Source of the DNA: Geobacter sp.
GTDB lineage: Bacteria; Desulfobacterota; Desulfuromonadia; Geobacterales; Geobacteraceae
DNA: 64,000 nucleotides
NCBI GenBank assembly: GCA_003574885.1
Contig: PJFC01000005.1
Location: 62,001 to 126,000 of the forward strand
Direction of reading: 5' to 3'
A program made the position numbers and the translations under genes. This document shows, piece after piece, positions 1 to 64,000 of this stretch. The notes beneath the pieces are model-generated. The model was not told the origin of the DNA and searched no databases. It saw only the letters and a list, made by a program, of their open reading frames with translations. Position 1 is the stretch's first letter; each line of letters starts with the position of its first letter.

Positions 1-98
1 GATAAACTACCATTAATCAATATATTTTGCATGTTTGAGTCGAAGCAGGTGAGAGGGGTATAATTGCTAAGAGGGGGGTGTGGTGAGGATATGCAGGG

Positions 99-135
99 AT
101 AATCAGGGAGGCCGCTTGCAGGCCTCCCTGATTAT
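99..135 (-). terminator. Perfect 15-bp hairpin downstream of rpoH
   Basis: A 15-bp perfect inverted repeat (99-113 with 121-135, 7-nt loop) lies 25 bp past the rpoH stop. No clear U-tract follows on the minus strand, so it may be a 3' stabilising hairpin rather than a strong intrinsic terminator. Nothing else is seen in bases 1-98. Confidence 0.6.
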
Positions 136-160
136 GGCAGGGCGGATGTCAGCAGGTGTG

Positions 161-1003
161 TTACCCGGCGAGGAGCGGAGTGAGAGCGGCCTTCATCTTT
201 CTCAGGGCACCCTCTTCGATCTGGCGCACCCGCTCGCGGGAGATGGCGAAGTGGTCGGCGATCTCCTGGAGAGTGAGGGGGGCATCGGCGGTGACACGGT
301 GTTCGATGATGTAACGCTCCTTCTCATTGAGCGAGGTAAGGGCGGAGGCTATTCCGTGTTGCAGCAGCCTGTTCTCCTGGAGCTCGGCCAACTGCTCTTC
401 CTGGTTCTGACGATCATCGGCCAGGCTGTCCAGAAGGGTGAGCCCGTCGCCACCGGCGATTTCCGCATCGAGGGAGTGTTCGCCGCGCATTCGCTGTTCC
501 ATCTCTACGACGTCTGACTCCCGCACATCCAGGGAGAGGGCGGTTGCTTCGCTGTCGTCGTGGCCGGTCATCTGTCTGATGGCGGTTTTGGCCTGGTTCA
601 GCTTGAAAAAGAGCTTCTTCTGCGCCTGGGTGGTACCGATTTTAAGCAGGCTCCAGCCGGAGATGATGTGGTTCTGGATATAGGCCCGGATCCACCAGAC
701 AGCATAGGAGATGAGGCGGAATCCTTTGTAGGGATTGAACTTGCGCACGGCCATCATGAGACCCACATTACCTTCCTGAATCAGGTCGAGCATTCTCATG
801 CCGTAGTCCCGGTATTCAGCGGCGATCTTCACCACGAAGCGAAGGTTAGCGGTAATCAGACGGTGTGCCGCTTCAAGATCCTTGTCTTCGTAGAATTTTA
901 CGGCGAGTAGTTGTTCCTCCTCCGGGGAGAGCAGAGGGAATTTCTTTATTTCGGACAGATAGAGATTGAGGCTGTCGGCAACGACAGGCATGGTCATTGT
1001 CAT
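161..1003 (-). CDS. rpoH: RNA polymerase heat-shock sigma factor RpoH (sigma-32)
   Basis: A 280-aa group 3 sigma factor that directs RNA polymerase to heat-shock promoters. Region 2 carries the usual LIQEGNVGLM and WWIRAYIQ stretches. The RpoH-specific box appears as QKKLFFKL at residues 128-135, and a C-terminal helix-turn-helix (about 238-266) would read the -35 element. The ATG is preceded by GAAGGAG 10 nt upstream. The gene stands alone, and upstream sit a strong sigma-70-like promoter and a perfect CIRCE operator, so HrcA repression of rpoH is the obvious prediction. Identification is firm. Confidence 0.96.
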   Translation of the reverse strand: MTMTMPVVADSLNLYLSEIKKFPLLSPEEEQLLAVKFYEDKDLEAAHRLITANLRFVVKIAAEYRDYGMRMLDLIQEGNVGLMMAVRKFNPYKGFRLISYAVWWIRAYIQNHIISGWSLLKIGTTQAQKKLFFKLNQAKTAIRQMTGHDDSEATALSLDVRESDVVEMEQRMRGEHSLDAEIAGGDGLTLLDSLADDRQNQEEQLAELQENRLLQHGIASALTSLNEKERYIIEHRVTADAPLTLQEIADHFAISRERVRQIEEGALRKMKAALTPLLAG

Positions 1004-1054
1004 GGCGTGTTTTCTCCTTCGTCAGTAAGTGCGCGATTTCCGGTCACAGCTTTG

Positions 1055-1081
1055 TTAGCACTCTCGGTTGGGGAGTGCTAA
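1055..1081 (-). promoter_or_regulatory. CIRCE operator (HrcA site) upstream of rpoH
   Basis: TTAGCACTC-N9-GAGTGCTAA is an exact match to the CIRCE consensus, with no mismatch in either arm. It lies at the predicted transcription start of the rpoH promoter and 51 bp before the start codon. HrcA bound here should block initiation, placing the RpoH regulon under HrcA. Confidence 0.95.
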
Positions 1082-1086
1082 GTGCA

Positions 1087-1115
1087 AATATAACAACCGT
1101 TGGAGAAAAAATCAA
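1087..1115 (-). promoter_or_regulatory. rpoH promoter, sigma-70 type
   Basis: Minus strand TTGATT (1115-1110), a 17-bp spacer, then TATATT (1092-1087). The predicted start falls at the edge of the CIRCE element. This is a housekeeping-type, not sigma-32-type, promoter. Confidence 0.75.
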
Positions 1116-1122
1116 GGCGGGA

Positions 1123-1578
1123 TTATTTCTGCTGGAAAATCATGATGGTCATGTCGGGGCGTTTGGGTGTATAGCCGAACGAGATGCGGGTTTCCGTGTC
1201 TTCCCAGGTGTAGGTGACCACATGGGGCGATGGTGCCCGTTCGTAGGCCCCGTCGCCGAACATCTTCCGGTATGTGGCGAGTATTCTGGTTGTGCCGCGC
1301 CGCTTGACGTAGTCGGGGTTGAACTTGATAGATACGCTGACCAGTTTGTCATCCTTGAACCTGAAGGTACGGATGAAAGTTTCCTGATTGGGATTAAACT
1401 GGCGGTACACGTAATCGTTATGGAGTCTCCCCAGGTTCCCGTCGGGGTAGTCTGCCATGACTTTGCGCAGGTCGGTTCCCCAGGGGGTTTCCCTGTATCC
1501 GTCGGGTATCCTGTCTGCGTAGGCGGCCAGGGCTATCAGGCAGAGAATTGTGCTAATCAGGGCTGTCAGCCTCTTCAT
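1123..1578 (-). CDS. Hypothetical secreted protein
   Basis: A 151-aa protein with an N-terminal signal peptide (MKRL, then a hydrophobic stretch ending AAYA, residues 1-21). The mature part is a small, soluble, mixed alpha/beta-looking domain rich in aromatic residues (RETPWGTDLRKVM, TYRKMFGDG, YTWEDTETRISFGY). The W-G-T-D-L-R-K-V pattern near the N-terminus is common in small exported proteins that track a calcium- or lipid-binding fold, but I do not recognise the family. It lies between rpoH and the divergent ilvE and has no operon partner. Confidence 0.75.
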   Translation of the reverse strand: MKRLTALISTILCLIALAAYADRIPDGYRETPWGTDLRKVMADYPDGNLGRLHNDYVYRQFNPNQETFIRTFRFKDDKLVSVSIKFNPDYVKRRGTTRILATYRKMFGDGAYERAPSPHVVTYTWEDTETRISFGYTPKRPDMTIMIFQQK

Positions 1579-1744
1579 TCAGGCTCCATTTAATGAGTGA
1601 TGATGCTCGTTCTACAATACAGGAAAATCCCTTCCGGTGTCAATGCCGGTAGAGGAAAACCCTTGCCCGTTAAGGGCTTTGTATGGTAAATCACTAAAGG
1701 TACAAAAATCCGACGCTGAGCGCCGCAACCGGAGGTTTTCGCAG

Positions 1745-2818
1745 ATGGACATCAAAATTTTACCCCTTTCCGATGACAGGAAAAAGCCCAAATGTTCCGA
1801 CGAATCAAAGCTCGGCTTTGGCCGGCTATTTACCGACCGGATGCTGCTTGTCGAATGGAAGGAGGGTGAGGGGTGGATCAACGGCCGGATCGAACCCTAT
1901 GGCCCCTTTTCCCTTGATCCGGCGTGTTCCGTTTTTCATTACTCCCAGGAGATTTTTGAGGGGCTCAAAGCCTACAAGTGGGCAGACGGCACGATAACCC
2001 TCTTTCGTCCCGAGATGAACGCCCGACGTTTCAATCTATCTGCCGACAGGCTCTGCATGCCTGAACTGCCGGAGGATATCTTTATCGGCGGTATCGAAAA
2101 GCTTGTTTCGCTGGAGCGCGACTGGATTCCCTCGTCGGAAGGGACCTCCCTCTACATCCGCCCCACTATGATCGGTGTCGAGGCTGCTTTGGGAGTAAAG
2201 CCCGCGAACCATTACTACTTCTATGTGATCCTCTCGCCAGTCGGTGCATACTACTCCACGGGGTTCAACCCCATCAAGATCATGGTGGAAGACCGTTATG
2301 CCCGCTCCGTCCCTGGAGGCACAGGGGAGGCCAAAACCGGCGGCAACTACGCCTGTTCTCTCAAGGCCGGACTTGAAGCGAAAAAGAAGGGGTACGACCA
2401 GGTTCTCTGGCTCGACGGTGTCCAGCGTCGCTACATTGAAGAGGTGGGGGCCATGAATATGCTCTTTGCCTATGGGAAGACCATCGTCACTTCAGAACTC
2501 AGCGGTACCATCTTGAACGGCGTCACCCGGGACTCTACGCTCAAGCTGGCTGCGAGCCTCGGCTATACAGTCGAGGAGCGGCCCATCGACGTGAATGAGC
2601 TGATGGCCGACATTCGGGCAGGCAAGGTGACCGAAGCCTTCGGCAGCGGAACTGCAGCAGTCATCAGCCCTGTCGGCGTCCTTGCCTACCAGGGTGAGGA
2701 CTACACGGTGGGCGATGGCGGCGTGGGTGCAATTACCCGCCAGCTATACGACACCCTTACCGGCATCCAGACCGGCAAGTTTGAAGACCGGTTCGGCTGG
2801 GTGAGAAAAATCGGGTAG
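1745..2818 (+). CDS. ilvE: Branched-chain amino acid aminotransferase
   Basis: A 357-aa fold-type IV PLP aminotransferase that interconverts Val/Leu/Ile and their 2-keto acids with glutamate. The PLP lysine lies in GTGEAKTGGNYA and the cofactor phosphate loop in the FGSGTAAVISPVG segment. The start at 1745 is chosen because GGAGG (1731-1735) sits 9 nt upstream. An in-frame extension to 1637 has no ribosome-binding site and no family match. Length is normal for the eukaryote-like BCAT subgroup. Confidence 0.95.
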   Translation: MDIKILPLSDDRKKPKCSDESKLGFGRLFTDRMLLVEWKEGEGWINGRIEPYGPFSLDPACSVFHYSQEIFEGLKAYKWADGTITLFRPEMNARRFNLSADRLCMPELPEDIFIGGIEKLVSLERDWIPSSEGTSLYIRPTMIGVEAALGVKPANHYYFYVILSPVGAYYSTGFNPIKIMVEDRYARSVPGGTGEAKTGGNYACSLKAGLEAKKKGYDQVLWLDGVQRRYIEEVGAMNMLFAYGKTIVTSELSGTILNGVTRDSTLKLAASLGYTVEERPIDVNELMADIRAGKVTEAFGSGTAAVISPVGVLAYQGEDYTVGDGGVGAITRQLYDTLTGIQTGKFEDRFGWVRKIG

Positions 2819-2821
2819 ATT

Positions 2822-2977
2822 ATGAAAGAGCGGCACGTGGAGGCAAACAGGCTCTGTCTTTCCTGTCGTCGCACCTGCAAGCAGCCTGTTGCGGTGGTGA
2901 TAACATCCTGCCCCCGTTACTATGCGGGGCCGAAGGTGAAACGGTGCACCTGGAAGCAGCTGGAACTCGGCCTGTGA
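2822..2977 (+). CDS. Small Cys-rich protein (51 aa), putative metal-binding
   Basis: Begins 4 nt after the ilvE stop and ends by overlapping the GTG of the following ferredoxin gene. It encodes CLSCRRTC near the N-terminus followed by two more cysteines (TSCPRYY and KRCTWKQ), a pattern suited to zinc or Fe-S binding. No strong ribosome-binding site is visible, so translational coupling to ilvE is likely. Function unknown; the tight packing and cysteine pattern are the only support for a real gene. Confidence 0.6.
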   Translation: MKERHVEANRLCLSCRRTCKQPVAVVITSCPRYYAGPKVKRCTWKQLELGL

Positions 2978-3210
2978 CCGATCCTAAAGGTTTGTCCGTA
3001 GTGTTGCCCCTGGTCGATCCCAGGCGTTGCAGTGCCTGTGGCCGCTGCGTGGCGGCATGCCCTGAGAAACTCTTTACCCTCGAAGTTGACGGATTCCGAA
3101 AAAACGCGCGCCGGCAGGTTTCAACCGACTGCCGGCGCTGCTTTATCTGCGGCTTCTGTTGCCCCGTTCATGCGATCAGTCCGGGAGAGGATCCCGGCCA
3201 GGACCGCTAG
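2974..3210 (+). CDS. 4Fe-4S dicluster ferredoxin-like protein
   Basis: About 78 aa with two tetracysteine clusters: CSACGRCVAACP and CRRCFICGFCCP. The GTG at 2974 overlaps the stop of the preceding 51-aa gene, which argues for coupled translation; an ATG at 2944 is an alternative start inside that gene. The protein resembles the small electron carriers or ferredoxin domains of larger oxidoreductases, but no partner enzyme is nearby. Extra cysteine in the second cluster (CC) is unusual. Confidence 0.8.
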   Translation: MTDPKGLSVVLPLVDPRRCSACGRCVAACPEKLFTLEVDGFRKNARRQVSTDCRRCFICGFCCPVHAISPGEDPGQDR

Positions 3211-3312
3211 TCCCTCTTACCCCGCTTCCTGCCGCTATCCCCCAGTAAATCCTGCCTCACTCGACTCATCCCTGTTCCCATCCAGCCGCTGACCTTGCCG
3301 GGTTTCCCTGCC

Positions 3313-3341
3313 TTGACAGGCTCTCCTGTCGTACCTATTAT
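3313..3341 (+). promoter_or_regulatory. clpB promoter
   Basis: TTGACA (3313-3318), 17-bp spacer, TATTAT (3336-3341), close to the sigma-70 consensus. The spacer holds a perfect 6-bp inverted repeat (3315-3320 with 3325-3330). CTTGA at 3312 could also serve as part of a sigma-32 -35 element, which would suit a chaperone gene. Confidence 0.65.
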
Positions 3342-3406
3342 TCCTGTACGTGATGTTCGCTTGCCGACGATGTATCGAACCATGCCGGCATGAAAAGGAG
3401 ATAGTC

Positions 3407-6001
3407 ATGCTCAGACCGGAAAAAATGACCATAAAAACCCAGGAGGCACTGGCGAGCGCCCAGGAGTCGGCATCCCGGCAGGGAAACAGCGCCATTGAGC
3501 CTGAACACCTCCTTGGGGCACTGCTGGAGCAGGAGGGGGGAGTCGTCACGCCGCTTCTCCAGAAGGTGGGAGCGAATCCCGCAGCCATCCAGGCACTGGT
3601 GGAGGCCGCCCTTAAGAAGCTTCCCATGGCGAGCGGCGCAACCATGCAGCTGCATATCTCCTCATCTCTTCACCATCTGCTCGATGCTGCCCAGAAGGAA
3701 GCCGATGCCATGAAGGACGAGTTTGTCTCCACTGAGCATCTGCTCCTTGGCATCGTGGCGGAAAAAGGGTGCGATGCGGCCCGCATCCTGGCCGAAGCCG
3801 GCGTCAGCCGACAGTCCCTTCTGTCGGCTCTCAAGGAGATGCGGGGGGAGGAGCGGATTACGGATCAGAACCCGGAGGAGAAATACCAGGCCCTTGCCAA
3901 GTATGCCCGTGATCTGACCGACCTGGCTCGCCAGGGGAAGCTCGACCCGGTCATCGGCCGGGACGACGAGATCCGGCGGGTGCTCCAGGTCCTCTCTCGG
4001 CGTACCAAGAACAACCCGGTCCTCATCGGCGAGCCGGGGGTGGGGAAAACCGCCATCGTTGAGGGGCTTGCCCAGAGGATCGTGGCCGGTGATGTGCCGG
4101 AAACCCTCAAGGAGAAGCGTGTGATTGCCCTCGACATGGGGGCGCTCATCGCCGGGGCAAAGTACCGGGGGGAATTCGAAGACCGGCTCAAGGCGGTGAT
4201 CAAGGAGGTGGCCAAGTCCGAGGGGCGGGTCATTCTCTTCATTGACGAGCTCCATACCCTTGTGGGGGCCGGTGCAGCCGAGGGTGCACTGGATGCCTCC
4301 AACATGCTCAAGCCGGCCCTGGCACGGGGGGAGCTCCACTGCATTGGCGCCACGACCCTCAGCGAATACCGCAAATACATCGAGAAGGATGCCGCCCTGG
4401 AGCGTCGCTTTCAACAGGTCTATGCCGGTGAACCGAGCGTTGAGGAGACCATCTCCATCCTGCGCGGCCTGAAGGAAAAGTATGAGGCCTACCACGGCAT
4501 CCGGATCAAGGATGGCGCCATCATTGCCGCGGCGACCCTGTCGGACCGTTACATCACTGACCGGTTTCTCCCCGACAAGGCAATCGATCTGATTGACGAG
4601 GCCGCATCCCGGCTCAGGATCGAGATCGATTCCCTGCCGACCGAGATCGATGAACTTGAGCGGAAAATCATCCAGTTGGAGATCGAGAAGCAGGCCCTCC
4701 TGCGGGAACAGGACACCCGTGCAATGGAACGGCTTAAGAAGGTGGCTGATGACCTGGCGGCCCTGCAGGCCGAGTCGGCACTGCTGAAGGACCACTGGCG
4801 GAAAGAGAAGGTTATAATCCAGACCCAGCGGGAGTTGAAACAACGGCTGGAGGAGAAGAAGGAGGAGGCGAAGAAGGGTGAGCGGGAGGGAAACCTGGCT
4901 CGAACAGCTGAAATCCGCTATGGCGAAATCCCTGTCCTGGAAAAGGATATGGCGGAAAAGGAGAGGGAGCTCGCGGAACTTCAGCAGGAAGGGAAGATGC
5001 TCGCGGAGGAGGTGGATGCCGATCAGGTGGCGGAGATCGTGGCCAAGTGGACCGGTATCCCGGTCAGCCGGATGCTGGAAACCGAGGCGGAGAAGCTGAT
5101 CCACATGGAAGAACGTCTCCGGAGCCGGGTAGTCGGGCAGGATGACGCCCTCCTGCTGGTGGCAAACGCAATACGCCGTGCCCGCTCAGGTCTTTCCGAC
5201 CCCAACCGTCCCATAGGCTCCTTCATGTTTCTCGGTCCGACCGGGGTCGGCAAGACCGAAACCGCCAAGGCGCTCGCCTCCTTCCTGTTCGACGATGACC
5301 AGGCAGTCGTCAGGATCGACATGAGCGAGTATCAGGAGAAGCATACGGTGGCCCGTCTTATCGGCGCCCCTCCCGGTTATGTGGGGTACGAGGAGGGCGG
5401 GCAGCTGACCGAGGCGGTTCGGCGCCGCCCCTACAGCATCATCCTGTTCGATGAAATCGAGAAAGCCCATCCGGAGGTGTTCAATGTGCTGCTCCAGGTG
5501 CTGGACGACGGCCGGCTCACCGATGGGCAGGGACGGACCGTCGATTTCCGGAACACGGTCATCATCATGACGAGCAACCTGGGGTCCCAGTGGATCCAGC
5601 AGTACGGGGCAAACGACTACGCGAAGATGCGCACCATGGTCATGGAGACGCTGCGGGAAAACTTCAAGCCGGAATTCCTCAACCGGGTCGACGAAATTGT
5701 CATCTACCATTCCCTTCCCCTCGAGCAGATCAAGAAGATCGTCGATATCCAGGTGGCGGAACTGGAAAAACGGCTGGCAGAGAGAGGCATATTCCTTGTC
5801 ATCAGTGACAAGGCACGGGAATACCTGGCACGGGAAGGGTTCGACGCGGCCTATGGCGCCCGCCCCCTCAAGCGGACGCTGCAGCGCAAGGTGCAGGACC
5901 CGCTGGCACTCATGCTTCTGGACGGAAAATTTGCCGAGGGGGATACGGTGCTTGTGGACCTTTCCGTCACCGGAGAGGATCTGGTCATTCGCAAAAAGTG
6001 A
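3407..6001 (+). CDS. clpB: ATP-dependent disaggregase ClpB
   Basis: An 864-aa Hsp100 chaperone that extracts polypeptides from aggregates with DnaK. Two N-terminal Clp repeats are followed by the first AAA+ module (Walker [10 protein letters not shown]), a charged coiled-coil middle domain (roughly residues 400-535) and the second AAA+ module (GPTGVGKTE). AYGARPLKR is typical of the C-terminal domain. The start at 3407 follows AAGGAG at 3395-3400. The coiled-coil M domain distinguishes ClpB from ClpA and ClpC. Monocistronic, with a terminator after it. Confidence 0.97.
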
Positions 6002-6033
6002 TGGGATGCACTACAGTAACAGGCAAATACAGT

Positions 6034-6066
6034 AAACGGCTCGATCTTCGGACGGGCCGTTTGCGT
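6034..6066 (+). terminator. Terminator after clpB
   Basis: Ten-base-pair stem with one G-U (6034-6043 with 6053-6062) and a short T-rich tail. Confidence 0.6.
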
Positions 6067-6167
6067 TACCGGTTGGCGGTGGTTACCTATTTTAACCTTG
6101 ATTTATGAGGCGTTTTGATTTAGAAAAAACCTCTTTTCGAACGTGAACATTTCACAGGAAACATTTA

Positions 6168-7010
6168 ATGCGAACTCTCACCTTGCAGGCTCCCGCAAAG
6201 GTCAACTACCGGCTCGACGTGCTGCGACGCCGGCCGGATGGCTACCACGATCTGCGCATGATCATGCAGCGGTTCGATCTGTGCGACGATATCCGGATTA
6301 CCCTGAGCGATACTCCCGGCATCAGGGTCACCTGCGGCAGGGAAGGGGTGCCTGACGGCCCGGGGAACATAGCCTGGCGTGCTGCCGACGAGCTCCTTTT
6401 CCTTGCCGGACGCGAGGTGGGGGTCGATATCGCGATCACCAAGCGGATCCCCGTAGCTGCCGGCCTCGGGGGGGGGAGCAGTGACTGCGCAACTGTCCTC
6501 ATGGGGCTGAACCAGCTTCTCGGACTGGGGTTGTCCGATGCCCGGCTCATGGAGATCGGGGTGAAGCTTGGGGCCGACGTTCCGTTCTTCATTTTCAAAA
6601 AAACCGCTCTGGCTGAGGGGATCGGCGAGCAGCTGACTGCCATTGAGCAGATCCCCCGGGTCTGGCTGGCGATCGTCAATCCCAATGTCCACGTCTCCAC
6701 CGCCTGGGTCTATCAAAATTTACAATTGACAAACCGTTCCGATGACTTTAAAATGCCTCGTTTCTATAGCAGTATCGCGGACATCTGCGCCATCCTCGGC
6801 AATGATCTGGAGGCGGTGACCATCCGGCGTTACCCGGTCATCAGCGAGATCAAGGGGCGTTTACAGGCCCTGGGTGCGGCAGGGGTGCTTATGTCCGGCA
6901 GTGGCCCTACGGTATTCGGAATTTTCGAACAGGAAGACGCTGCACGTCAGGCAGTGGTGGAGTTGGCTCAGGGAACCGGTTGGTTCGCCGCCGCTGCCCG
7001 GACAATTTGA
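6168..7010 (+). CDS. ispE: 4-diphosphocytidyl-2-C-methyl-D-erythritol kinase
   Basis: A 280-aa GHMP kinase that phosphorylates CDP-ME in the MEP pathway to isoprenoid precursors. The ATP-binding glycine/serine loop is [14 protein letters not shown], and the third GHMP motif is [10 protein letters not shown] near the C-terminus. APAKVNYRL at the N-terminus is the substrate-binding signature. A CAGGAAAC site precedes the start. It is followed directly by a tRNA gene and prs, a common arrangement in this lineage. Confidence 0.95.
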
Positions 7011-7017
7011 TGCTTGA

Positions 7018-7092
7018 TGGGGTGTCGCCAAGCGGTAAGGCACCGGATTTTGATTCCGGCATTCCCAGGTTCGATCCCTGGCACCCCAGCCA
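7018..7092 (+). tRNA. tRNA-Gln (anticodon TTG)
   Basis: Acceptor arm TGGGGTG (7018-7024) pairs with CACCCCA (7082-7088); discriminator G, and CCA is encoded at 7090-7092. The anticodon stem CCGGA/TCCGG encloses loop TTTTGAT with anticodon TTG. The T-loop is TTCGATC. It lies in the ispE-prs gap and is probably processed from the same transcript. Confidence 0.96.
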
Positions 7093-7185
7093 CTTTTACT
7101 GATAGCCGACTGCGGGATCGCCGTTCCGGAAGAGATGACCGGTCCGGGCGTCACGAAAAAATATATCGAGAAAGAAGCGGTGCCC

Positions 7186-8130
7186 ATGGAAAACAAGATC
7201 AGGGTGTTTAGCGGCAACTCCAACCCGGGACTGGCGGAAAATATCTGCACCCATCTCCAGGTACCCCTCGGGCAGGCCAAGGTCAAAAACTTCTCCGACG
7301 GTGAGATCATGGTGGAGATCGGCGAGAACGTCCGCGGTCGTGATATCTATGTGGTGCAGTCAACCTGCGCACCCAGCAATAACAATCTGATGGAACTGCT
7401 GATCATGATAGATGCCCTGAAGAGGGCATCTGCCGCTACCATCACTGCGGTCATCCCCTATTACGGCTATGCGCGTCAGGATCGCAAAGTGGCTCCCCGC
7501 ACGCCGATCACGTCCAAGCTGGTGGCGGACCTTATAACCACCGCAGGCGCAGACCGTGTGGTGACCGTAGATCTCCATGCCGGTCAGATTCAGGGTTTCT
7601 TCAACATCCCCGTGGACAATCTCTATGCCGCTCCGGTCATTCTGGAGAAGCTGCGGGAGCGCTTTCCCAATAACAACATCGTGATGGTTTCGCCGGATGC
7701 CGGCGGCACCGAGCGCGCCCGGGCCTTCGCCAAGCGCCTTGGCTGTGCTCTGGCGATTATCGACAAACGGCGGACCGGTCCCAATGTCGCCGAGGTCATG
7801 CACCTCATCGGTGATGTCAAGGACAAGACCGCAATCATTCTCGACGACATGATCGACACGGCCGGCACCCTTACCCAGGCTGCAAAGGCTCTGAAGGCGC
7901 ATGGTGCCAAGACCATCTATGCCTGTGCGACCCATGGCGTGCTGTCGGGCCCGGCCATCGACCGGATCAACGATTCGGATATCGAGAAGGTCCTGATAAC
8001 CGATACCGTTCCTCTTGGGGAAAAGGCAGAAAGAACATCTAAAATTGATGTTCTGGGGGTAGCGGAGCTTCTGGCCGAAGCCATCCGGCGTATTCACGAG
8101 GACGAATCGGTCAGTTCACTATTTGTATAA
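7186..8130 (+). CDS. prs: Ribose-phosphate pyrophosphokinase
   Basis: A 314-aa class I PRPP synthase making PRPP from ribose 5-phosphate and ATP. The PRPP-binding signature is [13 protein letters not shown]-like (residues around 220) and the catalytic flexible loop is [14 protein letters not shown]. The start at 7186 gives the standard family N-terminus ([10 protein letters not shown]); an upstream in-frame ATG at 7135 would add 17 atypical residues. It heads a prs-rplY-pth run. Confidence 0.96.
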
Positions 8131-8211
8131 ACCGAGCGTGCCTGTCAGGGTGCCAGACTCAGGGTAAGGCGGTGCCTTGCTCCTATGAAAAAAGACAACA
8201 TCGGAGGATGT

Positions 8212-8802
8212 ATGGAACAGAGAGAACTGAACGTTGAATTGAGGACTATGTCCGGTAAGAATGGCTGCCGGAAGCTGCGGAGCAATGATCTCCTTCCCGG
8301 TGTCGTGTACGGCAAGGGGATGGATGCAGTCTCCGTTACGGTGAAGCCGAAGGAGCTTGCTGCTGCAATTGCCGGCGAGGGGGGACTCAACCATCTCATC
8401 ACCCTGAAAGGTGGGGGGAGCCTGAACGGCAACACGGTTATCGTGGCTGATCTGCTGCGTGGTGCGCTTCGTGGTGAGTTCCGGCATGTGGACCTGCACA
8501 GGGTCAATCTGGCGGAGAATGTCAGGGTGGAAGTGGCCTTCAATCTGGTCGGTACCGCCAAAGGCGTGAAGGATGGCGGCATGCTGGATTTCGCCATGCA
8601 TGCAGTTGAAATCGAGTGCCTTCCGACCCAGATCCCTGAGCATATTGACGTGGACGTCACCGAGCTCACTGTCGGTCACTCCATCCACATCTCCAACCTG
8701 CAGCTCCCCGCCGGGGTTAAGGTGCTTGCGGATCCAAGGGCATCCATTGTCAGTGTGCTCGGCAAGGGCCGCGAAGAGGAAGCCGCTCCCGCCGCCGAGT
8801 AA
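8212..8802 (+). CDS. rplY: 50S ribosomal protein L25, general stress protein Ctc type
   Basis: About 196 aa with the L25 5S-rRNA-binding domain at the N-terminus (GCRKLRSNDLLPGVVYGKG) and the TL5/Ctc C-terminal beta domain, the long form of L25. The start at 8212 follows GGAGG (8203-8207); an alternative ATG at 8185 lacks a site. Its place between prs and pth is conserved in many bacteria. The tail ends in an acidic/alanine-rich segment (EEEAAPAAE). Confidence 0.95.
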   Translation: MEQRELNVELRTMSGKNGCRKLRSNDLLPGVVYGKGMDAVSVTVKPKELAAAIAGEGGLNHLITLKGGGSLNGNTVIVADLLRGALRGEFRHVDLHRVNLAENVRVEVAFNLVGTAKGVKDGGMLDFAMHAVEIECLPTQIPEHIDVDVTELTVGHSIHISNLQLPAGVKVLADPRASIVSVLGKGREEEAAPAAE

Positions 8803-8834
8803 TCGGCGCGCTGCGGCATCTGGCCGGCTGCGTA

Positions 8835-9419
8835 ATGTCTGCAAAACTTATCGTCGGGCTGGGAAATCCCGGCCCCAAGTACCAGGGAACCCGCCACAAC
8901 GCGGGTTTCATGGTTTTGGACCGGTTGGCGAGCGAGGCTGGTATTCCTGTCACCCGCAAAACGTTCAGCGGGCTTTATGGCGAGGGGACTTTCCAGGGGG
9001 AGCGGCTTCTGCTCCTCAAGCCCCAGACCTTCATGAACCTGTCGGGCCGGTCAGTCGCCGAGGCACTCCGCTTTCACAAGCTTGCGCTGTCTGACCTTGT
9101 AATCATCCACGACGACCTGGATATCCCTTTCGGCCGGGTGAAGCTGAAGGCTGGAGGTGGCCATGGCGGCCACAACGGCCTTCGTTCCCTCATGCAGGAG
9201 CTTGGAGGCGGGCAGTTCGTGCGGTTGCGCATCGGGGTCGGCCGTCCGCTGCATGGCGATGTCGCCGATTACGTCCTGACGAATTTTTCCCGTGAAGAAC
9301 AGAGCGGTCTCGACCGGCTTCTCGACGGAATGGTCGGACTTCTGGCCATGCTTGTACGGGAAGGGCTTCCCAAGACCATGAGCCTATGCAATAACAGGGA
9401 TTTCCTGGAAGGACCATAG
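8835..9419 (+). CDS. pth: Peptidyl-tRNA hydrolase
   Basis: A 194-aa enzyme that releases peptides from prematurely dissociated peptidyl-tRNA. The three catalytic residues are all visible: Asn in GLGNPGPKY, His in TRHNAGF and Asp in IIHDDLDIPFG. GGGHGGHNGLRS is the tRNA-binding segment. Length is typical. The ribosome-binding site is weak, which fits coupling to rplY 32 bp upstream. Confidence 0.96.
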   Translation: MSAKLIVGLGNPGPKYQGTRHNAGFMVLDRLASEAGIPVTRKTFSGLYGEGTFQGERLLLLKPQTFMNLSGRSVAEALRFHKLALSDLVIIHDDLDIPFGRVKLKAGGGHGGHNGLRSLMQELGGGQFVRLRIGVGRPLHGDVADYVLTNFSREEQSGLDRLLDGMVGLLAMLVREGLPKTMSLCNNRDFLEGP

Positions 9420-9464
9420 GGCGGCCCGAGATAGTCTTCGCATCACGAAGTTGTCGTAATCAAT

Positions 9465-9498
9465 GGGCACCCGCAGAGGGGTGCCCCTACATTTTTTA
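9465..9498 (+). terminator. Terminator after pth
   Basis: Eight-bp perfect stem GGGCACCC/GGGTGCCC (9465-9472 with 9479-9486), then CTACATTTTTT. It separates prs-rplY-pth from ychF. Confidence 0.85.
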
Positions 9499-9511
9499 AG
9501 GAAGCATCTCC

Positions 9512-10606
9512 ATGGGTTTTAATTGTGGCATCGTCGGGCTCCCCAATGTGGGGAAGTCCACCATTTTCAATGCACTCACCTCGGCCGGTGCCGAGTCCGC
9601 CAACTATCCCTTCTGCACCATCGACCCCAACGTGGGTATCGTCCAGGTGCCGGATCCCCGGCTCCAGCAGTTGTCGGAGATCGTCAACCCAGAGCGCATT
9701 CTTCCCACCACCATCGAGTTCCTCGACATTGCCGGCCTGGTCAAGGGAGCAAGTCAGGGGGAGGGGCTCGGGAACCAGTTCCTGGGCCACATCCGCTCCG
9801 TAGATGCCATCGTTCACGTGGTCCGCTGTTTTGACGATGAGAACGTGGTGCATGTCTCCGGCAGCGTGGATCCCCTGCGGGATATCGATATCATCAAGAC
9901 CGAACTGGCGCTTGCCGACCTGGACACGGTGGAGAAAAAATTTCAGCGGGTTGAGAAGCAGGCCAAAAGTGGCGACCGGAAGATCAAGGATGAGGCAGAT
10001 TTCTATGCCCGCGTGAAAAGCGCCCTGGAAAAGGGTGCTGCCGTGACCGGCCTGGCGGAAAATGTTGACGAGCGGCTCTGGATGCGGGATATGCATCTCC
10101 TCACCGACAAGCCGGTCCTTTATGTGGCCAACGTGGCGGAGGACGACCTTGCGGGGAACCACCCCTTTGTGGCCATGGTGCGGGAGCTGGCAGCCGGCGA
10201 AGGGGCGAAGGTGGTCACCATCTGCGGCCGGATCGAGGCGGAGATATCAGAACTGGAAGGGGAGGAGAAGCAGGTATTTCTGAATGAGATGGGGCTCGCG
10301 GAGTCGGGGCTCGACCAGCTCATCCGTTCCGGTTACGAACTGCTCGGGCTCATCACGTATTTTACCGCAGGTGTCAAGGAGGTGCGGGCCTGGACCATCA
10401 CCAAGGGGACCAAAGCTCCCCAGGCAGCCGGCGTCATCCACACCGACTTCGAAAAGGGGTTCATTCGTGCCGAAGTGATCGCCTTTTCTGATTACATCGC
10501 CTCGGGCGGCGAGGCCGGGGCCAAGGAGAAGGGTCTGATGCGGCTGGAAGGTAAGGAGTATGTGGTGCAGGACGGGGATGTCATGCACTTCCGTTTCAAC
10601 GTATAA
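9512..10606 (+). CDS. ychF: Redox-regulated ATPase / ribosome-binding GTPase-like YchF
   Basis: A 364-aa Obg-family P-loop protein. G1 is GLPNVGKST and the switch region includes [17 protein letters not shown] coiled coil follows (about 130-200), and a C-terminal TGS domain ([15 protein letters not shown], residues 280-364) closes the protein. The family binds ATP rather than GTP and associates with the ribosome. AAGGAAG precedes the ATG. Confidence 0.96.
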
Positions 10607-10923
10607 AGGAAACGCGGCTTTTCCCCAATCCCGGCGTTGGGCTGCGGTTTTGGTTGTGCAGCGTAGCGCTGCTACGCTTCCGCCCACATCCTCGCCCGCC
10701 TTGGCCTTGGAGAAAATCCACGTCTCCTGGGATGTAGACGATTTGTTGTCGAAGTAGATTTAAGTAGGTTGATAGACTGTCACCAGAGCGATCTACAATA
10801 AAAAAAGCTTGTCAATAATCTGTAAGTGTAGTAAAAATCATAGTTTCCAAAGAGCAGCCATGTGGCTGTATCTCCTTGCTCCGGGTAGGACCGGGGCTAC
10901 AAAACCGTGAGGAGGAAGTAAAC
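10607..10923 (+). other. Gene-free leader region of the rpsF operon
   Basis: 317 bp without a convincing gene. It contains AT-rich promoter-like sequence near 10770-10840 (for instance TTGTCA at 10809 with a 17-bp spacer to TAAAAA) and a bulged hairpin just before rpsF. The upstream 130 bp have no feature I can name. Confidence 0.6.
10862..10900 (+). promoter_or_regulatory. Candidate S6/S18 ribosomal-protein leader hairpin
   Basis: Outer stem GTGGC/GCTAC (10862-10866 with 10896-10900) and inner stem TCCGG/CCGGG (10880-10884 with 10891-10895) are separated by a 13-nt bulge on the 5' side. The element lies 24 bp before rpsF and matches the general shape of autoregulatory r-protein leaders. I cannot confirm the S6:S18 consensus by eye. 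Confidence 0.35.
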
Positions 10924-11292
10924 ATGAGGATGTACGAGACGATTTACATCGTCCAGCCCGACCTCGGTGATGACGACGTCAAAGCGTTGTCGGCCAAGGT
11001 TCAGGATGTCATCGCCAAGAAGAACGGCGAGCTGAAGCGGCTGGAAGACTGGGGTAGCCGGAAACTGGCCTATCCCATCGAGAAGTTCAACAGGGGGCGT
11101 TATTTCTACCTCCGCTGCGACGGGGACGAGACCCTTATCGCCGAGTTGGAGCGTCGTCTCCGCCTTGACGACAAGGTGCTCCGGTACCAGAGCGTCAAGC
11201 TCGAGAAAGAGGTCGAGGCCCCTGCCACGGCCGCGCCGAAGGCTGTCGTCGAAGAAACGGCTCCTGAGGCTGCCGCCCCTGAAAGCGAATAA
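10924..11292 (+). CDS. rpsF: 30S ribosomal protein S6
   Basis: A 122-aa S6 with YETIYIVQPDL at the N-terminus and the RKLAYPI and GRYFYLRC strands that contact S18 and 16S rRNA. GAGGAGGAAG precedes the ATG at 10924. The C-terminus carries an alanine/proline/glutamate-rich extension of about 25 residues, frequent in this lineage. First gene of the rpsF-rpsR-DUF2232-rplI operon. Confidence 0.96.
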   Translation: MRMYETIYIVQPDLGDDDVKALSAKVQDVIAKKNGELKRLEDWGSRKLAYPIEKFNRGRYFYLRCDGDETLIAELERRLRLDDKVLRYQSVKLEKEVEAPATAAPKAVVEETAPEAAAPESE

Positions 11293-11317
11293 TAATCAAT
11301 TCGGAGGATTATCATAG

Positions 11318-11593
11318 ATGAGCGACGAAAGAACTCCCCAGAGAAGCTCTGGTCCGCGTAAAAAACGGCCCTTCCAGCGCAGGAAAGTCTGCCGTTTCTG
11401 CGCAGACAAGCAGGTTACCATTGATTACAAAGATCCCCGTACCCTTCGCTATTTCATAACCGAGCGGGGAAAGATCATTCCGCGCCGTATCTCCGGCAAC
11501 TGTTCCAAGCACCAGCGGGAGATCACCGAGGCCATCAAGCGGGCCCGCAACATCGCCCTGCTGCCGGTTGCCGGTACGCACATCGTTCCGTAA
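11318..11593 (+). CDS. rpsR: 30S ribosomal protein S18
   Basis: A 91-aa S18 with a basic N-terminus ([11 protein letters not shown]). It keeps the cysteines of the zinc-ribbon-type (C+) form: CRFC near residue 25 and a third Cys in [13 protein letters not shown] precedes the ATG by 11 nt. Binds S6 in the 30S platform. Confidence 0.96.
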
Positions 11594-11608
11594 CGGGGTG
11601 CTGACCTG

Positions 11609-12553
11609 ATGAAATCCCTTTCGCCCGGCCTCTGGCTGGAGATGGTCAAGGGGAGTGTCATCACCTTGGCGTTGTTTCTGGCCTATGTCAGTTTTCCGCT
11701 GTTGGGGATGTTTCCCGGCCTTTTTGTGCCGTTGCCGGGAATGTACTTCGCCTACAAACGCGGGAACATGGTGGGGGCAGCGATCGTAGCGGTGTGCGTG
11801 GTTGCCATGCTGCCGGTTGCAGGCATGGCAGCTGCCATTATCTACCTCCTGCAGTGTGGCATCCTGACCATTGCAATCCCCCTCTTTCTCTCCCGGGGAT
11901 GGGGCGGGGCGCGGAGCATCGCGGTCAGTGTAGCTCTCAATCTGCTGGTGATCGTGCTGTTTGCCGCTGCCTTTGCCGCCAGTCAGGGAGTTGATCTCCA
12001 CGGGCAGGTGCTGAAGGGGATCAGCTCAAGTATCACCCAGACCGCAACTCTCTATGAGAAGAGCGGGCTCACGGGTGAGGAACTGCAAGCATTCAAGACG
12101 GCAATGGAGCAGGCCGGTGCCCTCATCGGGCGGATATATCCGGCTCTGCTTGTGGTTTCCCTCTCGACCATTGCAGGGCTGAACCTGTGGCTCCTGGTAC
12201 AGTTGGCGATACGTCTGCCGACACGCCCTGCACTTGGAGATTTCATCCGCTTCAAGCTTCCGGAGCAACTGATATGGGTGGTCATCGCCGCCGGTTTCTC
12301 CATGCTCCTTCCCCTATGGGGTGCATCGGAGGTGGCGCTGAACGTGCTGATTGTCATCCTTTCGCTCTATTTCTTGCAGGGGTTGGCGGTTATCAGCTGG
12401 TTTTTCAAACGATTTGCCGTACCCGGTTTAATGCGGGCCGTTTTTTACGTACTGCTGGCGTTGCAACCCTACCTTGCAGTAGTGGTCGCTGCTCTTGGCA
12501 TATTCGATCTGTGGGGTGATTTCCGTGCCCCGAGACAACCCAAAAACCTGTAG
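11609..12553 (+). CDS. DUF2232 (YybS-like) integral membrane protein
   Basis: A 314-aa protein with about eight hydrophobic helices arranged as in the YybS/DUF2232 family. It sits between rpsR and rplI, the same position YybS-like genes occupy in other bacteria, which supports the assignment. The family resembles small-molecule or S-component transporters, but no substrate is established. A soluble loop (about residues 130-175, TLYEKSGLTGEEL) separates two helix groups. Confidence 0.85.
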   Translation: MKSLSPGLWLEMVKGSVITLALFLAYVSFPLLGMFPGLFVPLPGMYFAYKRGNMVGAAIVAVCVVAMLPVAGMAAAIIYLLQCGILTIAIPLFLSRGWGGARSIAVSVALNLLVIVLFAAAFAASQGVDLHGQVLKGISSSITQTATLYEKSGLTGEELQAFKTAMEQAGALIGRIYPALLVVSLSTIAGLNLWLLVQLAIRLPTRPALGDFIRFKLPEQLIWVVIAAGFSMLLPLWGASEVALNVLIVILSLYFLQGLAVISWFFKRFAVPGLMRAVFYVLLALQPYLAVVVAALGIFDLWGDFRAPRQPKNL

Positions 12554-12575
12554 CTCAGGCTAGGAGGAAAAGGAC

Positions 12576-13022
12576 ATGAAGGTAATTCTGAAGGAAAACG
12601 TGGAAAATCTTGGCACTATTGGCGACGTGGTGAAGGTTGCCCCCGGTTATGCCCGCAACTTTCTGATTCCGAAAGGGTTTGCCCTTGAGGCGACCCTCAA
12701 GAACACCAAGGCGCTTGATCATCAGAAGCGTCATTTGGAGTACAAGAAAAACAAGGTGACAGAAGCGGCCAAGCAGCTTGCTGCACGGATCGAAGGGTTG
12801 GCCTTGAACATTGCCCATCAGGCTGGCGAGGAAGGCAAACTGTTCGGTGCCGTTACCAACATGGAGCTGGCCGAACTGCTCAAGGCTCAGGGGATTGAAC
12901 TCGACCGGAAGAAAATCATCCTTGCCGAACCGATCAAGCATATCGGTGAGTTTACTGCCAGCGTCAAGCTTCACCCTGAAGTGAATGCAAGCCTGAAGGT
13001 GACCGTCACCAAGGCTGACTAG
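12576..13022 (+). CDS. rplI: 50S ribosomal protein L9
   Basis: A 148-aa L9 with the N-terminal rRNA-binding domain (MKVILKENVENLG, GYARNFLIPKGFA), a long connecting helix and the C-terminal domain. AGGAGG precedes the start. It is the last gene of the operon, followed by a strong bidirectional terminator. Confidence 0.97.
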   Translation: MKVILKENVENLGTIGDVVKVAPGYARNFLIPKGFALEATLKNTKALDHQKRHLEYKKNKVTEAAKQLAARIEGLALNIAHQAGEEGKLFGAVTNMELAELLKAQGIELDRKKIILAEPIKHIGEFTASVKLHPEVNASLKVTVTKAD

Positions 13023-13054
13023 GTAACGTTTCCCCGTAGTAATTGTATCAAAGT

Positions 13055-13091
13055 AAAAGCGGCGTCCGGCAATTTTCCGGGCGCCGCTTTT
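13055..13091. terminator. Bidirectional terminator between rplI and mutM
   Basis: Fifteen-bp stem with one G-U (13055-13069 with 13077-13091), a 7-nt loop, and A- and T-runs on the outer edges. It serves the convergent rplI and mutM genes. Confidence 0.92.
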
Positions 13092-13104
13092 CTGTTTCAG
13101 GCAG

Positions 13105-13920
13105 TCAGTGCTGGCAGTGGGGGCAGAAGTAGGTGGAGCGGTTCCCCTGCCGTTGCATGATAATGGTCGTCTTGCATGTCGGGCACGGCAAGCCGGCCCT
13201 GCCATAGACCTTGAGCTGTATGGCGAAGTAACCGGTCTGACCTTCCCCGACCCGGAAATTGCGGATGGTCGTCCCCCCTTCGGCAATGGCTGACTGCAGC
13301 ACCTCCCGTATTGCCATAACGAGCCGTCGGCAGTCGACCGCGGAGAGTTCGCCGGCCGGCCGGTCAGGGCGTATTCCGACGCGAAACAGTGCTTCGCTGG
13401 CATAGATATTACCCACGCCGACAAGAACGTGACTGTCCATGATAAACTGCTTCACTGCCACTTTCCGGCGACGGCTTTTCCTGAACAGGTATGCGTCGTC
13501 AAACCCTGCTTCCAGCGGTTCCGGGCCGAGCTTTGCCAGAGGCTCGTGCAGAAGTGGGTTGCCATCGGTCCAGAGGACCAAGCCGAATCGTCGGGGATCA
13601 TTGAAACGGAGTGAGGTGCCGTCTGCGAAAAGAATGTCGAGATGGTCGTGTTTCCCGGCCGGTCTGGTGCCTGGCACGATGCCAAGGCTTCCCGACATCC
13701 CGAGGTGGAGGATCAGTGTCCCGTCAACGAAGCGAAAGAGGAGGTACTTCCCTCGCCGGTCGATACGGGTCACCTTCTGTCCGGAAAGGATTGTCGGCAG
13801 CTCTGCAGGAACCGGCAGGCGAAGACCGGCGTTTCGTACAAATACGCCCGTGATGGTATTCCCTTCGATATACGGCGCGATTGCACGCCGGGTCGTTTCG
13901 ACTTCCGGTAATTCGGGCAT
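13105..13920 (-). CDS. mutM: Formamidopyrimidine-DNA glycosylase
   Basis: A 271-aa bifunctional glycosylase/AP lyase that removes 8-oxoguanine. The catalytic N-terminal proline follows the initiator Met in MPELPEVE, which fixes the start at 13920 despite 20 in-frame upstream codons. The helix-two-turn-helix (VGVGNIYASEALF) and a C-terminal zinc finger (CPTC ... CPHC) are complete. Convergent with the rplI operon and divergent from glyQ. Confidence 0.96.
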   Translation of the reverse strand: MPELPEVETTRRAIAPYIEGNTITGVFVRNAGLRLPVPAELPTILSGQKVTRIDRRGKYLLFRFVDGTLILHLGMSGSLGIVPGTRPAGKHDHLDILFADGTSLRFNDPRRFGLVLWTDGNPLLHEPLAKLGPEPLEAGFDDAYLFRKSRRRKVAVKQFIMDSHVLVGVGNIYASEALFRVGIRPDRPAGELSAVDCRRLVMAIREVLQSAIAEGGTTIRNFRVGEGQTGYFAIQLKVYGRAGLPCPTCKTTIIMQRQGNRSTYFCPHCQH

Positions 13921-14013
13921 TCCTTGTGTCCTTTTGCCTTGAATCCTGCATAGATAGGGTGATCTGCGATTGGTGCGCATGGTAGCGTGGCAGGTCGGTC
14001 AAGTCAATAATCC

Positions 14014-14042
14014 TTGACAGAGAGATGGATAAACTGTAATCT
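14014..14042 (+). promoter_or_regulatory. glyQS promoter
   Basis: TTGACA (14014-14019), a 17-bp spacer and TAATCT (14037-14042), about 100 bp before the glyQ start. A long untranslated leader follows. Confidence 0.7.
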
Positions 14043-14142
14043 ACCGCGGCTAACCTATTGGATACTATATGCTTTTTTCAGTCTCCCGAAACCGCTTTTA
14101 CAGCGGGTAAAATTGCGGACTGATTGCCGGGGAGGTGCACGT

Positions 14143-15011
<869 letters not shown>

Positions 15012-15012
<1 letters not shown>

Positions 15013-15092
15013 AAAACCTGCCATAGAGGTGCGATACACGGAGAACGGCTGATCGTGCAGCACTCCCCTCGGTGACTCCATGGCGGGTTTTT
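15012..15092 (+). ncRNA. Structured glyQ-glyS intergenic element
   Basis: A 13-bp stem with one G-U pairs 15012-15024 with 15080-15092; the 3' arm ends in five T's. The 55-nt loop holds further complementary segments (GTGC/GCAC, CGAT/ATCG). It could be an intra-operon attenuator or processing site controlling the ratio of the two subunits. No known riboswitch class was recognised. Confidence 0.45.
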
Positions 15093-15111
15093 GGGGTTTG
15101 AAAGGACAAAT

Positions 15112-17175
15112 ATGAGCAAAGAGCTTTTTTTAGAAATAGGGACGGAAGAGATCCCGGCTGGATTTATTCCCAAGGCGATGGCTGATGTTGAGTCGCTGAT
15201 CGGGAAAGAACTTGACAACGCCCGGCTTTCCTGCTCCTCCGTCAGGACTATGGCAACGCCGCGCCGCATCGCCCTCTGTGTGCAGGGACTTCCGGCGGTG
15301 CAGTCCGACGCCGAAACGACCGTTCTGGGGCCGGCAAGGAACGTTGCCTTCGGGCCGGACGGCAAGCCGACCAGGGCCGGCGAGGGATTTGCACGGGGGC
15401 AGGGGGTAGATGTAGCAGCCCTGACAATTGTCAGCACTGACAAGGGGGAGTATGTCGCCGCTGTCAAGAAGGAAACGGGGCGTCCGGTGGCGGACCTGCT
15501 CGCCGAGATCCTGCCGCGGATGATTGGCGCTATCCCTTTCAAAAAGTCAATGCGCTGGGGGGACCAGGACATCCGCTTTGTCCGGCCGATCCACTGGATC
15601 GTCGCCCTGTTCGACGGCATTGTGGTTCCCTTTACGTTCGGTACTGTCGAGAGCGGTACCGCTTCCCGCGGCCACCGGTTCATGGCTGACACCACCTTCC
15701 CGGTGCGTGATTTCGCCCATTATCAGGAAGAGTGCGAGCGCCACTTCGTCATTCCCGATCCTGCCAAGCGCAAGGAGATCATCCGCCGCGAGATCGAGCG
15801 GGTTGCAGCCGGTGCAGGCGGAACCGTCCTGCCGGACGAGGCGTTGCTGGAACAGGTGACCTACCTGGTGGAATATCCTTCCGCAGTCCGCGGCGGCTTC
15901 TCGACGGTCTTTCTCGATGTACCCAAGGAGGTTCTCATCACCTCCATGCGTGAGCACCAGCGGTACTTCTCCCTGGTGGACGGGGAGGGGAAACTCCTCC
16001 CCAACTTCATCACCATCAACAACACCCTCGCGGAAGATCCGTCGGTGGTGGTTAAGGGGAACGAGAGGGTGCTCCGGGCCCGCCTTTCCGATGCCCGCTT
16101 CTTCTTCGAGGAAGATCAGAAGGTCAGGCTGGAAACACGGGTGGAATCCCTGAAGGCGGTTGTCTATCAGCAGAAACTTGGCACATCCTATGAAAAGATG
16201 GAGCGCTTCAGGGCCATCGCAGAGGGACTTGCCGACCTGTTGAACCCATCCGTCAAGGCCAAGGCGAGCCGGGCAGCCTTCCTTTGCAAGGCCGACCTTG
16301 TCTCCGGCATGGTAGGTGAATTCCCCGAGGTGCAGGGGATCATGGGGCGCGAGTATGCCCTGCTCCAGGGTGAGGATGCCGAGGTGGCGGCTGCCATCGC
16401 GGAACATTACCTCCCTACCCAGGGGGGGGGCGACCTCCCCGCCTCGGACATCGGCGCCATCGTCTCCATTGCCGACAAACTCGATACCATCTGCGGCTGC
16501 TTCGGCGTAGGCCTCATCCCGACCGGTTCCGCAGATCCCTATGCCCTGCGCCGGTCCGCGCTGGGCATCATCAATATCATAATCGACCGGGAGTACGGAC
16601 TGTCGCTGAGGGGGCTCATCGACAGAGCTCTCGAACTTTTGGCCTCAAAGCTGACCCGCCCCCGGCACGAAGTTGCGGGTGACGTGCTTGAATTCTTCCG
16701 CGGACGTCTGGTCAATCTTCTTGCCGACCGTTATCCGTCAGATGCGGTGGATGCGGCCGTGTCCGCCTCCTTCGACGACCTTGTCGATGTTACGGCGCGG
16801 GTAGCTGCATTGGCCGAGTTCAAGAGCCGCCCCGATTTTGAGCCTCTCGCCATCGCCTTCAAGCGGGTCTGCAACATCGTGAAAGAAGAGGTTGCAACGC
16901 CCGTAACCGCCGATCTGTTCCAGGATGCGGCGGAAGGGGAGCTGCACGTTGCATTTCAGGCGGTACAGACAAAGGTTGCTGCCGCAGTTGCCGGCCGCGC
17001 CTACCTGGATGCCCTGACCTGTATCGCCGCTCTCCGGGGTCCGGTGGACACGTTCTTCGAGCGGGTCATGGTCATGGCAGAGGATGAACGGGTACGAACC
17101 AACCGGCTGGCCCTCTTGCAAGAGATAAAAGGGCTCTTCCGAGATATTGCAGACTTTGCAAAGATAGCCGCTTAG
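15112..17175 (+). CDS. glyS: Glycyl-tRNA synthetase beta subunit
   Basis: A 687-aa tRNA-binding subunit of bacterial GlyRS. The N-terminal signature ELFLEIGTEEIPAGF is canonical. An HD-like domain lies in the middle (about residues 380-420) and a C-terminal anticodon-binding domain ends the chain. AAAGGA precedes the ATG at 15112. Length and order after glyQ are standard. Confidence 0.96.
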   Translation: MSKELFLEIGTEEIPAGFIPKAMADVESLIGKELDNARLSCSSVRTMATPRRIALCVQGLPAVQSDAETTVLGPARNVAFGPDGKPTRAGEGFARGQGVDVAALTIVSTDKGEYVAAVKKETGRPVADLLAEILPRMIGAIPFKKSMRWGDQDIRFVRPIHWIVALFDGIVVPFTFGTVESGTASRGHRFMADTTFPVRDFAHYQEECERHFVIPDPAKRKEIIRREIERVAAGAGGTVLPDEALLEQVTYLVEYPSAVRGGFSTVFLDVPKEVLITSMREHQRYFSLVDGEGKLLPNFITINNTLAEDPSVVVKGNERVLRARLSDARFFFEEDQKVRLETRVESLKAVVYQQKLGTSYEKMERFRAIAEGLADLLNPSVKAKASRAAFLCKADLVSGMVGEFPEVQGIMGREYALLQGEDAEVAAAIAEHYLPTQGGGDLPASDIGAIVSIADKLDTICGCFGVGLIPTGSADPYALRRSALGIINIIIDREYGLSLRGLIDRALELLASKLTRPRHEVAGDVLEFFRGRLVNLLADRYPSDAVDAAVSASFDDLVDVTARVAALAEFKSRPDFEPLAIAFKRVCNIVKEEVATPVTADLFQDAAEGELHVAFQAVQTKVAAAVAGRAYLDALTCIAALRGPVDTFFERVMVMAEDERVRTNRLALLQEIKGLFRDIADFAKIAA

Positions 17176-17198
17176 CCGAAAGGCAGGCGGCTTTTTTA
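17166..17198 (+). terminator. Terminator after glyS
   Basis: AGCCGC (17166-17171) pairs with GCGGCT (17187-17192), enclosing an inner GCC-GAAA-GGC hairpin, then a run of T's. The 5' arm overlaps the last glyS codons. Confidence 0.85.
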
Positions 17199-17252
17199 TT
17201 GTTTTAATTTGCCTAAATCCGCTTAATTACTAATAAAATGAGGAGGAGTGCC

Positions 17253-19916
17253 ATGGCTGCAAAGTACGTTTATTTCTTTGGTGACGGTAAGGCTGAGGGG
17301 AGTGCTGAGATGAAGAATCTCCTGGGGGGTAAGGGGGCCAACCTTGCGGAGATGACATCGATCGGCCTGCCGGTCCCGGCCGGATTTACCATTACCACTG
17401 AGGTCTGCACCGAATTCTACAAGAACAACCGGCAGTACCCTGCCAGTCTCACGGAAGAAGTGGCGGCGAACCTGAAGCAGGTTGAGGATCTCATGGGGAA
17501 AAAATTCGGTGACCCTGACAACCCCCTGCTGGTTTCGGTCCGTTCGGGTGCCCGGGCATCGATGCCCGGCATGATGGATACCATCCTCAATCTCGGGCTC
17601 AATGACACAACTGTTCAGGGAATCATCTCCCAGAGCGGCGACGAGCGATTCGCCTATGACGCTTACCGGCGCTTTGTCCAGATGTACTCCGATGTGGTGA
17701 TGGGGATGGATAAGGAAGCCCTGGAGCACCTCCTGGAGCACAAAAAGGAAGACCGCGGGGTCCGTCTCGACACTGATCTGACGGCTGATGACTGGAAGGA
17801 GTTGGTGGGCAAATTCAAGATAAAGATCAAGGAGACTCTGGGACAGGAGTTTCCGGAAGATCCTCAGGAACAGCTCTGGGGTGCCATCGGTGCGGTGTTT
17901 GGATCCTGGATGAATCCGCGAGCCATAACGTACCGCAGGCTCAACAATATCCCGGCCGAGTGGGGTACGGCGGTCAACGTCCAGTCCATGGTCTTCGGCA
18001 ACATGGGGAATGACTGTGCCACCGGCGTCGCTTTCACACGCGATCCTTCCACCGGCGAAAACTACTTCTATGGGGAATACCTTGTCAACGCCCAGGGTGA
18101 GGACGTGGTGGCCGGCATCCGGACCCCGCAGCCGATCAATAAAGCGAAGAAGAAGGACGGTGACCTGCCGGCCATGGAAGACGTAATGCCCGCTTGTTAC
18201 CAGCAGCTGGTGGATATTCGCAGTATCCTGGAAAAGCATTACAAGGACATGCAGGACATCGAGTTTACCATCGAAAAGGGCAAGCTCTACATGCTCCAGA
18301 CGCGAAACGGCAAACGGACCGCCAGGGCGGCCATAAAGACTGCCGTGGACATGGTCAGTGAGGGGCTTATCGATGAACGGACCGCCGTGCTTCGCGTCGC
18401 ACCGTCCCAACTGGACCAGCTGCTCCACCCCTCCCTCGATCCGAAGGCGGAGAAGAAGGTGATCGCCAAGGGGCTTCCCGCATCTCCCGGTGCGGCCAGT
18501 GGCGAGGTCATTTTCAACGCCGACGAGGCGGAAGCGGCCGCCAAGTTGGGGCTCAAGGTAATCCTGGTTCGGGTAGAGACGAGCCCGGAGGATATCCACG
18601 GTATGCATGCTGCCCAGGGGATTCTGACCGCTCGTGGAGGGATGACTTCCCATGCGGCAGTCGTCGCACGCGGCATGGGGAAATGCTGCGTGGCAGGCTG
18701 CGGTGACATCAAGGTCAACTACGCCGCCAGCCAGTTTGCAGACAGAAACGGCAATATCGTCAAGAAGGGGGATATCATCACCCTGGACGGGTCCACCGGC
18801 GAGGTCATGCTTGGTATGGTGCCGACCGTTTCGCCAGAGCTGACGGGCGATTTCGGCATCCTCATGACCTGGGTTGACCAGTTCCGTCGTCTCAAGGTGC
18901 GGGCCAATGCCGACAACCCCAACGATGCCAAAGTTGCCCGCGCGTTCGGAGCCCAGGGAATCGGGCTCTGCAGGACTGAGCACATGTTCTTCGAAGCCGA
19001 CCGGATCGCTGCGGTGCGGGAGATGATCCTCTCCGAGGATCTGGAGGGGAGGCAACGGGCGCTGGCCAAGATCCTTCCCATGCAGAAAGGTGACTTTATC
19101 GGCCTCTTCCGGGAGATGAAGGGACTACCCGTCACCATCCGCCTCCTCGATCCGCCGCTCCACGAGTTCCTTCCCCAAGAGGAGAAGGACATCGAGTCTC
19201 TCGCCAAGACCATGGGTGTCAGTATCCAGGCGCTCAAAGCCAAGGTTGAATTCCTCCACGAGTTCAACCCCATGCTTGGACACCGTGGATGCCGTCTTGG
19301 TCTTACTTTTCCGGAAATCTACGATATGCAGGTGCAGGCCATCATGGAGGCAGCCTGCGAGCTGGTGAAGGATGAAGGGTTCACTATCGTCCCCGAGATC
19401 ATGATTCCCCTTGTGGCGGTTGTTGATGAGCTTAAACGGCTGAGGGAGAACGCCATCCGGGTCTGCGAAGAGGTAATCACCCGGTATGGCGTGAAGATTG
19501 ACTACCTGATCGGCACCATGATCGAACTCCCCCGGGCTGCGCTCACCGCCGACGAGATTGCTGTAGAGGCGGAGTTCTTCTCCTTCGGCACCAACGACCT
19601 TACCCAGACCACCTTCGGCCTCTCCCGGGACGATGCGGGCAAGTTTCTCCCGTTCTATGTGGAGACAGGCCTTCTGGAGGAGGACCCGTTTGTTTCACTG
19701 GACCAGAACGGTGTCGGTCAGTTGGTTAAGATGGGGTGCGAGAAGGGGCGGGCGACCCGCCCGGATATCAAGCTCGGCATCTGCGGGGAGCATGGTGGTG
19801 ACCCAGCGTCGGTCATTTTCTGCCACAAGGCAGGACTCGATTATGTGTCCTGTTCACCGTTCCGGGTTCCCATTGCCCGGCTTGCCGCTGCCCACGCGGT
19901 GCTGATGGAGCAATAG
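17253..19916 (+). CDS. ppdK: Pyruvate, phosphate dikinase
   Basis: An 887-aa enzyme that interconverts pyruvate, ATP and Pi with PEP, AMP and PPi. The N-terminal ATP-grasp domain starts with [10 protein letters not shown]. The phosphohistidine lies in [15 protein letters not shown], and the C-terminal PEP-binding barrel ends in [10 protein letters not shown] with its catalytic Cys. AGGAGGAG precedes the ATG at 17253; the in-frame ATG at 17238 sits upstream of that site. In anaerobes of this type it serves gluconeogenesis from acetate. Confidence 0.96.
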
Positions 19917-19935
19917 AGTCGGCAGGTAAAGATCA

Positions 19936-19963
19936 GGGGAATCAGAGAATGGTTCCCCTTTTT
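19936..19963 (+). terminator. Terminator after ppdK
   Basis: GGGGAA (19936-19941) pairs with TTCCCC (19953-19958), followed by a short T-run. Read-through into the small lipoprotein gene just downstream is possible. Confidence 0.7.
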
Positions 19964-19982
19964 CAGGAAAGAGGTGGGTTTT

Positions 19983-20213
19983 ATGGCGAAATTTTTCGTT
20001 AGAATGCTGCTTGTTGCAGGTCTGATAGCCGTGGCCGGTTGCACTGGAGATAAGGGAAAAGAGCAGTTGGAAACCGCCCGGTTCGAGGAGAAGCAGCACA
20101 ACCTTGAACATGCGGTGAAGCTCTACCAAGAGATCGTTGCCAAATATCCGGGAACACCAGCTGCGGCAGAGGCTGAAACGCGGCTGGCAGATCTGAAAAA
20201 GGGGAAACCTTAG
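19983..20213 (+). CDS. Small TPR-like lipoprotein
   Basis: A 76-aa protein with a lipoprotein signal peptide ending LIAVAGC (Cys about residue 20). The mature part is one tetratricopeptide-like helical hairpin (HAVKLYQEIVAKYPGTPAAAEAETRLADL), like the repeat unit of YbgF/BamD-type proteins. GAGGTG precedes the ATG at 19983. Function unknown; a role as an outer-membrane scaffold partner is inference. Confidence 0.75.
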   Translation: MAKFFVRMLLVAGLIAVAGCTGDKGKEQLETARFEEKQHNLEHAVKLYQEIVAKYPGTPAAAEAETRLADLKKGKP

Positions 20214-20244
20214 GACAGGTGATGTATTCATAGGTGCTTTTTCC

Positions 20245-20280
20245 AAATGAAAAGGGGGCGTTTCCGCCCCCTTTTCATTT
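20245..20280. terminator. Bidirectional terminator, 16-bp perfect stem
   Basis: AAATGAAAAGGGGGCG (20245-20260) pairs perfectly with 20265-20280 around a TTTC loop. It ends both the plus-strand lipoprotein gene and the minus-strand zinc-ribbon gene, whose last codons lie in one arm. Confidence 0.93.
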
Positions 20281-20421
20281 GCTGCAATCGCATTCTCCCA
20301 TGTCGCCGCTGGCAAAAGATAACTTTTTGCCACACTTCTGGCACCGCCAGAAGAGGCCCCCTCAGCCGGGAAGTAGGAGCATTTTCCCCTCGCACTCGGG
20401 GCAGGTTTTCTCCGTTTCCAT
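20275..20421 (-). CDS. Small zinc-ribbon protein with in-frame TGA (selenoprotein or nonsense-interrupted)
   Basis: From ATG at 20421, with a strong GGAGGA site 6 nt upstream, the frame reads 19 codons beginning METEKTCPEC, then TGA at 20364-20362, then 28 more codons including LFWRCQKCGKK before the final TGA. CPEC and CQKC together form a zinc ribbon split by the TGA. Eight nt after that TGA an 8-bp perfect hairpin with a GGT loop occurs. Either a SECIS-directed selenocysteine, a recent nonsense mutation, or a sequencing error. Lies downstream of the fumarylacetoacetate-hydrolase-family gene. Confidence 0.55.
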
Positions 20422-20497
20422 GATCATCCTCCAAGAAGTAGTATGGTAAAACTGTAATCCGGAGCGAGGTAAGATGTCAATAATATAAATATAGCTA

Positions 20498-21154
20498 TTA
20501 TTTGACCGTTACCTTGAGAGAACCGATTCCACTGATTTCGGCACACACCCGGTCGCCCTGAACAAGCGGGCCGACTCCGGCCGGTGTGCCGGTTAGAATG
20601 ATGTCGCCAGGTTCGAGGGTGAAAATGGTCGAGATATGGCTGACGATTTGGGTGACGGAGTGGATCATCAGCGAGGTGCTGCCATCCTGCCGCACGTTAC
20701 CGTTAACGGTCAGCCTGATTTGCAACTGTTGGGGGTCGCCGATCGTGCCGGCAGGGACAAAGTCTGACAGGGGACACGCAGTATCGAACCCTTTGGCGAT
20801 CTCCCACGGGAGCCCCTTTTTTTTCAGTTCGTCCTGGACGTCCCGCAAAGTCAGGTCAATGGCGACGCCATAGCCGGCCAGATGGGAAAGTGTCTGGTCA
20901 ACGGGGATGTTCTTGCCGCCGGTCCCGATGAGGAGTGCCAGTTCCGCCTCGTGGTGACAGTTCTTCGAATAGGGAGGAATGACTATCTCACCACCGTCAG
21001 CTATGACTGAAGTGGCCGGTTTCATGAAAATAACGGGCGCAGCAGGCGTCTCGTTCCCCAATTCTTTTATATGATCAACATAGTTGCGACCGATGCAGAG
21101 AATTTTGCCGATGGGGAATTCTTTGCCGACGGTGGGGATACGGGCAGTTCTCAT
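20498..21154 (-). CDS. Fumarylacetoacetate hydrolase family protein
   Basis: A 218-aa protein of the FAH/YcgM fold that acts on 2-oxo or 1,3-diketone acids with Mg2+. ILCIGRNYVDHIKELGN, the HHEAELALLIG metal-binding segment (E-x-E type) and LTGTPAGVGPL are family signatures. GAAGGAG precedes the start. Members act as acylpyruvases, oxaloacetate tautomerases or decarboxylases; the substrate here cannot be chosen from sequence. Confidence 0.9.
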   Translation of the reverse strand: MRTARIPTVGKEFPIGKILCIGRNYVDHIKELGNETPAAPVIFMKPATSVIADGGEIVIPPYSKNCHHEAELALLIGTGGKNIPVDQTLSHLAGYGVAIDLTLRDVQDELKKKGLPWEIAKGFDTACPLSDFVPAGTIGDPQQLQIRLTVNGNVRQDGSTSLMIHSVTQIVSHISTIFTLEPGDIILTGTPAGVGPLVQGDRVCAEISGIGSLKVTVK

Positions 21155-21206
21155 GGACAGTTCTCCTTCATGTTGAGACTGTAATGCTTTGCCGGCTTTA
21201 CAGGAA

Positions 21207-22166
21207 TCACAGATTTCCCACCTTGGCGCATTCTCCCGTCAACCGGCACCCTTGCCACGTTCCTCGACGGCGCAGTTCGTTGACAATGGCGTACCACATC
21301 TGGTTGTTTTTCAGATCCCAGTTGGGAGCAACGCGGATTGCCAAGGGGGCCGAGCCGTAGAGCCGCTGGATGGCGATTTCTGCAGGGAGCCGTTCGAGAA
21401 AATCACAGACCGTTGTTACGTACTCAGCCAAGGTAAGCGGGGTAAAATCTCCACTGCGGTAAAGGTCTGCCAGACTGGTTCCTTCTACGGCATGGAGCTG
21501 GTGGATTTTGAGTGAGGTTACCGGTAGAGATGCTATCAAATCTGCTGTCCGGAGGAAGCCTTCCCTTGTTTCATCGGGGAACCCGTAGATGAGGTGGGTG
21601 CAGAGCTCTATGCCACGTCCAGCCACCCGGTCCACCGCCTGGAGATATTCTGCAAGCGTGTGGCCGCGGTTGATACGTGCCAGGATAGCATCGTCCATGG
21701 ATTGCAGACCGAGCTCAAGACAGACATAGTGATCTCTTGCCAGTTCTTCCAGGAGATCAATTGCTTCATCGCTCAGTGCGTCGGGTCTCGTGCCGACAGA
21801 GATGCCGACTACGTCAGGATGGCCGAGGGCACGGCTGAAGAGGTCACGGAGTTTTGCCGCTGGACCGTAGGTGTTAGTGTGTTTCTGAAAGTAGATGATG
21901 AATTTTTCGCTTCCGAGGCGGTGGCTGTGGTATGCCATCCCCTCGGCCATCTGTGTTTCCAGGGGGATGACCGGTTGGGTGGAGCCTGGAGAGAAGGAGC
22001 TGTTGTTACAGTAGATGCAGCCGCCCCTCCCCCTGCTCCCGTCGCGGTTCGGGCATGTAAAGTCGCCGTCCACGTTGACCTTGCTGACACGGCAGCCGAA
22101 ACGGCGGCGGAGCCAGGTGCCGTAGGAGTTGATCCGGAGCTCGGGATGAATGAGAGTGGCGGGCAT
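21207..22166 (-). CDS. Radical SAM protein, TIGR01212/YhcC family
   Basis: A 319-aa radical SAM enzyme whose cluster motif is the family-specific C-x11-C-x2-C spread (CPNRDG ... GGCIYC). DLIQxxxFQKHTNTYG-type sequence (IYFQKHTNTYGP) is another YhcC-family mark. The substrate is not established for the family. It starts 3 nt after thiE ends, so it is probably transcribed with the thi genes. Confidence 0.9.
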   Translation of the reverse strand: MPATLIHPELRINSYGTWLRRRFGCRVSKVNVDGDFTCPNRDGSRGRGGCIYCNNSSFSPGSTQPVIPLETQMAEGMAYHSHRLGSEKFIIYFQKHTNTYGPAAKLRDLFSRALGHPDVVGISVGTRPDALSDEAIDLLEELARDHYVCLELGLQSMDDAILARINRGHTLAEYLQAVDRVAGRGIELCTHLIYGFPDETREGFLRTADLIASLPVTSLKIHQLHAVEGTSLADLYRSGDFTPLTLAEYVTTVCDFLERLPAEIAIQRLYGSAPLAIRVAPNWDLKNNQMWYAIVNELRRRGTWQGCRLTGECAKVGNL

Positions 22167-22169
22167 GAA

Positions 22170-22823
22170 TCAGTCTTCGTGTTCTTCAGGGAGGAGTGCC
22201 AGGAGAGCCTTTGCTTCATCGCGGGGATTGTCGGCGGTTAGGACAGCAGAAACCAGAGCAATGCCACGTACGCCGCATGCGACGACATCCGGTACGTTGT
22301 CCCTTTTTATACCTCCCAGCGCAAAAACCGGGATCTGGAGGAGGCTGGCGATTCCTTCCAGTTTGGCAGTGCCGAGCGGTTCACCGTAGACAGCTTTGGA
22401 CGGTGTGGGGAACACTGGTCCGAAGGTGATGAAGTCCGCCCCTTTTTCTTGGGCGGTGATGGCGTTGACCTGGTTATGGCAGGATACGCCGATGAGTTTT
22501 TTCTCCCCCAGAATCATCCGCGCCCGGTAGATGGGCATGCTCTCTCCACCAAGGTGGACGCCGTCCGCATCAACCGCCAGAGCAATATCGACGCGGTCGT
22601 TGATGAAGAGCCTGGCGTCATACCGGCCGGTCAGTTTGCGCATTTCATAGGCGAGTTCGTACAGTTCCCTGCTGGTGAGGTCCTTTTCCCGCAACTGGAC
22701 AGCGCGCACCCCTCCCCGCAGGGCTTCTTCCACAACTGCATAAAGCTCCCTCCCACCCGTGTTGCGGCGGTCGGTGATGAGGTAGAAGTTGAAATCTATC
22801 CAGGGCGTTTCCCTGTTTTTCAT
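22170..22823 (-). CDS. thiE: Thiamine-phosphate synthase
   Basis: A 217-aa TIM-barrel enzyme joining HMP-PP and the thiazole phosphate to give thiamine phosphate. VQLREKDL, the [21 protein letters not shown] segment and the [10 protein letters not shown] loop are diagnostic. Its ATG overlaps the thiG stop (ATGA), showing translational coupling. Confidence 0.96.
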
Positions 22824-23605
22824 GCGATTATTCCTTCAATCGGGCTGGAGGCCGTTGCATAGAGTTTCCTCGGGATCCGGCCGGCAAGGTAGGCAAGGCG
22901 TCCTGCCCGTACGGCCAGGTTCATGGCTTCTGCCATGGCTATGGGGTCCCGTGCGCCGGCAATGCCGGTGTTCATAAGTATACCGTCGCAGCCGAGCTCC
23001 ATGGCGATGGCGGCGTCCGATGCGGTACCGACCCCCGCGTCAACGATGACTGGCACCTTGACCGTGTCCATGATGATCCTGATGTTGTAAGGGTTTCTGA
23101 TGCCGAGGCCGCTCCCGATGGGTGCGCCGAGGGGCATTACGGCGGCGCAGCCGATGTCCTCAAGTTTCTTGCAGACAATGGGATCATCGCTCGTGTAGGG
23201 AAGGACGGTGAATCCTTCCTTTACCAGCACCGTCGCGGCCTTGAGCAGTTCCTCGTTGTCCGGGAAGAGGGTTTTTTCGTCTCCGAGCACTTCCAGCTTG
23301 ACAAAGTCAGACAGTCCCGCCTCCCGGGCAAGTCGACAGGTACGGATGGCGTCATCGGCGGTATAGCAGCCGGCGGTGTTGGGGAGGAGGGTGTATTTTT
23401 TCAGATCGATATGGTCGAGGAGCGACTCCTTGCTCCGGTCGCTGATGTTTACGCGGCGCACCGCAACGGTGATTATCTCTGCGCCGGAAACTTCAATCGC
23501 CCGGACCATCTGTTCCATGCTGGCATACTTACCGGTTCCGACCATGAGCCGGGAGGTAAACTCCCGCCCGCCGATGACGAATTTGTCTGGGTTCTGCTGC
23601 GGCAT
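22820..23605 (-). CDS. thiG: Thiazole synthase
   Basis: A 261-aa (beta/alpha)8 enzyme that builds the thiamine thiazole from DXP, ThiS thiocarboxylate and a glycine imine. [17 protein letters not shown] (Schiff-base lysine) and [14 protein letters not shown] are conserved. GGAG precedes the ATG. It lies between thiS and thiE in the riboswitch-controlled operon. Confidence 0.96.
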
Positions 23606-23708
23606 GTACGTGTCTCCTTTTTGTGCGAATGCAGTCAGGCGTGATCATTGTGGTCCTGGAACTGAAAGCTTCCGGCTGCTCGGCAGCGCTTCCGTGGTTT
23701 CTGACGTC

Positions 23709-23912
23709 TTACCCGCCCCCCACGAAATGAACAATCTCGAGCTGATCCCCCTGTTTTAGCAGAGTCGAGGCGTATTCCCCTTTGGGGAGGATATCCATAT
23801 TGAGTTCCACTGCCACCCGTGCCGGATCAATTTCCAGTGAGCGAAGGTAGTCGAGGACCGAGAGAGGGGGGGTGGTCCTGCTTTCGCCATTGACGACAAT
23901 TTCCAGAGACAT
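23709..23912 (-). CDS. thiS: Sulfur carrier protein ThiS
   Basis: A 67-aa ubiquitin-like carrier ending in the essential diglycine (HFVGGG). The C-terminus is adenylated by ThiF/MoeB-type enzymes and loaded with sulfur. First gene after the TPP riboswitch. No thiF is in the window. Confidence 0.93.
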   Translation of the reverse strand: MSLEIVVNGESRTTPPLSVLDYLRSLEIDPARVAVELNMDILPKGEYASTLLKQGDQLEIVHFVGGG

Positions 23913-23945
23913 GGTGTATGGTCCTTGACGGGGTAAATGACTGAG

Positions 23946-23973
23946 TTAAAACAAAAAGGCCGCGGAAGCGGCC
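23946..23973 (-). terminator. Riboswitch-controlled terminator before thiS
   Basis: On the minus strand GGCCGC-TTCC-GCGGCC is followed by TTTTTGTTTTAA. The 5' arm (23973-23964) can also pair with the 3' strand of the riboswitch closing stem (plus 23998-24006), so ligand-dependent antitermination can be read directly. Confidence 0.88.
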
Positions 23974-23997
23974 AAAGAGTTGAGAAGGTCTTGTGGT

Positions 23998-24087
23998 CCG
24001 CTTCCCTACGCCGGCATTAACCGGATCAGGTTCAAAGGGTTGTCCGATCCTGTTCGGATGGGACTCTCAGCCGAAACACCCCCAGCG
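23998..24087 (-). promoter_or_regulatory. TPP riboswitch (THI element)
   Basis: The minus strand shows the two TPP aptamer signatures: CTGAGA after GGGGTG...CGG, and CTTTGAACCTGATC followed by GGTTAATGCCGGCGTAGGGA. It lies directly upstream of thiSGE and is followed by a terminator. TPP binding is expected to free the terminator and shut the operon. Confidence 0.95.
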
Positions 24088-24237
24088 AGATAGCGCCGAT
24101 ATGTGGTTGTCGAGCGTCGTGCAGAGTAGGTGCCCACGACTCCAATACGGTATGTAACCTAGCAATATGGCGTGATTATGTCAACTCTTTTGTTGCCTGA
24201 ACAGGTACTCTCTCACCGGCTGCCGTGGTAAGTTTTC

Positions 24238-24786
24238 TCAAAGGTGTTCATCGCTGGACCAGAAGGCACGTTTCCGTTCCAGTTCAACAAGTCGTTCCTG
24301 TTCTTTGCGGATCTCGTCGTTGCTGTAGGTCCAGATGCGATAGCTTTCAAGGCCGAGAACGGTGAGTCCCGCCGCGAAGACTGCCCAGAAATTTTCGTCG
24401 AGCCCTTTGGCAAAATGATAGAAACCGTAAAAGGCCGCCAGGTAGAGGACGTGGGGGAAGGGGCTTCCTTCTCCCGAGCCACCCATCATTCTGGAAAGGG
24501 TCAGAATTATGGCAGAGAAGCTGTAGAGGACGAGGGCGCCACTGATCATGTTGAAGGATGGCGGCTTGCCCAGCATGGACTGGAATTCGTCGGGGATGGA
24601 AGGAAAGAAGCTGAAATCCCACAGAGCACAGGTGCTCAGCGCGATGAAAAGCGCCAGAGCCCAGAGCCCATGGTTTGCAGCGGCCTGCAGTCTGCCGATC
24701 CTGGTCTTGATCTCCTGGCGGAGCTGGTCAAGGTCTCGGGACTTGTCGATCGTTTCTTCAAGATGGTTTTCAAGGTTTTGCGGCAT
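24238..24786 (-). CDS. Hypothetical three-span membrane protein
   Basis: A 182-aa protein with an N-terminal acidic coiled-coil-like stretch (LEETIDKSRDLDQLRQEIKT), then hydrophobic spans at about 39-57, 80-100 and 115-145, and a basic C-terminal helix. No family was recognised. It is encoded 68 bp downstream of the kinase-less haem sensor and may be its partner, which is inference from position only. Confidence 0.7.
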   Translation of the reverse strand: MPQNLENHLEETIDKSRDLDQLRQEIKTRIGRLQAAANHGLWALALFIALSTCALWDFSFFPSIPDEFQSMLGKPPSFNMISGALVLYSFSAIILTLSRMMGGSGEGSPFPHVLYLAAFYGFYHFAKGLDENFWAVFAAGLTVLGLESYRIWTYSNDEIRKEQERLVELERKRAFWSSDEHL

Positions 24787-24854
24787 GCGTTGGGGTAGCT
24801 TTCTGGCGGTGTCGGCGACCGCTGTGTCGTTAACGGCCGGCAGCAGGTCGTGGA

Positions 24855-25682
24855 TCAGCTGCCGGGGAGGTCCCCCTGTTCACGCTGTGGCCGGGATTCT
24901 CTCAGCTGTCTGGATGTCTGATGAAGGGTGTCGGCAACTTCCTTCAACTCCCCATCCAGGGAAGGAGGAGGAGTGTCAATGTTGCCGCCACGGAGTTCTG
25001 CCGCGTAGCTCCGTAGCAATTGAAGCGGTACAAAGACGCTGCGGCGCAGGAGTGCCGCCACACCACCAATCGTGAGGATAAGGATCATAAAGGTGAATAC
25101 GGCCATCCTTTCCCCCAGGGTTATGAGTGTTTTCCTCAGCGGTTCCTGTGAGAGGCCTATGTCGAGGGTCCCCAGAACCTTCTGGCTCTCGTTGTGGAAA
25201 TGGCAGGGCGCGGTGTAGCAGGACGGTTCGTTGTAGATCGGGGCGGTTATGGCCAGAACCTTTACCCCTTTTTTGTTTTTGAACTGTCGGGCCTGCTCCA
25301 TTTTTCCGAGAGTGGTTAGCGGTTTCGGGCCGTTGTGGCAACCGATACACCCCGCCTCCTTCTTGTCGACGAGATGGTTCAATTCGTCGCTTGCGGCGGA
25401 GAACATGACGAGCCCCTTCTTGTTGAAGATGCGGACATGCTCTACCCCCTGCTGATCGCCGACGTTGCGGATGATGTTTCCGAGCGTTTCCCGATCTGAC
25501 TTCAGCATGGCGTAGCGGGTTGATTTGACGATGGTGTCGGCAAGATTCGCGGCATGCTGCATTGCATCACGGGTCATATCCCGTTTCATGACTGAATAGA
25601 GGAGCAGACAGCAGACTACGACGAAACCTGTTATGGCAAGCGCGACCGGGACTATGGCCCGGGCGGAAAAGCTCTTCAACAT
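24855..25682 (-). CDS. Periplasmic c-type haem sensor protein without output domain
   Basis: A 275-aa inner-membrane protein: TM about 10-31, a periplasmic domain, TM about 190-212, then a HAMP-like linker and an abrupt end. The periplasmic part has a c-haem site CIGCH (112-116) and a CX4CH motif (155-161). It closely matches the sensor half of the histidine kinase at 32-33.7 kb (shared VDKK-A, YNE-SCYTA-CHFH and VLG-LD blocks). The protein lacks any kinase or methyl-accepting domain, so it must signal through a partner or act as a redox buffer. Confidence 0.8.
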   Translation of the reverse strand: MLKSFSARAIVPVALAITGFVVVCCLLLYSVMKRDMTRDAMQHAANLADTIVKSTRYAMLKSDRETLGNIIRNVGDQQGVEHVRIFNKKGLVMFSAASDELNHLVDKKEAGCIGCHNGPKPLTTLGKMEQARQFKNKKGVKVLAITAPIYNEPSCYTAPCHFHNESQKVLGTLDIGLSQEPLRKTLITLGERMAVFTFMILILTIGGVAALLRRSVFVPLQLLRSYAAELRGGNIDTPPPSLDGELKEVADTLHQTSRQLRESRPQREQGDLPGS

Positions 25683-25832
25683 GACATCTCCTTGCCTGAT
25701 ACCTGAATACGTGAGGGCAGAACGTCCCTGTGTGCTCGGGGTTACCTCGCAGCGCCACGGTGAAGCTTATTGGCACTGGCCGATAAACTTCGTCCCGCGG
25801 GACACTCGACCCTCACGGATTCAGATGATGCT

Positions 25833-26822
25833 TTACATGTTTGGATGGCATTTAAGGCAGTCTTCACGTACGGTAAAGGCTGTTTTGCCATCGTGACAAG
25901 CTCCGCAGGATTTACCCTCTTCCATTGCCTGCATTGACACCGGTTTGCTTTTCTTCTTCCCCTGGGGGTAGATGCGGGAATGGCAATCGCTGCATTTGTA
26001 GAGGCTCATGTGCACCTTGTGACTGAACTTGGCATCCCCTGCACCCTTTACTTTGAACTCTACGTCTTTCACCGCGTGACACTTGGAGCAATCCGCCACG
26101 CTGAAAGCATCCTTGCTGTTATGGCAGGCACCGCACGACTTCCCTTTCTCCATTTCTGCCATGGTCACGCGTTTGTTGTGGCCTGCGGCGAAGAGTTTTG
26201 TATGGCAGTCTCCACACTGGTACATCTCAATATGTTTTTTGTGGCTGAAAGGGGTAGGACCGGTCTCTTTGACCTGGAACGATATCTCTTTTACCGGATG
26301 GCAGGTGGTGCACTTGTCGAGGCTGAACGCCTTCTTGCCGTTGTGGCAGGCGCCACAGGACTTCCCTTTGCCCATTTCCGCCATGGTCACCGGTTTTGTG
26401 GGGCCGGTGGGATAGAGGGCAGGATGGCAGGTGCCGCACGTGGGGGTGGCAGGGAGGTGGACATTATGGCTGAAACGGGTTGGCCCGGTTGCTTTGACCT
26501 GGAAGATGACGTCCTTTACCTTGTGGCATCTGGCGCAATCCTTGAGGGAAAAGGCGTTCTTGCCGTGGCAGGCGCCGCAGGATTTTCCCTTGTCCATGTC
26601 TGCCATGGTGTAGGTAACCCTTTTCTTCATGCTGAAGATGGTATCGTGGCAGGTCTTGCAGTTGTTGTTTATCCCCTTCTGGCGGATATGCTGTTTGTGG
26701 CTGAAAATTACCTTGCCTCCTCCTTTGGAGGTATAGGTGACGTCCCGGAGGTCCAGCGCAATGGCCATGACGGCTGAGAATGCAACGACAAGAGCAGTGA
26801 GAAGGATGAAGCGGAATTTCAT
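25833..26822 (-). CDS. omcQ: Dodecahaem nanowire-type cytochrome c (OmcQ-like)
   Basis: A 329-aa periplasmic cytochrome with a signal peptide (cleavage near residue 22) and twelve CxxCH sites. They fall in four repeats of about 75 residues, each FSHxxH, CxxCH, then MxxMxxGKSCGACH, AFSxxxCxxCH and a VKDVxFxVK strand: the c7-type three-haem 'nanowire' module. By haem count, repeat type and position after cbcBA it corresponds to G. sulfurreducens OmcQ, from memory. It has its own promoter and is separated from cbcB by a terminator. Confidence 0.88.
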   Translation of the reverse strand: MKFRFILLTALVVAFSAVMAIALDLRDVTYTSKGGGKVIFSHKQHIRQKGINNNCKTCHDTIFSMKKRVTYTMADMDKGKSCGACHGKNAFSLKDCARCHKVKDVIFQVKATGPTRFSHNVHLPATPTCGTCHPALYPTGPTKPVTMAEMGKGKSCGACHNGKKAFSLDKCTTCHPVKEISFQVKETGPTPFSHKKHIEMYQCGDCHTKLFAAGHNKRVTMAEMEKGKSCGACHNSKDAFSVADCSKCHAVKDVEFKVKGAGDAKFSHKVHMSLYKCSDCHSRIYPQGKKKSKPVSMQAMEEGKSCGACHDGKTAFTVREDCLKCHPNM

Positions 26823-26872
26823 GATTGCCTCCTGTGTAAATGGTAGCTGGTTCCCGGTGGGAGTCGGTGAGG

Positions 26873-26901
26873 ATTATAAGGAACCGCTGTCAATTAGTCA
26901 A
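26873..26901 (-). promoter_or_regulatory. Promoter for the dodecahaem cytochrome
   Basis: Minus strand TTGACT (26901-26896), 17-bp spacer, TATAAT (26878-26873). It implies sigma-70 expression independent of the sigma-54-driven genes upstream. Confidence 0.75.
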
Positions 26902-26936
26902 ATTTAAATATGTTTGCTTAACCAGGCGGACGATGA

Positions 26937-26974
26937 CATAAAAACGGCGCTCCGGCAAAACAACCGGAGCGCCG
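26937..26974 (-). terminator. Terminator after cbcB
   Basis: Perfect 11-bp stem CGGCGCTCCGG/CCGGAGCGCCG (26945-26955 with 26964-26974) followed on the minus strand by a T-run. Confidence 0.9.
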
Positions 26975-26994
26975 CAATGTCGCAGCGGGGGACG

Positions 26995-27642
26995 TCAGTG
27001 ATGGCCTTCTGAGCCTTCTGATTCTTCCCATCCGGTCCACATCGGTTTGAAGTGGGCGAACGGGGTATGTCCCATGGTTGCCAGGTAGACGTGGACGAAG
27101 AGAAAGGCCAGGAATGAGCAGGCGATGAGGTAGTGGGCGCTGACGAGCATCTTGATGCCGCCGGCAACAAGTATCAGTTCCCGCAAAGGCGCAACATTCA
27201 TGATCAGTACGCCGGTAAAAATTACGAGTGGTAGGAGCACCAGCATTATCACGAGGTAACCGGCCTTCTGCAACGGGTTGAACTTGTTATCCGGTGTTTC
27301 GTGATGGGGATTTGGGCTCCCCTTGAAGTAATAAAAGCAGTAAAAGAGCGCCTGGCGCAGAAAACCGCGTTTGATATCCTCCAGATTCGGAACGTAGAGC
27401 TTTGCCAGGCTGCGGGTCACGAACATGTAGTAGAAGAGCCAGAGAAAATAGGAGATGGATACTACGATGCCAGCGGTGTTGTGGAGGCGGATGGCGGCCT
27501 TGTAGGTGCCGAATATGTTCACATATTCGGGAAAGCGTATCTGCAGACCGGTGATGCAGAGGGTGACAATGCCGAGGGCATTAAGCCAGTGCCAGATCCT
27601 GACCGGCATGGGCGTGAGGTAGATGTATTCAGTGGGTTTCAT
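26995..27642 (-). CDS. cbcB: Di-haem cytochrome b, menaquinol oxidoreductase subunit CbcB
   Basis: A 215-aa membrane protein with four main helices. Histidines spaced for b-haem ligation occur in PVRIWHWLNALG, RLHNTAGIV, LVSAHYLIACS and LFVHVYLATMGH. This is the cytochrome b561/thiosulfate-reductase-like fold found in CbcB. Translation begins 2 nt after the CbcA stop. By family and context it passes quinol electrons to CbcA for extracellular electron transfer. Assignment rests on similarity recalled, not searched. Confidence 0.88.
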   Translation of the reverse strand: MKPTEYIYLTPMPVRIWHWLNALGIVTLCITGLQIRFPEYVNIFGTYKAAIRLHNTAGIVVSISYFLWLFYYMFVTRSLAKLYVPNLEDIKRGFLRQALFYCFYYFKGSPNPHHETPDNKFNPLQKAGYLVIMLVLLPLVIFTGVLIMNVAPLRELILVAGGIKMLVSAHYLIACSFLAFLFVHVYLATMGHTPFAHFKPMWTGWEESEGSEGHH

Positions 27643-27644
27643 GT

Positions 27645-28703
27645 TCAGTGCTCCTTTCTGTTTTTCCGGGTCAGGAATCGGAATGTGCCATGGCCGATCG
27701 GCACCATAAGCCCGCCGGCAAGGATGAGGGCGCCGATGATGTTGAGCGGCGTGCTGCGGGTCGAGCCCATCATGTAGAAGTCCGGGGTGCCGTAGAGGAG
27801 ATCGAGTACTGCCCCCTTTTCCACGCCCAAGCGGCTGTACGTTCCGTTCTGATCAGGGAATGCCACATAACTGGTCTGCATTGTCTTCGGACCGGCAGCG
27901 TGGCAGAAAGAGCAGTCCCACCGATTATCGAGGATCTGGTAGCTGTGGGTGACGACTTCGGGGGTCATCATCCCCCAGAGACGCATGTCTTTCCTTCGAG
28001 CTTCGATGTTGAACTTCCGGAGTTCCTGCATCGAAATGGTGCCGTCTTCGTTCTTGTCAACAAGGCTCTTGATATCCTTCCCTGCGGGGACGAGTCGGGC
28101 GAGTTCTTCGTAGGTAGCGACCTTGAAGTCAGCGTGTTTTTTCTTCTCTGGCCGATCCTGTATGTACAGGGTGATCACGTAGTTCTTTGAACCGGTATGG
28201 CAGGTTATGCAGGGGATTGCGTCTACGTGGAGGTCGGCCTGGGGAAGCCACTTGGCGTGGCTGGTAATGATTTTTTGAATGGCATGACACTTGGCGCACT
28301 GGGCATTGATGTCGTCACCCGACACGCTTAAAGGCTTCTTCACTGTATGGGGATTGTGACAATCGTTGCAAGCGGCCTTACTACCGTGAAGGCTTTGGGC
28401 ATATTCGGTTTGGATAGCGCTGTGACATTCCTTGCATCTGGCCTTAGGCGGTCTGAAGCCATCCTGCGGGTGGCCTGGCGTGACACCTTCGTGGCAGGCC
28501 GTGCAGCCGATCATGGCATGGGTTGTAGCGGCAAACATGGCTTCATCGACATAAAGGCGCTCTCCTCCTTTGCCGACAATGTCCTTGCTGCCGTGGCAGC
28601 CGAGACATTTCCCGTTCTCTGCTCCCGTTGCCGCTGCGACGCTGACGACCGACAGCACCAACATGATTAGATACGACATGAGTCTGCATGATTGCATATT
28701 CAC
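27645..28703 (-). CDS. cbcA: Seven-haem c-type cytochrome CbcA, quinol oxidoreductase subunit
   Basis: A 352-aa protein with an N-terminal signal/anchor, seven CxxCH sites (at Cys 33, 67, 90, 112, 136, 165, 264) and a C-terminal TM span (about 318-338). Between haems 6 and 7 lies a canonical EF-hand loop, [12 protein letters not shown] (216-227). In G. sulfurreducens CbcBA is needed for respiration near the energetic limit, and expression depends on BccR; the same genes occur here. GGAGGAGG precedes the start. Confidence 0.9.
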
Positions 28704-28762
28704 TTATTTCCTCCTCCGTGCTGGTGTCAGCTTCGTGCTATGACGAGGCAGTGTCACTACGT

Positions 28763-29014
28763 TTAGCGTAAGTCTTGGTCCGTCACGCTTTCAGTAGCCT
28801 CTACCGGTGTTTCTTCTCCTTTTACGGGAGAGCGGAAGGCAGCAATGACAGCCCTGATTCCGTGGGGCACGATGATTATCGCGCAGTACGCCACGAAAAT
28901 CCAGAAAACGATACCGATCAGATCCTCGGGAGGTCCGTCGGTTGCGGCATGGGACGGCATGACGGATGCCAATACAAAGGTGACAGCTGTTAAGATGTGG
29001 ATAGCTTTGTTCAT
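28763..29014 (-). CDS. Small signal-peptide/single-span membrane protein A
   Basis: An 83-aa protein: signal peptide ending SHAA (about residue 24), acidic linker, then one membrane span (IGIVFWIFVAYCAIIIVPHGIRAV) and an acidic tail. It resembles two neighbours (29053-29289 and 29785-30033) in the -GI-F-WIF-G-CALI--Q--PA- pattern. GGGAGG precedes the ATG. Possibly an accessory subunit of the CbcBA complex; function unknown. Confidence 0.75.
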   Translation of the reverse strand: MNKAIHILTAVTFVLASVMPSHAATDGPPEDLIGIVFWIFVAYCAIIIVPHGIRAVIAAFRSPVKGEETPVEATESVTDQDLR

Positions 29015-29052
29015 AGCAACCTCCCGCGTCAGCGTACGACCTTCACAATGTA

Positions 29053-29289
29053 TTATTTGGTCGCAGTCTGGTGCGCCACTTCCCTCTCCTTGCTGATCCC
29101 CTTTGCGAACCCCAGGGTTACCATGACTGCAGGTATCAACTGGGCAGCTACGATCAGGGCACAGAACCCAAGAAATATCCAGACGAAAATTCCACTATTG
29201 TCTTCCCGTGCTCCTGATGCGGCGAAAGCTGTTGAAGCGGACCCGATAACCATTGCCAGTGAGCTTTTTAAAGTTGTTCCCGTTTTCAT
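29053..29289 (-). CDS. Small signal-peptide/single-span membrane protein B
   Basis: A 78-aa paralogue of the flanking mini-proteins. Signal peptide ends TAFAA, followed by SGAREDNSG and a span GIFVWIFLGFCALIVAAQLI. AAGGAGG sits 6 nt before the ATG at 29289; an upstream in-frame start would give a chain with no plausible signal. Lies between the receiver-like gene and protein A in the same transcription unit. Confidence 0.75.
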   Translation of the reverse strand: MKTGTTLKSSLAMVIGSASTAFAASGAREDNSGIFVWIFLGFCALIVAAQLIPAVMVTLGFAKGISKEREVAHQTATK

Positions 29290-29344
29290 GATGTCCTCCT
29301 TGTGATGATGTGCTTGTACGTTCTGCTGCCCGCATGGCAGCTGT

Positions 29345-29731
29345 TTACCATTTATGGTTGGCCTGGAGCTGGTTGAGGTTTTCGAAGGCACACTGAACTG
29401 CCTCACGAATTTCATCTTTATCCTGCTTCAAGGCATGGAAGAAAATTCCCTCGCGCCGAACCTTGCGAATCAGGGGGAGAGAAACTTCGTCGGAGACCAG
29501 GATGATGGTCAGGTTGCGGTTGCATTTCTTCAGAAGCGGAATCAGATCGACGGCGGTGAGCTCGTCGAACTCGCTCCCGAGAATAACTACCTGTGCCGAT
29601 TTTTTCAGGATTCCATAGAGGGCCGTGACTGCCGAGTTTGTTACGGTGACGTTGTAACCAGCCTCGATGAAGATGTCAGCCATTTGTTTACGGGCATCCA
29701 CGTCTTTGTCTGCAATGAGAAGTCCTAACAT
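29345..29731 (-). CDS. Receiver-like protein lacking the phospho-acceptor Asp
   Basis: A 128-aa stand-alone CheY-like domain. The acidic pocket start (LIADKD) and the late Lys (FFHALKQ) are present, but the beta-3 acceptor Asp is replaced: the strand reads VVILGSEFDE, where a D would be expected at G. This is a pseudo-receiver, unlikely to be phosphorylated in the usual way. It is embedded among three small membrane proteins upstream of cbcA and could act as a binding adaptor. Confidence 0.8.
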   Translation of the reverse strand: MLGLLIADKDVDARKQMADIFIEAGYNVTVTNSAVTALYGILKKSAQVVILGSEFDELTAVDLIPLLKKCNRNLTIILVSDEVSLPLIRKVRREGIFFHALKQDKDEIREAVQCAFENLNQLQANHKW

Positions 29732-29784
29732 AGTGGTGTCCCTCTCTTTCCAAGGTAACCGTCCAAGGGGGGATAGTGCGGCCC

Positions 29785-30033
29785 TCAGGCAGATTCCCCG
29801 CTGTTGCTTCTCTTTGCCATCGACGTTGCAGTGGTGGATTTGGAGAAAATCCCTTTAAGCATGGATCCGAAAAGGACCATTCCCGGCACCAGCTGGAAGG
29901 CGATGATGAGGGCCCCGAAGCCGAGGAACAATGTGACGAGCAGGCCATTCCCTTCCGTTCCTGCACCGGAAGCGGCGATGGCTGACGAACAGGCTATCAG
30001 TAGTATGGAGATGATGTTGGTTAAAGTTTTCAT
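29785..30033 (-). CDS. Small signal-peptide/single-span membrane protein C
   Basis: An 82-aa paralogue of proteins A and B: signal peptide ending SAIAASGAG, then a span LLVTLFLGFGALIIAFQLVPGMVLF and a serine-rich basic tail. It is the first gene after the sigma-54-type promoter, with GGGGGA before the ATG. The repeated FLGF-ALI--QL-P motif ties the three genes together. Confidence 0.75.
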   Translation of the reverse strand: MKTLTNIISILLIACSSAIAASGAGTEGNGLLVTLFLGFGALIIAFQLVPGMVLFGSMLKGIFSKSTTATSMAKRSNSGESA

Positions 30034-30080
30034 GACGTCCCCCTTGTAAAATCCATCCTTGACGTTCCTGCTCTTTTATG

Positions 30081-30096
30081 TGCACTGGTCGTGCCA
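30081..30096 (-). promoter_or_regulatory. Sigma-54 (-24/-12) promoter for the cytochrome unit
   Basis: Minus strand TGGCAC-GACCA-GTGCA: GG and GC are 10 bp apart as required, and only the first T of TTGCA differs. Its predicted start is about 40 bp before the first mini-protein gene. It faces the BccR-like activator gene. Confidence 0.75.
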
Positions 30097-30394
30097 CAAT
30101 GAGCCATGCTTTATTAAATTTAACTAACTGCCGGTTTTTGTTGAGATAATTCTCGCGAGGCGGGGTGCCAGGCTGATGCTCTCCCTCAAAAATGTATAGT
30201 TAACTTATGCATGTGCGCGGGGATTAATTTCCCGTAATTTTTCTTTAATTGGGTGTATATCTTTATGATATTAAGTTGTTATGGATTTGTGGAACGGATG
30301 CATAAAAAAAATATACGTGCTTAAGTCAGGTGCCTGTATTGCCAAAACAGCCATAAAGTCCCGTCCACAGGCATTCTGGCTACGTAATGGAACT

Positions 30395-30455
30395 TTGACG
30401 TGCATGTTTATGGGTATTTATAGAGTTTGACTTGTGTGGCGAAATACGGTATTTT
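30395..30455 (+). promoter_or_regulatory. Tandem sigma-70-like promoters for the activator gene
   Basis: TTGACG (30395-30400) with a 17-bp spacer to TTATAG, and TTGACT (30427-30432) with a 17-bp spacer to TATTTT (30450-30455). Confidence 0.5.
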
Positions 30456-30625
30456 TTTGAAAAAGTTCATTATATCCCGCAAACTGGCGGCTATTCTACA
30501 CTCAGAATCACGACTGCCTCCGAAGCGACGTCAGGTGGGGCAGCAGGCAGCATCCTGTTTGGGACTTTTCCTGCAATGAACTGCATCAGGCCGAGTCGCA
30601 AGTCAATTGGGAAGGGAGTTCTGAA

Positions 30626-32041
30626 ATGGAAGTGATTGACGTTCTCGTGGTTGATGACGAAGCGATTATTCGTGAAGGGCTCAAACGGATTCTGGAACAT
30701 AAAGGGTATAATGTCGCGAGCTCTGCAAGTGGCCAGCATGCGTTGGAATGCATGCAGAAGGAAAACTTCGGGTTGGTGATCACCGACCTGAAAATGCCGG
30801 GAATGAGCGGCATGGAGGTCCTTAAGGCGATAAAGGTTCTACAGCCCGAAGTTCCCGTCATAATAATTACCGGCTATTCCACGGTGGATACGGCGGTGGA
30901 GGCGATGAAGAATGGTGCGTTCGACTATATTGCGAAGCCGTTCACGCCTGACCAGATTCTTGAAAAGGTGAACAAGGCCCTCGAACAGAAGGCGATGATG
31001 CAGGAGAATCTCTACCTGAAGAAAGAGCTGGGAGAGCACAACGGTTTCGATATGTTCATAGGCGAAAGCCGCGAAATGCAAAAGGTTTACCGCCGTATTA
31101 TGCAGGTTGCCCCTACTGACAGCACTGTGCTGGTAACCGGTGAATCCGGAACGGGGAAAGAACTTGTGGCGCAGGCAATTCACCGGCATAGTAAGCGCAG
31201 GGAGCAGCCCTTTGTGGCGGTAGACTGCACCTCTCTGTCAGAGAATCTACTCGAGAGCGAACTTTTCGGCCACATAAAGGGATCGTTCACCGGAGCCATT
31301 CAGACAAAAACCGGCCTCTTCAAAGTTGCGGACGGTGGCACGCTTTTCCTCGACGAAGTAGCCAACATCAGTCTCACTACCCAGGCCAAGCTTCTGCGGG
31401 TTCTTCAGGAGCGGGAGATTACACCTATCGGCGGCACCCAGCCGGTATCAATCGACATCAGGCTTGTGGCGGCCAGCAACAAGGGACTGCGTGAGATGGT
31501 AGCCAACGGCACCTTCCGGGAGGACCTCTTTTTCCGGCTCAACATCATTCCCATCGACCTCCCCCCTCTGCGGGAGCGCACAGGGGATATTCCTCTTCTC
31601 ATTGGTCATTTTTTGCGGGAGTTTTCCGAAGAGATGGGGAAAGATCTCAGAGGGTTGGCTCCCGATGCGCGGGCACTCATGGAAGAATACCCCTTTCCGG
31701 GTAACGTCCGGGAGCTGGAAAACATCATTGAACGGGCTGTTGTGCTGGCTGAAGGGACCGTAATCCAGCGGGAGGACCTGGAGATGCAGGTCATGGGGGA
31801 GGAGCAGCCGGAGCAGTCAGGCGATTACGTTCCGTTGAATGCCGACGAACTCAAGGAAACCAAGCGTCAGATAAGGGAGCGGGCTGTCGAGCCTGTCGAA
31901 AAGGCCTTCGTTCTCCATGCCCTCAAACGGAATAACTGGAATATTACCCGGGCGGCAGAGGAAACCGGAATGCTCCGCCCCAATTTTCAGGCGCTCCTGA
32001 AAAAACTCAAGATTTCGGTCCGCGACGAAGCCAATAGCTGA
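30626..32041 (+). CDS. bccR: Sigma-54-dependent response regulator (BccR-like)
   Basis: A 471-aa NtrC-family activator. The receiver domain (1-120) has VVDDE, acceptor Asp in [10 protein letters not shown] and Lys in AKPF. The AAA+ domain has Walker A GESGTGKE, the sigma-54 contact loop GSFTGA and GTLFLDEV. A Fis-type HTH closes the chain ([27 protein letters not shown]). In G. sulfurreducens the equivalent protein, BccR, controls cbcBA; position and family fit here. A sigma-54 promoter lies across the divergent gap, and the histidine kinase is convergent. Confidence 0.9.
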
Positions 32042-32055
32042 TCCTGGACCTACTG

Positions 32056-33687
32056 CTACAACGCAACCGAAGCCGACCTCTCCCCACCATTTTCATCCGA
32101 TGTACCTCCAACGGTCTCACCATCGGAAGGGAGCGGCAACCGGATCGTGAAGGCAGTTCCCTCCCCAACGGTACTCTGCACCTCGATTTTCCCGCCGTGA
32201 CTCTCAATTATTCCGTAGGATACGGCAAGTCCGAGGCCGGTTCCCAGATTCTCCTTGGTGGTAAAGAACGGGTCGAAAATCTTTCCGAGGTTTCCTTCCG
32301 GGATGCCGCAACCCGTGTCGCGGATACAGATGAACAGGTTGCTGTCGCCGCTCGTCACGCCGGTAGAGATTGACAGTGTGCCGCCGTTTGCCATGGCATG
32401 ACTGGCGTTCACCATCATATTCACGAGCACCTGCTCGATCTGGTTCGGATCGACGAGGGCCTGCGGCAGTGCATCCTGGTACGACCTGACGACCGTGATG
32501 TCGTGAAAACTAGACTGGTGTGTTACCAGGTCAAGGGTGGCATCGATCAAGTCGTTAATCTGGGTCGGAATCTTGTGGGGCAGCGACTCGTGGGCAAAGT
32601 CGAGGAGCCCCCGGACAATCTTGGCGCAACGCTGGGTTTCCCGTCGGATCTTTTCCAGATCGTCCTTGAGTTCCGGGTTGAGACGGGGATCATCACCGAC
32701 GAGGGAGGAAAATACCAGTATTCCCGTAAGGGGGTTGTTGATCTCATGGGCGATTCCTGCCACGAGTTCCCCAAGGGAAGCGAGTTTCTCCGAGCGGATC
32801 AGCTGGTCCTGAATCTGCTTCAACTGTTGGGTTCGCTCATCAACCTTTACCTCAAGATTCCTTCCCCAGTCCTCCAGTTCGTCACGCGCCTTTTTGAGAC
32901 TGACCGTCATAGCGTTGAACGCGGCTGCAAGTTCCCCCAGTTCGTCACTTGATGAGGTCAGGACTTTGGAGGTAAGTTCGCCGCGGGCGACCAGGTTCGT
33001 GTGCTTGAGGAGTTGCTTGACCGGACGGCTTACCAGCGCCTGGGTGCACAGGGTGATGCTTATCCAGATGAGCAGCAATAGAAAGAACGTCAATGAGGTG
33101 AATTTATACCGGTAGGAGTTGGTAATGGCTATGACCTTGTCGAGGGATACCACGACATCAAGTACCCCCAGGACCCGGAAATTCTCGGGATGGAAGTGAC
33201 ATTCCGCCGTGTAACAGCTCTCTTCGTTGTAGATTGCCTTGGCCAGTCCCAATACCTTTTTACCCTTGGCATTGGTGAAAAAACGGCTCCGGTTCATGGA
33301 AGAAGCCTGGATCAGGGGGGTTGCTCCGGCGTGACATACGTTGCAGGCGGCTGCCTTTTTGTCGACAAACGTGCCGATCTCATCGTCATTGGTGGAATAG
33401 ATGATGCGGCCGTCCTTGTTGATCAGCCGGATACTCTCGACGCCGCTCTGGGTCCCCATCTCCTGGATCATCTGGTTTGCCCGCATCCGGTCGTCATCCA
33501 GCATCTGGTGGTGGGTGGTCTTGATGATTGACTCGCTCAGATTTTCCACGTCAGAGATGGCTTCGTCGAGAAAAATCTTCTGGAGGGTTTCGATATTGAT
33601 ATAGGCAAACAGTGCCATTAATGCCAGCAATACGAGGCTGGTCGATATGGCAAGTTTTGCTATGAGGCTGAGGCGAAGAATGGGCAA
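32056..33687 (-). CDS. Periplasmic haem-sensing histidine kinase
   Basis: A 543-aa sensor kinase with a TTG start. TM about 10-30, a periplasmic sensor with c-haem CNVCH (115-119) and CYTAECH (158-164), second TM about 195-215, HAMP, a coiled coil, the H-box IAHEINNPL, and an ATPase domain (NASHAM, DTGCGIP, GTGLGLAVSYGI). The haem suggests redox or ligand sensing. It is convergent with the BccR-like activator, 14 bp apart at the 3' ends, and is the likely cognate kinase. Confidence 0.88.
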   Translation of the reverse strand: MPILRLSLIAKLAISTSLVLLALMALFAYINIETLQKIFLDEAISDVENLSESIIKTTHHQMLDDDRMRANQMIQEMGTQSGVESIRLINKDGRIIYSTNDDEIGTFVDKKAAACNVCHAGATPLIQASSMNRSRFFTNAKGKKVLGLAKAIYNEESCYTAECHFHPENFRVLGVLDVVVSLDKVIAITNSYRYKFTSLTFFLLLLIWISITLCTQALVSRPVKQLLKHTNLVARGELTSKVLTSSSDELGELAAAFNAMTVSLKKARDELEDWGRNLEVKVDERTQQLKQIQDQLIRSEKLASLGELVAGIAHEINNPLTGILVFSSLVGDDPRLNPELKDDLEKIRRETQRCAKIVRGLLDFAHESLPHKIPTQINDLIDATLDLVTHQSSFHDITVVRSYQDALPQALVDPNQIEQVLVNMMVNASHAMANGGTLSISTGVTSGDSNLFICIRDTGCGIPEGNLGKIFDPFFTTKENLGTGLGLAVSYGIIESHGGKIEVQSTVGEGTAFTIRLPLPSDGETVGGTSDENGGERSASVAL

Positions 33688-33868
33688 GATGGGGTCCTGT
33701 CATTGCAGGCAAGGTGTACAACTGTACATTAGTTCACATTAAAGTATAAAATTGCTATTCGTCAAGAGTTTATTCTCTTCCTGGGGGATTTGAAATGCAC
33801 GCCGGGAGCCTCCCGTCCAATTCCCCTCAGCTCCATGTGGCGTGAAAGCGCACTGCTCCGCGCACATA

Positions 33869-33897
33869 TTGACTTGTCTGCATAAATGGTGTAATCT
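33869..33897 (+). promoter_or_regulatory. Promoter of the lipid/polyketide cluster
   Basis: TTGACT (33869-33874), 17-bp spacer, TAATCT (33892-33897), starting about 30 bp before the first gene of the cluster. Confidence 0.65.
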
Positions 33898-33930
33898 CGC
33901 AAAGCTAAACTTCATGCAAAATCAAGGGGA

Positions 33931-34779
33931 TTGCCGGATATCACACCGTCAGGAACAGTACTCAACGCGTTGACCATAGATGTCGAGGACTGGTATCATG
34001 TCTGTGGGGAAGAGGAAAGAGTTTCTCGACTGTCCCCGGAGAGACGGGTCCGCCGGAACATTGAGCTTATTCTGGACCTATTGGCGGAGGAAGGGTGCGT
34101 GGCCACCTTTTTCATGCTCGGTTCAGTGGCGGAGCGGGACCCCGGACTTCTTCCCCTGATCGCCGGTGCGGGGCATGAAATCGCGTCCCACGGCTATTCC
34201 CATCGACTGGTTTCCGAACTCGATGCGACGGCTTTCCGTGATGAACTCCGGCGGGCAGCCGACATCATAGGTCGACAGGCGCAGGTCGTCCCGGCTGGTT
34301 TTCGGGCGCCCCGTTGGTCGCTCTCGCAGGGGACCCCCTGGGCGTTCGAAATTCTAGCTAATGAGGGGTACCTTTACGATTCCAGTCTCAACCCTCTTCC
34401 CTTCGTGGGGGATCGACGTGGGCCCAGGTTGCCGTCCCGTCAGACGACAACCGGCGGGTTGCTGCTGGAACTGCCGCCGCTGGTTACCCCGTTCTTTGGT
34501 TTCAACCTTCCTACGGGGGGAGGATGGGGATTCCGGTTTTTCCCGCTCTCCATGATACGTTCCTCCATAAAAAGGCTGAACAGGCAGGGGGCGCCGGCGG
34601 TGCTTTATCTGCATCCCCGTGAGCTTGATCCCGGCGGACCCCGCCTGACGCTGTCCCCACTGAAATCATTCGTGGTCTATGGGCCGAGGTCGGACGCCCG
34701 AAAACGACTGCGGCTTCTATTGCGGCGTTTTCGCTTCGGAACCATGCGCCAGTTGGTTGAGCAGTGGCGATCTGCGTAA
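33931..34779 (+). CDS. Polysaccharide deacetylase, XrtA-locus-like
   Basis: A 282-aa NodB-fold deacetylase. ALTIDVEDWYHV gives the metal/catalytic Asp pair, SHGYSH the metal histidines, and FRAPRWS the third motif. A C-terminal DUF3473-like extension is present (GGWGFRFFP, YLHPREL), as in deacetylases of PEP-CTERM/exosortase loci. Start is TTG at 33931; no ATG exists before the upstream stop at 33892. It probably removes an N-acetyl group from a glycan or glycolipid made by the cluster. Confidence 0.85.
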   Translation: MPDITPSGTVLNALTIDVEDWYHVCGEEERVSRLSPERRVRRNIELILDLLAEEGCVATFFMLGSVAERDPGLLPLIAGAGHEIASHGYSHRLVSELDATAFRDELRRAADIIGRQAQVVPAGFRAPRWSLSQGTPWAFEILANEGYLYDSSLNPLPFVGDRRGPRLPSRQTTTGGLLLELPPLVTPFFGFNLPTGGGWGFRFFPLSMIRSSIKRLNRQGAPAVLYLHPRELDPGGPRLTLSPLKSFVVYGPRSDARKRLRLLLRRFRFGTMRQLVEQWRSA

Positions 34780-35426
34780 TCATACCGGCGTATAACGCCG
34801 TTAGTACTCTGCCTGGGGTGGTCCGGGAGGTCATCCAGTCGGGTATGCCCGTTCTTGTCGTGGATGATGGTTCCAGAGACGGGACAACCGCCAGCGTGGC
34901 CGGCCTGCCGGTCAACCTGCTTCGGCACCGGGTAAACCGGGGTAAGGGGGCCGCCCTCCGGACCGGTTTTGCCTGGGCGTTGCAGCATGGTTTTGTCGGG
35001 GTGGTCACCCTGGATGCGGACGGCCAGCACGAACCGGCGGCCATCCCGCTTCTTGCCGACACGGCCCTCCGTCATGGCTGGGATATCCTCCTGGCGTCCC
35101 GGTTCGTCCAGTTTCAGCAGATGGCGGGACTCCGGCGCCACTGGAACCGTTTCGGCGCCTGGTGCATGAAGAAACGAACCGGCTTTGACATAGACGATAG
35201 CCAGTCGGGGTTCCGCTATTACTCTGCCCGGCTGCTGCGAACAGTCACGATGGTCAACGACGGTTACAACCTGGAGATGGAAATCCTCATGAAGGCATGG
35301 AAGGCCGGCATGACCATCGGCTCGATCCCTGTGCCCGCCCGGGTCGCAGACGGCCGGGCAACCAGCCACTTCCGGCCGGTGCGGGACACCTGGAATATCT
35401 GCATGACCTTCCTGCGGTATATGTAG
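34764..35426 (+). CDS. Family 2 glycosyltransferase, DPM1-like
   Basis: A 220-aa GT2 with IIPAYNA at the N-terminus, VDDGSRDGT, and the DXD-type LDADGQHEP. Begins at GTG inside the preceding gene (16-bp overlap). No membrane segments, so it acts at the cytoplasmic face on a lipid or ACP-bound acceptor. Similar stand-alone GT2 genes occur in aryl-polyene-type clusters. Confidence 0.85.
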   Translation: MAICVIIPAYNAVSTLPGVVREVIQSGMPVLVVDDGSRDGTTASVAGLPVNLLRHRVNRGKGAALRTGFAWALQHGFVGVVTLDADGQHEPAAIPLLADTALRHGWDILLASRFVQFQQMAGLRRHWNRFGAWCMKKRTGFDIDDSQSGFRYYSARLLRTVTMVNDGYNLEMEILMKAWKAGMTIGSIPVPARVADGRATSHFRPVRDTWNICMTFLRYM

Positions 35427-35454
35427 TATCTGCCGCCATAAAGAGAGACCACGA

Positions 35455-36837
35455 ATGCTGCAGAGCATTAAGAACTATTCGACGGAAAAAATTGTCTCGC
35501 TCCTTCTATCCCTTGCAACCAGCTCGTCCAACGAGAACCTGGCGCGGATGACCTACCTCATGGAGCTGATTCCCCGGAAAGATTACTACAAGGAACGGAT
35601 CCGCTGGATTCGTCAGTTGATCCGGGAGAACCACCCGAGCATCGAGTTTCCCCGCCGCATTCTCCGCGATGTCCACCCTAACCAGCGGCAGAAATGGATT
35701 ACCAATCTGGCGGTGAACCATCTCCTTGCAGGAACCAATAAAAGGAAGGCCTGGGCCGACCGGGAAGGTTTCTATCCCCCCTCAACGGTGGTTATCAGCC
35801 CGACCATGAAGTGCAACCTTTCCTGCTACGGCTGCTATGCCGGCGACTACGGCAAGAACCTGGAGTTGAGCCTGGAGGAGGTCGATTCGGTCCTCATGCA
35901 GATGAAGGAGATGGGGGTCTATTTCGCGGTCATTTCCGGCGGAGAACCGTTTTTCAAGAAGGACATCTTCGAGATTTTCAAAAAGCATTCGGACATGGCC
36001 TTCCTGGTTTTCACCCATGGGGGGCTGATCGACGAACAGGTCGTGGAGCAGCTCATCGAGGTGGGGAATGTGATGCCTGCCTTCTCCCTGGAGGGGTATG
36101 AGGCGGAGACCGATGCCCGGCGCGGCGCGGGTCACTTCAAAAAGGTAATGCGTGCCATGGATCTCCTGCGGGAGGCCGGGCTCTCCTTCTGCGGCTCCTT
36201 CACCCAGACCAGCAGGAATACGGACATCATCACCGACGGCGCCTACATCGACATGCTGCTGGAAAAGGGGGTGTTTGCTCTCTGGCTCTTCACCTACGTG
36301 CCGGTTGGCAGAGAGCCTAGCCTGGAGCTCATGGCGACCCCCGAACAACGCGATCTGATCCGGACCAGGGTTGCCGAGTTCCGTGCCACCAAGCCGATGC
36401 TCTTCGTCGACTTCTGGAACGACGGTCCGATCATCAGCGGCTGCATCGCCGGTGGCCGCAAATATTTTCACATCAATGCCAACGGTGATATCGAGCCGTG
36501 CGTCTTCTGCCATTTCGCGGTGGACAACATCCGCCGGACGACTATCAGGGATGCCCTTAATTCTCCCTTGTTCCGGAAAATCCGGGAGAAACAGGGAGAG
36601 CATGATAACCTGCTCCGCCCCTGCATGCTGATCGACCATCCCGACGTGGGGCGCGAGCTCTACAACTCCGCAGGCGCCTATGCTACCCACGAGGGGGCCG
36701 ACGAGATATTCACCGGCCTGGCCGGGCAGATGGACGGGTATGCCGAAGCCTATGCGGCCATTGCAGATCCCGCCTGGGAAAAGGAGTTCGTCGAACCAGG
36801 GAGGGACGGGGCGCGGGGCTGCTGCCTGAAACGATGA
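35455..36837 (+). CDS. Radical SAM protein with extra C-terminal cysteines
   Basis: A 460-aa enzyme with about 115 residues of helical N-terminal extension, then the radical SAM motif CNLSCYGC (near 122-129) and the GGEP motif (ISGGEPFF). C-terminal cysteines (SGCIAGG, PCVFCHF, LRPCMLI) suggest a SPASM-like auxiliary cluster. ATGA overlap with the next gene. Substrate unknown; context implies an acyl- or glycolipid-linked substrate. Confidence 0.83.
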   Translation: MLQSIKNYSTEKIVSLLLSLATSSSNENLARMTYLMELIPRKDYYKERIRWIRQLIRENHPSIEFPRRILRDVHPNQRQKWITNLAVNHLLAGTNKRKAWADREGFYPPSTVVISPTMKCNLSCYGCYAGDYGKNLELSLEEVDSVLMQMKEMGVYFAVISGGEPFFKKDIFEIFKKHSDMAFLVFTHGGLIDEQVVEQLIEVGNVMPAFSLEGYEAETDARRGAGHFKKVMRAMDLLREAGLSFCGSFTQTSRNTDIITDGAYIDMLLEKGVFALWLFTYVPVGREPSLELMATPEQRDLIRTRVAEFRATKPMLFVDFWNDGPIISGCIAGGRKYFHINANGDIEPCVFCHFAVDNIRRTTIRDALNSPLFRKIREKQGEHDNLLRPCMLIDHPDVGRELYNSAGAYATHEGADEIFTGLAGQMDGYAEAYAAIADPAWEKEFVEPGRDGARGCCLKR

Positions 36838-37793
36838 GCGCTAATCCCGGTGCAGCACCCACAGGGTATGTGAAAGGGGTGTACAGCAGTCTCAGCCTCT
36901 TTCTCATCAACCTCTTCACCATCCTGGTCCCACGCTGGCTCTTCCCCCCCTTCGCCCTCGTCACGGGGGGGCTGTTCTATCTCCTGACGGTAGAGCGGCG
37001 GCGAGGCATCCGGGCAAATTTGCGGGTCATCACCGGCCGTGGCGACGTGGAGCGGCTGGTTCTTTCCACCTACTACAAGTTCGCCCGTAACTGGTGCGAT
37101 ATCATGCTGATGATGCGGCTCCGGGGAGAACGTCTGGAGCGGCTTATCGCGACGAAAGACTCAGGGCGCCCGCTGGACGAGGCGCTTGCGAAGGGGAACG
37201 GGGCGATTCTCGTCACTCCTCACCTGGGAAACTGGGAACTGGGGGGGCTCGGACTTGCGGAGCGGGGGTACCGGATCAACGTCATGACCTTCCGGGAGCC
37301 GGACGAGAAGGTCAACGCCATGCGTGAGCGGGTGCGGCAGGAGCGGGGGATCGGCTTCATCTACGTCGATCGGGACGCCACCTCGCCGCTGGCCATCATC
37401 GAGGCGGTCAACGCCCTGCGGCGAAACGAGGTGGTTGCCCTGCTGGGCGACCGTGACGGTTCCTCGCACACCCGGCAGATGGATTTCTTCGGGCGGCCTA
37501 CCGGCATTCCGGTGGGTGCCGCCTACCTGGCGCTGGCGAGCGGCGCTCCGATCCTGCCGGTCTTTCTTCCCCTTGAAGGGGATCGTTACGCGACCTACAT
37601 GGAAGACGCTATTTATCTTTCGGGGGGCCACGGTGACCGGGATGACCTTATCCTGGCCGGCGTCGGCAAGGTTCTCCGGGTATTCGAGACCTACATACGA
37701 AACTACCCTGACCAGTGGTACAACCTGTTTGACTACTGGCAGATCACTACCAGTGACACAAAGGAATTAATGAATGGCCGAAGAACTGATTGA
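36834..37793 (+). CDS. HtrB/LpxL-like lysophospholipid acyltransferase
   Basis: A 319-aa membrane-associated acyltransferase with an N-terminal TM span and the catalytic HX4D/E motif in HLGNWELGG, then GDRDGSS and the GIPVGAAYLAL block. It should move an acyl chain from ACP to a lipid acceptor. Aryl-polyene clusters carry a comparable acyltransferase. Overlaps the next gene by 20 bp. Confidence 0.87.
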   Translation: MSANPGAAPTGYVKGVYSSLSLFLINLFTILVPRWLFPPFALVTGGLFYLLTVERRRGIRANLRVITGRGDVERLVLSTYYKFARNWCDIMLMMRLRGERLERLIATKDSGRPLDEALAKGNGAILVTPHLGNWELGGLGLAERGYRINVMTFREPDEKVNAMRERVRQERGIGFIYVDRDATSPLAIIEAVNALRRNEVVALLGDRDGSSHTRQMDFFGRPTGIPVGAAYLALASGAPILPVFLPLEGDRYATYMEDAIYLSGGHGDRDDLILAGVGKVLRVFETYIRNYPDQWYNLFDYWQITTSDTKELMNGRRTD

Positions 37794-38031
37794 GAAGGTT
37801 AAGCAACTGATTATCGACGCCCTCCGGATCGAGGGAATGACGCCGGCAGATATCGAAACCGATGCGCCGCTTTTCGGTGAGGGTCTGGGCCTCGACTCCA
37901 TCGACGCGCTGCAACTGGTGGTCGCCATGGAGAAGGAGTACGGTGTGGTGGTACCCGATGCGGCAACCGGGACCAAAGTTTTCCGGTCGGTTCGCAGCAT
38001 GGCCGACCATATTGCGGAACATCGCAAATGA
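37774..38031 (+). CDS. Acyl carrier protein
   Basis: An 85-aa ACP with the phosphopantetheine serine in GLGLDSIDALQ (Ser about 42). More hydrophilic than housekeeping AcpP, and dedicated by position. Overlaps the upstream acyltransferase and the downstream radical SAM gene (ATGA). Confidence 0.93.
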   Translation: MAEELIEKVKQLIIDALRIEGMTPADIETDAPLFGEGLGLDSIDALQLVVAMEKEYGVVVPDAATGTKVFRSVRSMADHIAEHRK

Positions 38032-39329
38032 AGCTCCTGCTCGTCTCTCCCGGATGGGAACGGGGGAGACTGTGGGGTGAACTGGGGTTCAAGTTCCCCT
38101 CCCTGTCACTGGCCTCCCTTGCGGCGGTAACCCCTCCGACATGGGAGGTGGCGCTCTGTGACGAGAACATCGAACCCCTTCCCCTGGACACCGATGCCGA
38201 TGTGGTGGCGCTCACCGCCATGACCCCCCAGGCTCCCCGGGCCTACCGGATAGCTGCCGAATTTAAAGCCCGGGGGAAGACCGTGGTCATGGGAGGGTTC
38301 CATGCCAGTAACCTTCCCGAAGAAGCGCTTCTTCATGTGGATGCCGTGGTCGTCGGCGAGGGTGATCTGATCTGGCCCCAACTGCTGGATGACTATTGTC
38401 AGGGGCGTCTGCAGCGGCTCTACCGTTCCTCCTCCCTCATCGACATGACCGCCATACCTGTTGCCCGGCGGGAGATATTCGCGGGCAAACGGTACCTCCT
38501 CACCAATACCCTGCAAACAACGCGCGGCTGCCCTTTCGACTGCGAGTTCTGCTCGGTCACCGCCTTCTACGGCCGGAAGTACCGGAAGCGCCCCGTGGAG
38601 AGCGTGCTGACAGAGCTGGAATCCCTGCGCAAAGCCAACTCCTTTGCCTTCTTTGTCGATGACAATCTGGTGGCGGACCGGAAGTACGCCATGGAGCTTT
38701 TCGCCGGCATGAAGGGGATGGACTTCAAATGGCTCTCCCATGCCCCCATCGACTTTGCCCGGGACGCCGAATTCATCGGGGCCGCCGGCGCGGCGGGGTG
38801 CGTGGGGATGTTCGTCGGGTTCGAATCCCTCAACCAGCAGGCCCTGTCGGCCATGGGGAAGGTGACCAACACGGCCCGCTCCTACCTGGATGACGCCAAG
38901 GTCTTTCGCGACAACGGCATCGGCATTCTCGGCTCCTTCGTCCTCGGTTACGACGGCGATACGCCGGATGTCTTCGAGCGACTCCTCCGTTTCTGCGAGG
39001 AAGCCCGGATCGAGGCGGCCATCTTCCCGATCCTCACCCCCTATCCCGGTACCGACGTTCGCCGGCGCCTGGAGGCGGAGGGGCGGATCACCTCCAACGC
39101 CTGGGAAGACTACGACATGGAACATGTCAATTTCCGGCCGGTGGGGATGAGTGCCGCCGAACTGCAAAAGGGGTACGACTGGCTCAACCGGGCTTTCTAT
39201 TCCCTCCCCTCCATGTACCGGCGGATCTTCAAACTGCACCGCTCCGTGCAGGTATTCGCTCCCATGAACTTCGGCTTCAGGAGCGCGCTCAAGCGCACCA
39301 AGCGCACTTCGATCGGAGATGTCCCGTAA
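38028..39329 (+). CDS. Cobalamin-binding-type radical SAM protein 1
   Basis: A 433-aa protein with an N-terminal B12-binding-type Rossmann domain (GGFHASNLPEEA, VVVGEGD) and a radical SAM core with CPFDCEFC (about 170-177). A DUF4070-like C-terminal domain follows. No classic DxHxxG is seen, as is common for this class. Family members catalyse C-methylation, cyclisation or ring contraction. Located next to the ACP, so an acyl-ACP substrate is plausible. Confidence 0.87.
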   Translation: MKLLLVSPGWERGRLWGELGFKFPSLSLASLAAVTPPTWEVALCDENIEPLPLDTDADVVALTAMTPQAPRAYRIAAEFKARGKTVVMGGFHASNLPEEALLHVDAVVVGEGDLIWPQLLDDYCQGRLQRLYRSSSLIDMTAIPVARREIFAGKRYLLTNTLQTTRGCPFDCEFCSVTAFYGRKYRKRPVESVLTELESLRKANSFAFFVDDNLVADRKYAMELFAGMKGMDFKWLSHAPIDFARDAEFIGAAGAAGCVGMFVGFESLNQQALSAMGKVTNTARSYLDDAKVFRDNGIGILGSFVLGYDGDTPDVFERLLRFCEEARIEAAIFPILTPYPGTDVRRRLEAEGRITSNAWEDYDMEHVNFRPVGMSAAELQKGYDWLNRAFYSLPSMYRRIFKLHRSVQVFAPMNFGFRSALKRTKRTSIGDVP

Positions 39330-40172
39330 ATGAACTGTTTCATGTTTCCCGGCCAGCCCCTTTCCCGTGGGACCGACCTGCCCGACGACTCCGATTTCAG
39401 AACCATTGTCGACATGGCACGGCGCAGGGCCTTTTTCGACATGGAAGGATTTTCCTGGGTTGGTAATGTGGCTACCGACAACGTGAAACTTCAGGTGTTC
39501 GGCACTGTCATGAGCCTCTACCGGTTCAGGGGGTTGCGCCGGGAGTATTCCCTGCCCGAGTTCATCGCCGAGCACAGCATGGGGATCTATCCGGCTCTGG
39601 CCGCCTGTGGCTGCCTGGCCGAAGAGGAGGCGATCGAGATGACCTTCCGGGTCGGTGTCTGCCTTGCCCGGATGGGGGAGACCCATAGCTATGCCCTCGG
39701 CTGCGTGGTCGGTCTCTGCCGGGAACCTCTCCTCGCCATTGCCGAGAACCACGGGGTATTCATGGCCAACTACAACACCTCCCGCCATTTTCTCCTGTCC
39801 GGCGAACGTTCCAATATGGAAGCAGCGATGGCGGAGGCCCTGGACACGGGTGCCTTTTCCGCCAAAACCTTCCCGTGCGACACACCGCTCCACACCCCTC
39901 TTATCGGTGAGATCGACGGCGAACTGCGGGAGATATTCGCCGACTACCGGTATGCCGAACCACGGACCCGCCTGATGGACCACATCAACCAGGATTGCCT
40001 GGAGGGGGGCGATCTGGCTGATTTCCTCCGTGAAGAGCTCCAACGTCCGGTGTACTGGGAAAAGACCTACCGCGCCCTGCGGGCGTCCGGCGTTTCCGGC
40101 TTTATTGAAGTCGGGATGGGGGATTCCCTGAAGAAGTACAACCGATGGATCGATGGCGAGATGAGTTCATGA
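39330..40172 (+). CDS. FabD-like malonyl-ACP acyltransferase, divergent
   Basis: A 280-aa protein with the FabD signatures FPGQ at the N-terminus, EHSMG in place of GHSLG (nucleophile Ser kept), an Arg-bearing helix (FRVGVCLARMG), and a late His (LHTPLIGEI). A C-terminal EVGMGDSL matches the GP-like end of FabD. It should load malonyl units on the cluster ACP. The Glu for Gly change beside the nucleophile is unusual and may alter extender choice. Start immediately follows the previous stop. Confidence 0.8.
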   Translation: MNCFMFPGQPLSRGTDLPDDSDFRTIVDMARRRAFFDMEGFSWVGNVATDNVKLQVFGTVMSLYRFRGLRREYSLPEFIAEHSMGIYPALAACGCLAEEEAIEMTFRVGVCLARMGETHSYALGCVVGLCREPLLAIAENHGVFMANYNTSRHFLLSGERSNMEAAMAEALDTGAFSAKTFPCDTPLHTPLIGEIDGELREIFADYRYAEPRTRLMDHINQDCLEGGDLADFLREELQRPVYWEKTYRALRASGVSGFIEVGMGDSLKKYNRWIDGEMSS

Positions 40173-40588
40173 AGTATCACGAAACCCCCATAACGGTCCG
40201 TTTCAACGAGGTGGATGCCTACCGGGTGGCGTGGCACGGCCACTATGTCACCTGGATGGAGGTGGGACGGAGCGACCTGGCCGGGCGGTTCGGTTTGAAT
40301 GCGTTCGAAATCGAGGCCGCCGGCTATCAGGCGCCCGTGGTGGCGTTGGACCTCAAGTTCAAGAGACCGCTCCGCTTTGACGAGGAGGCACGGGTCCTTA
40401 CTTCGGTCCGGCGGACGGAAACCGCCACCCTTGAATTCCTCTGCCGTATTGTCGGCAGTGACGGCACGGTCGCGGCCACCGGACGTACGGTCCACGTCCT
40501 GACCGATGCCGCCGGTGTCCTCCAGTACACTCTCCCGCCGGTGATAGGCGAACGGCTGGAGCGACTCATGGCCTACCTGGAGGTCTAA
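40169..40588 (+). CDS. 4HBT-family thioesterase
   Basis: A 139-aa hot-dog protein with FNEVDAYRVAWHGHYVTWMEVGRSD, the 4-hydroxybenzoyl-CoA thioesterase signature including the catalytic Asp. ATG overlaps the preceding stop. Probably releases or proof-reads acyl chains from the cluster ACP. Aryl-polyene clusters have an equivalent (ApeK-type). Confidence 0.88.
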   Translation: MKYHETPITVRFNEVDAYRVAWHGHYVTWMEVGRSDLAGRFGLNAFEIEAAGYQAPVVALDLKFKRPLRFDEEARVLTSVRRTETATLEFLCRIVGSDGTVAATGRTVHVLTDAAGVLQYTLPPVIGERLERLMAYLEV

Positions 40589-41968
40589 GTGAAGATTCTG
40601 CTCATCTCCGCCAACCGGGAACGGAGTCCCTACCCGGTCTTCCCTCTGGGGCTCGCCTTTCTGGCCGGCCCGCTGACCACAGCGGGGCACTCCCTGGAAC
40701 TCCTCGACCTCTGTTTCGAATCCAACCCCGTGGCGGCCGTTGCCGCTGCCATCAAACGGTTCGTCCCCGCCGCCGTTATCCTTTCCATCCGCAACATCGA
40801 CAACGTTACCTATCCGGGTTCCCGCTCCTACCTGGAGGGAGTCCGGGGGGTGGTGACAGCCTGCAGCGGCGGTGGACCGGTCATCCTCGGCGGGTCCGGA
40901 TTTTCCATCATGCCGCGGGAGGTTCTGGACGCCGTCGGAGGTGATTATGGCGTCGTGGGGGAGGGGGAGGAAGTTCTTCCCCGGCTCCTGGCTGCCATTG
41001 CCCAGGGGGAAGACGCCGGGTTGCTGCCGGGGGTTCTCGTCAGGGGGAAGGATGGCCATATTCCCCCCAGTCCGGTTCAGCGGATCGGCACGCCGGACCG
41101 GCGGCTTTTCCCCGTGGAGCGTTACAGTCGCGAGGGAGGGATGGCCAACCTGCAAACCAAGCGAGGTTGCCCCTTTTCCTGCATCTACTGCACCTATCCC
41201 CTCCTGGAGGGGAGCCGGATGCGGCTTCGTCCTATTCCCGATATCATAGCCGAGATCCGTGATCTCCGGGACGGGTACGGCGTTAGTTACGTCTATTTCG
41301 TGGATGATATCTTTAACTTTCCGATGGATTTTGCCGCCGACCTTTGCCGGGCCATGGTGGATGCGGAGCTGAACATCAACTGGTCGGCTTTTATCAATCC
41401 CGGTTTCGTGACCCCAGAGCTTCTGGAGACCATGGTGGCGGCGGGGTGCGATGCGGTGGAGTTCGGTACCGAGGCGGGGTCGCCGGTCATGCTGCGGAAC
41501 CTGGGGAAATCCTTCGGCGTTGAGGAGGTGCGGGAGGCGTCCCGGCACTGCCGCGACCTGGGGGTGGATTTTGCCCATTACATCCTGTTCGGCGGCCCGG
41601 GGGAGTGCGAGGCTACAGTCCGGGAGACCTTTGCTCTCATGGACGAGGTGGGACCGACGGCCGTCATCGCCATGACCGGCATCCGGATCTTTCCCGATAC
41701 TCCACTCTGCCGGCAGGCGCTGGAAGAGGGGGTAATCACCCAGGAGACATCCCTCCTGGAGCCAGTCTTCTATATTTCGTCGGCGATTCGCGATACGCTT
41801 TGCGATCTGGTGACCGAAGAAGCAATGAAACGGAAAAACTGGGTGGCAGCCGGTCTTGAGATCAACATCAGCGATGCCATGCTCGACGCACTGCGCCACT
41901 TCCCCGTACGCGGTCCCCTCTGGAAACTGATGAAACGGCTCGGGAAAAGCCGCGTGAAACCGATGTAA
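40589..41968 (+). CDS. Cobalamin-binding-type radical SAM protein 2
   Basis: A 459-aa protein starting with GTG right after the thioesterase stop. N-terminal B12-type domain (ILGGSGFSIMPRE, VVGEGEEVLP), then CPFSCIYC (about 200-207). The C-terminal part differs from the other two cluster radical SAM enzymes. Last gene before a 175-bp gap with a palindromic repeat, so it may end the first transcription unit. Confidence 0.87.
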   Translation: MKILLISANRERSPYPVFPLGLAFLAGPLTTAGHSLELLDLCFESNPVAAVAAAIKRFVPAAVILSIRNIDNVTYPGSRSYLEGVRGVVTACSGGGPVILGGSGFSIMPREVLDAVGGDYGVVGEGEEVLPRLLAAIAQGEDAGLLPGVLVRGKDGHIPPSPVQRIGTPDRRLFPVERYSREGGMANLQTKRGCPFSCIYCTYPLLEGSRMRLRPIPDIIAEIRDLRDGYGVSYVYFVDDIFNFPMDFAADLCRAMVDAELNINWSAFINPGFVTPELLETMVAAGCDAVEFGTEAGSPVMLRNLGKSFGVEEVREASRHCRDLGVDFAHYILFGGPGECEATVRETFALMDEVGPTAVIAMTGIRIFPDTPLCRQALEEGVITQETSLLEPVFYISSAIRDTLCDLVTEEAMKRKNWVAAGLEINISDAMLDALRHFPVRGPLWKLMKRLGKSRVKPM

Positions 41969-42002
41969 CCTGAAAATGCTTACAAGGCGAATAATCTTAT
42001 TT

Positions 42003-42082
42003 AAGGATGAACAGGATAAACAGGATATTAAAAGCATTGCCTGAATAAGAAACCCGATTTTCATCCTGTCCATCCTGTATAT
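42003..42082. repeat. Palindromic ACAGGAT repeat element, copy 1
   Basis: Arms 42003-42028 and 42061-42082 each contain ACAGGATNNACAGGAT in opposite orientation. The same consensus recurs at 59749-59849. It sits between the two halves of the lipid cluster. Confidence 0.75.
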
Positions 42083-42143
42083 CGCCGTTAATTGGTTGTA
42101 TCTTTTGTAATGCTGTTGCTATTCAGTTTGTTGAGGAGCGTTC

Positions 42144-42884
42144 ATGGAATTCAATGACAAGATCGTCGTCGTCACCGGCGGCACGCGGGGGATCGGGCGG
42201 GCCATCTCCCTTCACTTTGCCCGGGAAGGGGCACGGGTGACCGCCGCGTACCTTGCTGACGATGAGGCGGCCCGAAGCCTCGAAGGTGAAGCCGCAGGGC
42301 TCCCCGGCTCCATTGTTGCCGTGAAGGCCGACGTCAGCAGTGCCGATGGCGCGATCTCCGTCATCGAGGCGGCCGCTAAGGAGACGGGGCACCTGGATAT
42401 ACTCGTCAACAATGCCGGTATCATTCGCGACGGCTTTCTCCCCATGATGTCCGGGGAGGACTGGGACGCCGTGCTCAGGACCAACATCGATCCGCTCTTC
42501 CACTGCTGCAAGTGGGGGGTGCGGAAGATGCTCGGACGGAGAAAGGGGAGCATTGTCAACCTGTCTTCCGTCTCCGCCCTTACCGGCACCGCCGGGCAGA
42601 CGAACTACGCTGCTTCCAAGGGGGCGGTCTTAAGCTTCACCAAGGCGCTTTCCCGCGAGCTCGGCCCCATGGGGATACGGGTGAATGCCGTGGCGCCGGG
42701 ACTGATCGAGACCGAAATGATTGCCGTCATGAAACGGGAGGCGGTCGATGCCATTATCAAGGGGGCTTCCCTCGGACGGATCGGCAGGGCCGACGAGGTG
42801 GCCGAGGCGGTTGCCTTCCTGGCGTCTGATCGGGCAGGATATATCACCGGGCAATGTCTGGTGGTGGATGGCGGCATTGTTTGA
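42144..42884 (+). CDS. fabG: 3-oxoacyl-ACP reductase (FabG-like)
   Basis: A 246-aa SDR with TGGTRGIG (NADPH-binding), NNAG, and catalytic Ser-Tyr-Lys (SSVSALTG, YAASKGA). Reduces beta-ketoacyl-ACP. GAGG precedes the start. First gene of the second half of the cluster; a housekeeping fabG presumably lies elsewhere. Confidence 0.93.
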   Translation: MEFNDKIVVVTGGTRGIGRAISLHFAREGARVTAAYLADDEAARSLEGEAAGLPGSIVAVKADVSSADGAISVIEAAAKETGHLDILVNNAGIIRDGFLPMMSGEDWDAVLRTNIDPLFHCCKWGVRKMLGRRKGSIVNLSSVSALTGTAGQTNYAASKGAVLSFTKALSRELGPMGIRVNAVAPGLIETEMIAVMKREAVDAIIKGASLGRIGRADEVAEAVAFLASDRAGYITGQCLVVDGGIV

Positions 42885-43058
42885 ACCGGATCGGAAATCC
42901 CCACAACCTGAGGAAGAACGTGAAGGCATGAAGAGCCGCAGTGTGCAGGTTTCCTTTGCGTTCTTTCCCCCATTGCGGTTAGAATAACGATACTTTCGGG
43001 GATGGACAGCCGGATTGGCCGGCCGTCTTCCTGCATGAATGAAATTCGGAAGAGTTCA

Positions 43059-44264
43059 ATGGTACGTAAACGGATCGCCATAACCGGCCTCGGTGTCTTC
43101 AGTGCTGCCGGAAAGAATGTGCCTGCCTACCGGGATGCTCTGCTCAACGGCCGTTGTGCCGTCGGGCCCATCGACCTGTTCGACGTCTCCCCCTTTCCGG
43201 CCCGGATCGGTGCCCAGGTGAGGGATTTCGATCCTCGCGACCATTTCGACCGCCGGACTGCCGACAGGCTCTCACGCGCCGACCAGTTCGGCGTCATCGC
43301 CGCCGGCGAAGCCCTGGCCGACAGCGGCATCGCCGGTCACTACTCTCCCTATGATATGGGTGTTTCCATGGGGGCAGGGGCGGGGGGGATGTTTCAGGCC
43401 GAATCCTGGCTCCAGGATGTCCTGGCGGGGCATAAGGGGCACCCAAACGCACTGCGGGGGCTTCTGCCGGACCGGACTTCCACCTCCATCGCTACCATCC
43501 ACAACCTGGCAGGCTATCAGGGAAGCATCACCACCGCCTGTTCGTCGTCGGCCACTGCCATCGGCTGGGGGGCCGATCTCATTGCTGCCGGGCTGCAGAA
43601 GGCGGTCCTTTGCGGAGGCTCGGACAGCCTCTGTGTCCTTACCTACGCAGGCTTCAACTCCCTGCGGTTGGTGGACCCGGAGCCCTGTTCCCCTTTCAGT
43701 CTCGGTCGCCAGGGAATATCCCTCGGCGAAGGGTCCGCTTTTGTGGTGCTGGAGGGGGAAGAGGATGCCTTGCGCCGTGGGGCGAAGATTTACGGTTACA
43801 TCCTCGGCTATGCCATCGTTGGCGAGGCTTATCACATGACTGCTCCCGAACCGAACGGCACCGAAGCGGCCCGGGCGATGACCGGCGCACTGCGCGCGGC
43901 CGGCGTTGGAATCGATGATGTGGGTTGGGTGAACGCCCATGGTACGGGCACGCCCCTGAATGATGTGGTCGAATCCAAGGCGATGAAGCTGGCCTTCGGT
44001 TCTCGGGCAGCGGCAGTTCCCCTCGTCTCTACCAAGGCCCTTACCGGGCACTGCCTGGGGGCTGCAGGTTCCATGGAAGCACTCGCCACCATCATCGCCC
44101 TGGACGAGGGGATCATTCCCCAGACCCTCAACTTCCGCGGGGCCGACCCGGAATGCGACCTGGATTACTGTCATGCCGGCCCACGTCGAAATGATGCCGC
44201 CGTGGCCCTTTCCAACTCCTTTGCCTTCGGGGGAAACATAACCTCCCTGGTGATATCGAAATGA
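43059..44264 (+). CDS. Beta-ketoacyl-ACP synthase (KS, active)
   Basis: A 401-aa FabF-type ketosynthase. The full catalytic triad is visible: Cys in TACSSSATA, His in NAHGTGTPLND and His in TKALTGHCLGAAG. Start at 43059 follows GGAAGAG. It catalyses decarboxylative chain extension. Immediately followed by a degenerate homologue, forming a KS/CLF-like pair. Confidence 0.93.
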   Translation: MVRKRIAITGLGVFSAAGKNVPAYRDALLNGRCAVGPIDLFDVSPFPARIGAQVRDFDPRDHFDRRTADRLSRADQFGVIAAGEALADSGIAGHYSPYDMGVSMGAGAGGMFQAESWLQDVLAGHKGHPNALRGLLPDRTSTSIATIHNLAGYQGSITTACSSSATAIGWGADLIAAGLQKAVLCGGSDSLCVLTYAGFNSLRLVDPEPCSPFSLGRQGISLGEGSAFVVLEGEEDALRRGAKIYGYILGYAIVGEAYHMTAPEPNGTEAARAMTGALRAAGVGIDDVGWVNAHGTGTPLNDVVESKAMKLAFGSRAAAVPLVSTKALTGHCLGAAGSMEALATIIALDEGIIPQTLNFRGADPECDLDYCHAGPRRNDAAVALSNSFAFGGNITSLVISK

Positions 44265-44333
44265 CGTTCAGGGGTGAACCTCGTGTTCGCCCTGAAGGCG
44301 GGCGATTACATGAATCCCCCCTACGGGTTAACA

Positions 44334-45383
44334 ATGGCTAGCGAATTCGACAATATTGTTGTGACAGGTCTGGCTTCTATCTCGGCGGCAGGTGTGGGTT
44401 TGGAGCCGCTGCGGGAGGCTTTGTCCGACGGAGTGAGCCGTTTGACGGCGGTTCCCGAAGAGGTGCTGGGGGAAACCGGGCACTTCTGGGGGAAGGCCAA
44501 TGCCTTCCGTGCCGCCGACTTCATGCCTCCCCTCAAGGCGCGCAAGTTCGACAGGGCAAGCCTTTTCGCCGTCGTTGCCACCGGCATGGCCCTGAAGTCT
44601 GCCGGTATTGATCCGGGCGGATTCGATCCTGCCCGCACGGGGATCATGCTCGGCTGCGGTTTCGGCGGCATCGCCAATTCGGAAGAGTTCCTGAGGGAGT
44701 ACTTCACCAAGGGGAGCGACGGACTTATCCCCATGCTCTTTCCCAATACGGTCCCCAATGCCCCGGCCAGCAATGCATCCATCGAACATGACCTCAAGGG
44801 GCCGAACGTTACCTTCGTGCAGCGATTCTGTTCCGCCGAATCGGCCCTGTTCATGGCCATCCATATCCTTGAAGAGGGTCGTGCCGATGCCATGGTGGTT
44901 GGCGGGGTCGATGAGCTCAATCCCGCGCAGATGAGGGGTTTCATGTCCATGGGGCAGCTTTCCCGTTATGCCGGCGGATTCGGTGAGGGGGCCGGCCTTC
45001 TGGTCCTGGAACGTGCCGATCATGCCAGGCGCCGCGGTGCCCGCATCCTTGCCGGGGTAGGGGGGAGGCGGACTGTCGGCCTGCTCGTTCCCGGGGCTGA
45101 AAGAGAAGGGGTGGCCCGACTCCTCGACGGGGAACCCGCGGCGGAACTGGTCTCCCTGTCCGGTACCGCTGCCGATGTTGCCCCTCTGGTGGAGCGTCTT
45201 TCCGGCATACCGCGCCTGGAAACTGCGCCTCTTACCGGTCGTTCCCTTGCCATGGGAGGACTGGCACTTGTTGCCCATCTCCTGTCACTCACCGGTGGTG
45301 CACATGGCCTCCACCTGGCCGCATCGCCGGAGGGGCCCTATTATGCGTTCCGGTTCCGGGGAGGCGACCCTGCTCAATCCTGA
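44334..45383 (+). CDS. Chain-length-factor-like ketosynthase homologue
   Basis: About 349 aa with the thiolase fold (EFDNIVVTGLASISAAG at the N-terminus, a Cys in QRFCSAESA). Neither catalytic His is present: HGTGT is missing, and LTGRSLAMGG replaces LTGH-LGA. This pattern is that of a chain length factor partner for the adjacent KS. An earlier GTG at 44283 has a better ribosome-binding site and adds 17 residues; start uncertain. Unlike actinomycete CLFs, it keeps a Cys, not Gln. Confidence 0.82.
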   Translation: MASEFDNIVVTGLASISAAGVGLEPLREALSDGVSRLTAVPEEVLGETGHFWGKANAFRAADFMPPLKARKFDRASLFAVVATGMALKSAGIDPGGFDPARTGIMLGCGFGGIANSEEFLREYFTKGSDGLIPMLFPNTVPNAPASNASIEHDLKGPNVTFVQRFCSAESALFMAIHILEEGRADAMVVGGVDELNPAQMRGFMSMGQLSRYAGGFGEGAGLLVLERADHARRRGARILAGVGGRRTVGLLVPGAEREGVARLLDGEPAAELVSLSGTAADVAPLVERLSGIPRLETAPLTGRSLAMGGLALVAHLLSLTGGAHGLHLAASPEGPYYAFRFRGGDPAQS

Positions 45384-45762
45384 CCCCGCCGCATACCTTC
45401 CCCACCGTTATCCGTTTCTCCATCTCGACCGGGTCATCGCCCTGGAATCGGGTGTCAGTGCCACCGGCACGATCGGGATCACCGCCGATAGTTTCGCCTG
45501 CCCGCCGATCCTCCTCGTGGAGGCCATGGCCCAGTTGGGGGGTATTGCCGCAGGCCAGGAGGAAGGGAGCAGGGGAATTCTGGCTGCACTGGACCGGGTG
45601 GAGCTGCCGGCCTCCGTCCCGCCGGGGACCGGGGTCCAGATAATGGTCCGGATAACCAAATCGTTCGGTACCCTCTTCCTCGTGGAGGGGGAGGCGCGGG
45701 ATGGAGGGCGACTTCTGGCCCGGGCGGAGCTGACGCTGGCTGTAATGAAAGGTGAAGATTGA
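45343..45762 (+). CDS. FabZ-like 3-hydroxyacyl-ACP dehydratase
   Basis: A 139-aa hot-dog dehydratase with LPHRYPFLHLDRV (catalytic His) and LLVEAMAQLGG (catalytic Glu). GGAGGGG precedes the ATG, which lies within the end of the CLF-like gene (41-bp overlap). Removes water from the hydroxyacyl-ACP to leave a double bond. Confidence 0.9.
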   Translation: MRSGSGEATLLNPDPAAYLPHRYPFLHLDRVIALESGVSATGTIGITADSFACPPILLVEAMAQLGGIAAGQEEGSRGILAALDRVELPASVPPGTGVQIMVRITKSFGTLFLVEGEARDGGRLLARAELTLAVMKGED

Positions 45763-45764
45763 CA

Positions 45765-46376
45765 ATGAAAAAGATAGTGATCCTTTTTCTTATACTGTTC
45801 AACGTCACGGCGGCCCCCGCCCAGGCGGTGCCGGACAAGAAGGCCCTGGAGGGGCTTGAGGTCTTGCGGAGAGGGTTTTCGGAACTCACCGACTTCACCG
45901 CCGAGATCACCCAGGAGAAGCAACTGGCGCTCATGAAGCAGAAGATGGTTTCCCGGGGGATGATACGCTTCCGGAAGCCCGGCACTTTCTTCATGGAGCT
46001 CTATCCTCCCCATGGGAGCCGGTTGCTCATGCAGGACAACGTGCTGTCCATCCGGCTGACGGATCAGGATACTACCGACCGGATGGTGCTCCCGCCGGAA
46101 CAGAGCCTGACGAAGTGGATGACAATCCTCTCCCGCCCCATCACCACTCTCCCCGAAGGGATGGGGGTCAAGGGGGTGCGCCAGGGGGACAGCTGGACTG
46201 TTCACATCCTTCCTGCCGGCACAGGGGGGGTGAAGGAATTGCAGATCACCTTCGATCTGGAGGGGCGGATAAAACGGCTCACCATCGAGGAGCGGAACCG
46301 GGACCGGACCGTCATCAGGTTTACCTCCATGCGTCGTAATGTTGGTCTGAGGGAGAAGGATTTTCGGCTGAACTGA
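45765..46376 (+). CDS. LolA-like outer-membrane lipid/lipoprotein carrier
   Basis: A 203-aa periplasmic protein with a signal peptide ending APAQA and a LolA-fold (ELTDFTAEITQEKQ, MVSRGMIRFRKPGTFFMELYPP, IKRLTIEERNRDRTVIRF). LolA homologues accompany MMPL exporters in aryl-polyene clusters, where they are thought to move the lipid across the periplasm. The same role is inferred here. Confidence 0.85.
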   Translation: MKKIVILFLILFNVTAAPAQAVPDKKALEGLEVLRRGFSELTDFTAEITQEKQLALMKQKMVSRGMIRFRKPGTFFMELYPPHGSRLLMQDNVLSIRLTDQDTTDRMVLPPEQSLTKWMTILSRPITTLPEGMGVKGVRQGDSWTVHILPAGTGGVKELQITFDLEGRIKRLTIEERNRDRTVIRFTSMRRNVGLREKDFRLN

Positions 46377-46424
46377 GACAACGCAGCTTTGCCATCCCAT
46401 GCAGCAGGAAGATTCGAGGTCACT

Positions 46425-49400
46425 ATGAATGGAACCGGCAGAGGGCCGTGCTATTTCCCCTACGACATCCAGATAAGGGGAGACCTGTGGGGACTTCTGG
46501 AGCTGGATGACGCGGCACGGGAGGTCGGGGGAGGTCGGGTGCCCCGGATCATGTTCTTCCGCCGTCTTGCCGAGCGGTTGGGCCACTACTCCGGCCAGCC
46601 GGTCCAGGCTGGGCTCCTTAACCTCTATGCCCTGTACCTGAAAGCCCTGCGTTACCTGGTTGATGTCACCGAGGAGCAGAAGCCGGGACTGCTGGAAGAG
46701 GGGCTGGAGAGTGCCGGATTCCCCTGCGGATCGTCGGAACTGGCCCGGCTTCTGGAGGTGTTTGGCGACTGTTTCCCCTGTGGCGACCTCCTGATCGGAG
46801 CTGTACCCGACCCGGCAGCGTGGCTCGCAGGTGACGGCCCGGGTCACGTCCGGAAAATACTCGGGGTCAAGGAACTGCTCCTCCTCCGTGCTGTCGTTGA
46901 CAATCCTGCCCTGGTGACGTTCCGGATGGTGCTGGACGACAGCGAGCTGGAGGCGCACTCCGGCTATCGCTCTGCTATCGAAGTCCTTGAGCGGGCGCTG
47001 ACCAAGGCCGGGCCGGTAGCCCCCTTCGCACTTACCCTCCCCGAACTGCTGCGCGCCCCTGCCAAGGCGTCACCCCATTCCCTGGAAGGGCAGATGGAGT
47101 ACATCCGTTCCCAGTGGGGTTCTCTTCTCCCTCCTGAGCTTGTGGCCGAACTGGCGGCCGCATTTGCCGTGCTGGTGGAAGAGGGGCGGATGTTTGCCCC
47201 CCGGGGCGAGCCGGGTGGCGCCGACGTGCTGGAATTCCTGAAGGGACGGCGGCACGGGAAGGTGGGCGACGACTACCCGGAGTACGAGCGGTTTTCCCCC
47301 GATGCCGACTGGATGGCCAACGTGGTGATGCTTGCCAAGATGACCTACGTCTGGCTCGACCAGCTTTCCCGCAAGTACCAGCGTCCCCTCCACCGCCTTG
47401 ACCAGGTTCCGGACGAGGAACTGGACCTTCTTGCCCGCTGGGGATTTACCTCCCTCTGGCTTATCGGATTATGGGAACGTTCCCCCGCCTCCCAGAAGAT
47501 CAAGCAGATCGCCGGCAATCCTGATGCCATCTCCTCCGCCTACTCCCTCTACGACTACGTCATTGCTCACGACCTTGGTGGAGAGGAGGCTCTTGCCAAC
47601 CTGAAGGAGCGCTGCCGCCAGCGGGGAATCCGGCTGGCGAGCGACATGGTTCCGAACCATACCGGTCTCTATTCCCGCTGGACCGTTGAGCATCCCGACT
47701 GGTTCGTCCAGCTTGAGTATCCACCATACCCCGCCTACACCTTCAACGGTCCTGACCTCTCTTTCTCCCCCGAGATATCCCTCCATATCGAGGATGGTTA
47801 CTGGGAGCGGCGCGATGCGGCGGTGGTGTTCAAACATTACGACCATCGCGACGGGCGGACCCGTTACATCTATCACGGCAACGACGGCACCTCCACCCCC
47901 TGGAACGACACCGCCCAGCTGAACTATCTCATTCCCGAGGTGCGGGAGGCGGTCATCCGGACCATAATCCACGTTGCCCGCCAGTTCCCGGTCATCCGTT
48001 TCGATGCGGCCATGACCCTGGCCAAGAAGCACTACCAGCGCCTCTGGTATCCCCAACCGGGGAGCAGCGGCGTCCCCTCCCGGGCCGAGCATGGCATGAG
48101 CCGGGAGGAGTTCGACACCGTCTTTCCCGAAGAGTTCTGGCGTCAGGTGGTGGACCGTGTGGCGGCCGAGGCGCCTGATACGCTTCTCCTTGCCGAGGCG
48201 TTCTGGCTCATGGAGGGGTACTTCGTCCGGACCCTGGGGATGCACCGGGTTTACAACAGTGCCTTCATGAACATGCTCAAGCTGGAGGAGAACGCCAAAT
48301 ACCGCCAGACCATCAAGAACGTCCTTGAGTACGACCATCGCATCCTCCAGCGCTTCGTCAACTTCATGAACAATCCGGACGAAAAGACGGCGGTGGAGCA
48401 GTTCGGCAAGGAAGGGAAGTACTTCGGCGCCTGCGTGCTGCTCGTTACCATGCCGGGGCTCCCGATGATCGGTCATGGCCAGGTGGAGGGGTTCCACGAG
48501 AAGTACGGCATGGAATACCGGCGTGCCTACTGGGACGAGCCGGTGGATGAGCACCTGGTCAAGCTGCACGAGGAGAAGGTATTTCCCCTCATGGGGAGGC
48601 GCTGGCTTTTCTCCGGTTCGGAAAACTTCGTTCTCTACGATTTCTTCGCCGACGGCCATGTGGACGAGAACGTCTACGCCTATTCCAACCGGGCGGGGAA
48701 TGAACGGGGGCTCGTGATCTACAACAACCACTATGGGAACACGGCCGGTTGGGTCCGGACCTCCACCTCACGAGGGGTGCGCAATGCACAGGGAGAGACG
48801 GTGCTTGTGCAGACCACCCTGGCGGGGGCCCTCGGATTCGACCCGGATGGCCGTGCCTATTATTCCTGGCGTGATTCCATCAGCGGCCGGGAATATCTCA
48901 GGTCGGGACGGGAGTTGTGCGAGCAGGGGCTGTTTGTGGAACTTTCGGCCTATGAGAGCCGCGCCTATCTCGATTTTCGATCTATCCGCGACGACGACTA
49001 CGGCACCTGGGGGCGCCTCTGTATCGAGCTTGCCGGCCGGCCGGTGGAGAGCCTGGCCGAGGAGATAAAGCAGATACGCCATGCCGACGTGATCGCTGCG
49101 TTCCGGGATCTCTGCGTTGACATGGACCGGTATCTGGCGGAGCTACCAGCACTACGGGAAGAGCGCGAGGCGCTCAGGCCGGCCTTGGCGGAATTCTTCC
49201 AGCTTATAAACCGTGACGCTCTTTGCCGTGGTGATATTGAGGCCGTGGCCGCCGATACCCTTCGAGCCCTGGCGGTGGCAGATATGCTCAACCTGTTGCA
49301 GACGGAGAAGGAGCTTTCCCTTCCGATGGTTGTCCTTGATCTGCCGGCGGACCGGCTGGTGCTGGCGGGGTGGCTCCTGCTGCACCGTGCGGGACTGCTG

Positions 49401-49919
49401 GCCGAGGCTGCCGATCCCTCTGCAACGGCAGCCTGCTGGTGTGACGAACTTGGCCTGCTCCGCCCCTTTACCGACCTGTTCCGCTTCGCCCAGGCCGCTG
49501 CCGGGGCACCGCTCCCCATGGATGAATGGGCCGCCGGTTCCCTGCTGCTCACCCTCCTTCGCCGGCAGTCGTTCTTTGCAGATTTGGGGGAGGGGGTTGT
49601 GCTGGAGCGCTTCCGGGACCTCTTTGCCGATTCTGTGGCGCGGGAGTTCCTCAACTGCCACTGGAGCGGGGATGCCGAGTGGTTCGTGCAGGAGCGGTTC
49701 GAGATCCTTCTCGGCTGGCTCCTGCTGGCAACCGTCATCACGGAAGGAGTGAAAACGGCTGCCGCTGCCGATTCCCTGATGACGAACATTTCCCCGCTGG
49801 AATCAGCATGCCAATCCTTCTATCTCACCGCCGCCCGTGCCGGTTACCGGTCCGACCGGTTTCTCGCCCTGCTGACGGGGGAGAAAATACCTACAGGAGT
49901 CGATCCCGTTGTTTCGTAA
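46425..49919 (+). CDS. Large GH13 alpha-amylase-like protein
   Basis: An 1164-aa cytoplasmic-looking protein (no signal peptide) with about 280 residues of unique N-terminal sequence, a GH13 barrel, and about 320 C-terminal residues of unknown fold. GH13 regions are: DMVPNHTG (about 407), FDAAM with the nucleophile Asp (about 523), AEAFW with the acid Glu (about 587), and NNPDE in place of NHD (about 648). Glucan hydrolysis or transglycosylation is expected. Its place between LolA-like and lipoprotein genes is unexplained. Confidence 0.85.
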   Translation: MNGTGRGPCYFPYDIQIRGDLWGLLELDDAAREVGGGRVPRIMFFRRLAERLGHYSGQPVQAGLLNLYALYLKALRYLVDVTEEQKPGLLEEGLESAGFPCGSSELARLLEVFGDCFPCGDLLIGAVPDPAAWLAGDGPGHVRKILGVKELLLLRAVVDNPALVTFRMVLDDSELEAHSGYRSAIEVLERALTKAGPVAPFALTLPELLRAPAKASPHSLEGQMEYIRSQWGSLLPPELVAELAAAFAVLVEEGRMFAPRGEPGGADVLEFLKGRRHGKVGDDYPEYERFSPDADWMANVVMLAKMTYVWLDQLSRKYQRPLHRLDQVPDEELDLLARWGFTSLWLIGLWERSPASQKIKQIAGNPDAISSAYSLYDYVIAHDLGGEEALANLKERCRQRGIRLASDMVPNHTGLYSRWTVEHPDWFVQLEYPPYPAYTFNGPDLSFSPEISLHIEDGYWERRDAAVVFKHYDHRDGRTRYIYHGNDGTSTPWNDTAQLNYLIPEVREAVIRTIIHVARQFPVIRFDAAMTLAKKHYQRLWYPQPGSSGVPSRAEHGMSREEFDTVFPEEFWRQVVDRVAAEAPDTLLLAEAFWLMEGYFVRTLGMHRVYNSAFMNMLKLEENAKYRQTIKNVLEYDHRILQRFVNFMNNPDEKTAVEQFGKEGKYFGACVLLVTMPGLPMIGHGQVEGFHEKYGMEYRRAYWDEPVDEHLVKLHEEKVFPLMGRRWLFSGSENFVLYDFFADGHVDENVYAYSNRAGNERGLVIYNNHYGNTAGWVRTSTSRGVRNAQGETVLVQTTLAGALGFDPDGRAYYSWRDSISGREYLRSGRELCEQGLFVELSAYESRAYLDFRSIRDDDYGTWGRLCIELAGRPVESLAEEIKQIRHADVIAAFRDLCVDMDRYLAELPALREEREALRPALAEFFQLINRDALCRGDIEAVAADTLRALAVADMLNLLQTEKELSLPMVVLDLPADRLVLAGWLLLHRAGLLAEAADPSATAACWCDELGLLRPFTDLFRFAQAAAGAPLPMDEWAAGSLLLTLLRRQSFFADLGEGVVLERFRDLFADSVAREFLNCHWSGDAEWFVQERFEILLGWLLLATVITEGVKTAAAADSLMTNISPLESACQSFYLTAARAGYRSDRFLALLTGEKIPTGVDPVVS

Positions 49920-50601
49920 ACTTGTCCCTTTTATAATGATGGTCGTCTTCTTTTCCCTTGCCGGTTGCGCCGCGGTTCCCAAGCCGCTGGTCGGCATCAT
50001 TCCGGGGAAGGAGGCGGAAACGGTTCAGTCGCCAATCTCCATTTCGATCCGGACCCCCGACGGCAGCCGGGGCGGGCGGGGCTACCTGATCTTCAAGCGT
50101 CCCGACCGCTTCCATCTTGCCATACTCTCACCCTTCGGTCTCACAATGATGGAAGTGTTCAGTGACGGTGACCGCCTGACCTGCCTCATCCCCTCGAAGA
50201 ATACTGCCTACAGCGGCAGAATTGCCGACCTGCCGGCCAGGGAAGGGCTGCGCACCTGGGGGCTCATGCGCTGGGTGGTGGAAAAGCCGCCGGTGCCCGG
50301 CCCGGCCCTGAAACGGGAGCATGTCACCGCCGATGGCCGGCGGGAGACCGTCTATTACGACAGCCAAGGGGTGGTGCTCCGGAAGGAGACGGAGGAGGGG
50401 GACCGGGTTTCCTTCAGCGACTACCAGGTGTATAACGGCGTGGCATTCCCGTCGGTTATGGAGCTTTCGGCCGTCACCGGGGAATCGGTCCGGATCACCT
50501 TCGACGAGCCGGAACTGAATGTGCCGGTGGAAGAGGGGGCACTTGTCCCGAATCTGGACGGGGTGACGGTGCTTCCCTTCTCCGCATTCAACGGGTTCTA
50601 G
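49909..50601 (+). CDS. LolB/DUF3261-like outer-membrane lipoprotein
   Basis: A 230-aa protein with a lipobox (FFSLAGC) and a LolB-like beta domain (GRGYLIFKRPDRFHLAILSPFGLTMMEVFSDGDRL). TTG start overlaps the preceding gene by 11 bp. With the LolA-like carrier and the MMPL exporter it forms a likely export route for the cluster product. Confidence 0.82.
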   Translation: MFRKLVPFIMMVVFFSLAGCAAVPKPLVGIIPGKEAETVQSPISISIRTPDGSRGGRGYLIFKRPDRFHLAILSPFGLTMMEVFSDGDRLTCLIPSKNTAYSGRIADLPAREGLRTWGLMRWVVEKPPVPGPALKREHVTADGRRETVYYDSQGVVLRKETEEGDRVSFSDYQVYNGVAFPSVMELSAVTGESVRITFDEPELNVPVEEGALVPNLDGVTVLPFSAFNGF

Positions 50602-50607
50602 CCGGCC

Positions 50608-53169
50608 ATGTTGAAATCGTTCCTCACCTCCATCACCGACGCCACCAACCGGGGTATCCGAGCCCACCTGGAATGGCTCTTCACTGTCACGAGCCGCCGT
50701 CCGCTCCTCGTCATCGTTGTTTCGACGGTTCTGCTGGCCCTCTCCGGCATCTCTATTGCCACAACCCGTTTCGAATCGGACATCTTCAAGCTCTTCCCCT
50801 CCAACCAGGGGCCGCTCAAGCTGTTCCTCGACTCCCTGAAGTGGAGTGGCGGTGCCCAGGATGCCTACTTTATTCTCGAAGGTGACAAGGAGCGACTGAT
50901 TGCCGAGGGGGAGCGGTTCGCCGGCAAACTCACGGCGCTAAGGGTGGACGGCCAGCCCGCATTCCGGAAGGTAACCTACCGGACCTTCGACCCGTCCGAA
51001 GGCCAGTCGTTCGCCGATTTTGTCGGCTATGCCGTTACCCACCCCCAGCTCTTCGTCTCTCCCGGTGAAGCGGGCCGCATCGGCGAACATTTGACACCTG
51101 CTGCCATGGCCGCCAGCCTGGGCAAGGCACAGGCCGAGCTGGCAAGCCAGGCAGGGATGGGCCTCAAAGAGATCATCACCGTCGACCCCTTTTCCCTGCG
51201 GGACCTGATCCTCCCTCGCCTGAAAAAGGCGAGTCAGGCCCTTGATCTGGATACGACCTCTCCCTATTTTCTCTCCCGTGACGGCCGGGTGCTCATCATC
51301 ATCGCCGAGCCGGCCCGCCCGGTGCAGGATATGGTCTTTGCCCGCAAGCTCGTGGCTGGTATCGATGCGTCCCGGCGGGGAGCGACCGTCACTATAACCT
51401 GCACCGGCGCCCACCTGGCGGCAGTGCTCGATGAAGCGGCAGTGAAGGGGAACGTTATCTCCTGTGTCCTCTCGTCGCTCGTGGTGGTACTCCTCCTCTT
51501 TTACCTGACCTACCGCCGCTTCCTCCCCACCCTCCTGATCCCGCTCATCCTCTTTTGCGGGGTGGTGCTGGCTCTGGGGACGGCGGGGCTCTTCCTCTCC
51601 TCCATAAGCCTTATCTCCTTCGCCTTCACCGCCCTTATCATCGGTCTTGGCACCGACTATTCCATCCATCTCTACGACCGGTTCCATTCCGAGCGGAGTT
51701 CCGGCCGGGATACCAACGAGGCGCTCAGACTGGCGGTCGTCGATACCGGCCACGGCGTCTTTACCGCCGCCACTACGACCGCTCTTCCTTTTCTCGCCCT
51801 GACCATCTCCGACGTCCGAGCCCTGTCCGAGCTGGGGCTTCTGGTCGGCCTCGGGGTGATCTTCTCCCTTTACGCCACCTTTCTCTTCCTGCCGCCGCTC
51901 ATTCTCTTCTCCGAGCGCCGTTTCCCCGCTGCGGTCTATCGACCACTCCCCCGCTTCGGTCTTGGCCGGGTATGGAACATATGTGGCAGCCGGTATCGTC
52001 CTGTCATCATGGCTTCCAGTGCAATCATCGCCCTGCTTCTGCTGGCCGCGTTCTTCATCCGTTTCGAAGGTGACCTGAAGAATCTCCAACCCCGCCACTC
52101 CGAGGCTTTCCAGGCCCAGGAGAAGATCGAGCAGCACCTGAGCCACTCCCCGAAGCAGATGCTCGTTGCGGTAGAGGGAACGGATCTTGATGATGTCATG
52201 GTCCGGGGAGGACGGGTGGAGAAGATGGTGGAGCGCTACGTCCAGAGTGGGCAGCTCGTCTCCTTCTCTTCTCTCGGCCAGGTGGTGAACGACCGGGAGA
52301 GCCAGGCAGCGGTGCTGGCCGCCATGACGGGGCCGCTGGCTTCTCTGCGACCTGCGGAATCGGCAACCGCCGCTCTCAGTAAAGCCGGTTTCGATCCTGT
52401 GTCCTTCCAGGGGACGATTGCCGGTCTGGACGGCCTCGCAAAGGCCCGGCCGGTACCGCCGGCCGAAGCAATCGGGCGGATCGAGCGTTCGCCTCTGCGG
52501 GGAGTGGTGACGCGCCATCTCATGCAGTGGGATGGCAGCTATCACCTCCTTTCCTATCTCAACTATCGGGGAAGCGAGTTCAATCAGAAGTTGTTTCTCA
52601 AGGAACTTTCCAACGCAGACCCGACGGCCCGGGCCACCAGCACCGACCTGGTGAGTGGCCAACTGGCTGGATCGGTGAAGAAAACATTCCTCTGGGGCTT
52701 TCTCCTCGGCGGGGCAATGGTGCTGTTCCTTCTCCTCTCCCACTTCGATTCTCTTGCCGACATCGTCATCTCTTTCTTCCCGGTTGTCGCCGGTGTAATT
52801 GCCATGCTCGGTCTCATGTCCCTTACGGGGATGGGGGTCAACTTCATGAATGCCATGGTCCTCGTGACCATTCTCGGTATGGGGAGCGACTACGGCCTCC
52901 ATCTTGTGCACCGGGTGACCGGCTCGGCGGAGGACGAGCGGCGGGAGCAGTTCGTCCAGTCGGGCCGGGGCGTCCTTCTCTCCGCCCTCACCACCATTGC
53001 CGGCTTTGGATCACTAGCTTTCACCGATTACGGCGCCCTCTCTTCCATCGGCTGGGCTACCAATTACGGAATCGCCGCGACCATGCTCTTCGCTCTTGTT
53101 ACGCTCCCCGCCTTCCTGGAAGCGGGAAGACGGCGGATGTCACGGATCAACGGGGAGTCGCTGACATGA
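50608..53169 (+). CDS. MMPL/RND-family lipid exporter
   Basis: An 853-aa RND-type transporter with two repeats of six TM helices and large periplasmic loops. GTDYSIHLYDR and GSDYGLHLVHR are the duplicated TM4/TM10 proton-relay segments. Family members (HpnN, MmpL, ApeM-type) export lipids, and it should move the cluster product from the inner membrane. ATG of the next gene overlaps the stop. Confidence 0.9.
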   Translation: MLKSFLTSITDATNRGIRAHLEWLFTVTSRRPLLVIVVSTVLLALSGISIATTRFESDIFKLFPSNQGPLKLFLDSLKWSGGAQDAYFILEGDKERLIAEGERFAGKLTALRVDGQPAFRKVTYRTFDPSEGQSFADFVGYAVTHPQLFVSPGEAGRIGEHLTPAAMAASLGKAQAELASQAGMGLKEIITVDPFSLRDLILPRLKKASQALDLDTTSPYFLSRDGRVLIIIAEPARPVQDMVFARKLVAGIDASRRGATVTITCTGAHLAAVLDEAAVKGNVISCVLSSLVVVLLLFYLTYRRFLPTLLIPLILFCGVVLALGTAGLFLSSISLISFAFTALIIGLGTDYSIHLYDRFHSERSSGRDTNEALRLAVVDTGHGVFTAATTTALPFLALTISDVRALSELGLLVGLGVIFSLYATFLFLPPLILFSERRFPAAVYRPLPRFGLGRVWNICGSRYRPVIMASSAIIALLLLAAFFIRFEGDLKNLQPRHSEAFQAQEKIEQHLSHSPKQMLVAVEGTDLDDVMVRGGRVEKMVERYVQSGQLVSFSSLGQVVNDRESQAAVLAAMTGPLASLRPAESATAALSKAGFDPVSFQGTIAGLDGLAKARPVPPAEAIGRIERSPLRGVVTRHLMQWDGSYHLLSYLNYRGSEFNQKLFLKELSNADPTARATSTDLVSGQLAGSVKKTFLWGFLLGGAMVLFLLLSHFDSLADIVISFFPVVAGVIAMLGLMSLTGMGVNFMNAMVLVTILGMGSDYGLHLVHRVTGSAEDERREQFVQSGRGVLLSALTTIAGFGSLAFTDYGALSSIGWATNYGIAATMLFALVTLPAFLEAGRRRMSRINGESLT

Positions 53170-54476
53170 AATTACGTTCCGGTTCTTCACCCCGCCTCCT
53201 CCTGGTCTACCCGGCCACCCACAAGCTGGGGTGGGTGAAGCGCTTTCAGCTTCCTCCCCTTTCCCTGAAACAGGTGGCTGCCGCCACACCGCCGTCGTGG
53301 GAGGTGATCATGGTGGACGAGGTCCACGAGGATATCCCCTTCGACGGGCAGTTCGACCTGGTAGGGATTACGGCCATGACTCACCAGGCGTTCCGTGCCT
53401 ACGAGATTGCCGACCGGTTTCGGGCTCGTGGCGTGCCGGTGGTCCTGGGGGGGATACACCCGACGGTTCTTCCCGAAGAGGCGGGGGCCCATGCGGACGC
53501 GGTGGTGGTGGGGGAGGCGGAGCCGGTCTGGGAAAAGCTCCTGGAAGATCTTCTGGCAGGGTCACTGGCACCTCTCTACCGGGCGCCGATTCCTGCCGGC
53601 GAACGGCTCGTGATCCCCTGGGGTCGACGGGACATCCTGTTGGGAAAGACGTACCTCACCACCCAGACCCTCCAGGCGAGCCGGGGGTGCCCCTACGACT
53701 GCCCCTTCTGCATTACCACCAACTACTTCGGCAAGAGCTTCCGCTACCGTGATCCTGACGACGTGCTGGCCGAACTCCGCTCCTTTGAGGGGAAACTGAC
53801 GGTCTTCCTGGACGACAATATCCTGGGGGACCCGGTTCGCGCCAGGCCGATCCTGGAGGGAATGGCAGGAATGAACATCCGCTGGGGAGGGCAGGGGAAT
53901 CTCCGCTTTGCCGAAGACCCGGAGATGGTCAAGCTGGTGGCGCGCTCGGGTTGCATCGGCATCTTCGTCGGCATCGAATCGGTGACCGGCCCCTATGCCA
54001 ACCACCCTAAAACCGGGAGCCGTCATACCCCTGTCGATCTGGTGAAGCGGGTGCGGGACGCGGGGATCGTGCTGGAGGCGTCCATGGTCTTTGGCTTCGA
54101 CGACCACGACGAGGGAGTATTCGAGCAGACGGTCCGCTTTCTTGAGGAGTGCGCCCCGAGCCTTCCTACCTTTCACATCCTCACCCCCTATCCCGGAACC
54201 GCCCTGTTCAGCCAGTTCGATCGGGAAGGAAGGCTGCTCCATAAGGAGTGGAACCGGTACGATCACGGCACGGTGGTCTACCGGCCGAAGCAGATGACCC
54301 CGGAACGGCTCTACCGGGGATGGCAGGAAGCGCGCTGGGAAGCGTACCGGCTGCCGGCAATTGCCAAAAGGGTGATGAAGGGGAAGGGTAAAGGGGTGAA
54401 CCTGCTCTATAACCTGCTTCGCCGTGGGGGGATAGACCGGCCGGGTGATGAGTGCATTAACGGTGCGCTGGAGTGA
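53166..54476 (+). CDS. Cobalamin-binding-type radical SAM protein 3
   Basis: A 436-aa paralogue of radical SAM protein 1: B12-type domain with LGGIHPTVLPEEA and VVVGEAEP, radical SAM core CPYDCPFC (about 178-185), DUF4070-like C-terminal part. The reading frame is open far upstream into the exporter gene, but the ATG at 53166 overlapping the exporter stop is the start. Last gene of the cluster. Confidence 0.87.
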   Translation: MKLRSGSSPRLLLVYPATHKLGWVKRFQLPPLSLKQVAAATPPSWEVIMVDEVHEDIPFDGQFDLVGITAMTHQAFRAYEIADRFRARGVPVVLGGIHPTVLPEEAGAHADAVVVGEAEPVWEKLLEDLLAGSLAPLYRAPIPAGERLVIPWGRRDILLGKTYLTTQTLQASRGCPYDCPFCITTNYFGKSFRYRDPDDVLAELRSFEGKLTVFLDDNILGDPVRARPILEGMAGMNIRWGGQGNLRFAEDPEMVKLVARSGCIGIFVGIESVTGPYANHPKTGSRHTPVDLVKRVRDAGIVLEASMVFGFDDHDEGVFEQTVRFLEECAPSLPTFHILTPYPGTALFSQFDREGRLLHKEWNRYDHGTVVYRPKQMTPERLYRGWQEARWEAYRLPAIAKRVMKGKGKGVNLLYNLLRRGGIDRPGDECINGALE

Positions 54477-54631
54477 GGTTATTCGTTTTGCTCTAACTCC
54501 CGGGGATAGAGAAAAGCGTCCGAGTAACAAAGGCTTCTCTAACGGTTTTTCCCCGGCGGAAGTGGCTTCAGCGGGACGATTGACGTAATGGAAGTGAAAT
54601 AGTATTAACAACGGAGCTGAAGCGAGAAATT

Positions 54632-55240
54632 ATGATAACGATCCTGAATTTTTCTCCGAGAATAAAAGGCCTCAATGATAAAATATGCGATATGTTGTGC
54701 GAAGGATTTACTGAACTAAAAGTTGACTATCAGTGTATTAAATTAAGAGAATTAACTATTTACGAATGCAGCAATTGCAGGTCATGTATGAAATCGCCTG
54801 GAGATGACTTAGGTACATGTCATTTGACGGATGATATGAGTCAATTCATCAAATCAATACTCCAATCGAAATGTATTATTCTGTCATCTCCGATTAATTG
54901 TTATGATTTACCCTCGAAACTACAGGTAATTCTTGAAAGAATGAGTATATTCTGTCACTGGTCGGATGATATGTACGCACCAAAGGTCAGATTGATGCCA
55001 CATGATATTAACGGGATATTGATAACGACCAGTGCGATGCCAGGGGTAATGGTACCCCTTGTCACCAAGGCAAGAAAAACGTTCAGACTGTTTGCCAAAC
55101 CTTTGCGTATCAAGAGGATTACCTATTATCATCTTGGTTTTAAAGGGCGGGCAACTGATATGGCCGTAACAGAAAAGGACAAGAAAACAGTCCGGTGCAT
55201 CGTGGCGAAACTTGCGCTCGATGCTGCGGCCACCGCATAG
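54632..55240 (+). CDS. Flavodoxin-fold NAD(P)H oxidoreductase, iron-sulfur flavoprotein-like
   Basis: A 202-aa NADPH-dependent FMN reductase-type protein with phosphate loop SPRIKG and a cysteine set CSNCRSCMKSPGDDLGTC (C-x2-C-x2-C-x10-C), as in iron-sulfur flavoproteins. It is much more AT-rich than its neighbours (many ATA, TTA and AAT codons), suggesting recent acquisition. Monocistronic; substrate unknown. Confidence 0.8.
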   Translation: MITILNFSPRIKGLNDKICDMLCEGFTELKVDYQCIKLRELTIYECSNCRSCMKSPGDDLGTCHLTDDMSQFIKSILQSKCIILSSPINCYDLPSKLQVILERMSIFCHWSDDMYAPKVRLMPHDINGILITTSAMPGVMVPLVTKARKTFRLFAKPLRIKRITYYHLGFKGRATDMAVTEKDKKTVRCIVAKLALDAAATA

Positions 55241-55255
55241 CAGAACCGTTTCTGT

Positions 55256-55843
55256 CTAGCGGAACATGCTGATGCCGATGGTAAACAGGCTCGAATTGAG
55301 GGGTTCGTTGGGGGTGGCGGTGTTGGCGTTGGAGACGTGGTGGTAGCGGTATTCCCCCATCAGGGCCAGGTCCTTCCTGATGAAATACTGAAGGCCCGTT
55401 CCTCCCTGATAGGAGAAGTCGAGCCGCGTCCCCATGGTCGGGAGTCCCAGGTCGACGAACAGGATGCCGCCACCGGCGAAGACATAAGGGACCATCTCCT
55501 CCAGTGAGGTGAACTTCCAGCTCCCCAAGGCATAGCCCCCCGTCATGACCCGGCCATCATGGTTGACCGCCACGTGGAGCGGCAGCTCCAGCAGGAGCTC
55601 GTGGCGTCCCTGGTACCAGTTCCCCTTTCCTACCTCGTCCGAGAGGAACCAGCCGTAGCGGAGGATGTTGGTGTAGGTCTGGACGTCGGTTCGGGTGGCG
55701 CCGAAATTCCGGTGAGTGACGCCATAGCCGGTAAGCCAGGTGTACTCGTGGCTTGCGTCGCGGACGGCGGAGTTGTCGGCGGCGGATACGGCGGCGGGGA
55801 AGAGGGTCAGGGTGACGATGATCGTGAGAAGAATCTTTGTCAT
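55256..55843 (-). CDS. pagL: Lipid A 3-O-deacylase (PagL-like)
   Basis: A 195-aa outer-membrane protein with a signal peptide (MTKILLTIIVTL ... SAA) and eight predicted beta strands ending in a C-terminal aromatic (GISMFR). The catalytic His-Ser pair of PagL lies in YHHVSNANTATPN. Removes the ester-linked acyl chain at position 3 of lipid A. The in-frame upstream extension to 56131 lacks a signal and is rejected. It precedes hisG and the aminoarabinose genes. Confidence 0.87.
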   Translation of the reverse strand: MTKILLTIIVTLTLFPAAVSAADNSAVRDASHEYTWLTGYGVTHRNFGATRTDVQTYTNILRYGWFLSDEVGKGNWYQGRHELLLELPLHVAVNHDGRVMTGGYALGSWKFTSLEEMVPYVFAGGGILFVDLGLPTMGTRLDFSYQGGTGLQYFIRKDLALMGEYRYHHVSNANTATPNEPLNSSLFTIGISMFR

Positions 55844-56086
55844 AAGGTATCCGTTAGAACAAATTTTAAGTTGTAAATCCTTAGGATAACGCGCCATCCG
55901 CCGTAATCTCGTCCGCTCTGGTCGGCCCTTCGCTGCGGACCCCAACCGATGGTGGCCAGATGAGCATACTATGTCACTTCCGGTGTGGCTTGTTATGGAG
56001 AATTCTGGCGGGTGTCCGCTCGCCGCTCGGGCTCTCTCGCCGCTCCCGAGACCACGACAGATGTCTCCGAGCATATCGGAGAAAAT

Positions 56087-56115
56087 AAAAGCCCCCGGTA
56101 AACCGGGGGCTTTTT
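56087..56115. terminator. Bidirectional terminator between pagL-like gene and hisG
   Basis: Twelve-bp perfect stem (56087-56098 with 56103-56114) and TAAA loop, with A/T runs on both sides. It ends hisG. Confidence 0.9.
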
Positions 56116-56118
56116 GCA

Positions 56119-57012
56119 TCAGTCCATACACGCGGGCTGGATGATCTTTGAGAGGGGGTACTCCACGATTCCCTCGGCACCGAGCTTGATCAGTTCCGGC
56201 ACGATGCGGCGCACCTCTTTTTCGGGGAGGATGCTCTCGATGGAGACCCAGTCGGAGTTGTAGAGATGTGATACGGTGGGGTTGTTGAGGCTCGGAAGCA
56301 TCCTGGTTATCGCCTCCACCCGGTTGTTCGGTGCATTCATCTTGATACCCACCATCCCCTCGGCCGCCAGGGCCGATTTGAGCAGGGTGGCGATCTGCTG
56401 GATCTTGGCCCGCTTCCAGGGGTCGGCCCAGGCCGCCTTGTTGACGATCAGCACCGGCACCGACTCCATCAGGTCGCAGACGATGCGCAGGTTGTTAGCC
56501 CGGATGGTGGAGCCTGTTTCCGTTACCTCGACGATGGCATCGCAGAGGCCGTCCACAACCTTGGCCTCCGTTGCACCCCAGGAGAACTCCACCGTCACCG
56601 GTATGTCCCGCTCGGCGAAGTAACGTTTGGTAAAGCCGACCAGTTCGGTGGATATGGTTGCGCCGTGGAGGTCTTCCGGCTTCTGCACCTTCGAGTCCTG
56701 GCCAACCACCAGCACCCAGCGGACCGGTCGGCGGGATACCTTGGAATAGACCATCTCGCAGACTTCCATCACGTCCGAGTCGTTCTCCCGGACCCAGTCC
56801 CGGCCTGCTATTCCTACGTCGATGGTACCCCGCTCCACGTACTTCCCCATCTCCTGGGGACGGATCAGCTTGCAGTTCATATCAGGGTCGTCGATGGTGG
56901 GGAAGTAGCTGCGGGATGAAATTCCCACCTGCCACCCCGCCTGCTTGAACAGGTCGACAGTGGCGTCTTCCAGGCTCCCCTTGGGGATGCCGAACTTCAG
57001 TATGTTGGACAT
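56119..57012 (-). CDS. hisG: ATP phosphoribosyltransferase, long form
   Basis: A 297-aa HisG with its own C-terminal ACT-like regulatory domain, so no HisZ is needed. [16 protein letters not shown], the GIAGRDWV loop, [17 protein letters not shown] (PRPP-binding) and the C-terminal [11 protein letters not shown] segment (histidine feedback) are present. First step of histidine synthesis. Separated from hisI upstream by a repeat element. Confidence 0.96.
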
Positions 57013-57041
57013 GGAAAACCTCTCAATTTATTGGTTCTGGA

Positions 57042-57115
57042 AATTGACGCGAAGACGCCAGGGCGCAAAGAAATACTTAAAGGTTCTCTTTGCGTCTCTG
57101 CGCCTTTGCGTCAAA
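57042..57115. repeat. Palindromic GACGCAAAG-type repeat, copy 1
   Basis: Imperfect inverted repeat with arms 57042-57074 and 57083-57115 in the hisI-hisG gap. The 3' arm CTTTGCGTCTCTGCGCCTTT is nearly identical to that at 63860-63880. Confidence 0.75.
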
Positions 57116-57120
57116 AGAGC

Positions 57121-57498
57121 TTATTTTTTGTATACTTCGTTCGGGTCGAACAACGGGTTGGAATGCTCCACCCACTGGCCGTTTTCCCACTTCACGTAGA
57201 AACAGCTCCGGTTCCCCGTGTGGCAGGCGGCGGGGCCGTTCTGTTTCACCTTGATCACCACGGTGTCGGCGTCGCAGTCGGTGAGGACTTCCATCACCTC
57301 CTGGGTGTTCCCCGATTCCTCCCCCTTCATCCAGTACTTGTTCCTGGTCCGGCTGAAGAACCAGGTCTTGCCGTCCTTCAGGGTCAGGTTCAGGGTCTTT
57401 TCGTCCATGAAGGCAACCATCAGCACTTCGCCGTTCTCGTAATCCTGGATGACGGCGGGGATGAGCCCCCCCATCTTGTCGAAATCGATCTTGATCAT
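57121..57498 (-). CDS. hisI: Phosphoribosyl-AMP cyclohydrolase
   Basis: A 125-aa single-domain HisI. Zinc and catalytic residues occur in [16 protein letters not shown] and [14 protein letters not shown]. Start at 57498 is chosen from the GGAG site; an upstream ATG at 57531 adds 11 residues. Third step of histidine synthesis; HisE is not fused here. Confidence 0.95.
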
Positions 57499-57631
57499 TG
57501 TCTCCGTTTCTCCTCGTTTACTGGTTAACAACCCTCATTTAATACAACGCCGTCCGGCGGGGTGTCAACAGTTCTATTCGCACACTCATGAATTAAGTGT
57601 CGTCTTCCCGGGAAAAGACCCGATAACGATA

Positions 57632-57662
57632 AAAGGCCGCTTCCTTCCGGACAGCGGCCTTT
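57632..57662 (-). terminator. Terminator after the arn locus
   Basis: Stem AAAGGCCGCT/AGCGGCCTTT (57632-57641 with 57653-57662) followed on the minus strand by TTTATCG. Confidence 0.82.
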
Positions 57663-57695
57663 GTCGTGTCAGTGTAGCGGCAGCGACGGAAAGTT

Positions 57696-58736
57696 CTACA
57701 GCAGGTGCTCGATCTTCTCCCGCTCTTCGATGAGATAAAAATCCAGGGTCTTGCGGAGCGCGTCGTCGATGCCGGTGGTCGGTTCCCAGTCGAGGCATTT
57801 TTTTGCATTCTTCACGGAAGGAACGCGGGTCAGCATATCCTGATATCCCTTGCCGTAGAAGGTTCCGGACGAAACCTCCACGAGTTTGCACTTTTCGGCC
57901 CGTTCCCGGTAAGCGGGGTACTCCTTTACCAGGGCAATCAACTTCTCGGCCAGTTCCCTGACGGAGAGGTCGTTCCCCGGGTTGCCGATGTTGAAGATGC
58001 CGCCATCGGCGCAGCCGTTCTCGTTGGCGATGATTTTCATCAGGGCGCCGATGCCGTCCTCCACGAAGGTAAAGGAGCGGCGCTGGTTGCCGCCGTCCAC
58101 CAGCTGGATCGGTTCCTCCGCCAGGATGTTATAGAGGAACTGGGTGAGCACCCGGGAGCTCCCTTCCTTGGCGGTGCTGATGGAGTCGAGCTTGGGACCG
58201 ATCCAGTTGAAGGGACGGAACAGGGTGTAGCGAAGCCCTTCGTGTGCGCCGTAGGCGTAGATGACCCGGTCGAGCATCTGCTTGGCGCAGGAGTAGATCC
58301 ACCGCTCCTTGTTGATGGGACCGAGCATGAGGGGTGAGCTCTCTTCGTCGAACTCGCGGTCCGGGCTCATGCCGTAGACCTCGGAGGTTGAGGGGAATAT
58401 GACCCGCTTCTTGTGCTTCGCGCACTGGCGGATGATCTTCAGGTTTTCCTCGAAATCGAGCTCGAAGACCCGGAGCGGGTCCTTCACGTAGGTGACCGGG
58501 GTGGCGATGGCCACCAGCGGCAGTACCACGTCGCACTTCTTGATGTGGTACTCGATCCACTCTTTGTTGATGGTGATGTCCCCTTCCAGAAAATGGAAGC
58601 GGGGATCGCCAAGAGAGCGCTCCAGCTTGTCGCAGGCCATGTCCAGACCGTAGACTTCCCAGTCGGTGGTGGTGAGGATGCGGTGGGTGAGGGCGTTGCC
58701 GATGAAGCCGTTGACGCCGAGAATGAGTACTTTCAT
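57696..58736 (-). CDS. arnA: UDP-glucuronate decarboxylase (ArnA C-terminal-domain type)
   Basis: A 346-aa SDR equal to the C-terminal half of E. coli ArnA: GVNGFIGNALTH NAD-binding, PSTSEVYGM, YSCAKQMLD and RPFNWIGP, with the decarboxylase Glu in FDEESSP. Makes UDP-Ara4O from UDP-GlcA. Separate gene from the formyltransferase. Start at 58736. Confidence 0.92.
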   Translation of the reverse strand: MKVLILGVNGFIGNALTHRILTTTDWEVYGLDMACDKLERSLGDPRFHFLEGDITINKEWIEYHIKKCDVVLPLVAIATPVTYVKDPLRVFELDFEENLKIIRQCAKHKKRVIFPSTSEVYGMSPDREFDEESSPLMLGPINKERWIYSCAKQMLDRVIYAYGAHEGLRYTLFRPFNWIGPKLDSISTAKEGSSRVLTQFLYNILAEEPIQLVDGGNQRRSFTFVEDGIGALMKIIANENGCADGGIFNIGNPGNDLSVRELAEKLIALVKEYPAYRERAEKCKLVEVSSGTFYGKGYQDMLTRVPSVKNAKKCLDWEPTTGIDDALRKTLDFYLIEEREKIEHLL

Positions 58737-58767
58737 GTGTGACTCCGTTCGTAAGAATGCAGGTATT

Positions 58768-58830
58768 GCCACGAATACACACGAATCAAATCAAAATAAC
58801 CATTCGAGAAGATTTGTGTTAATTCGTGGC
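58768..58830. repeat. Palindromic GCCACGAAT repeat
   Basis: Twenty-nt arms, 58768-58787 and 58811-58830, both GCCACGAATNNACACNAATC in opposite orientation. Lies between the two arnA-half genes. Confidence 0.8.
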
Positions 58831-59736
58831 TGAAAAGCTTTCGCCTTTCAGAATATGATTACCGTTAAATTGAGGTGCGGCTAGTTCCTCTCCTCCTTCA
58901 ATCTGCAGGGTCCTGATTTCCAGCAGTCCGGCACCAGTTCCCACCAACAGCGGATTGGTGGAGACGATCACGCCCGGTTCGCCACTACCCTCTACCGGAC
59001 AGGCGCTCCAGACGATTACCTTCTTCCCACCCAGGAAAGAGAAAGCGCCAGGGTAAGGGTGGGTGACGCCGCGGATGAGGTTGTAGATCTGCACGGCGCT
59101 CTTCGTCCAGTCGATAATGCCATCGGCCGGTTTCCGCCCGCCGCAGTAGTTCCCCGCCTTAAGGTCCATGGGGATGCGGGAGGCCGTGCCGTCCAGGAGC
59201 TTCGGCCATGCACGGGCTATAACAGTCACCGCCGCGTCAGTCACTTTGTTGAAGACGTCCAGAGCGGTGTCGGTGAATTCAATCGTCACTTTTTCCCGAT
59301 CTACAATGTCGCCGGCGTCGGGTTTTTCCACCATGTAGTGAAGAGTGGCACCGGTTTCCGTCTCGCCGTTGATGACGGCCCAGTTCACCGGTACCCGCCC
59401 CCGATATCTGGGCAGGTACGAACCGTGGAGGTTGAGGGAACCCCGGTGTGCCAGTTCCAGGACCTGTGGCTTGATCATGTTCCGGTAGTAGAAAGAGAGG
59501 AGGAAGTCGGGGGCAATCTCCTTGAGCCGTTCAATGTTTTCCGGCAGGTTAATGTCGGTGGTGAGGTAGGGGATGCCGTGGCGATCCGCCAGCTCCCGCA
59601 CCGACTTGAACCAGATCTCCTCGGTGGGAGAGTCCTCGTGGGTGAAGATGAGCCGGACATCGGCCCCTTGCCGGAGGAGCTCCTCCAGGCAGCGGTAGCC
59701 GACGTTATGATAGGCGCAGACGACGATAGAAGACAT
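58819..59736 (-). CDS. arnA: UDP-Ara4N formyltransferase (ArnA N-terminal-domain type)
   Basis: A 305-aa Met-tRNA-formyltransferase-fold enzyme equal to the N-terminal half of E. coli ArnA. The Asn-His-Asp catalytic set is in LNLHGSYLPRYRG and KPDAGDIVD. Formylates UDP-Ara4N with 10-formyl-THF. Independent gene upstream of the decarboxylase; the split is discussed in findings. Confidence 0.9.
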   Translation of the reverse strand: MSSIVVCAYHNVGYRCLEELLRQGADVRLIFTHEDSPTEEIWFKSVRELADRHGIPYLTTDINLPENIERLKEIAPDFLLSFYYRNMIKPQVLELAHRGSLNLHGSYLPRYRGRVPVNWAVINGETETGATLHYMVEKPDAGDIVDREKVTIEFTDTALDVFNKVTDAAVTVIARAWPKLLDGTASRIPMDLKAGNYCGGRKPADGIIDWTKSAVQIYNLIRGVTHPYPGAFSFLGGKKVIVWSACPVEGSGEPGVIVSTNPLLVGTGAGLLEIRTLQIEGGEELAAPQFNGNHILKGESFSATN

Positions 59737-59748
59737 GGAAACCTTTTC

Positions 59749-59849
59749 TAACAGGGATATTCAGGATAATCAGGATGAAAGAAATTTGTCGGATTGCCTT
59801 CTAAAGGATTTTGACTTTATCCTGTCTATCCTGTTTATCCCTGTTAATT
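59749..59849. repeat. Palindromic ACAGGAT repeat element, copy 2
   Basis: Arms 59749-59781 and 59817-59849 are near-perfect reverse complements built on ACAGGGATAAACAGGAT. Same consensus as 42003-42082. Lies between arnC and the formyltransferase gene. Confidence 0.8.
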
Positions 59850-60794
59850 ATGCTTTTTGTTTTCTTGCCCATGCACCCGCCGCACCACGTAGCGCGGGCG
59901 CTTCCGTACTTCCTGGTAGATCCTCCCCACGTACTCACCCACCAGGCCGATGCCGAAGATGACGATACCGATGAAGAAGAAGAGGATGGCGAAGAGAGTG
60001 AATACTCCCTCCACTTCGGCTCCCACGATGAAGCGGCGTACCAGGAGGAAGAGGGCGAAGAGGACCGAGGAGACGGAGGTGAAGATGCCGAGCAGGGCGA
60101 ACAGTTGGAGCGGTACCACGGAAAAGCCGGTCATGAGGTCGAAGTTGAGCCGGACCAGCTTGTAGAGAGAGTACTTGCTCTCTCCTTCAGCCCGTTCGGC
60201 GTGGGCGACCGGCACTTCTCCCGGGTTGGAGGCGAAGGTCTGGGCCAGGGCGGGGATGAAGGTGGTGGTCTCCTGGCAGTGGTTGATGTTGTTGATGATG
60301 TCCCGATGGTAGGCGCGGAGCATGCATCCGTAGTCGCTCATGCGCATGCCGGTCATCTTGTTGGTGGTGATATTGACGATGCGGGAGGCGAATTTGCGGA
60401 AGAAGGTGTCCTGCCGCTTCTGCCGTACGCTCCCGACCACGTCATGCCCCTTCTCGATCTCTGCCACCAGCTTGGGGATCTCTTCCGGCGGGTTCTGGAG
60501 GTCGGCGTCGAGGGTGATGACGATGTCACCGGTGCTGATTTCGAAGGCGGCGAGGATCGCCATGTGCTGGCCGAAGTTGCCGTTGAACTCGATGACCTTC
60601 ACTTCCGGGTGGGTGGCGGCCAGCTCCTTGAGGATCTCGATGGAGCGGTCGCGGCTGCCATCGTCGGTGAAGATGATCTCGAACGGTTTCCCCATCTTCT
60701 TCATGACCGGGTATATCCGCTCGAAGAGGGGGTGGAGGTTCGGTTCCTCGTTGTAGACCGGGACGACGATGGAGATGTATGGTTTGTCGGGCAT
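59844..60794 (-). CDS. arnC: Undecaprenyl-phosphate Ara4FN transferase (ArnC-type)
   Basis: A 316-aa GT2 with two C-terminal TM spans (about 230-290). IVVPVYNEEPN, FTDDGSRD and the DXD in LDADLQNPPEE are conserved. Transfers Ara4FN to undecaprenyl phosphate. Part of the arn locus. Confidence 0.9.
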   Translation of the reverse strand: MPDKPYISIVVPVYNEEPNLHPLFERIYPVMKKMGKPFEIIFTDDGSRDRSIEILKELAATHPEVKVIEFNGNFGQHMAILAAFEISTGDIVITLDADLQNPPEEIPKLVAEIEKGHDVVGSVRQKRQDTFFRKFASRIVNITTNKMTGMRMSDYGCMLRAYHRDIINNINHCQETTTFIPALAQTFASNPGEVPVAHAERAEGESKYSLYKLVRLNFDLMTGFSVVPLQLFALLGIFTSVSSVLFALFLLVRRFIVGAEVEGVFTLFAILFFFIGIVIFGIGLVGEYVGRIYQEVRKRPRYVVRRVHGQENKKHN

Positions 60795-60832
60795 GGGGTG
60801 TCCTGTTGGGATGCGGTTTCTGCGTCCCTACG

Positions 60833-61996
60833 TTATTTCCTTGTTCTCGCAATCACATTTTTCACCCCTTCCACCACGTCCCGGGCATCGTCGAGGGACA
60901 TGAGCGGGAAGAGGGGGAGGGAGAGTATCCGATCCGAGGCGTAATCCGCGTTGGGAAGCTCACCAGCGGCTATGTTCAACGTATTCCGGTAGTACTCGTG
61001 GTGGTGGATCGCCTTGTAGTGGAGACCGGTGCCGATGTTTTCCTTCTTCAACTCCGCCATGAAGGTGTCCCGGTCGATGGCGAGCTTTTCGATCCGGACC
61101 AGAGGTGTATAGAGGTGCCACGCGTGGCGCTGCTGATAGGGAGCATAGATGGGAAGCGCCAGTTCGGCCACGTCGGCGAATTCGCGGTTGTAATATTCGG
61201 CGATATCCCGGCGCTTGTCGATGAAGCCGTCCAGCCGGGGGAGCTGGTGAATGCCGATGGCAGCCTGGATGTCCATCATGTTGTATTTGAAGCCGGGGAG
61301 GACGATGTCGTAGTTGGGGGTGCCGCTGGCGGCGAACCGCTTCCACGCCTCCCGGCTCATTCCGTGGAACTTGAGGAGGGAGACTTCCTCGGCCAGCGCC
61401 TCGTCCGGCGTGCAGACCATTCCCCCCTCGCCGGTGGTGATGTTCTTGTTGGGATGGAAGGAGAATATGGAGACGGAATCGAAGGAGCCGATCCGTTTCC
61501 CCTTGTATTCAGTGCCGGCAGCATGGGCTGCATCTTCGATGACGGTGATGCCGAACTCTTTTGCCAGGGCGAAGATGGGGTCCATATCGCAGGACTGGCC
61601 GGCGAAGTGGACCGGGATGATGGCCCGGGTCCGTTCCGAAATTTTTGCGCGGATTTTTGCGGCGTCGATGTTGAGGGTACCCGGCTCGATATCGACCAGC
61701 ACGGGTTTCGCACCACAGAGGACGCAGATGCTGACCGTGGATGCGAAGGTCATGGGGGTGGTGATGATCTCATCCCCCTCCTTGATCTTCAGCGCCAGGA
61801 GGGTCAGGTGGAGTCCGGCGGTGGCTGAGCTGAGGGGAACGGCGTAGGGCGCCCCAACGTAGGCCTTGAACTCCTCCTCGAAACGTTTCACTTTGGGGCC
61901 GGTGGTGATCCAGCCGGAGCGGAGGGAATCGACAACCTCGTTGATCTCGGCGTCATCTATGGTAGGGCGGGAAAAGGGAAGAAAATCCGTGCGCAC
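60833..61996 (-). CDS. arnB: UDP-4-keto-arabinose aminotransferase (ArnB)
   Basis: A 387-aa DegT/DnrJ/EryC1 PLP enzyme. The PLP lysine is in SFHPNKNITTGEGG, and the cofactor Asp/Asn pocket includes VIEDAAHA. GTG start at 61996 with GGAGG 7 nt upstream. Adds the 4-amino group to give UDP-Ara4N. Confidence 0.92.
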   Translation of the reverse strand: MRTDFLPFSRPTIDDAEINEVVDSLRSGWITTGPKVKRFEEEFKAYVGAPYAVPLSSATAGLHLTLLALKIKEGDEIITTPMTFASTVSICVLCGAKPVLVDIEPGTLNIDAAKIRAKISERTRAIIPVHFAGQSCDMDPIFALAKEFGITVIEDAAHAAGTEYKGKRIGSFDSVSIFSFHPNKNITTGEGGMVCTPDEALAEEVSLLKFHGMSREAWKRFAASGTPNYDIVLPGFKYNMMDIQAAIGIHQLPRLDGFIDKRRDIAEYYNREFADVAELALPIYAPYQQRHAWHLYTPLVRIEKLAIDRDTFMAELKKENIGTGLHYKAIHHHEYYRNTLNIAAGELPNADYASDRILSLPLFPLMSLDDARDVVEGVKNVIARTRK

Positions 61997-62081
61997 GAAG
62001 GGCCTCCGGCAGGTAAAATAACCTGCTACTTATGGCACAAAACAGCCGTTGGTGCAAACAATTTCCCCTGCTGGCAGACCA

Positions 62082-63743
62082 TTACCGGTTGGTAATGAGT
62101 GTCTTCTTGGGAGTAAAGCCCAGTTCCCGGATGGGGGTTTTGACTAGCTGGCGGAATCCATCCACGTCGTTGCGCCGGAGGAGGAGAAATACAGGTTTCG
62201 GGCCGTCCCAGATCCGGCTGAACTGCTGCGCGTCCATGAACCAGGCGGACTGGTCTCCTTGCTTGCTGCCGAATTCCAGCTCTCCCATGCCGCCGACGGT
62301 GATGACCCGCCGCTGCGTGTAGAACGGTAGCCCCTGTTCGTGGCCGAAAGAGGCGATCACCGCGTCCGGTGCGGCTTTTTCTTTCACGATCAAACAGAGA
62401 TCCTTGCTTGATCTTCTCGTCGCCACATTGTCCATGAGGGAAATCGGGCCGACAATCCCCAGCAGGTAAGAACAGAGACAGAGGGAGACGAAGAGAGGGA
62501 CAGTGGCGCCACGACGAGTCATGGCAAGAGCGGCCGCCCCTTCGATGAGGAAAATGGAGCCGGTGCCGAGGCCCTCAAGGGGGGAAAAATCCTTTGCCTG
62601 GGGAATATGGGGATAGATGCAAACGCCAATGCCGAGAATAATGAGGATGGCGGCCAGCACGTACCCCTCGATGCGCATGAGCCGGTCAGGCCCGTCGAGC
62701 TGCCGGACGAAGGCCTTCCCGATCAGGAGGGCAAGGGGGGGGAAGACCGGGAGGATATAGGGGACCAGCTTGGAATCGGACTTGGAAAAGAAGACGAAGA
62801 TGAAGATGGCCCAGATGGCCAGATAGAGGGCCTGGCGCCCCGTTTCGCTGAGCCGTTCCCGCCACACACCCTTGAGACCGGTCGGAATGAAAAACGACCA
62901 GGGGATCATGGTGCCGAGGAGGACCGGGATAAAGAACCAGACCGGCTGGTAGCGGCCGTGCACTTTGGTGAGAAAGCGCTCGAAGTGCTCGTGGATGAAA
63001 AAGAACTGGGCGAACTCCGGATTGCGCTGGGAGACGAGGATGAACCAGGGAGCGCTGACCAGGAGAAAGAGGAGGGTGCCGGTTACAAGCCGCATCTCCT
63101 TAAGGAGCCGCCAGCGTTTGCCAAGGAGGAGATAGAGGAAGATGATCGCGCCGGGGAAGACGATGCCGATGAGCCCCTTGGCCAGGACCGCCAGGGCAGC
63201 GGAAATATAACCGAGGTAGCAGTAACGCCCCCGGCGCGGCTCGCTGTCGCGGACAGCAATGGCGAAGCAGCCGAGGCAGGCGGTCAGGCAGAAGGTGACG
63301 AGCATGTCGGTCAGGTTGATCCGCGCCTGGATGAGGAAGCCGGTGGTTGTTCCCAGGATCAGGGCGGCGAAGAGACCCTCCCGTCGGCCAAACAGGGTGC
63401 GTCCCACGTGGTAGGTTATGAGGACCGTGAGCAGCCCCGCCAGGGCACAGGCAAAACGGGCGGCGAACTCGTTCTCGCCAAAAAGGGAGAAGGAGATGGC
63501 ATTCAGCCAGTAGAGGAGAGGGGGCTTTTCAAAATATTTCACATGGTTGAGCAACGGGGTGATGAAATCCCCCCGCTCCAGCATCTCCCGAGGTATCTCC
63601 GCGTAGCGGGCCTCGTCCGGTTCGAACAGGGGGAGGTGTCCCAGGAACTGGAAGAACGCCACGCCGAAGATGACGAGAAGTGCCCCCAGGTCCTTTCTGG
63701 CAGGGCTTTCTTTGGCGGTGAGGAAGTCAACGATATATTTCAT
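62082..63743 (-). CDS. arnT: ArnT-like lipid A aminoarabinose transferase (GT83)
   Basis: A 553-aa membrane GT with about 12 spans. The GT83 signature EPDEARYAEIPREM with catalytic Asp-Glu lies in the first periplasmic loop, and KFEKPPLLYWLN-type sequence (KYFEKPPLLYW) follows. It moves Ara4N from the polyprenyl carrier to lipid A. Start at 63743, after AAAGG; a further ATG at 63761 is less likely. Confidence 0.9.
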   Translation of the reverse strand: MKYIVDFLTAKESPARKDLGALLVIFGVAFFQFLGHLPLFEPDEARYAEIPREMLERGDFITPLLNHVKYFEKPPLLYWLNAISFSLFGENEFAARFACALAGLLTVLITYHVGRTLFGRREGLFAALILGTTTGFLIQARINLTDMLVTFCLTACLGCFAIAVRDSEPRRGRYCYLGYISAALAVLAKGLIGIVFPGAIIFLYLLLGKRWRLLKEMRLVTGTLLFLLVSAPWFILVSQRNPEFAQFFFIHEHFERFLTKVHGRYQPVWFFIPVLLGTMIPWSFFIPTGLKGVWRERLSETGRQALYLAIWAIFIFVFFSKSDSKLVPYILPVFPPLALLIGKAFVRQLDGPDRLMRIEGYVLAAILIILGIGVCIYPHIPQAKDFSPLEGLGTGSIFLIEGAAALAMTRRGATVPLFVSLCLCSYLLGIVGPISLMDNVATRRSSKDLCLIVKEKAAPDAVIASFGHEQGLPFYTQRRVITVGGMGELEFGSKQGDQSAWFMDAQQFSRIWDGPKPVFLLLRRNDVDGFRQLVKTPIRELGFTPKKTLITNR

Positions 63744-63780
63744 CGGAAGGTACCTTTGCATGAATTGATTTGGTCATAAA

Positions 63781-63890
63781 GCGCCTCACCGCAGAGGACG
63801 CGGAGTAACATCAGGGGAAAATCGAAAGGCCATAAAACCATGACAGTCTATGTGAGTTTCTTTGCGCCCCTGCGTCTTTGCGTCAAGCCG
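63781..63890. repeat. GACGCAAAG-type repeat, copy 2
   Basis: The 3' arm (63860-63889) matches the hisI-hisG copy in about 24 of 26 positions; the 5' arm (63781-63810) is more diverged. Confidence 0.6.
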
Positions 63891-63911
63891 TTGTTCGGTG
63901 TGTCTTTCTGT

Positions 63912-64000
63912 TCAACAGGCTGAGCTACCGGATTTTTCCCGCCGGATGAGGTCGTGTTTTTCGGCGGGGAACGGTACCCGGAGTGTGATGCGCTGGTTGG
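63912..64000 (-). CDS. Partial ORF, possible 3' end of the upstream gene
   Basis: The minus strand is open from the window edge for 28 codons ending TGA at 63914-63912; translation starts NQRITLRVPFPAEKHDLIRR. The amphipathic, charged composition resembles the tail of a real protein. Too short to identify. Confidence 0.35.
   Translation of the reverse strand, partial: NQRITLRVPFPAEKHDLIRREKSGSSAC

Follow-up and report, generated by a model that had tools for sequence, protein, structure and literature searches.

A 48-residue zinc-ribbon-like protein of Geobacter-type bacteria with a predicted, SECIS-directed selenocysteine at a conserved in-frame TGA

In the window, the whole stretch of 64,000 nucleotides of Geobacter DNA analysed here, a gene of 48 codons very probably encodes a small protein in which selenocysteine (Sec) is inserted at codon 20 under the direction of a SECIS element. 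Because the TGA at this codon and the hairpin that follows it are unchanged in relatives across several families, the Geobacter-type protein almost certainly carries Sec, and the locus is, judging by the comparison with its homologues, a conserved selenoprotein gene, neither a pseudogene nor a sequencing error. In the mechanism that we propose, ribosomes would reach the UGA at codon 20, where the hairpin, its loop starting 17 nt downstream, would hold SelB with its Sec-tRNA for the insertion of selenocysteine; the second UGA of the frame would then end translation. The finding would add a conserved selenoprotein subfamily to the Geobacter-type bacteria.

The features of the locus are collected in Table 1. 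The translated minus-strand frame reads METEKTCPECEGKMLLLPG, then the in-frame TGA, then GGLFWRCQKCGKKLSFASGDMGECDCSK and the stop; its 48 residues hold six Cys and the Sec, with CPEC at residues 7–10, Sec at 20, CQKC at 27–30 and a CxC tail at 44–46. A first-pass annotation of this DNA, which did not give the strand of the gene, had cited a strong ribosome-binding site, the CPEC and CQKC motifs before and after the TGA, and a normal end in a shared terminator. Each of these is found again here: GGAGG lies 6 nt 5′ of the ATG, the motifs are at the residues given above, and the final stop lies inside the inverted repeat, which is common to the facing gene and was not among the outputs of a consensus terminator scan. 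The same triplet, UGA, is both Sec codon and final stop of this one short gene. The final stop is TGA in 15 of 53 homologous frames, and such a double use would be a natural test of SECIS specificity.

Table 1. Position and strand of the features discussed, numbered from the first letter of the window
Feature	Position	Strand	Basis or description
48-codon gene, predicted selenoprotein	20275..20421	minus	ATG at 20421, TGA stop at 20277..20275; translation and homologues
In-frame TGA, predicted Sec codon 20	20362..20364	minus	TGA in 55/55 distinct homologous sequences
Predicted SECIS hairpin, RNA CUUCUGGC-GGU-GCCAGAAG, DNA CTTCTGGC-GGT-GCCAGAAG	20335..20353	minus	Folds and conservation
Ribosome-binding site TTGGAGGA	20427..20434	minus	Sequence
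Sigma-70-like promoter match TTGACA-18-TACAGT	20451..20480	minus	10/12, consensus match only
Terminator-like inverted repeat, 38 nt	20244..20281		16-bp perfect stem, 6-nt loop
FAH-family hydrolase gene (PF01557; NCBIfam PRK10691)	20498..21154	minus	Directly upstream, conserved neighbour

The TGA is a constant feature of the homologues. Of 58 relatives searched, 30 gave a match, with an in-frame TGA in 29; in the thirtieth, G028, the TGA is present and the frame is broken just after it. Among 277 genomes of the class, 60 match, 56 of them strongly (E <= 8e-16) and with one TGA inside each strong match; the 56 belong to three families (f1, f3 and f4), and the other four are G028 and three weak matches without TGA. 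Since the queries carried Cys at the Sec position, a Cys version would have received a score no lower than these, and no Cys homologue inside the window subfamily was found in the class and phylum sets of genomes. The motif is carried by 83 of 202 loci, representing 55 distinct sequences, and all 55 have TGA at the Sec position; with a stricter flank pattern, applied to the first 102 loci, the count is 53 of 53. Either pattern prescribes some of the protein motif, with any residue allowed at the Sec position and any choice of codons. The same TGA is present in all 19 named loci (from Geomonas species, Citrifermentans bremense, Geomobilimonas luticola, Geobacter sp. AOG1 and others), and at L097 (AAAUGKFFWRC) and L096 (LPAUGTLFWRC) the flanking residues are changed while TGA and hairpin are the same. 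The G028 copy (L030, L098) has TGA and hairpin intact, with a one-base length difference after the TGA that breaks the frame, perhaps an assembly error (the genome is 84% complete) or decay; it was left out of the counts. Also uncounted were weak matches without TGA in G184, G130, G009 and at a second place in G027, which look like chance or other ribbons, and, from the phylum search, L079, L081 and L082, which are ribbons of another spacing and have no Sec there, as well as L078 and L080, which have the motif of the family NF041197 (see below) and match its model over the cut-off. A plasmid collection gave no match.

The predicted SECIS hairpin spans +9 to +27 after the TGA, and coordinates and folds agree with the perfect 8-bp stem and the GGT loop at +17 to +19 (20345..20343) that the first reading had described; according to that reading, the loop GGU lies close to its position in the E. 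coli fdhF SECIS. The minimum free energy (MFE) of the segment +7 to +29 is -11.6 kcal/mol, a modest value relative to shuffled sequences (z -2.12; 9 of 200 shuffles equally good). Perfect hairpins with 8 or more bp and the geometry of a bacterial SECIS follow 6 of the 1998 TGA triplets on both strands of the window, the codon-20 TGA included, so that the hairpin by itself is suggestive and not proof. At codon 20 a second hairpin also qualifies under the same geometry rule: TGGCAAAAAGTTATCTTTTGCCA, with 8 bp, on the minus strand at 20310–20332, directly 3′ of the SECIS. A similar hairpin was seen by eye in loci of the same genus only, and the second hairpin was for this reason not taken as part of the SECIS.

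It is conservation, and not fold energy, that we regard as the decisive evidence for a SECIS. Bases +9 to +29 are identical in 55 of 55 distinct sequences, synonymous third positions included, and the only two exceptions within +7 to +29 are single changes at +7 and +8. The homologue check proposed with the first-pass annotation, in which codon 20 might have proved variable and the hairpin unconserved, thus returned one codon and one hairpin block throughout. Codons 4 to 9 after the TGA (TTC TGG CGG TGC CAG AAG, for Phe, Trp, Arg, Cys, Gln and Lys, five of which have synonyms) are each represented by one codon in 53 of 53 sequences; in the same set there is synonymous variation at Gly +1, +2 and +11 (three or four codons each) and at Cys codon 10 (two codons), as well as at Pro -2 and Gly -1 before the TGA. 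Synonymous change before and after the TGA indicates a single translated frame across it, and the fixity of codons 4 to 9 between neighbours that vary synonymously indicates that the hairpin is under constraint at the RNA level. On this comparison, the fixed-codon block has the character of an RNA element embedded in coding sequence, as is typical of a bacterial SECIS. At L087, a Leu-to-His change gives the stem two extra base pairs.

As given in the available text of PMC13188914, the bacterial SECIS model has a loop of 3–9 nt, a stem of 4–16 bp, G in the first two loop positions, a spacing of 16–37 nt and an MFE of -7.5 or less. The window element lies within all four constraints (loop GGU, 8 bp, 16 nt from UGA to loop, -11.6 kcal/mol) and is like the general model in its 3-nt loop starting GGU, its 8-bp stem and its spacing; it differs in that loop and spacing are at the shortest allowed, the stem is perfect, and the sequence is invariant besides the shape. 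The invariant block of 21 nt would make it a compact and exceptionally constrained SECIS. Two objections had been raised at first reading, the lack of a bulged U and the position of the TGA outside a CxxU motif. We give little weight to either: a bulge is not among the four constraints as stated in that text (PMC13188914), and the Sec of NF041197 is also outside CxxU (C-x9-U).

The machinery for Sec insertion is encoded in the genome of the window. The first-pass annotation had proposed a check for selABD; the genome has selA (616.7 bits), selB (369.2 bits, frame total) and selD (369.9 bits, with its own in-frame TGA), plus tRNA-Sec (74.7 bits). tRNA-Sec is over the cut-off in 53 of the 58 relatives, barely so in G020, and below it in G013, G016, G025, G031 and G033; four of these five are without the selenoprotein gene, and the fifth, G025, has the gene in a genome that is 84% complete. 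Of the 28 relatives without a match to the selenoprotein, 24 have tRNA-Sec over the cut-off, which indicates that users of Sec manage without the window protein.

If the TGA were a real stop, the gene would encode a peptide of 19 residues and the hairpin would be a regulatory RNA element. The invariance of the hairpin alone would fit such an arrangement, and the gene itself ends in TGA, so that UGA also works as a stop here; however, the protein sequence stays conserved past the TGA while codons 10 and 11 vary synonymously, and the related family NF041197 has Cys-coding versions that run straight through. On the synonymous change and the protein conservation past the TGA we reject the peptide, to which we leave only a very small probability. 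Smaller still, to the point of being negligible, is that of a nonsense mutation or sequencing error, which the first-pass annotation had kept open, for which we found no support, and which is refuted by the conservation of the TGA in 55 of 55 sequences, from genomes of families f1, f3 and f4 and from the 19 named loci. The comparison supports Sec insertion by the identity of the TGA, the conservation of the putative SECIS, the machinery and the spacing in common with NF041197, and Sec in the protein itself is what we infer from it. The earlier suggestion that the whole frame is functional across the TGA is upheld by the conserved TGA and hairpin, the complete machinery and the occurrence of Sec and Cys at the same column in NF041197.

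NF041197, the dual CXXC motif small (seleno)protein, which is listed twice in the available text of PMC13188914, as OS_HP3 (RxU) and as DW (GxU), is the best NCBIfam match of the window protein, with 23.5 bits vs a cut-off of 40 (25.1 bits for L097). All 29 aligned members of the window family (A1) match it at E <= 0.1, the best at E 5.3e-6. The NF041197 model matched 0 of the 58 relatives, in a genome search in which no control gave a match, and matches 80 of 297 phylum genomes, 63 of them over the cut-off; the 64 places over the cut-off comprise 47 with TGA and 17 without. Sequences were fetched for 70 of 104 listed places, over and under the cut-off, and the spacing holds in 68 of these 70, of which 50 have Sec and 18 have Cys at the aligned column; the other two (L173, L174) also have TGA. 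In hhalign, the window family aligns to a profile of 30 of the fetched sequences (A2) at 96.7% and E 3.6e-10, over 31 gap-free columns, the alignment ending at column 31 of 53. The two families share the gap-free arrangement C-x2-C-x9-U/C-x6-C-x2-C, the Sec column and a tiny size. NF041197 has both TGA and Cys versions, with interchange of Sec and Cys, whereas the window family has TGA only; the window family has PGUGG and LFWRCQKCG and not RTU-type motifs, and ends in a short CxC tail in place of the C-terminal part of NF041197 with its DR, the R of which is nearly invariant in A2. Because 23.5 bits is under the 40-bit cut-off and this C-terminal part is missing, we file the window family, on sequence grounds, as a new Sec-only "PGUGG" sister subfamily of NF041197 and not as a member. 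Strong window-family matches occur in the window's order only, among the 277 class and 297 phylum genomes, and flanks of about 1.5 kb at 30 NF041197 loci hold no homologue of the neighbours of the window gene. A further group related to NF041197, with a GRU motif (A3; L162–L172 and L175), is mostly under the NF041197 cut-off and is sometimes a second copy in a genome; its 12 aligned sequences comprise 11 with TGA and 1 with Cys. It aligns to NF041197 at 97.4% and to the window family weakly, at 8.3%, and is taken to be like the published protein DW (GxU).

Other ribbon families are more distant. NF049953 (ribbon_DG_selen, hypothetical protein DG, motif GUxG, in the available text of PMC13188914) resembles the window family in that its name marks a ribbon selenoprotein and its motif fits the GUGG of the window protein; it differs in its length of 172 positions and gives no match to the window protein at E <= 10. 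It shows that ribbon selenoproteins are a known kind and is a precedent for a ribbon protein that contains Sec. Searched in G000, G001, G002, G003 and G021, NF049953 gave matches in three of these five genomes, all under its cut-off, elsewhere and without TGA; one of these matches, L204, lies elsewhere in the window's own genome (G000, contig C10; 30.5 bits vs a cut-off of 130). With the Pfam zinc ribbons (TFIIB-type, L37ae-type and others) the window protein shares two CxxC knuckles on beta strands; unlike them it carries, in addition, a Sec at the turn between these knuckles, and it reaches none of their cut-offs (best Zn_ribbon_6, 17.6 bits vs 25).

In the literature searched, the peptide strings of the family are absent; a prior description is possible, the original OS_HP3 report and the 2025 Haft paper being outside its scope. 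The table of 119 selenoprotein families and subfamilies, in the available text of PMC13188914, holds nothing equated with the window family, and the 2006 selenoprotein lists for three Geobacter species name no such protein in the part available (PMC1794560). The table in the available text on deep-Sep has 13 and 0 as the last entries for Geobacter sulfurreducens PL, in our reading 13 selenoprotein genes already known and none new, and the authors state that filtering may remove selenoproteins that lack Cys homologues (PMC12013277). The window protein scores under the nearest curated cut-off, and, as no Cys version was found, methods that need a Cys form may skip this subfamily.

An AlphaFold2 model of the window protein has four beta strands and a mean pLDDT of 75.7, with values below 50 for the last nine residues. 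Foldseek against the PDB found nothing at E <= 0.001, the best match (E 0.19) being a chain of the human RNA polymerase III complex; by sequence, the best PDB match is RNA polymerase subunit P (E 0.0092). The four Cys of the two CxxC motifs are invariant in the 29 aligned sequences, as is the aromatic and basic segment LFWRCQKCG; two or more Cys are present in 51 of 53 tails, and CxC or CC in 49 of 53. On sequence and model, both metal binding and redox chemistry are predicted. Cys 7, 10, 27 and 30 of the two knuckles would together coordinate a single metal ion, probably of zinc or iron, with Sec20 placed at the PGUGG turn between the knuckles of a one-domain, zinc-ribbon-like protein; from there Sec20 may attack an oxidised or electrophilic substrate, with the flexible Cys-x-Cys tail resolving the product. 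The tails of L029 and L096, with fewer than two Cys (2 of 53), weaken this resolving step. Given Sec insertion, we put the chance of a small thiol/selenol redox protein of this kind at about even. Somewhat less probable, again given Sec insertion, is a metal-handling or structural protein with no redox turnover, in which a second ion, of a soft metal or metalloid, would be held by the selenolate and the CxC tail, or a partner protein or nucleic acid by the ribbon; the top fold matches, all non-significant, are ribbons of RNA polymerase subunits, and the invariance of LFWRCQKCG and the density of six Cys and one Sec in 48 residues also point this way, but known selenoproteins are mostly linked to redox roles, as stated in the available text of PMC13188914. 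The exchange of Sec and Cys in NF041197 fits the redox and the metal-handling views alike. With 48 residues, one Sec and a likely single metal site, the protein would be a tractable case for asking why selenium is kept without CxxU.

The conserved neighbour is the FAH-family hydrolase gene. In 48 of the 55 loci with enough flank, no more than 134 nt separate the end of the hydrolase match from the first Cys codon; one further locus has the match about 1 kb off, and in six none was found within the 1 to 1.5 kb examined (56 genomes; one locus, with 44 nt of flank, was left out of the count). A strong match to the FAH gene (E <= 1.6e-86) is also present in 16 of the 28 relatives without the selenoprotein, at 17 places; at these the motif is absent from the 500 nt downstream and the hairpin from the locus, so that no Cys substitute was found there. 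The hydrolase is thus often kept without the selenoprotein, and any functional tie would be optional for the hydrolase. We consider it rather unlikely, while worth stating, that the turn Sec outside CxxU/UxxC and the CxC tail form a minimal selenol redox switch, metal-bound and linked to the upstream FAH-family enzyme, for instance guarding or regulating it, in a family whose ancestor lost the Cys option and for which selenium became obligatory. Two genes upstream, at 21207–22166 on the minus strand, is a gene for the MnmL/YtqA tRNA modification radical SAM protein (TIGR01212, 315.8 bits). This radical SAM gene, thiE and thiG, farther upstream, are common to the family f1 loci with enough flank; thiE is also upstream in two f3 loci, and most f4 loci had too little flank to judge. 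A TPP riboswitch (67.5 bits) is located at 23986–24093 on the minus strand, followed downstream by genes whose sequences suggest thiS, thiG and thiE.
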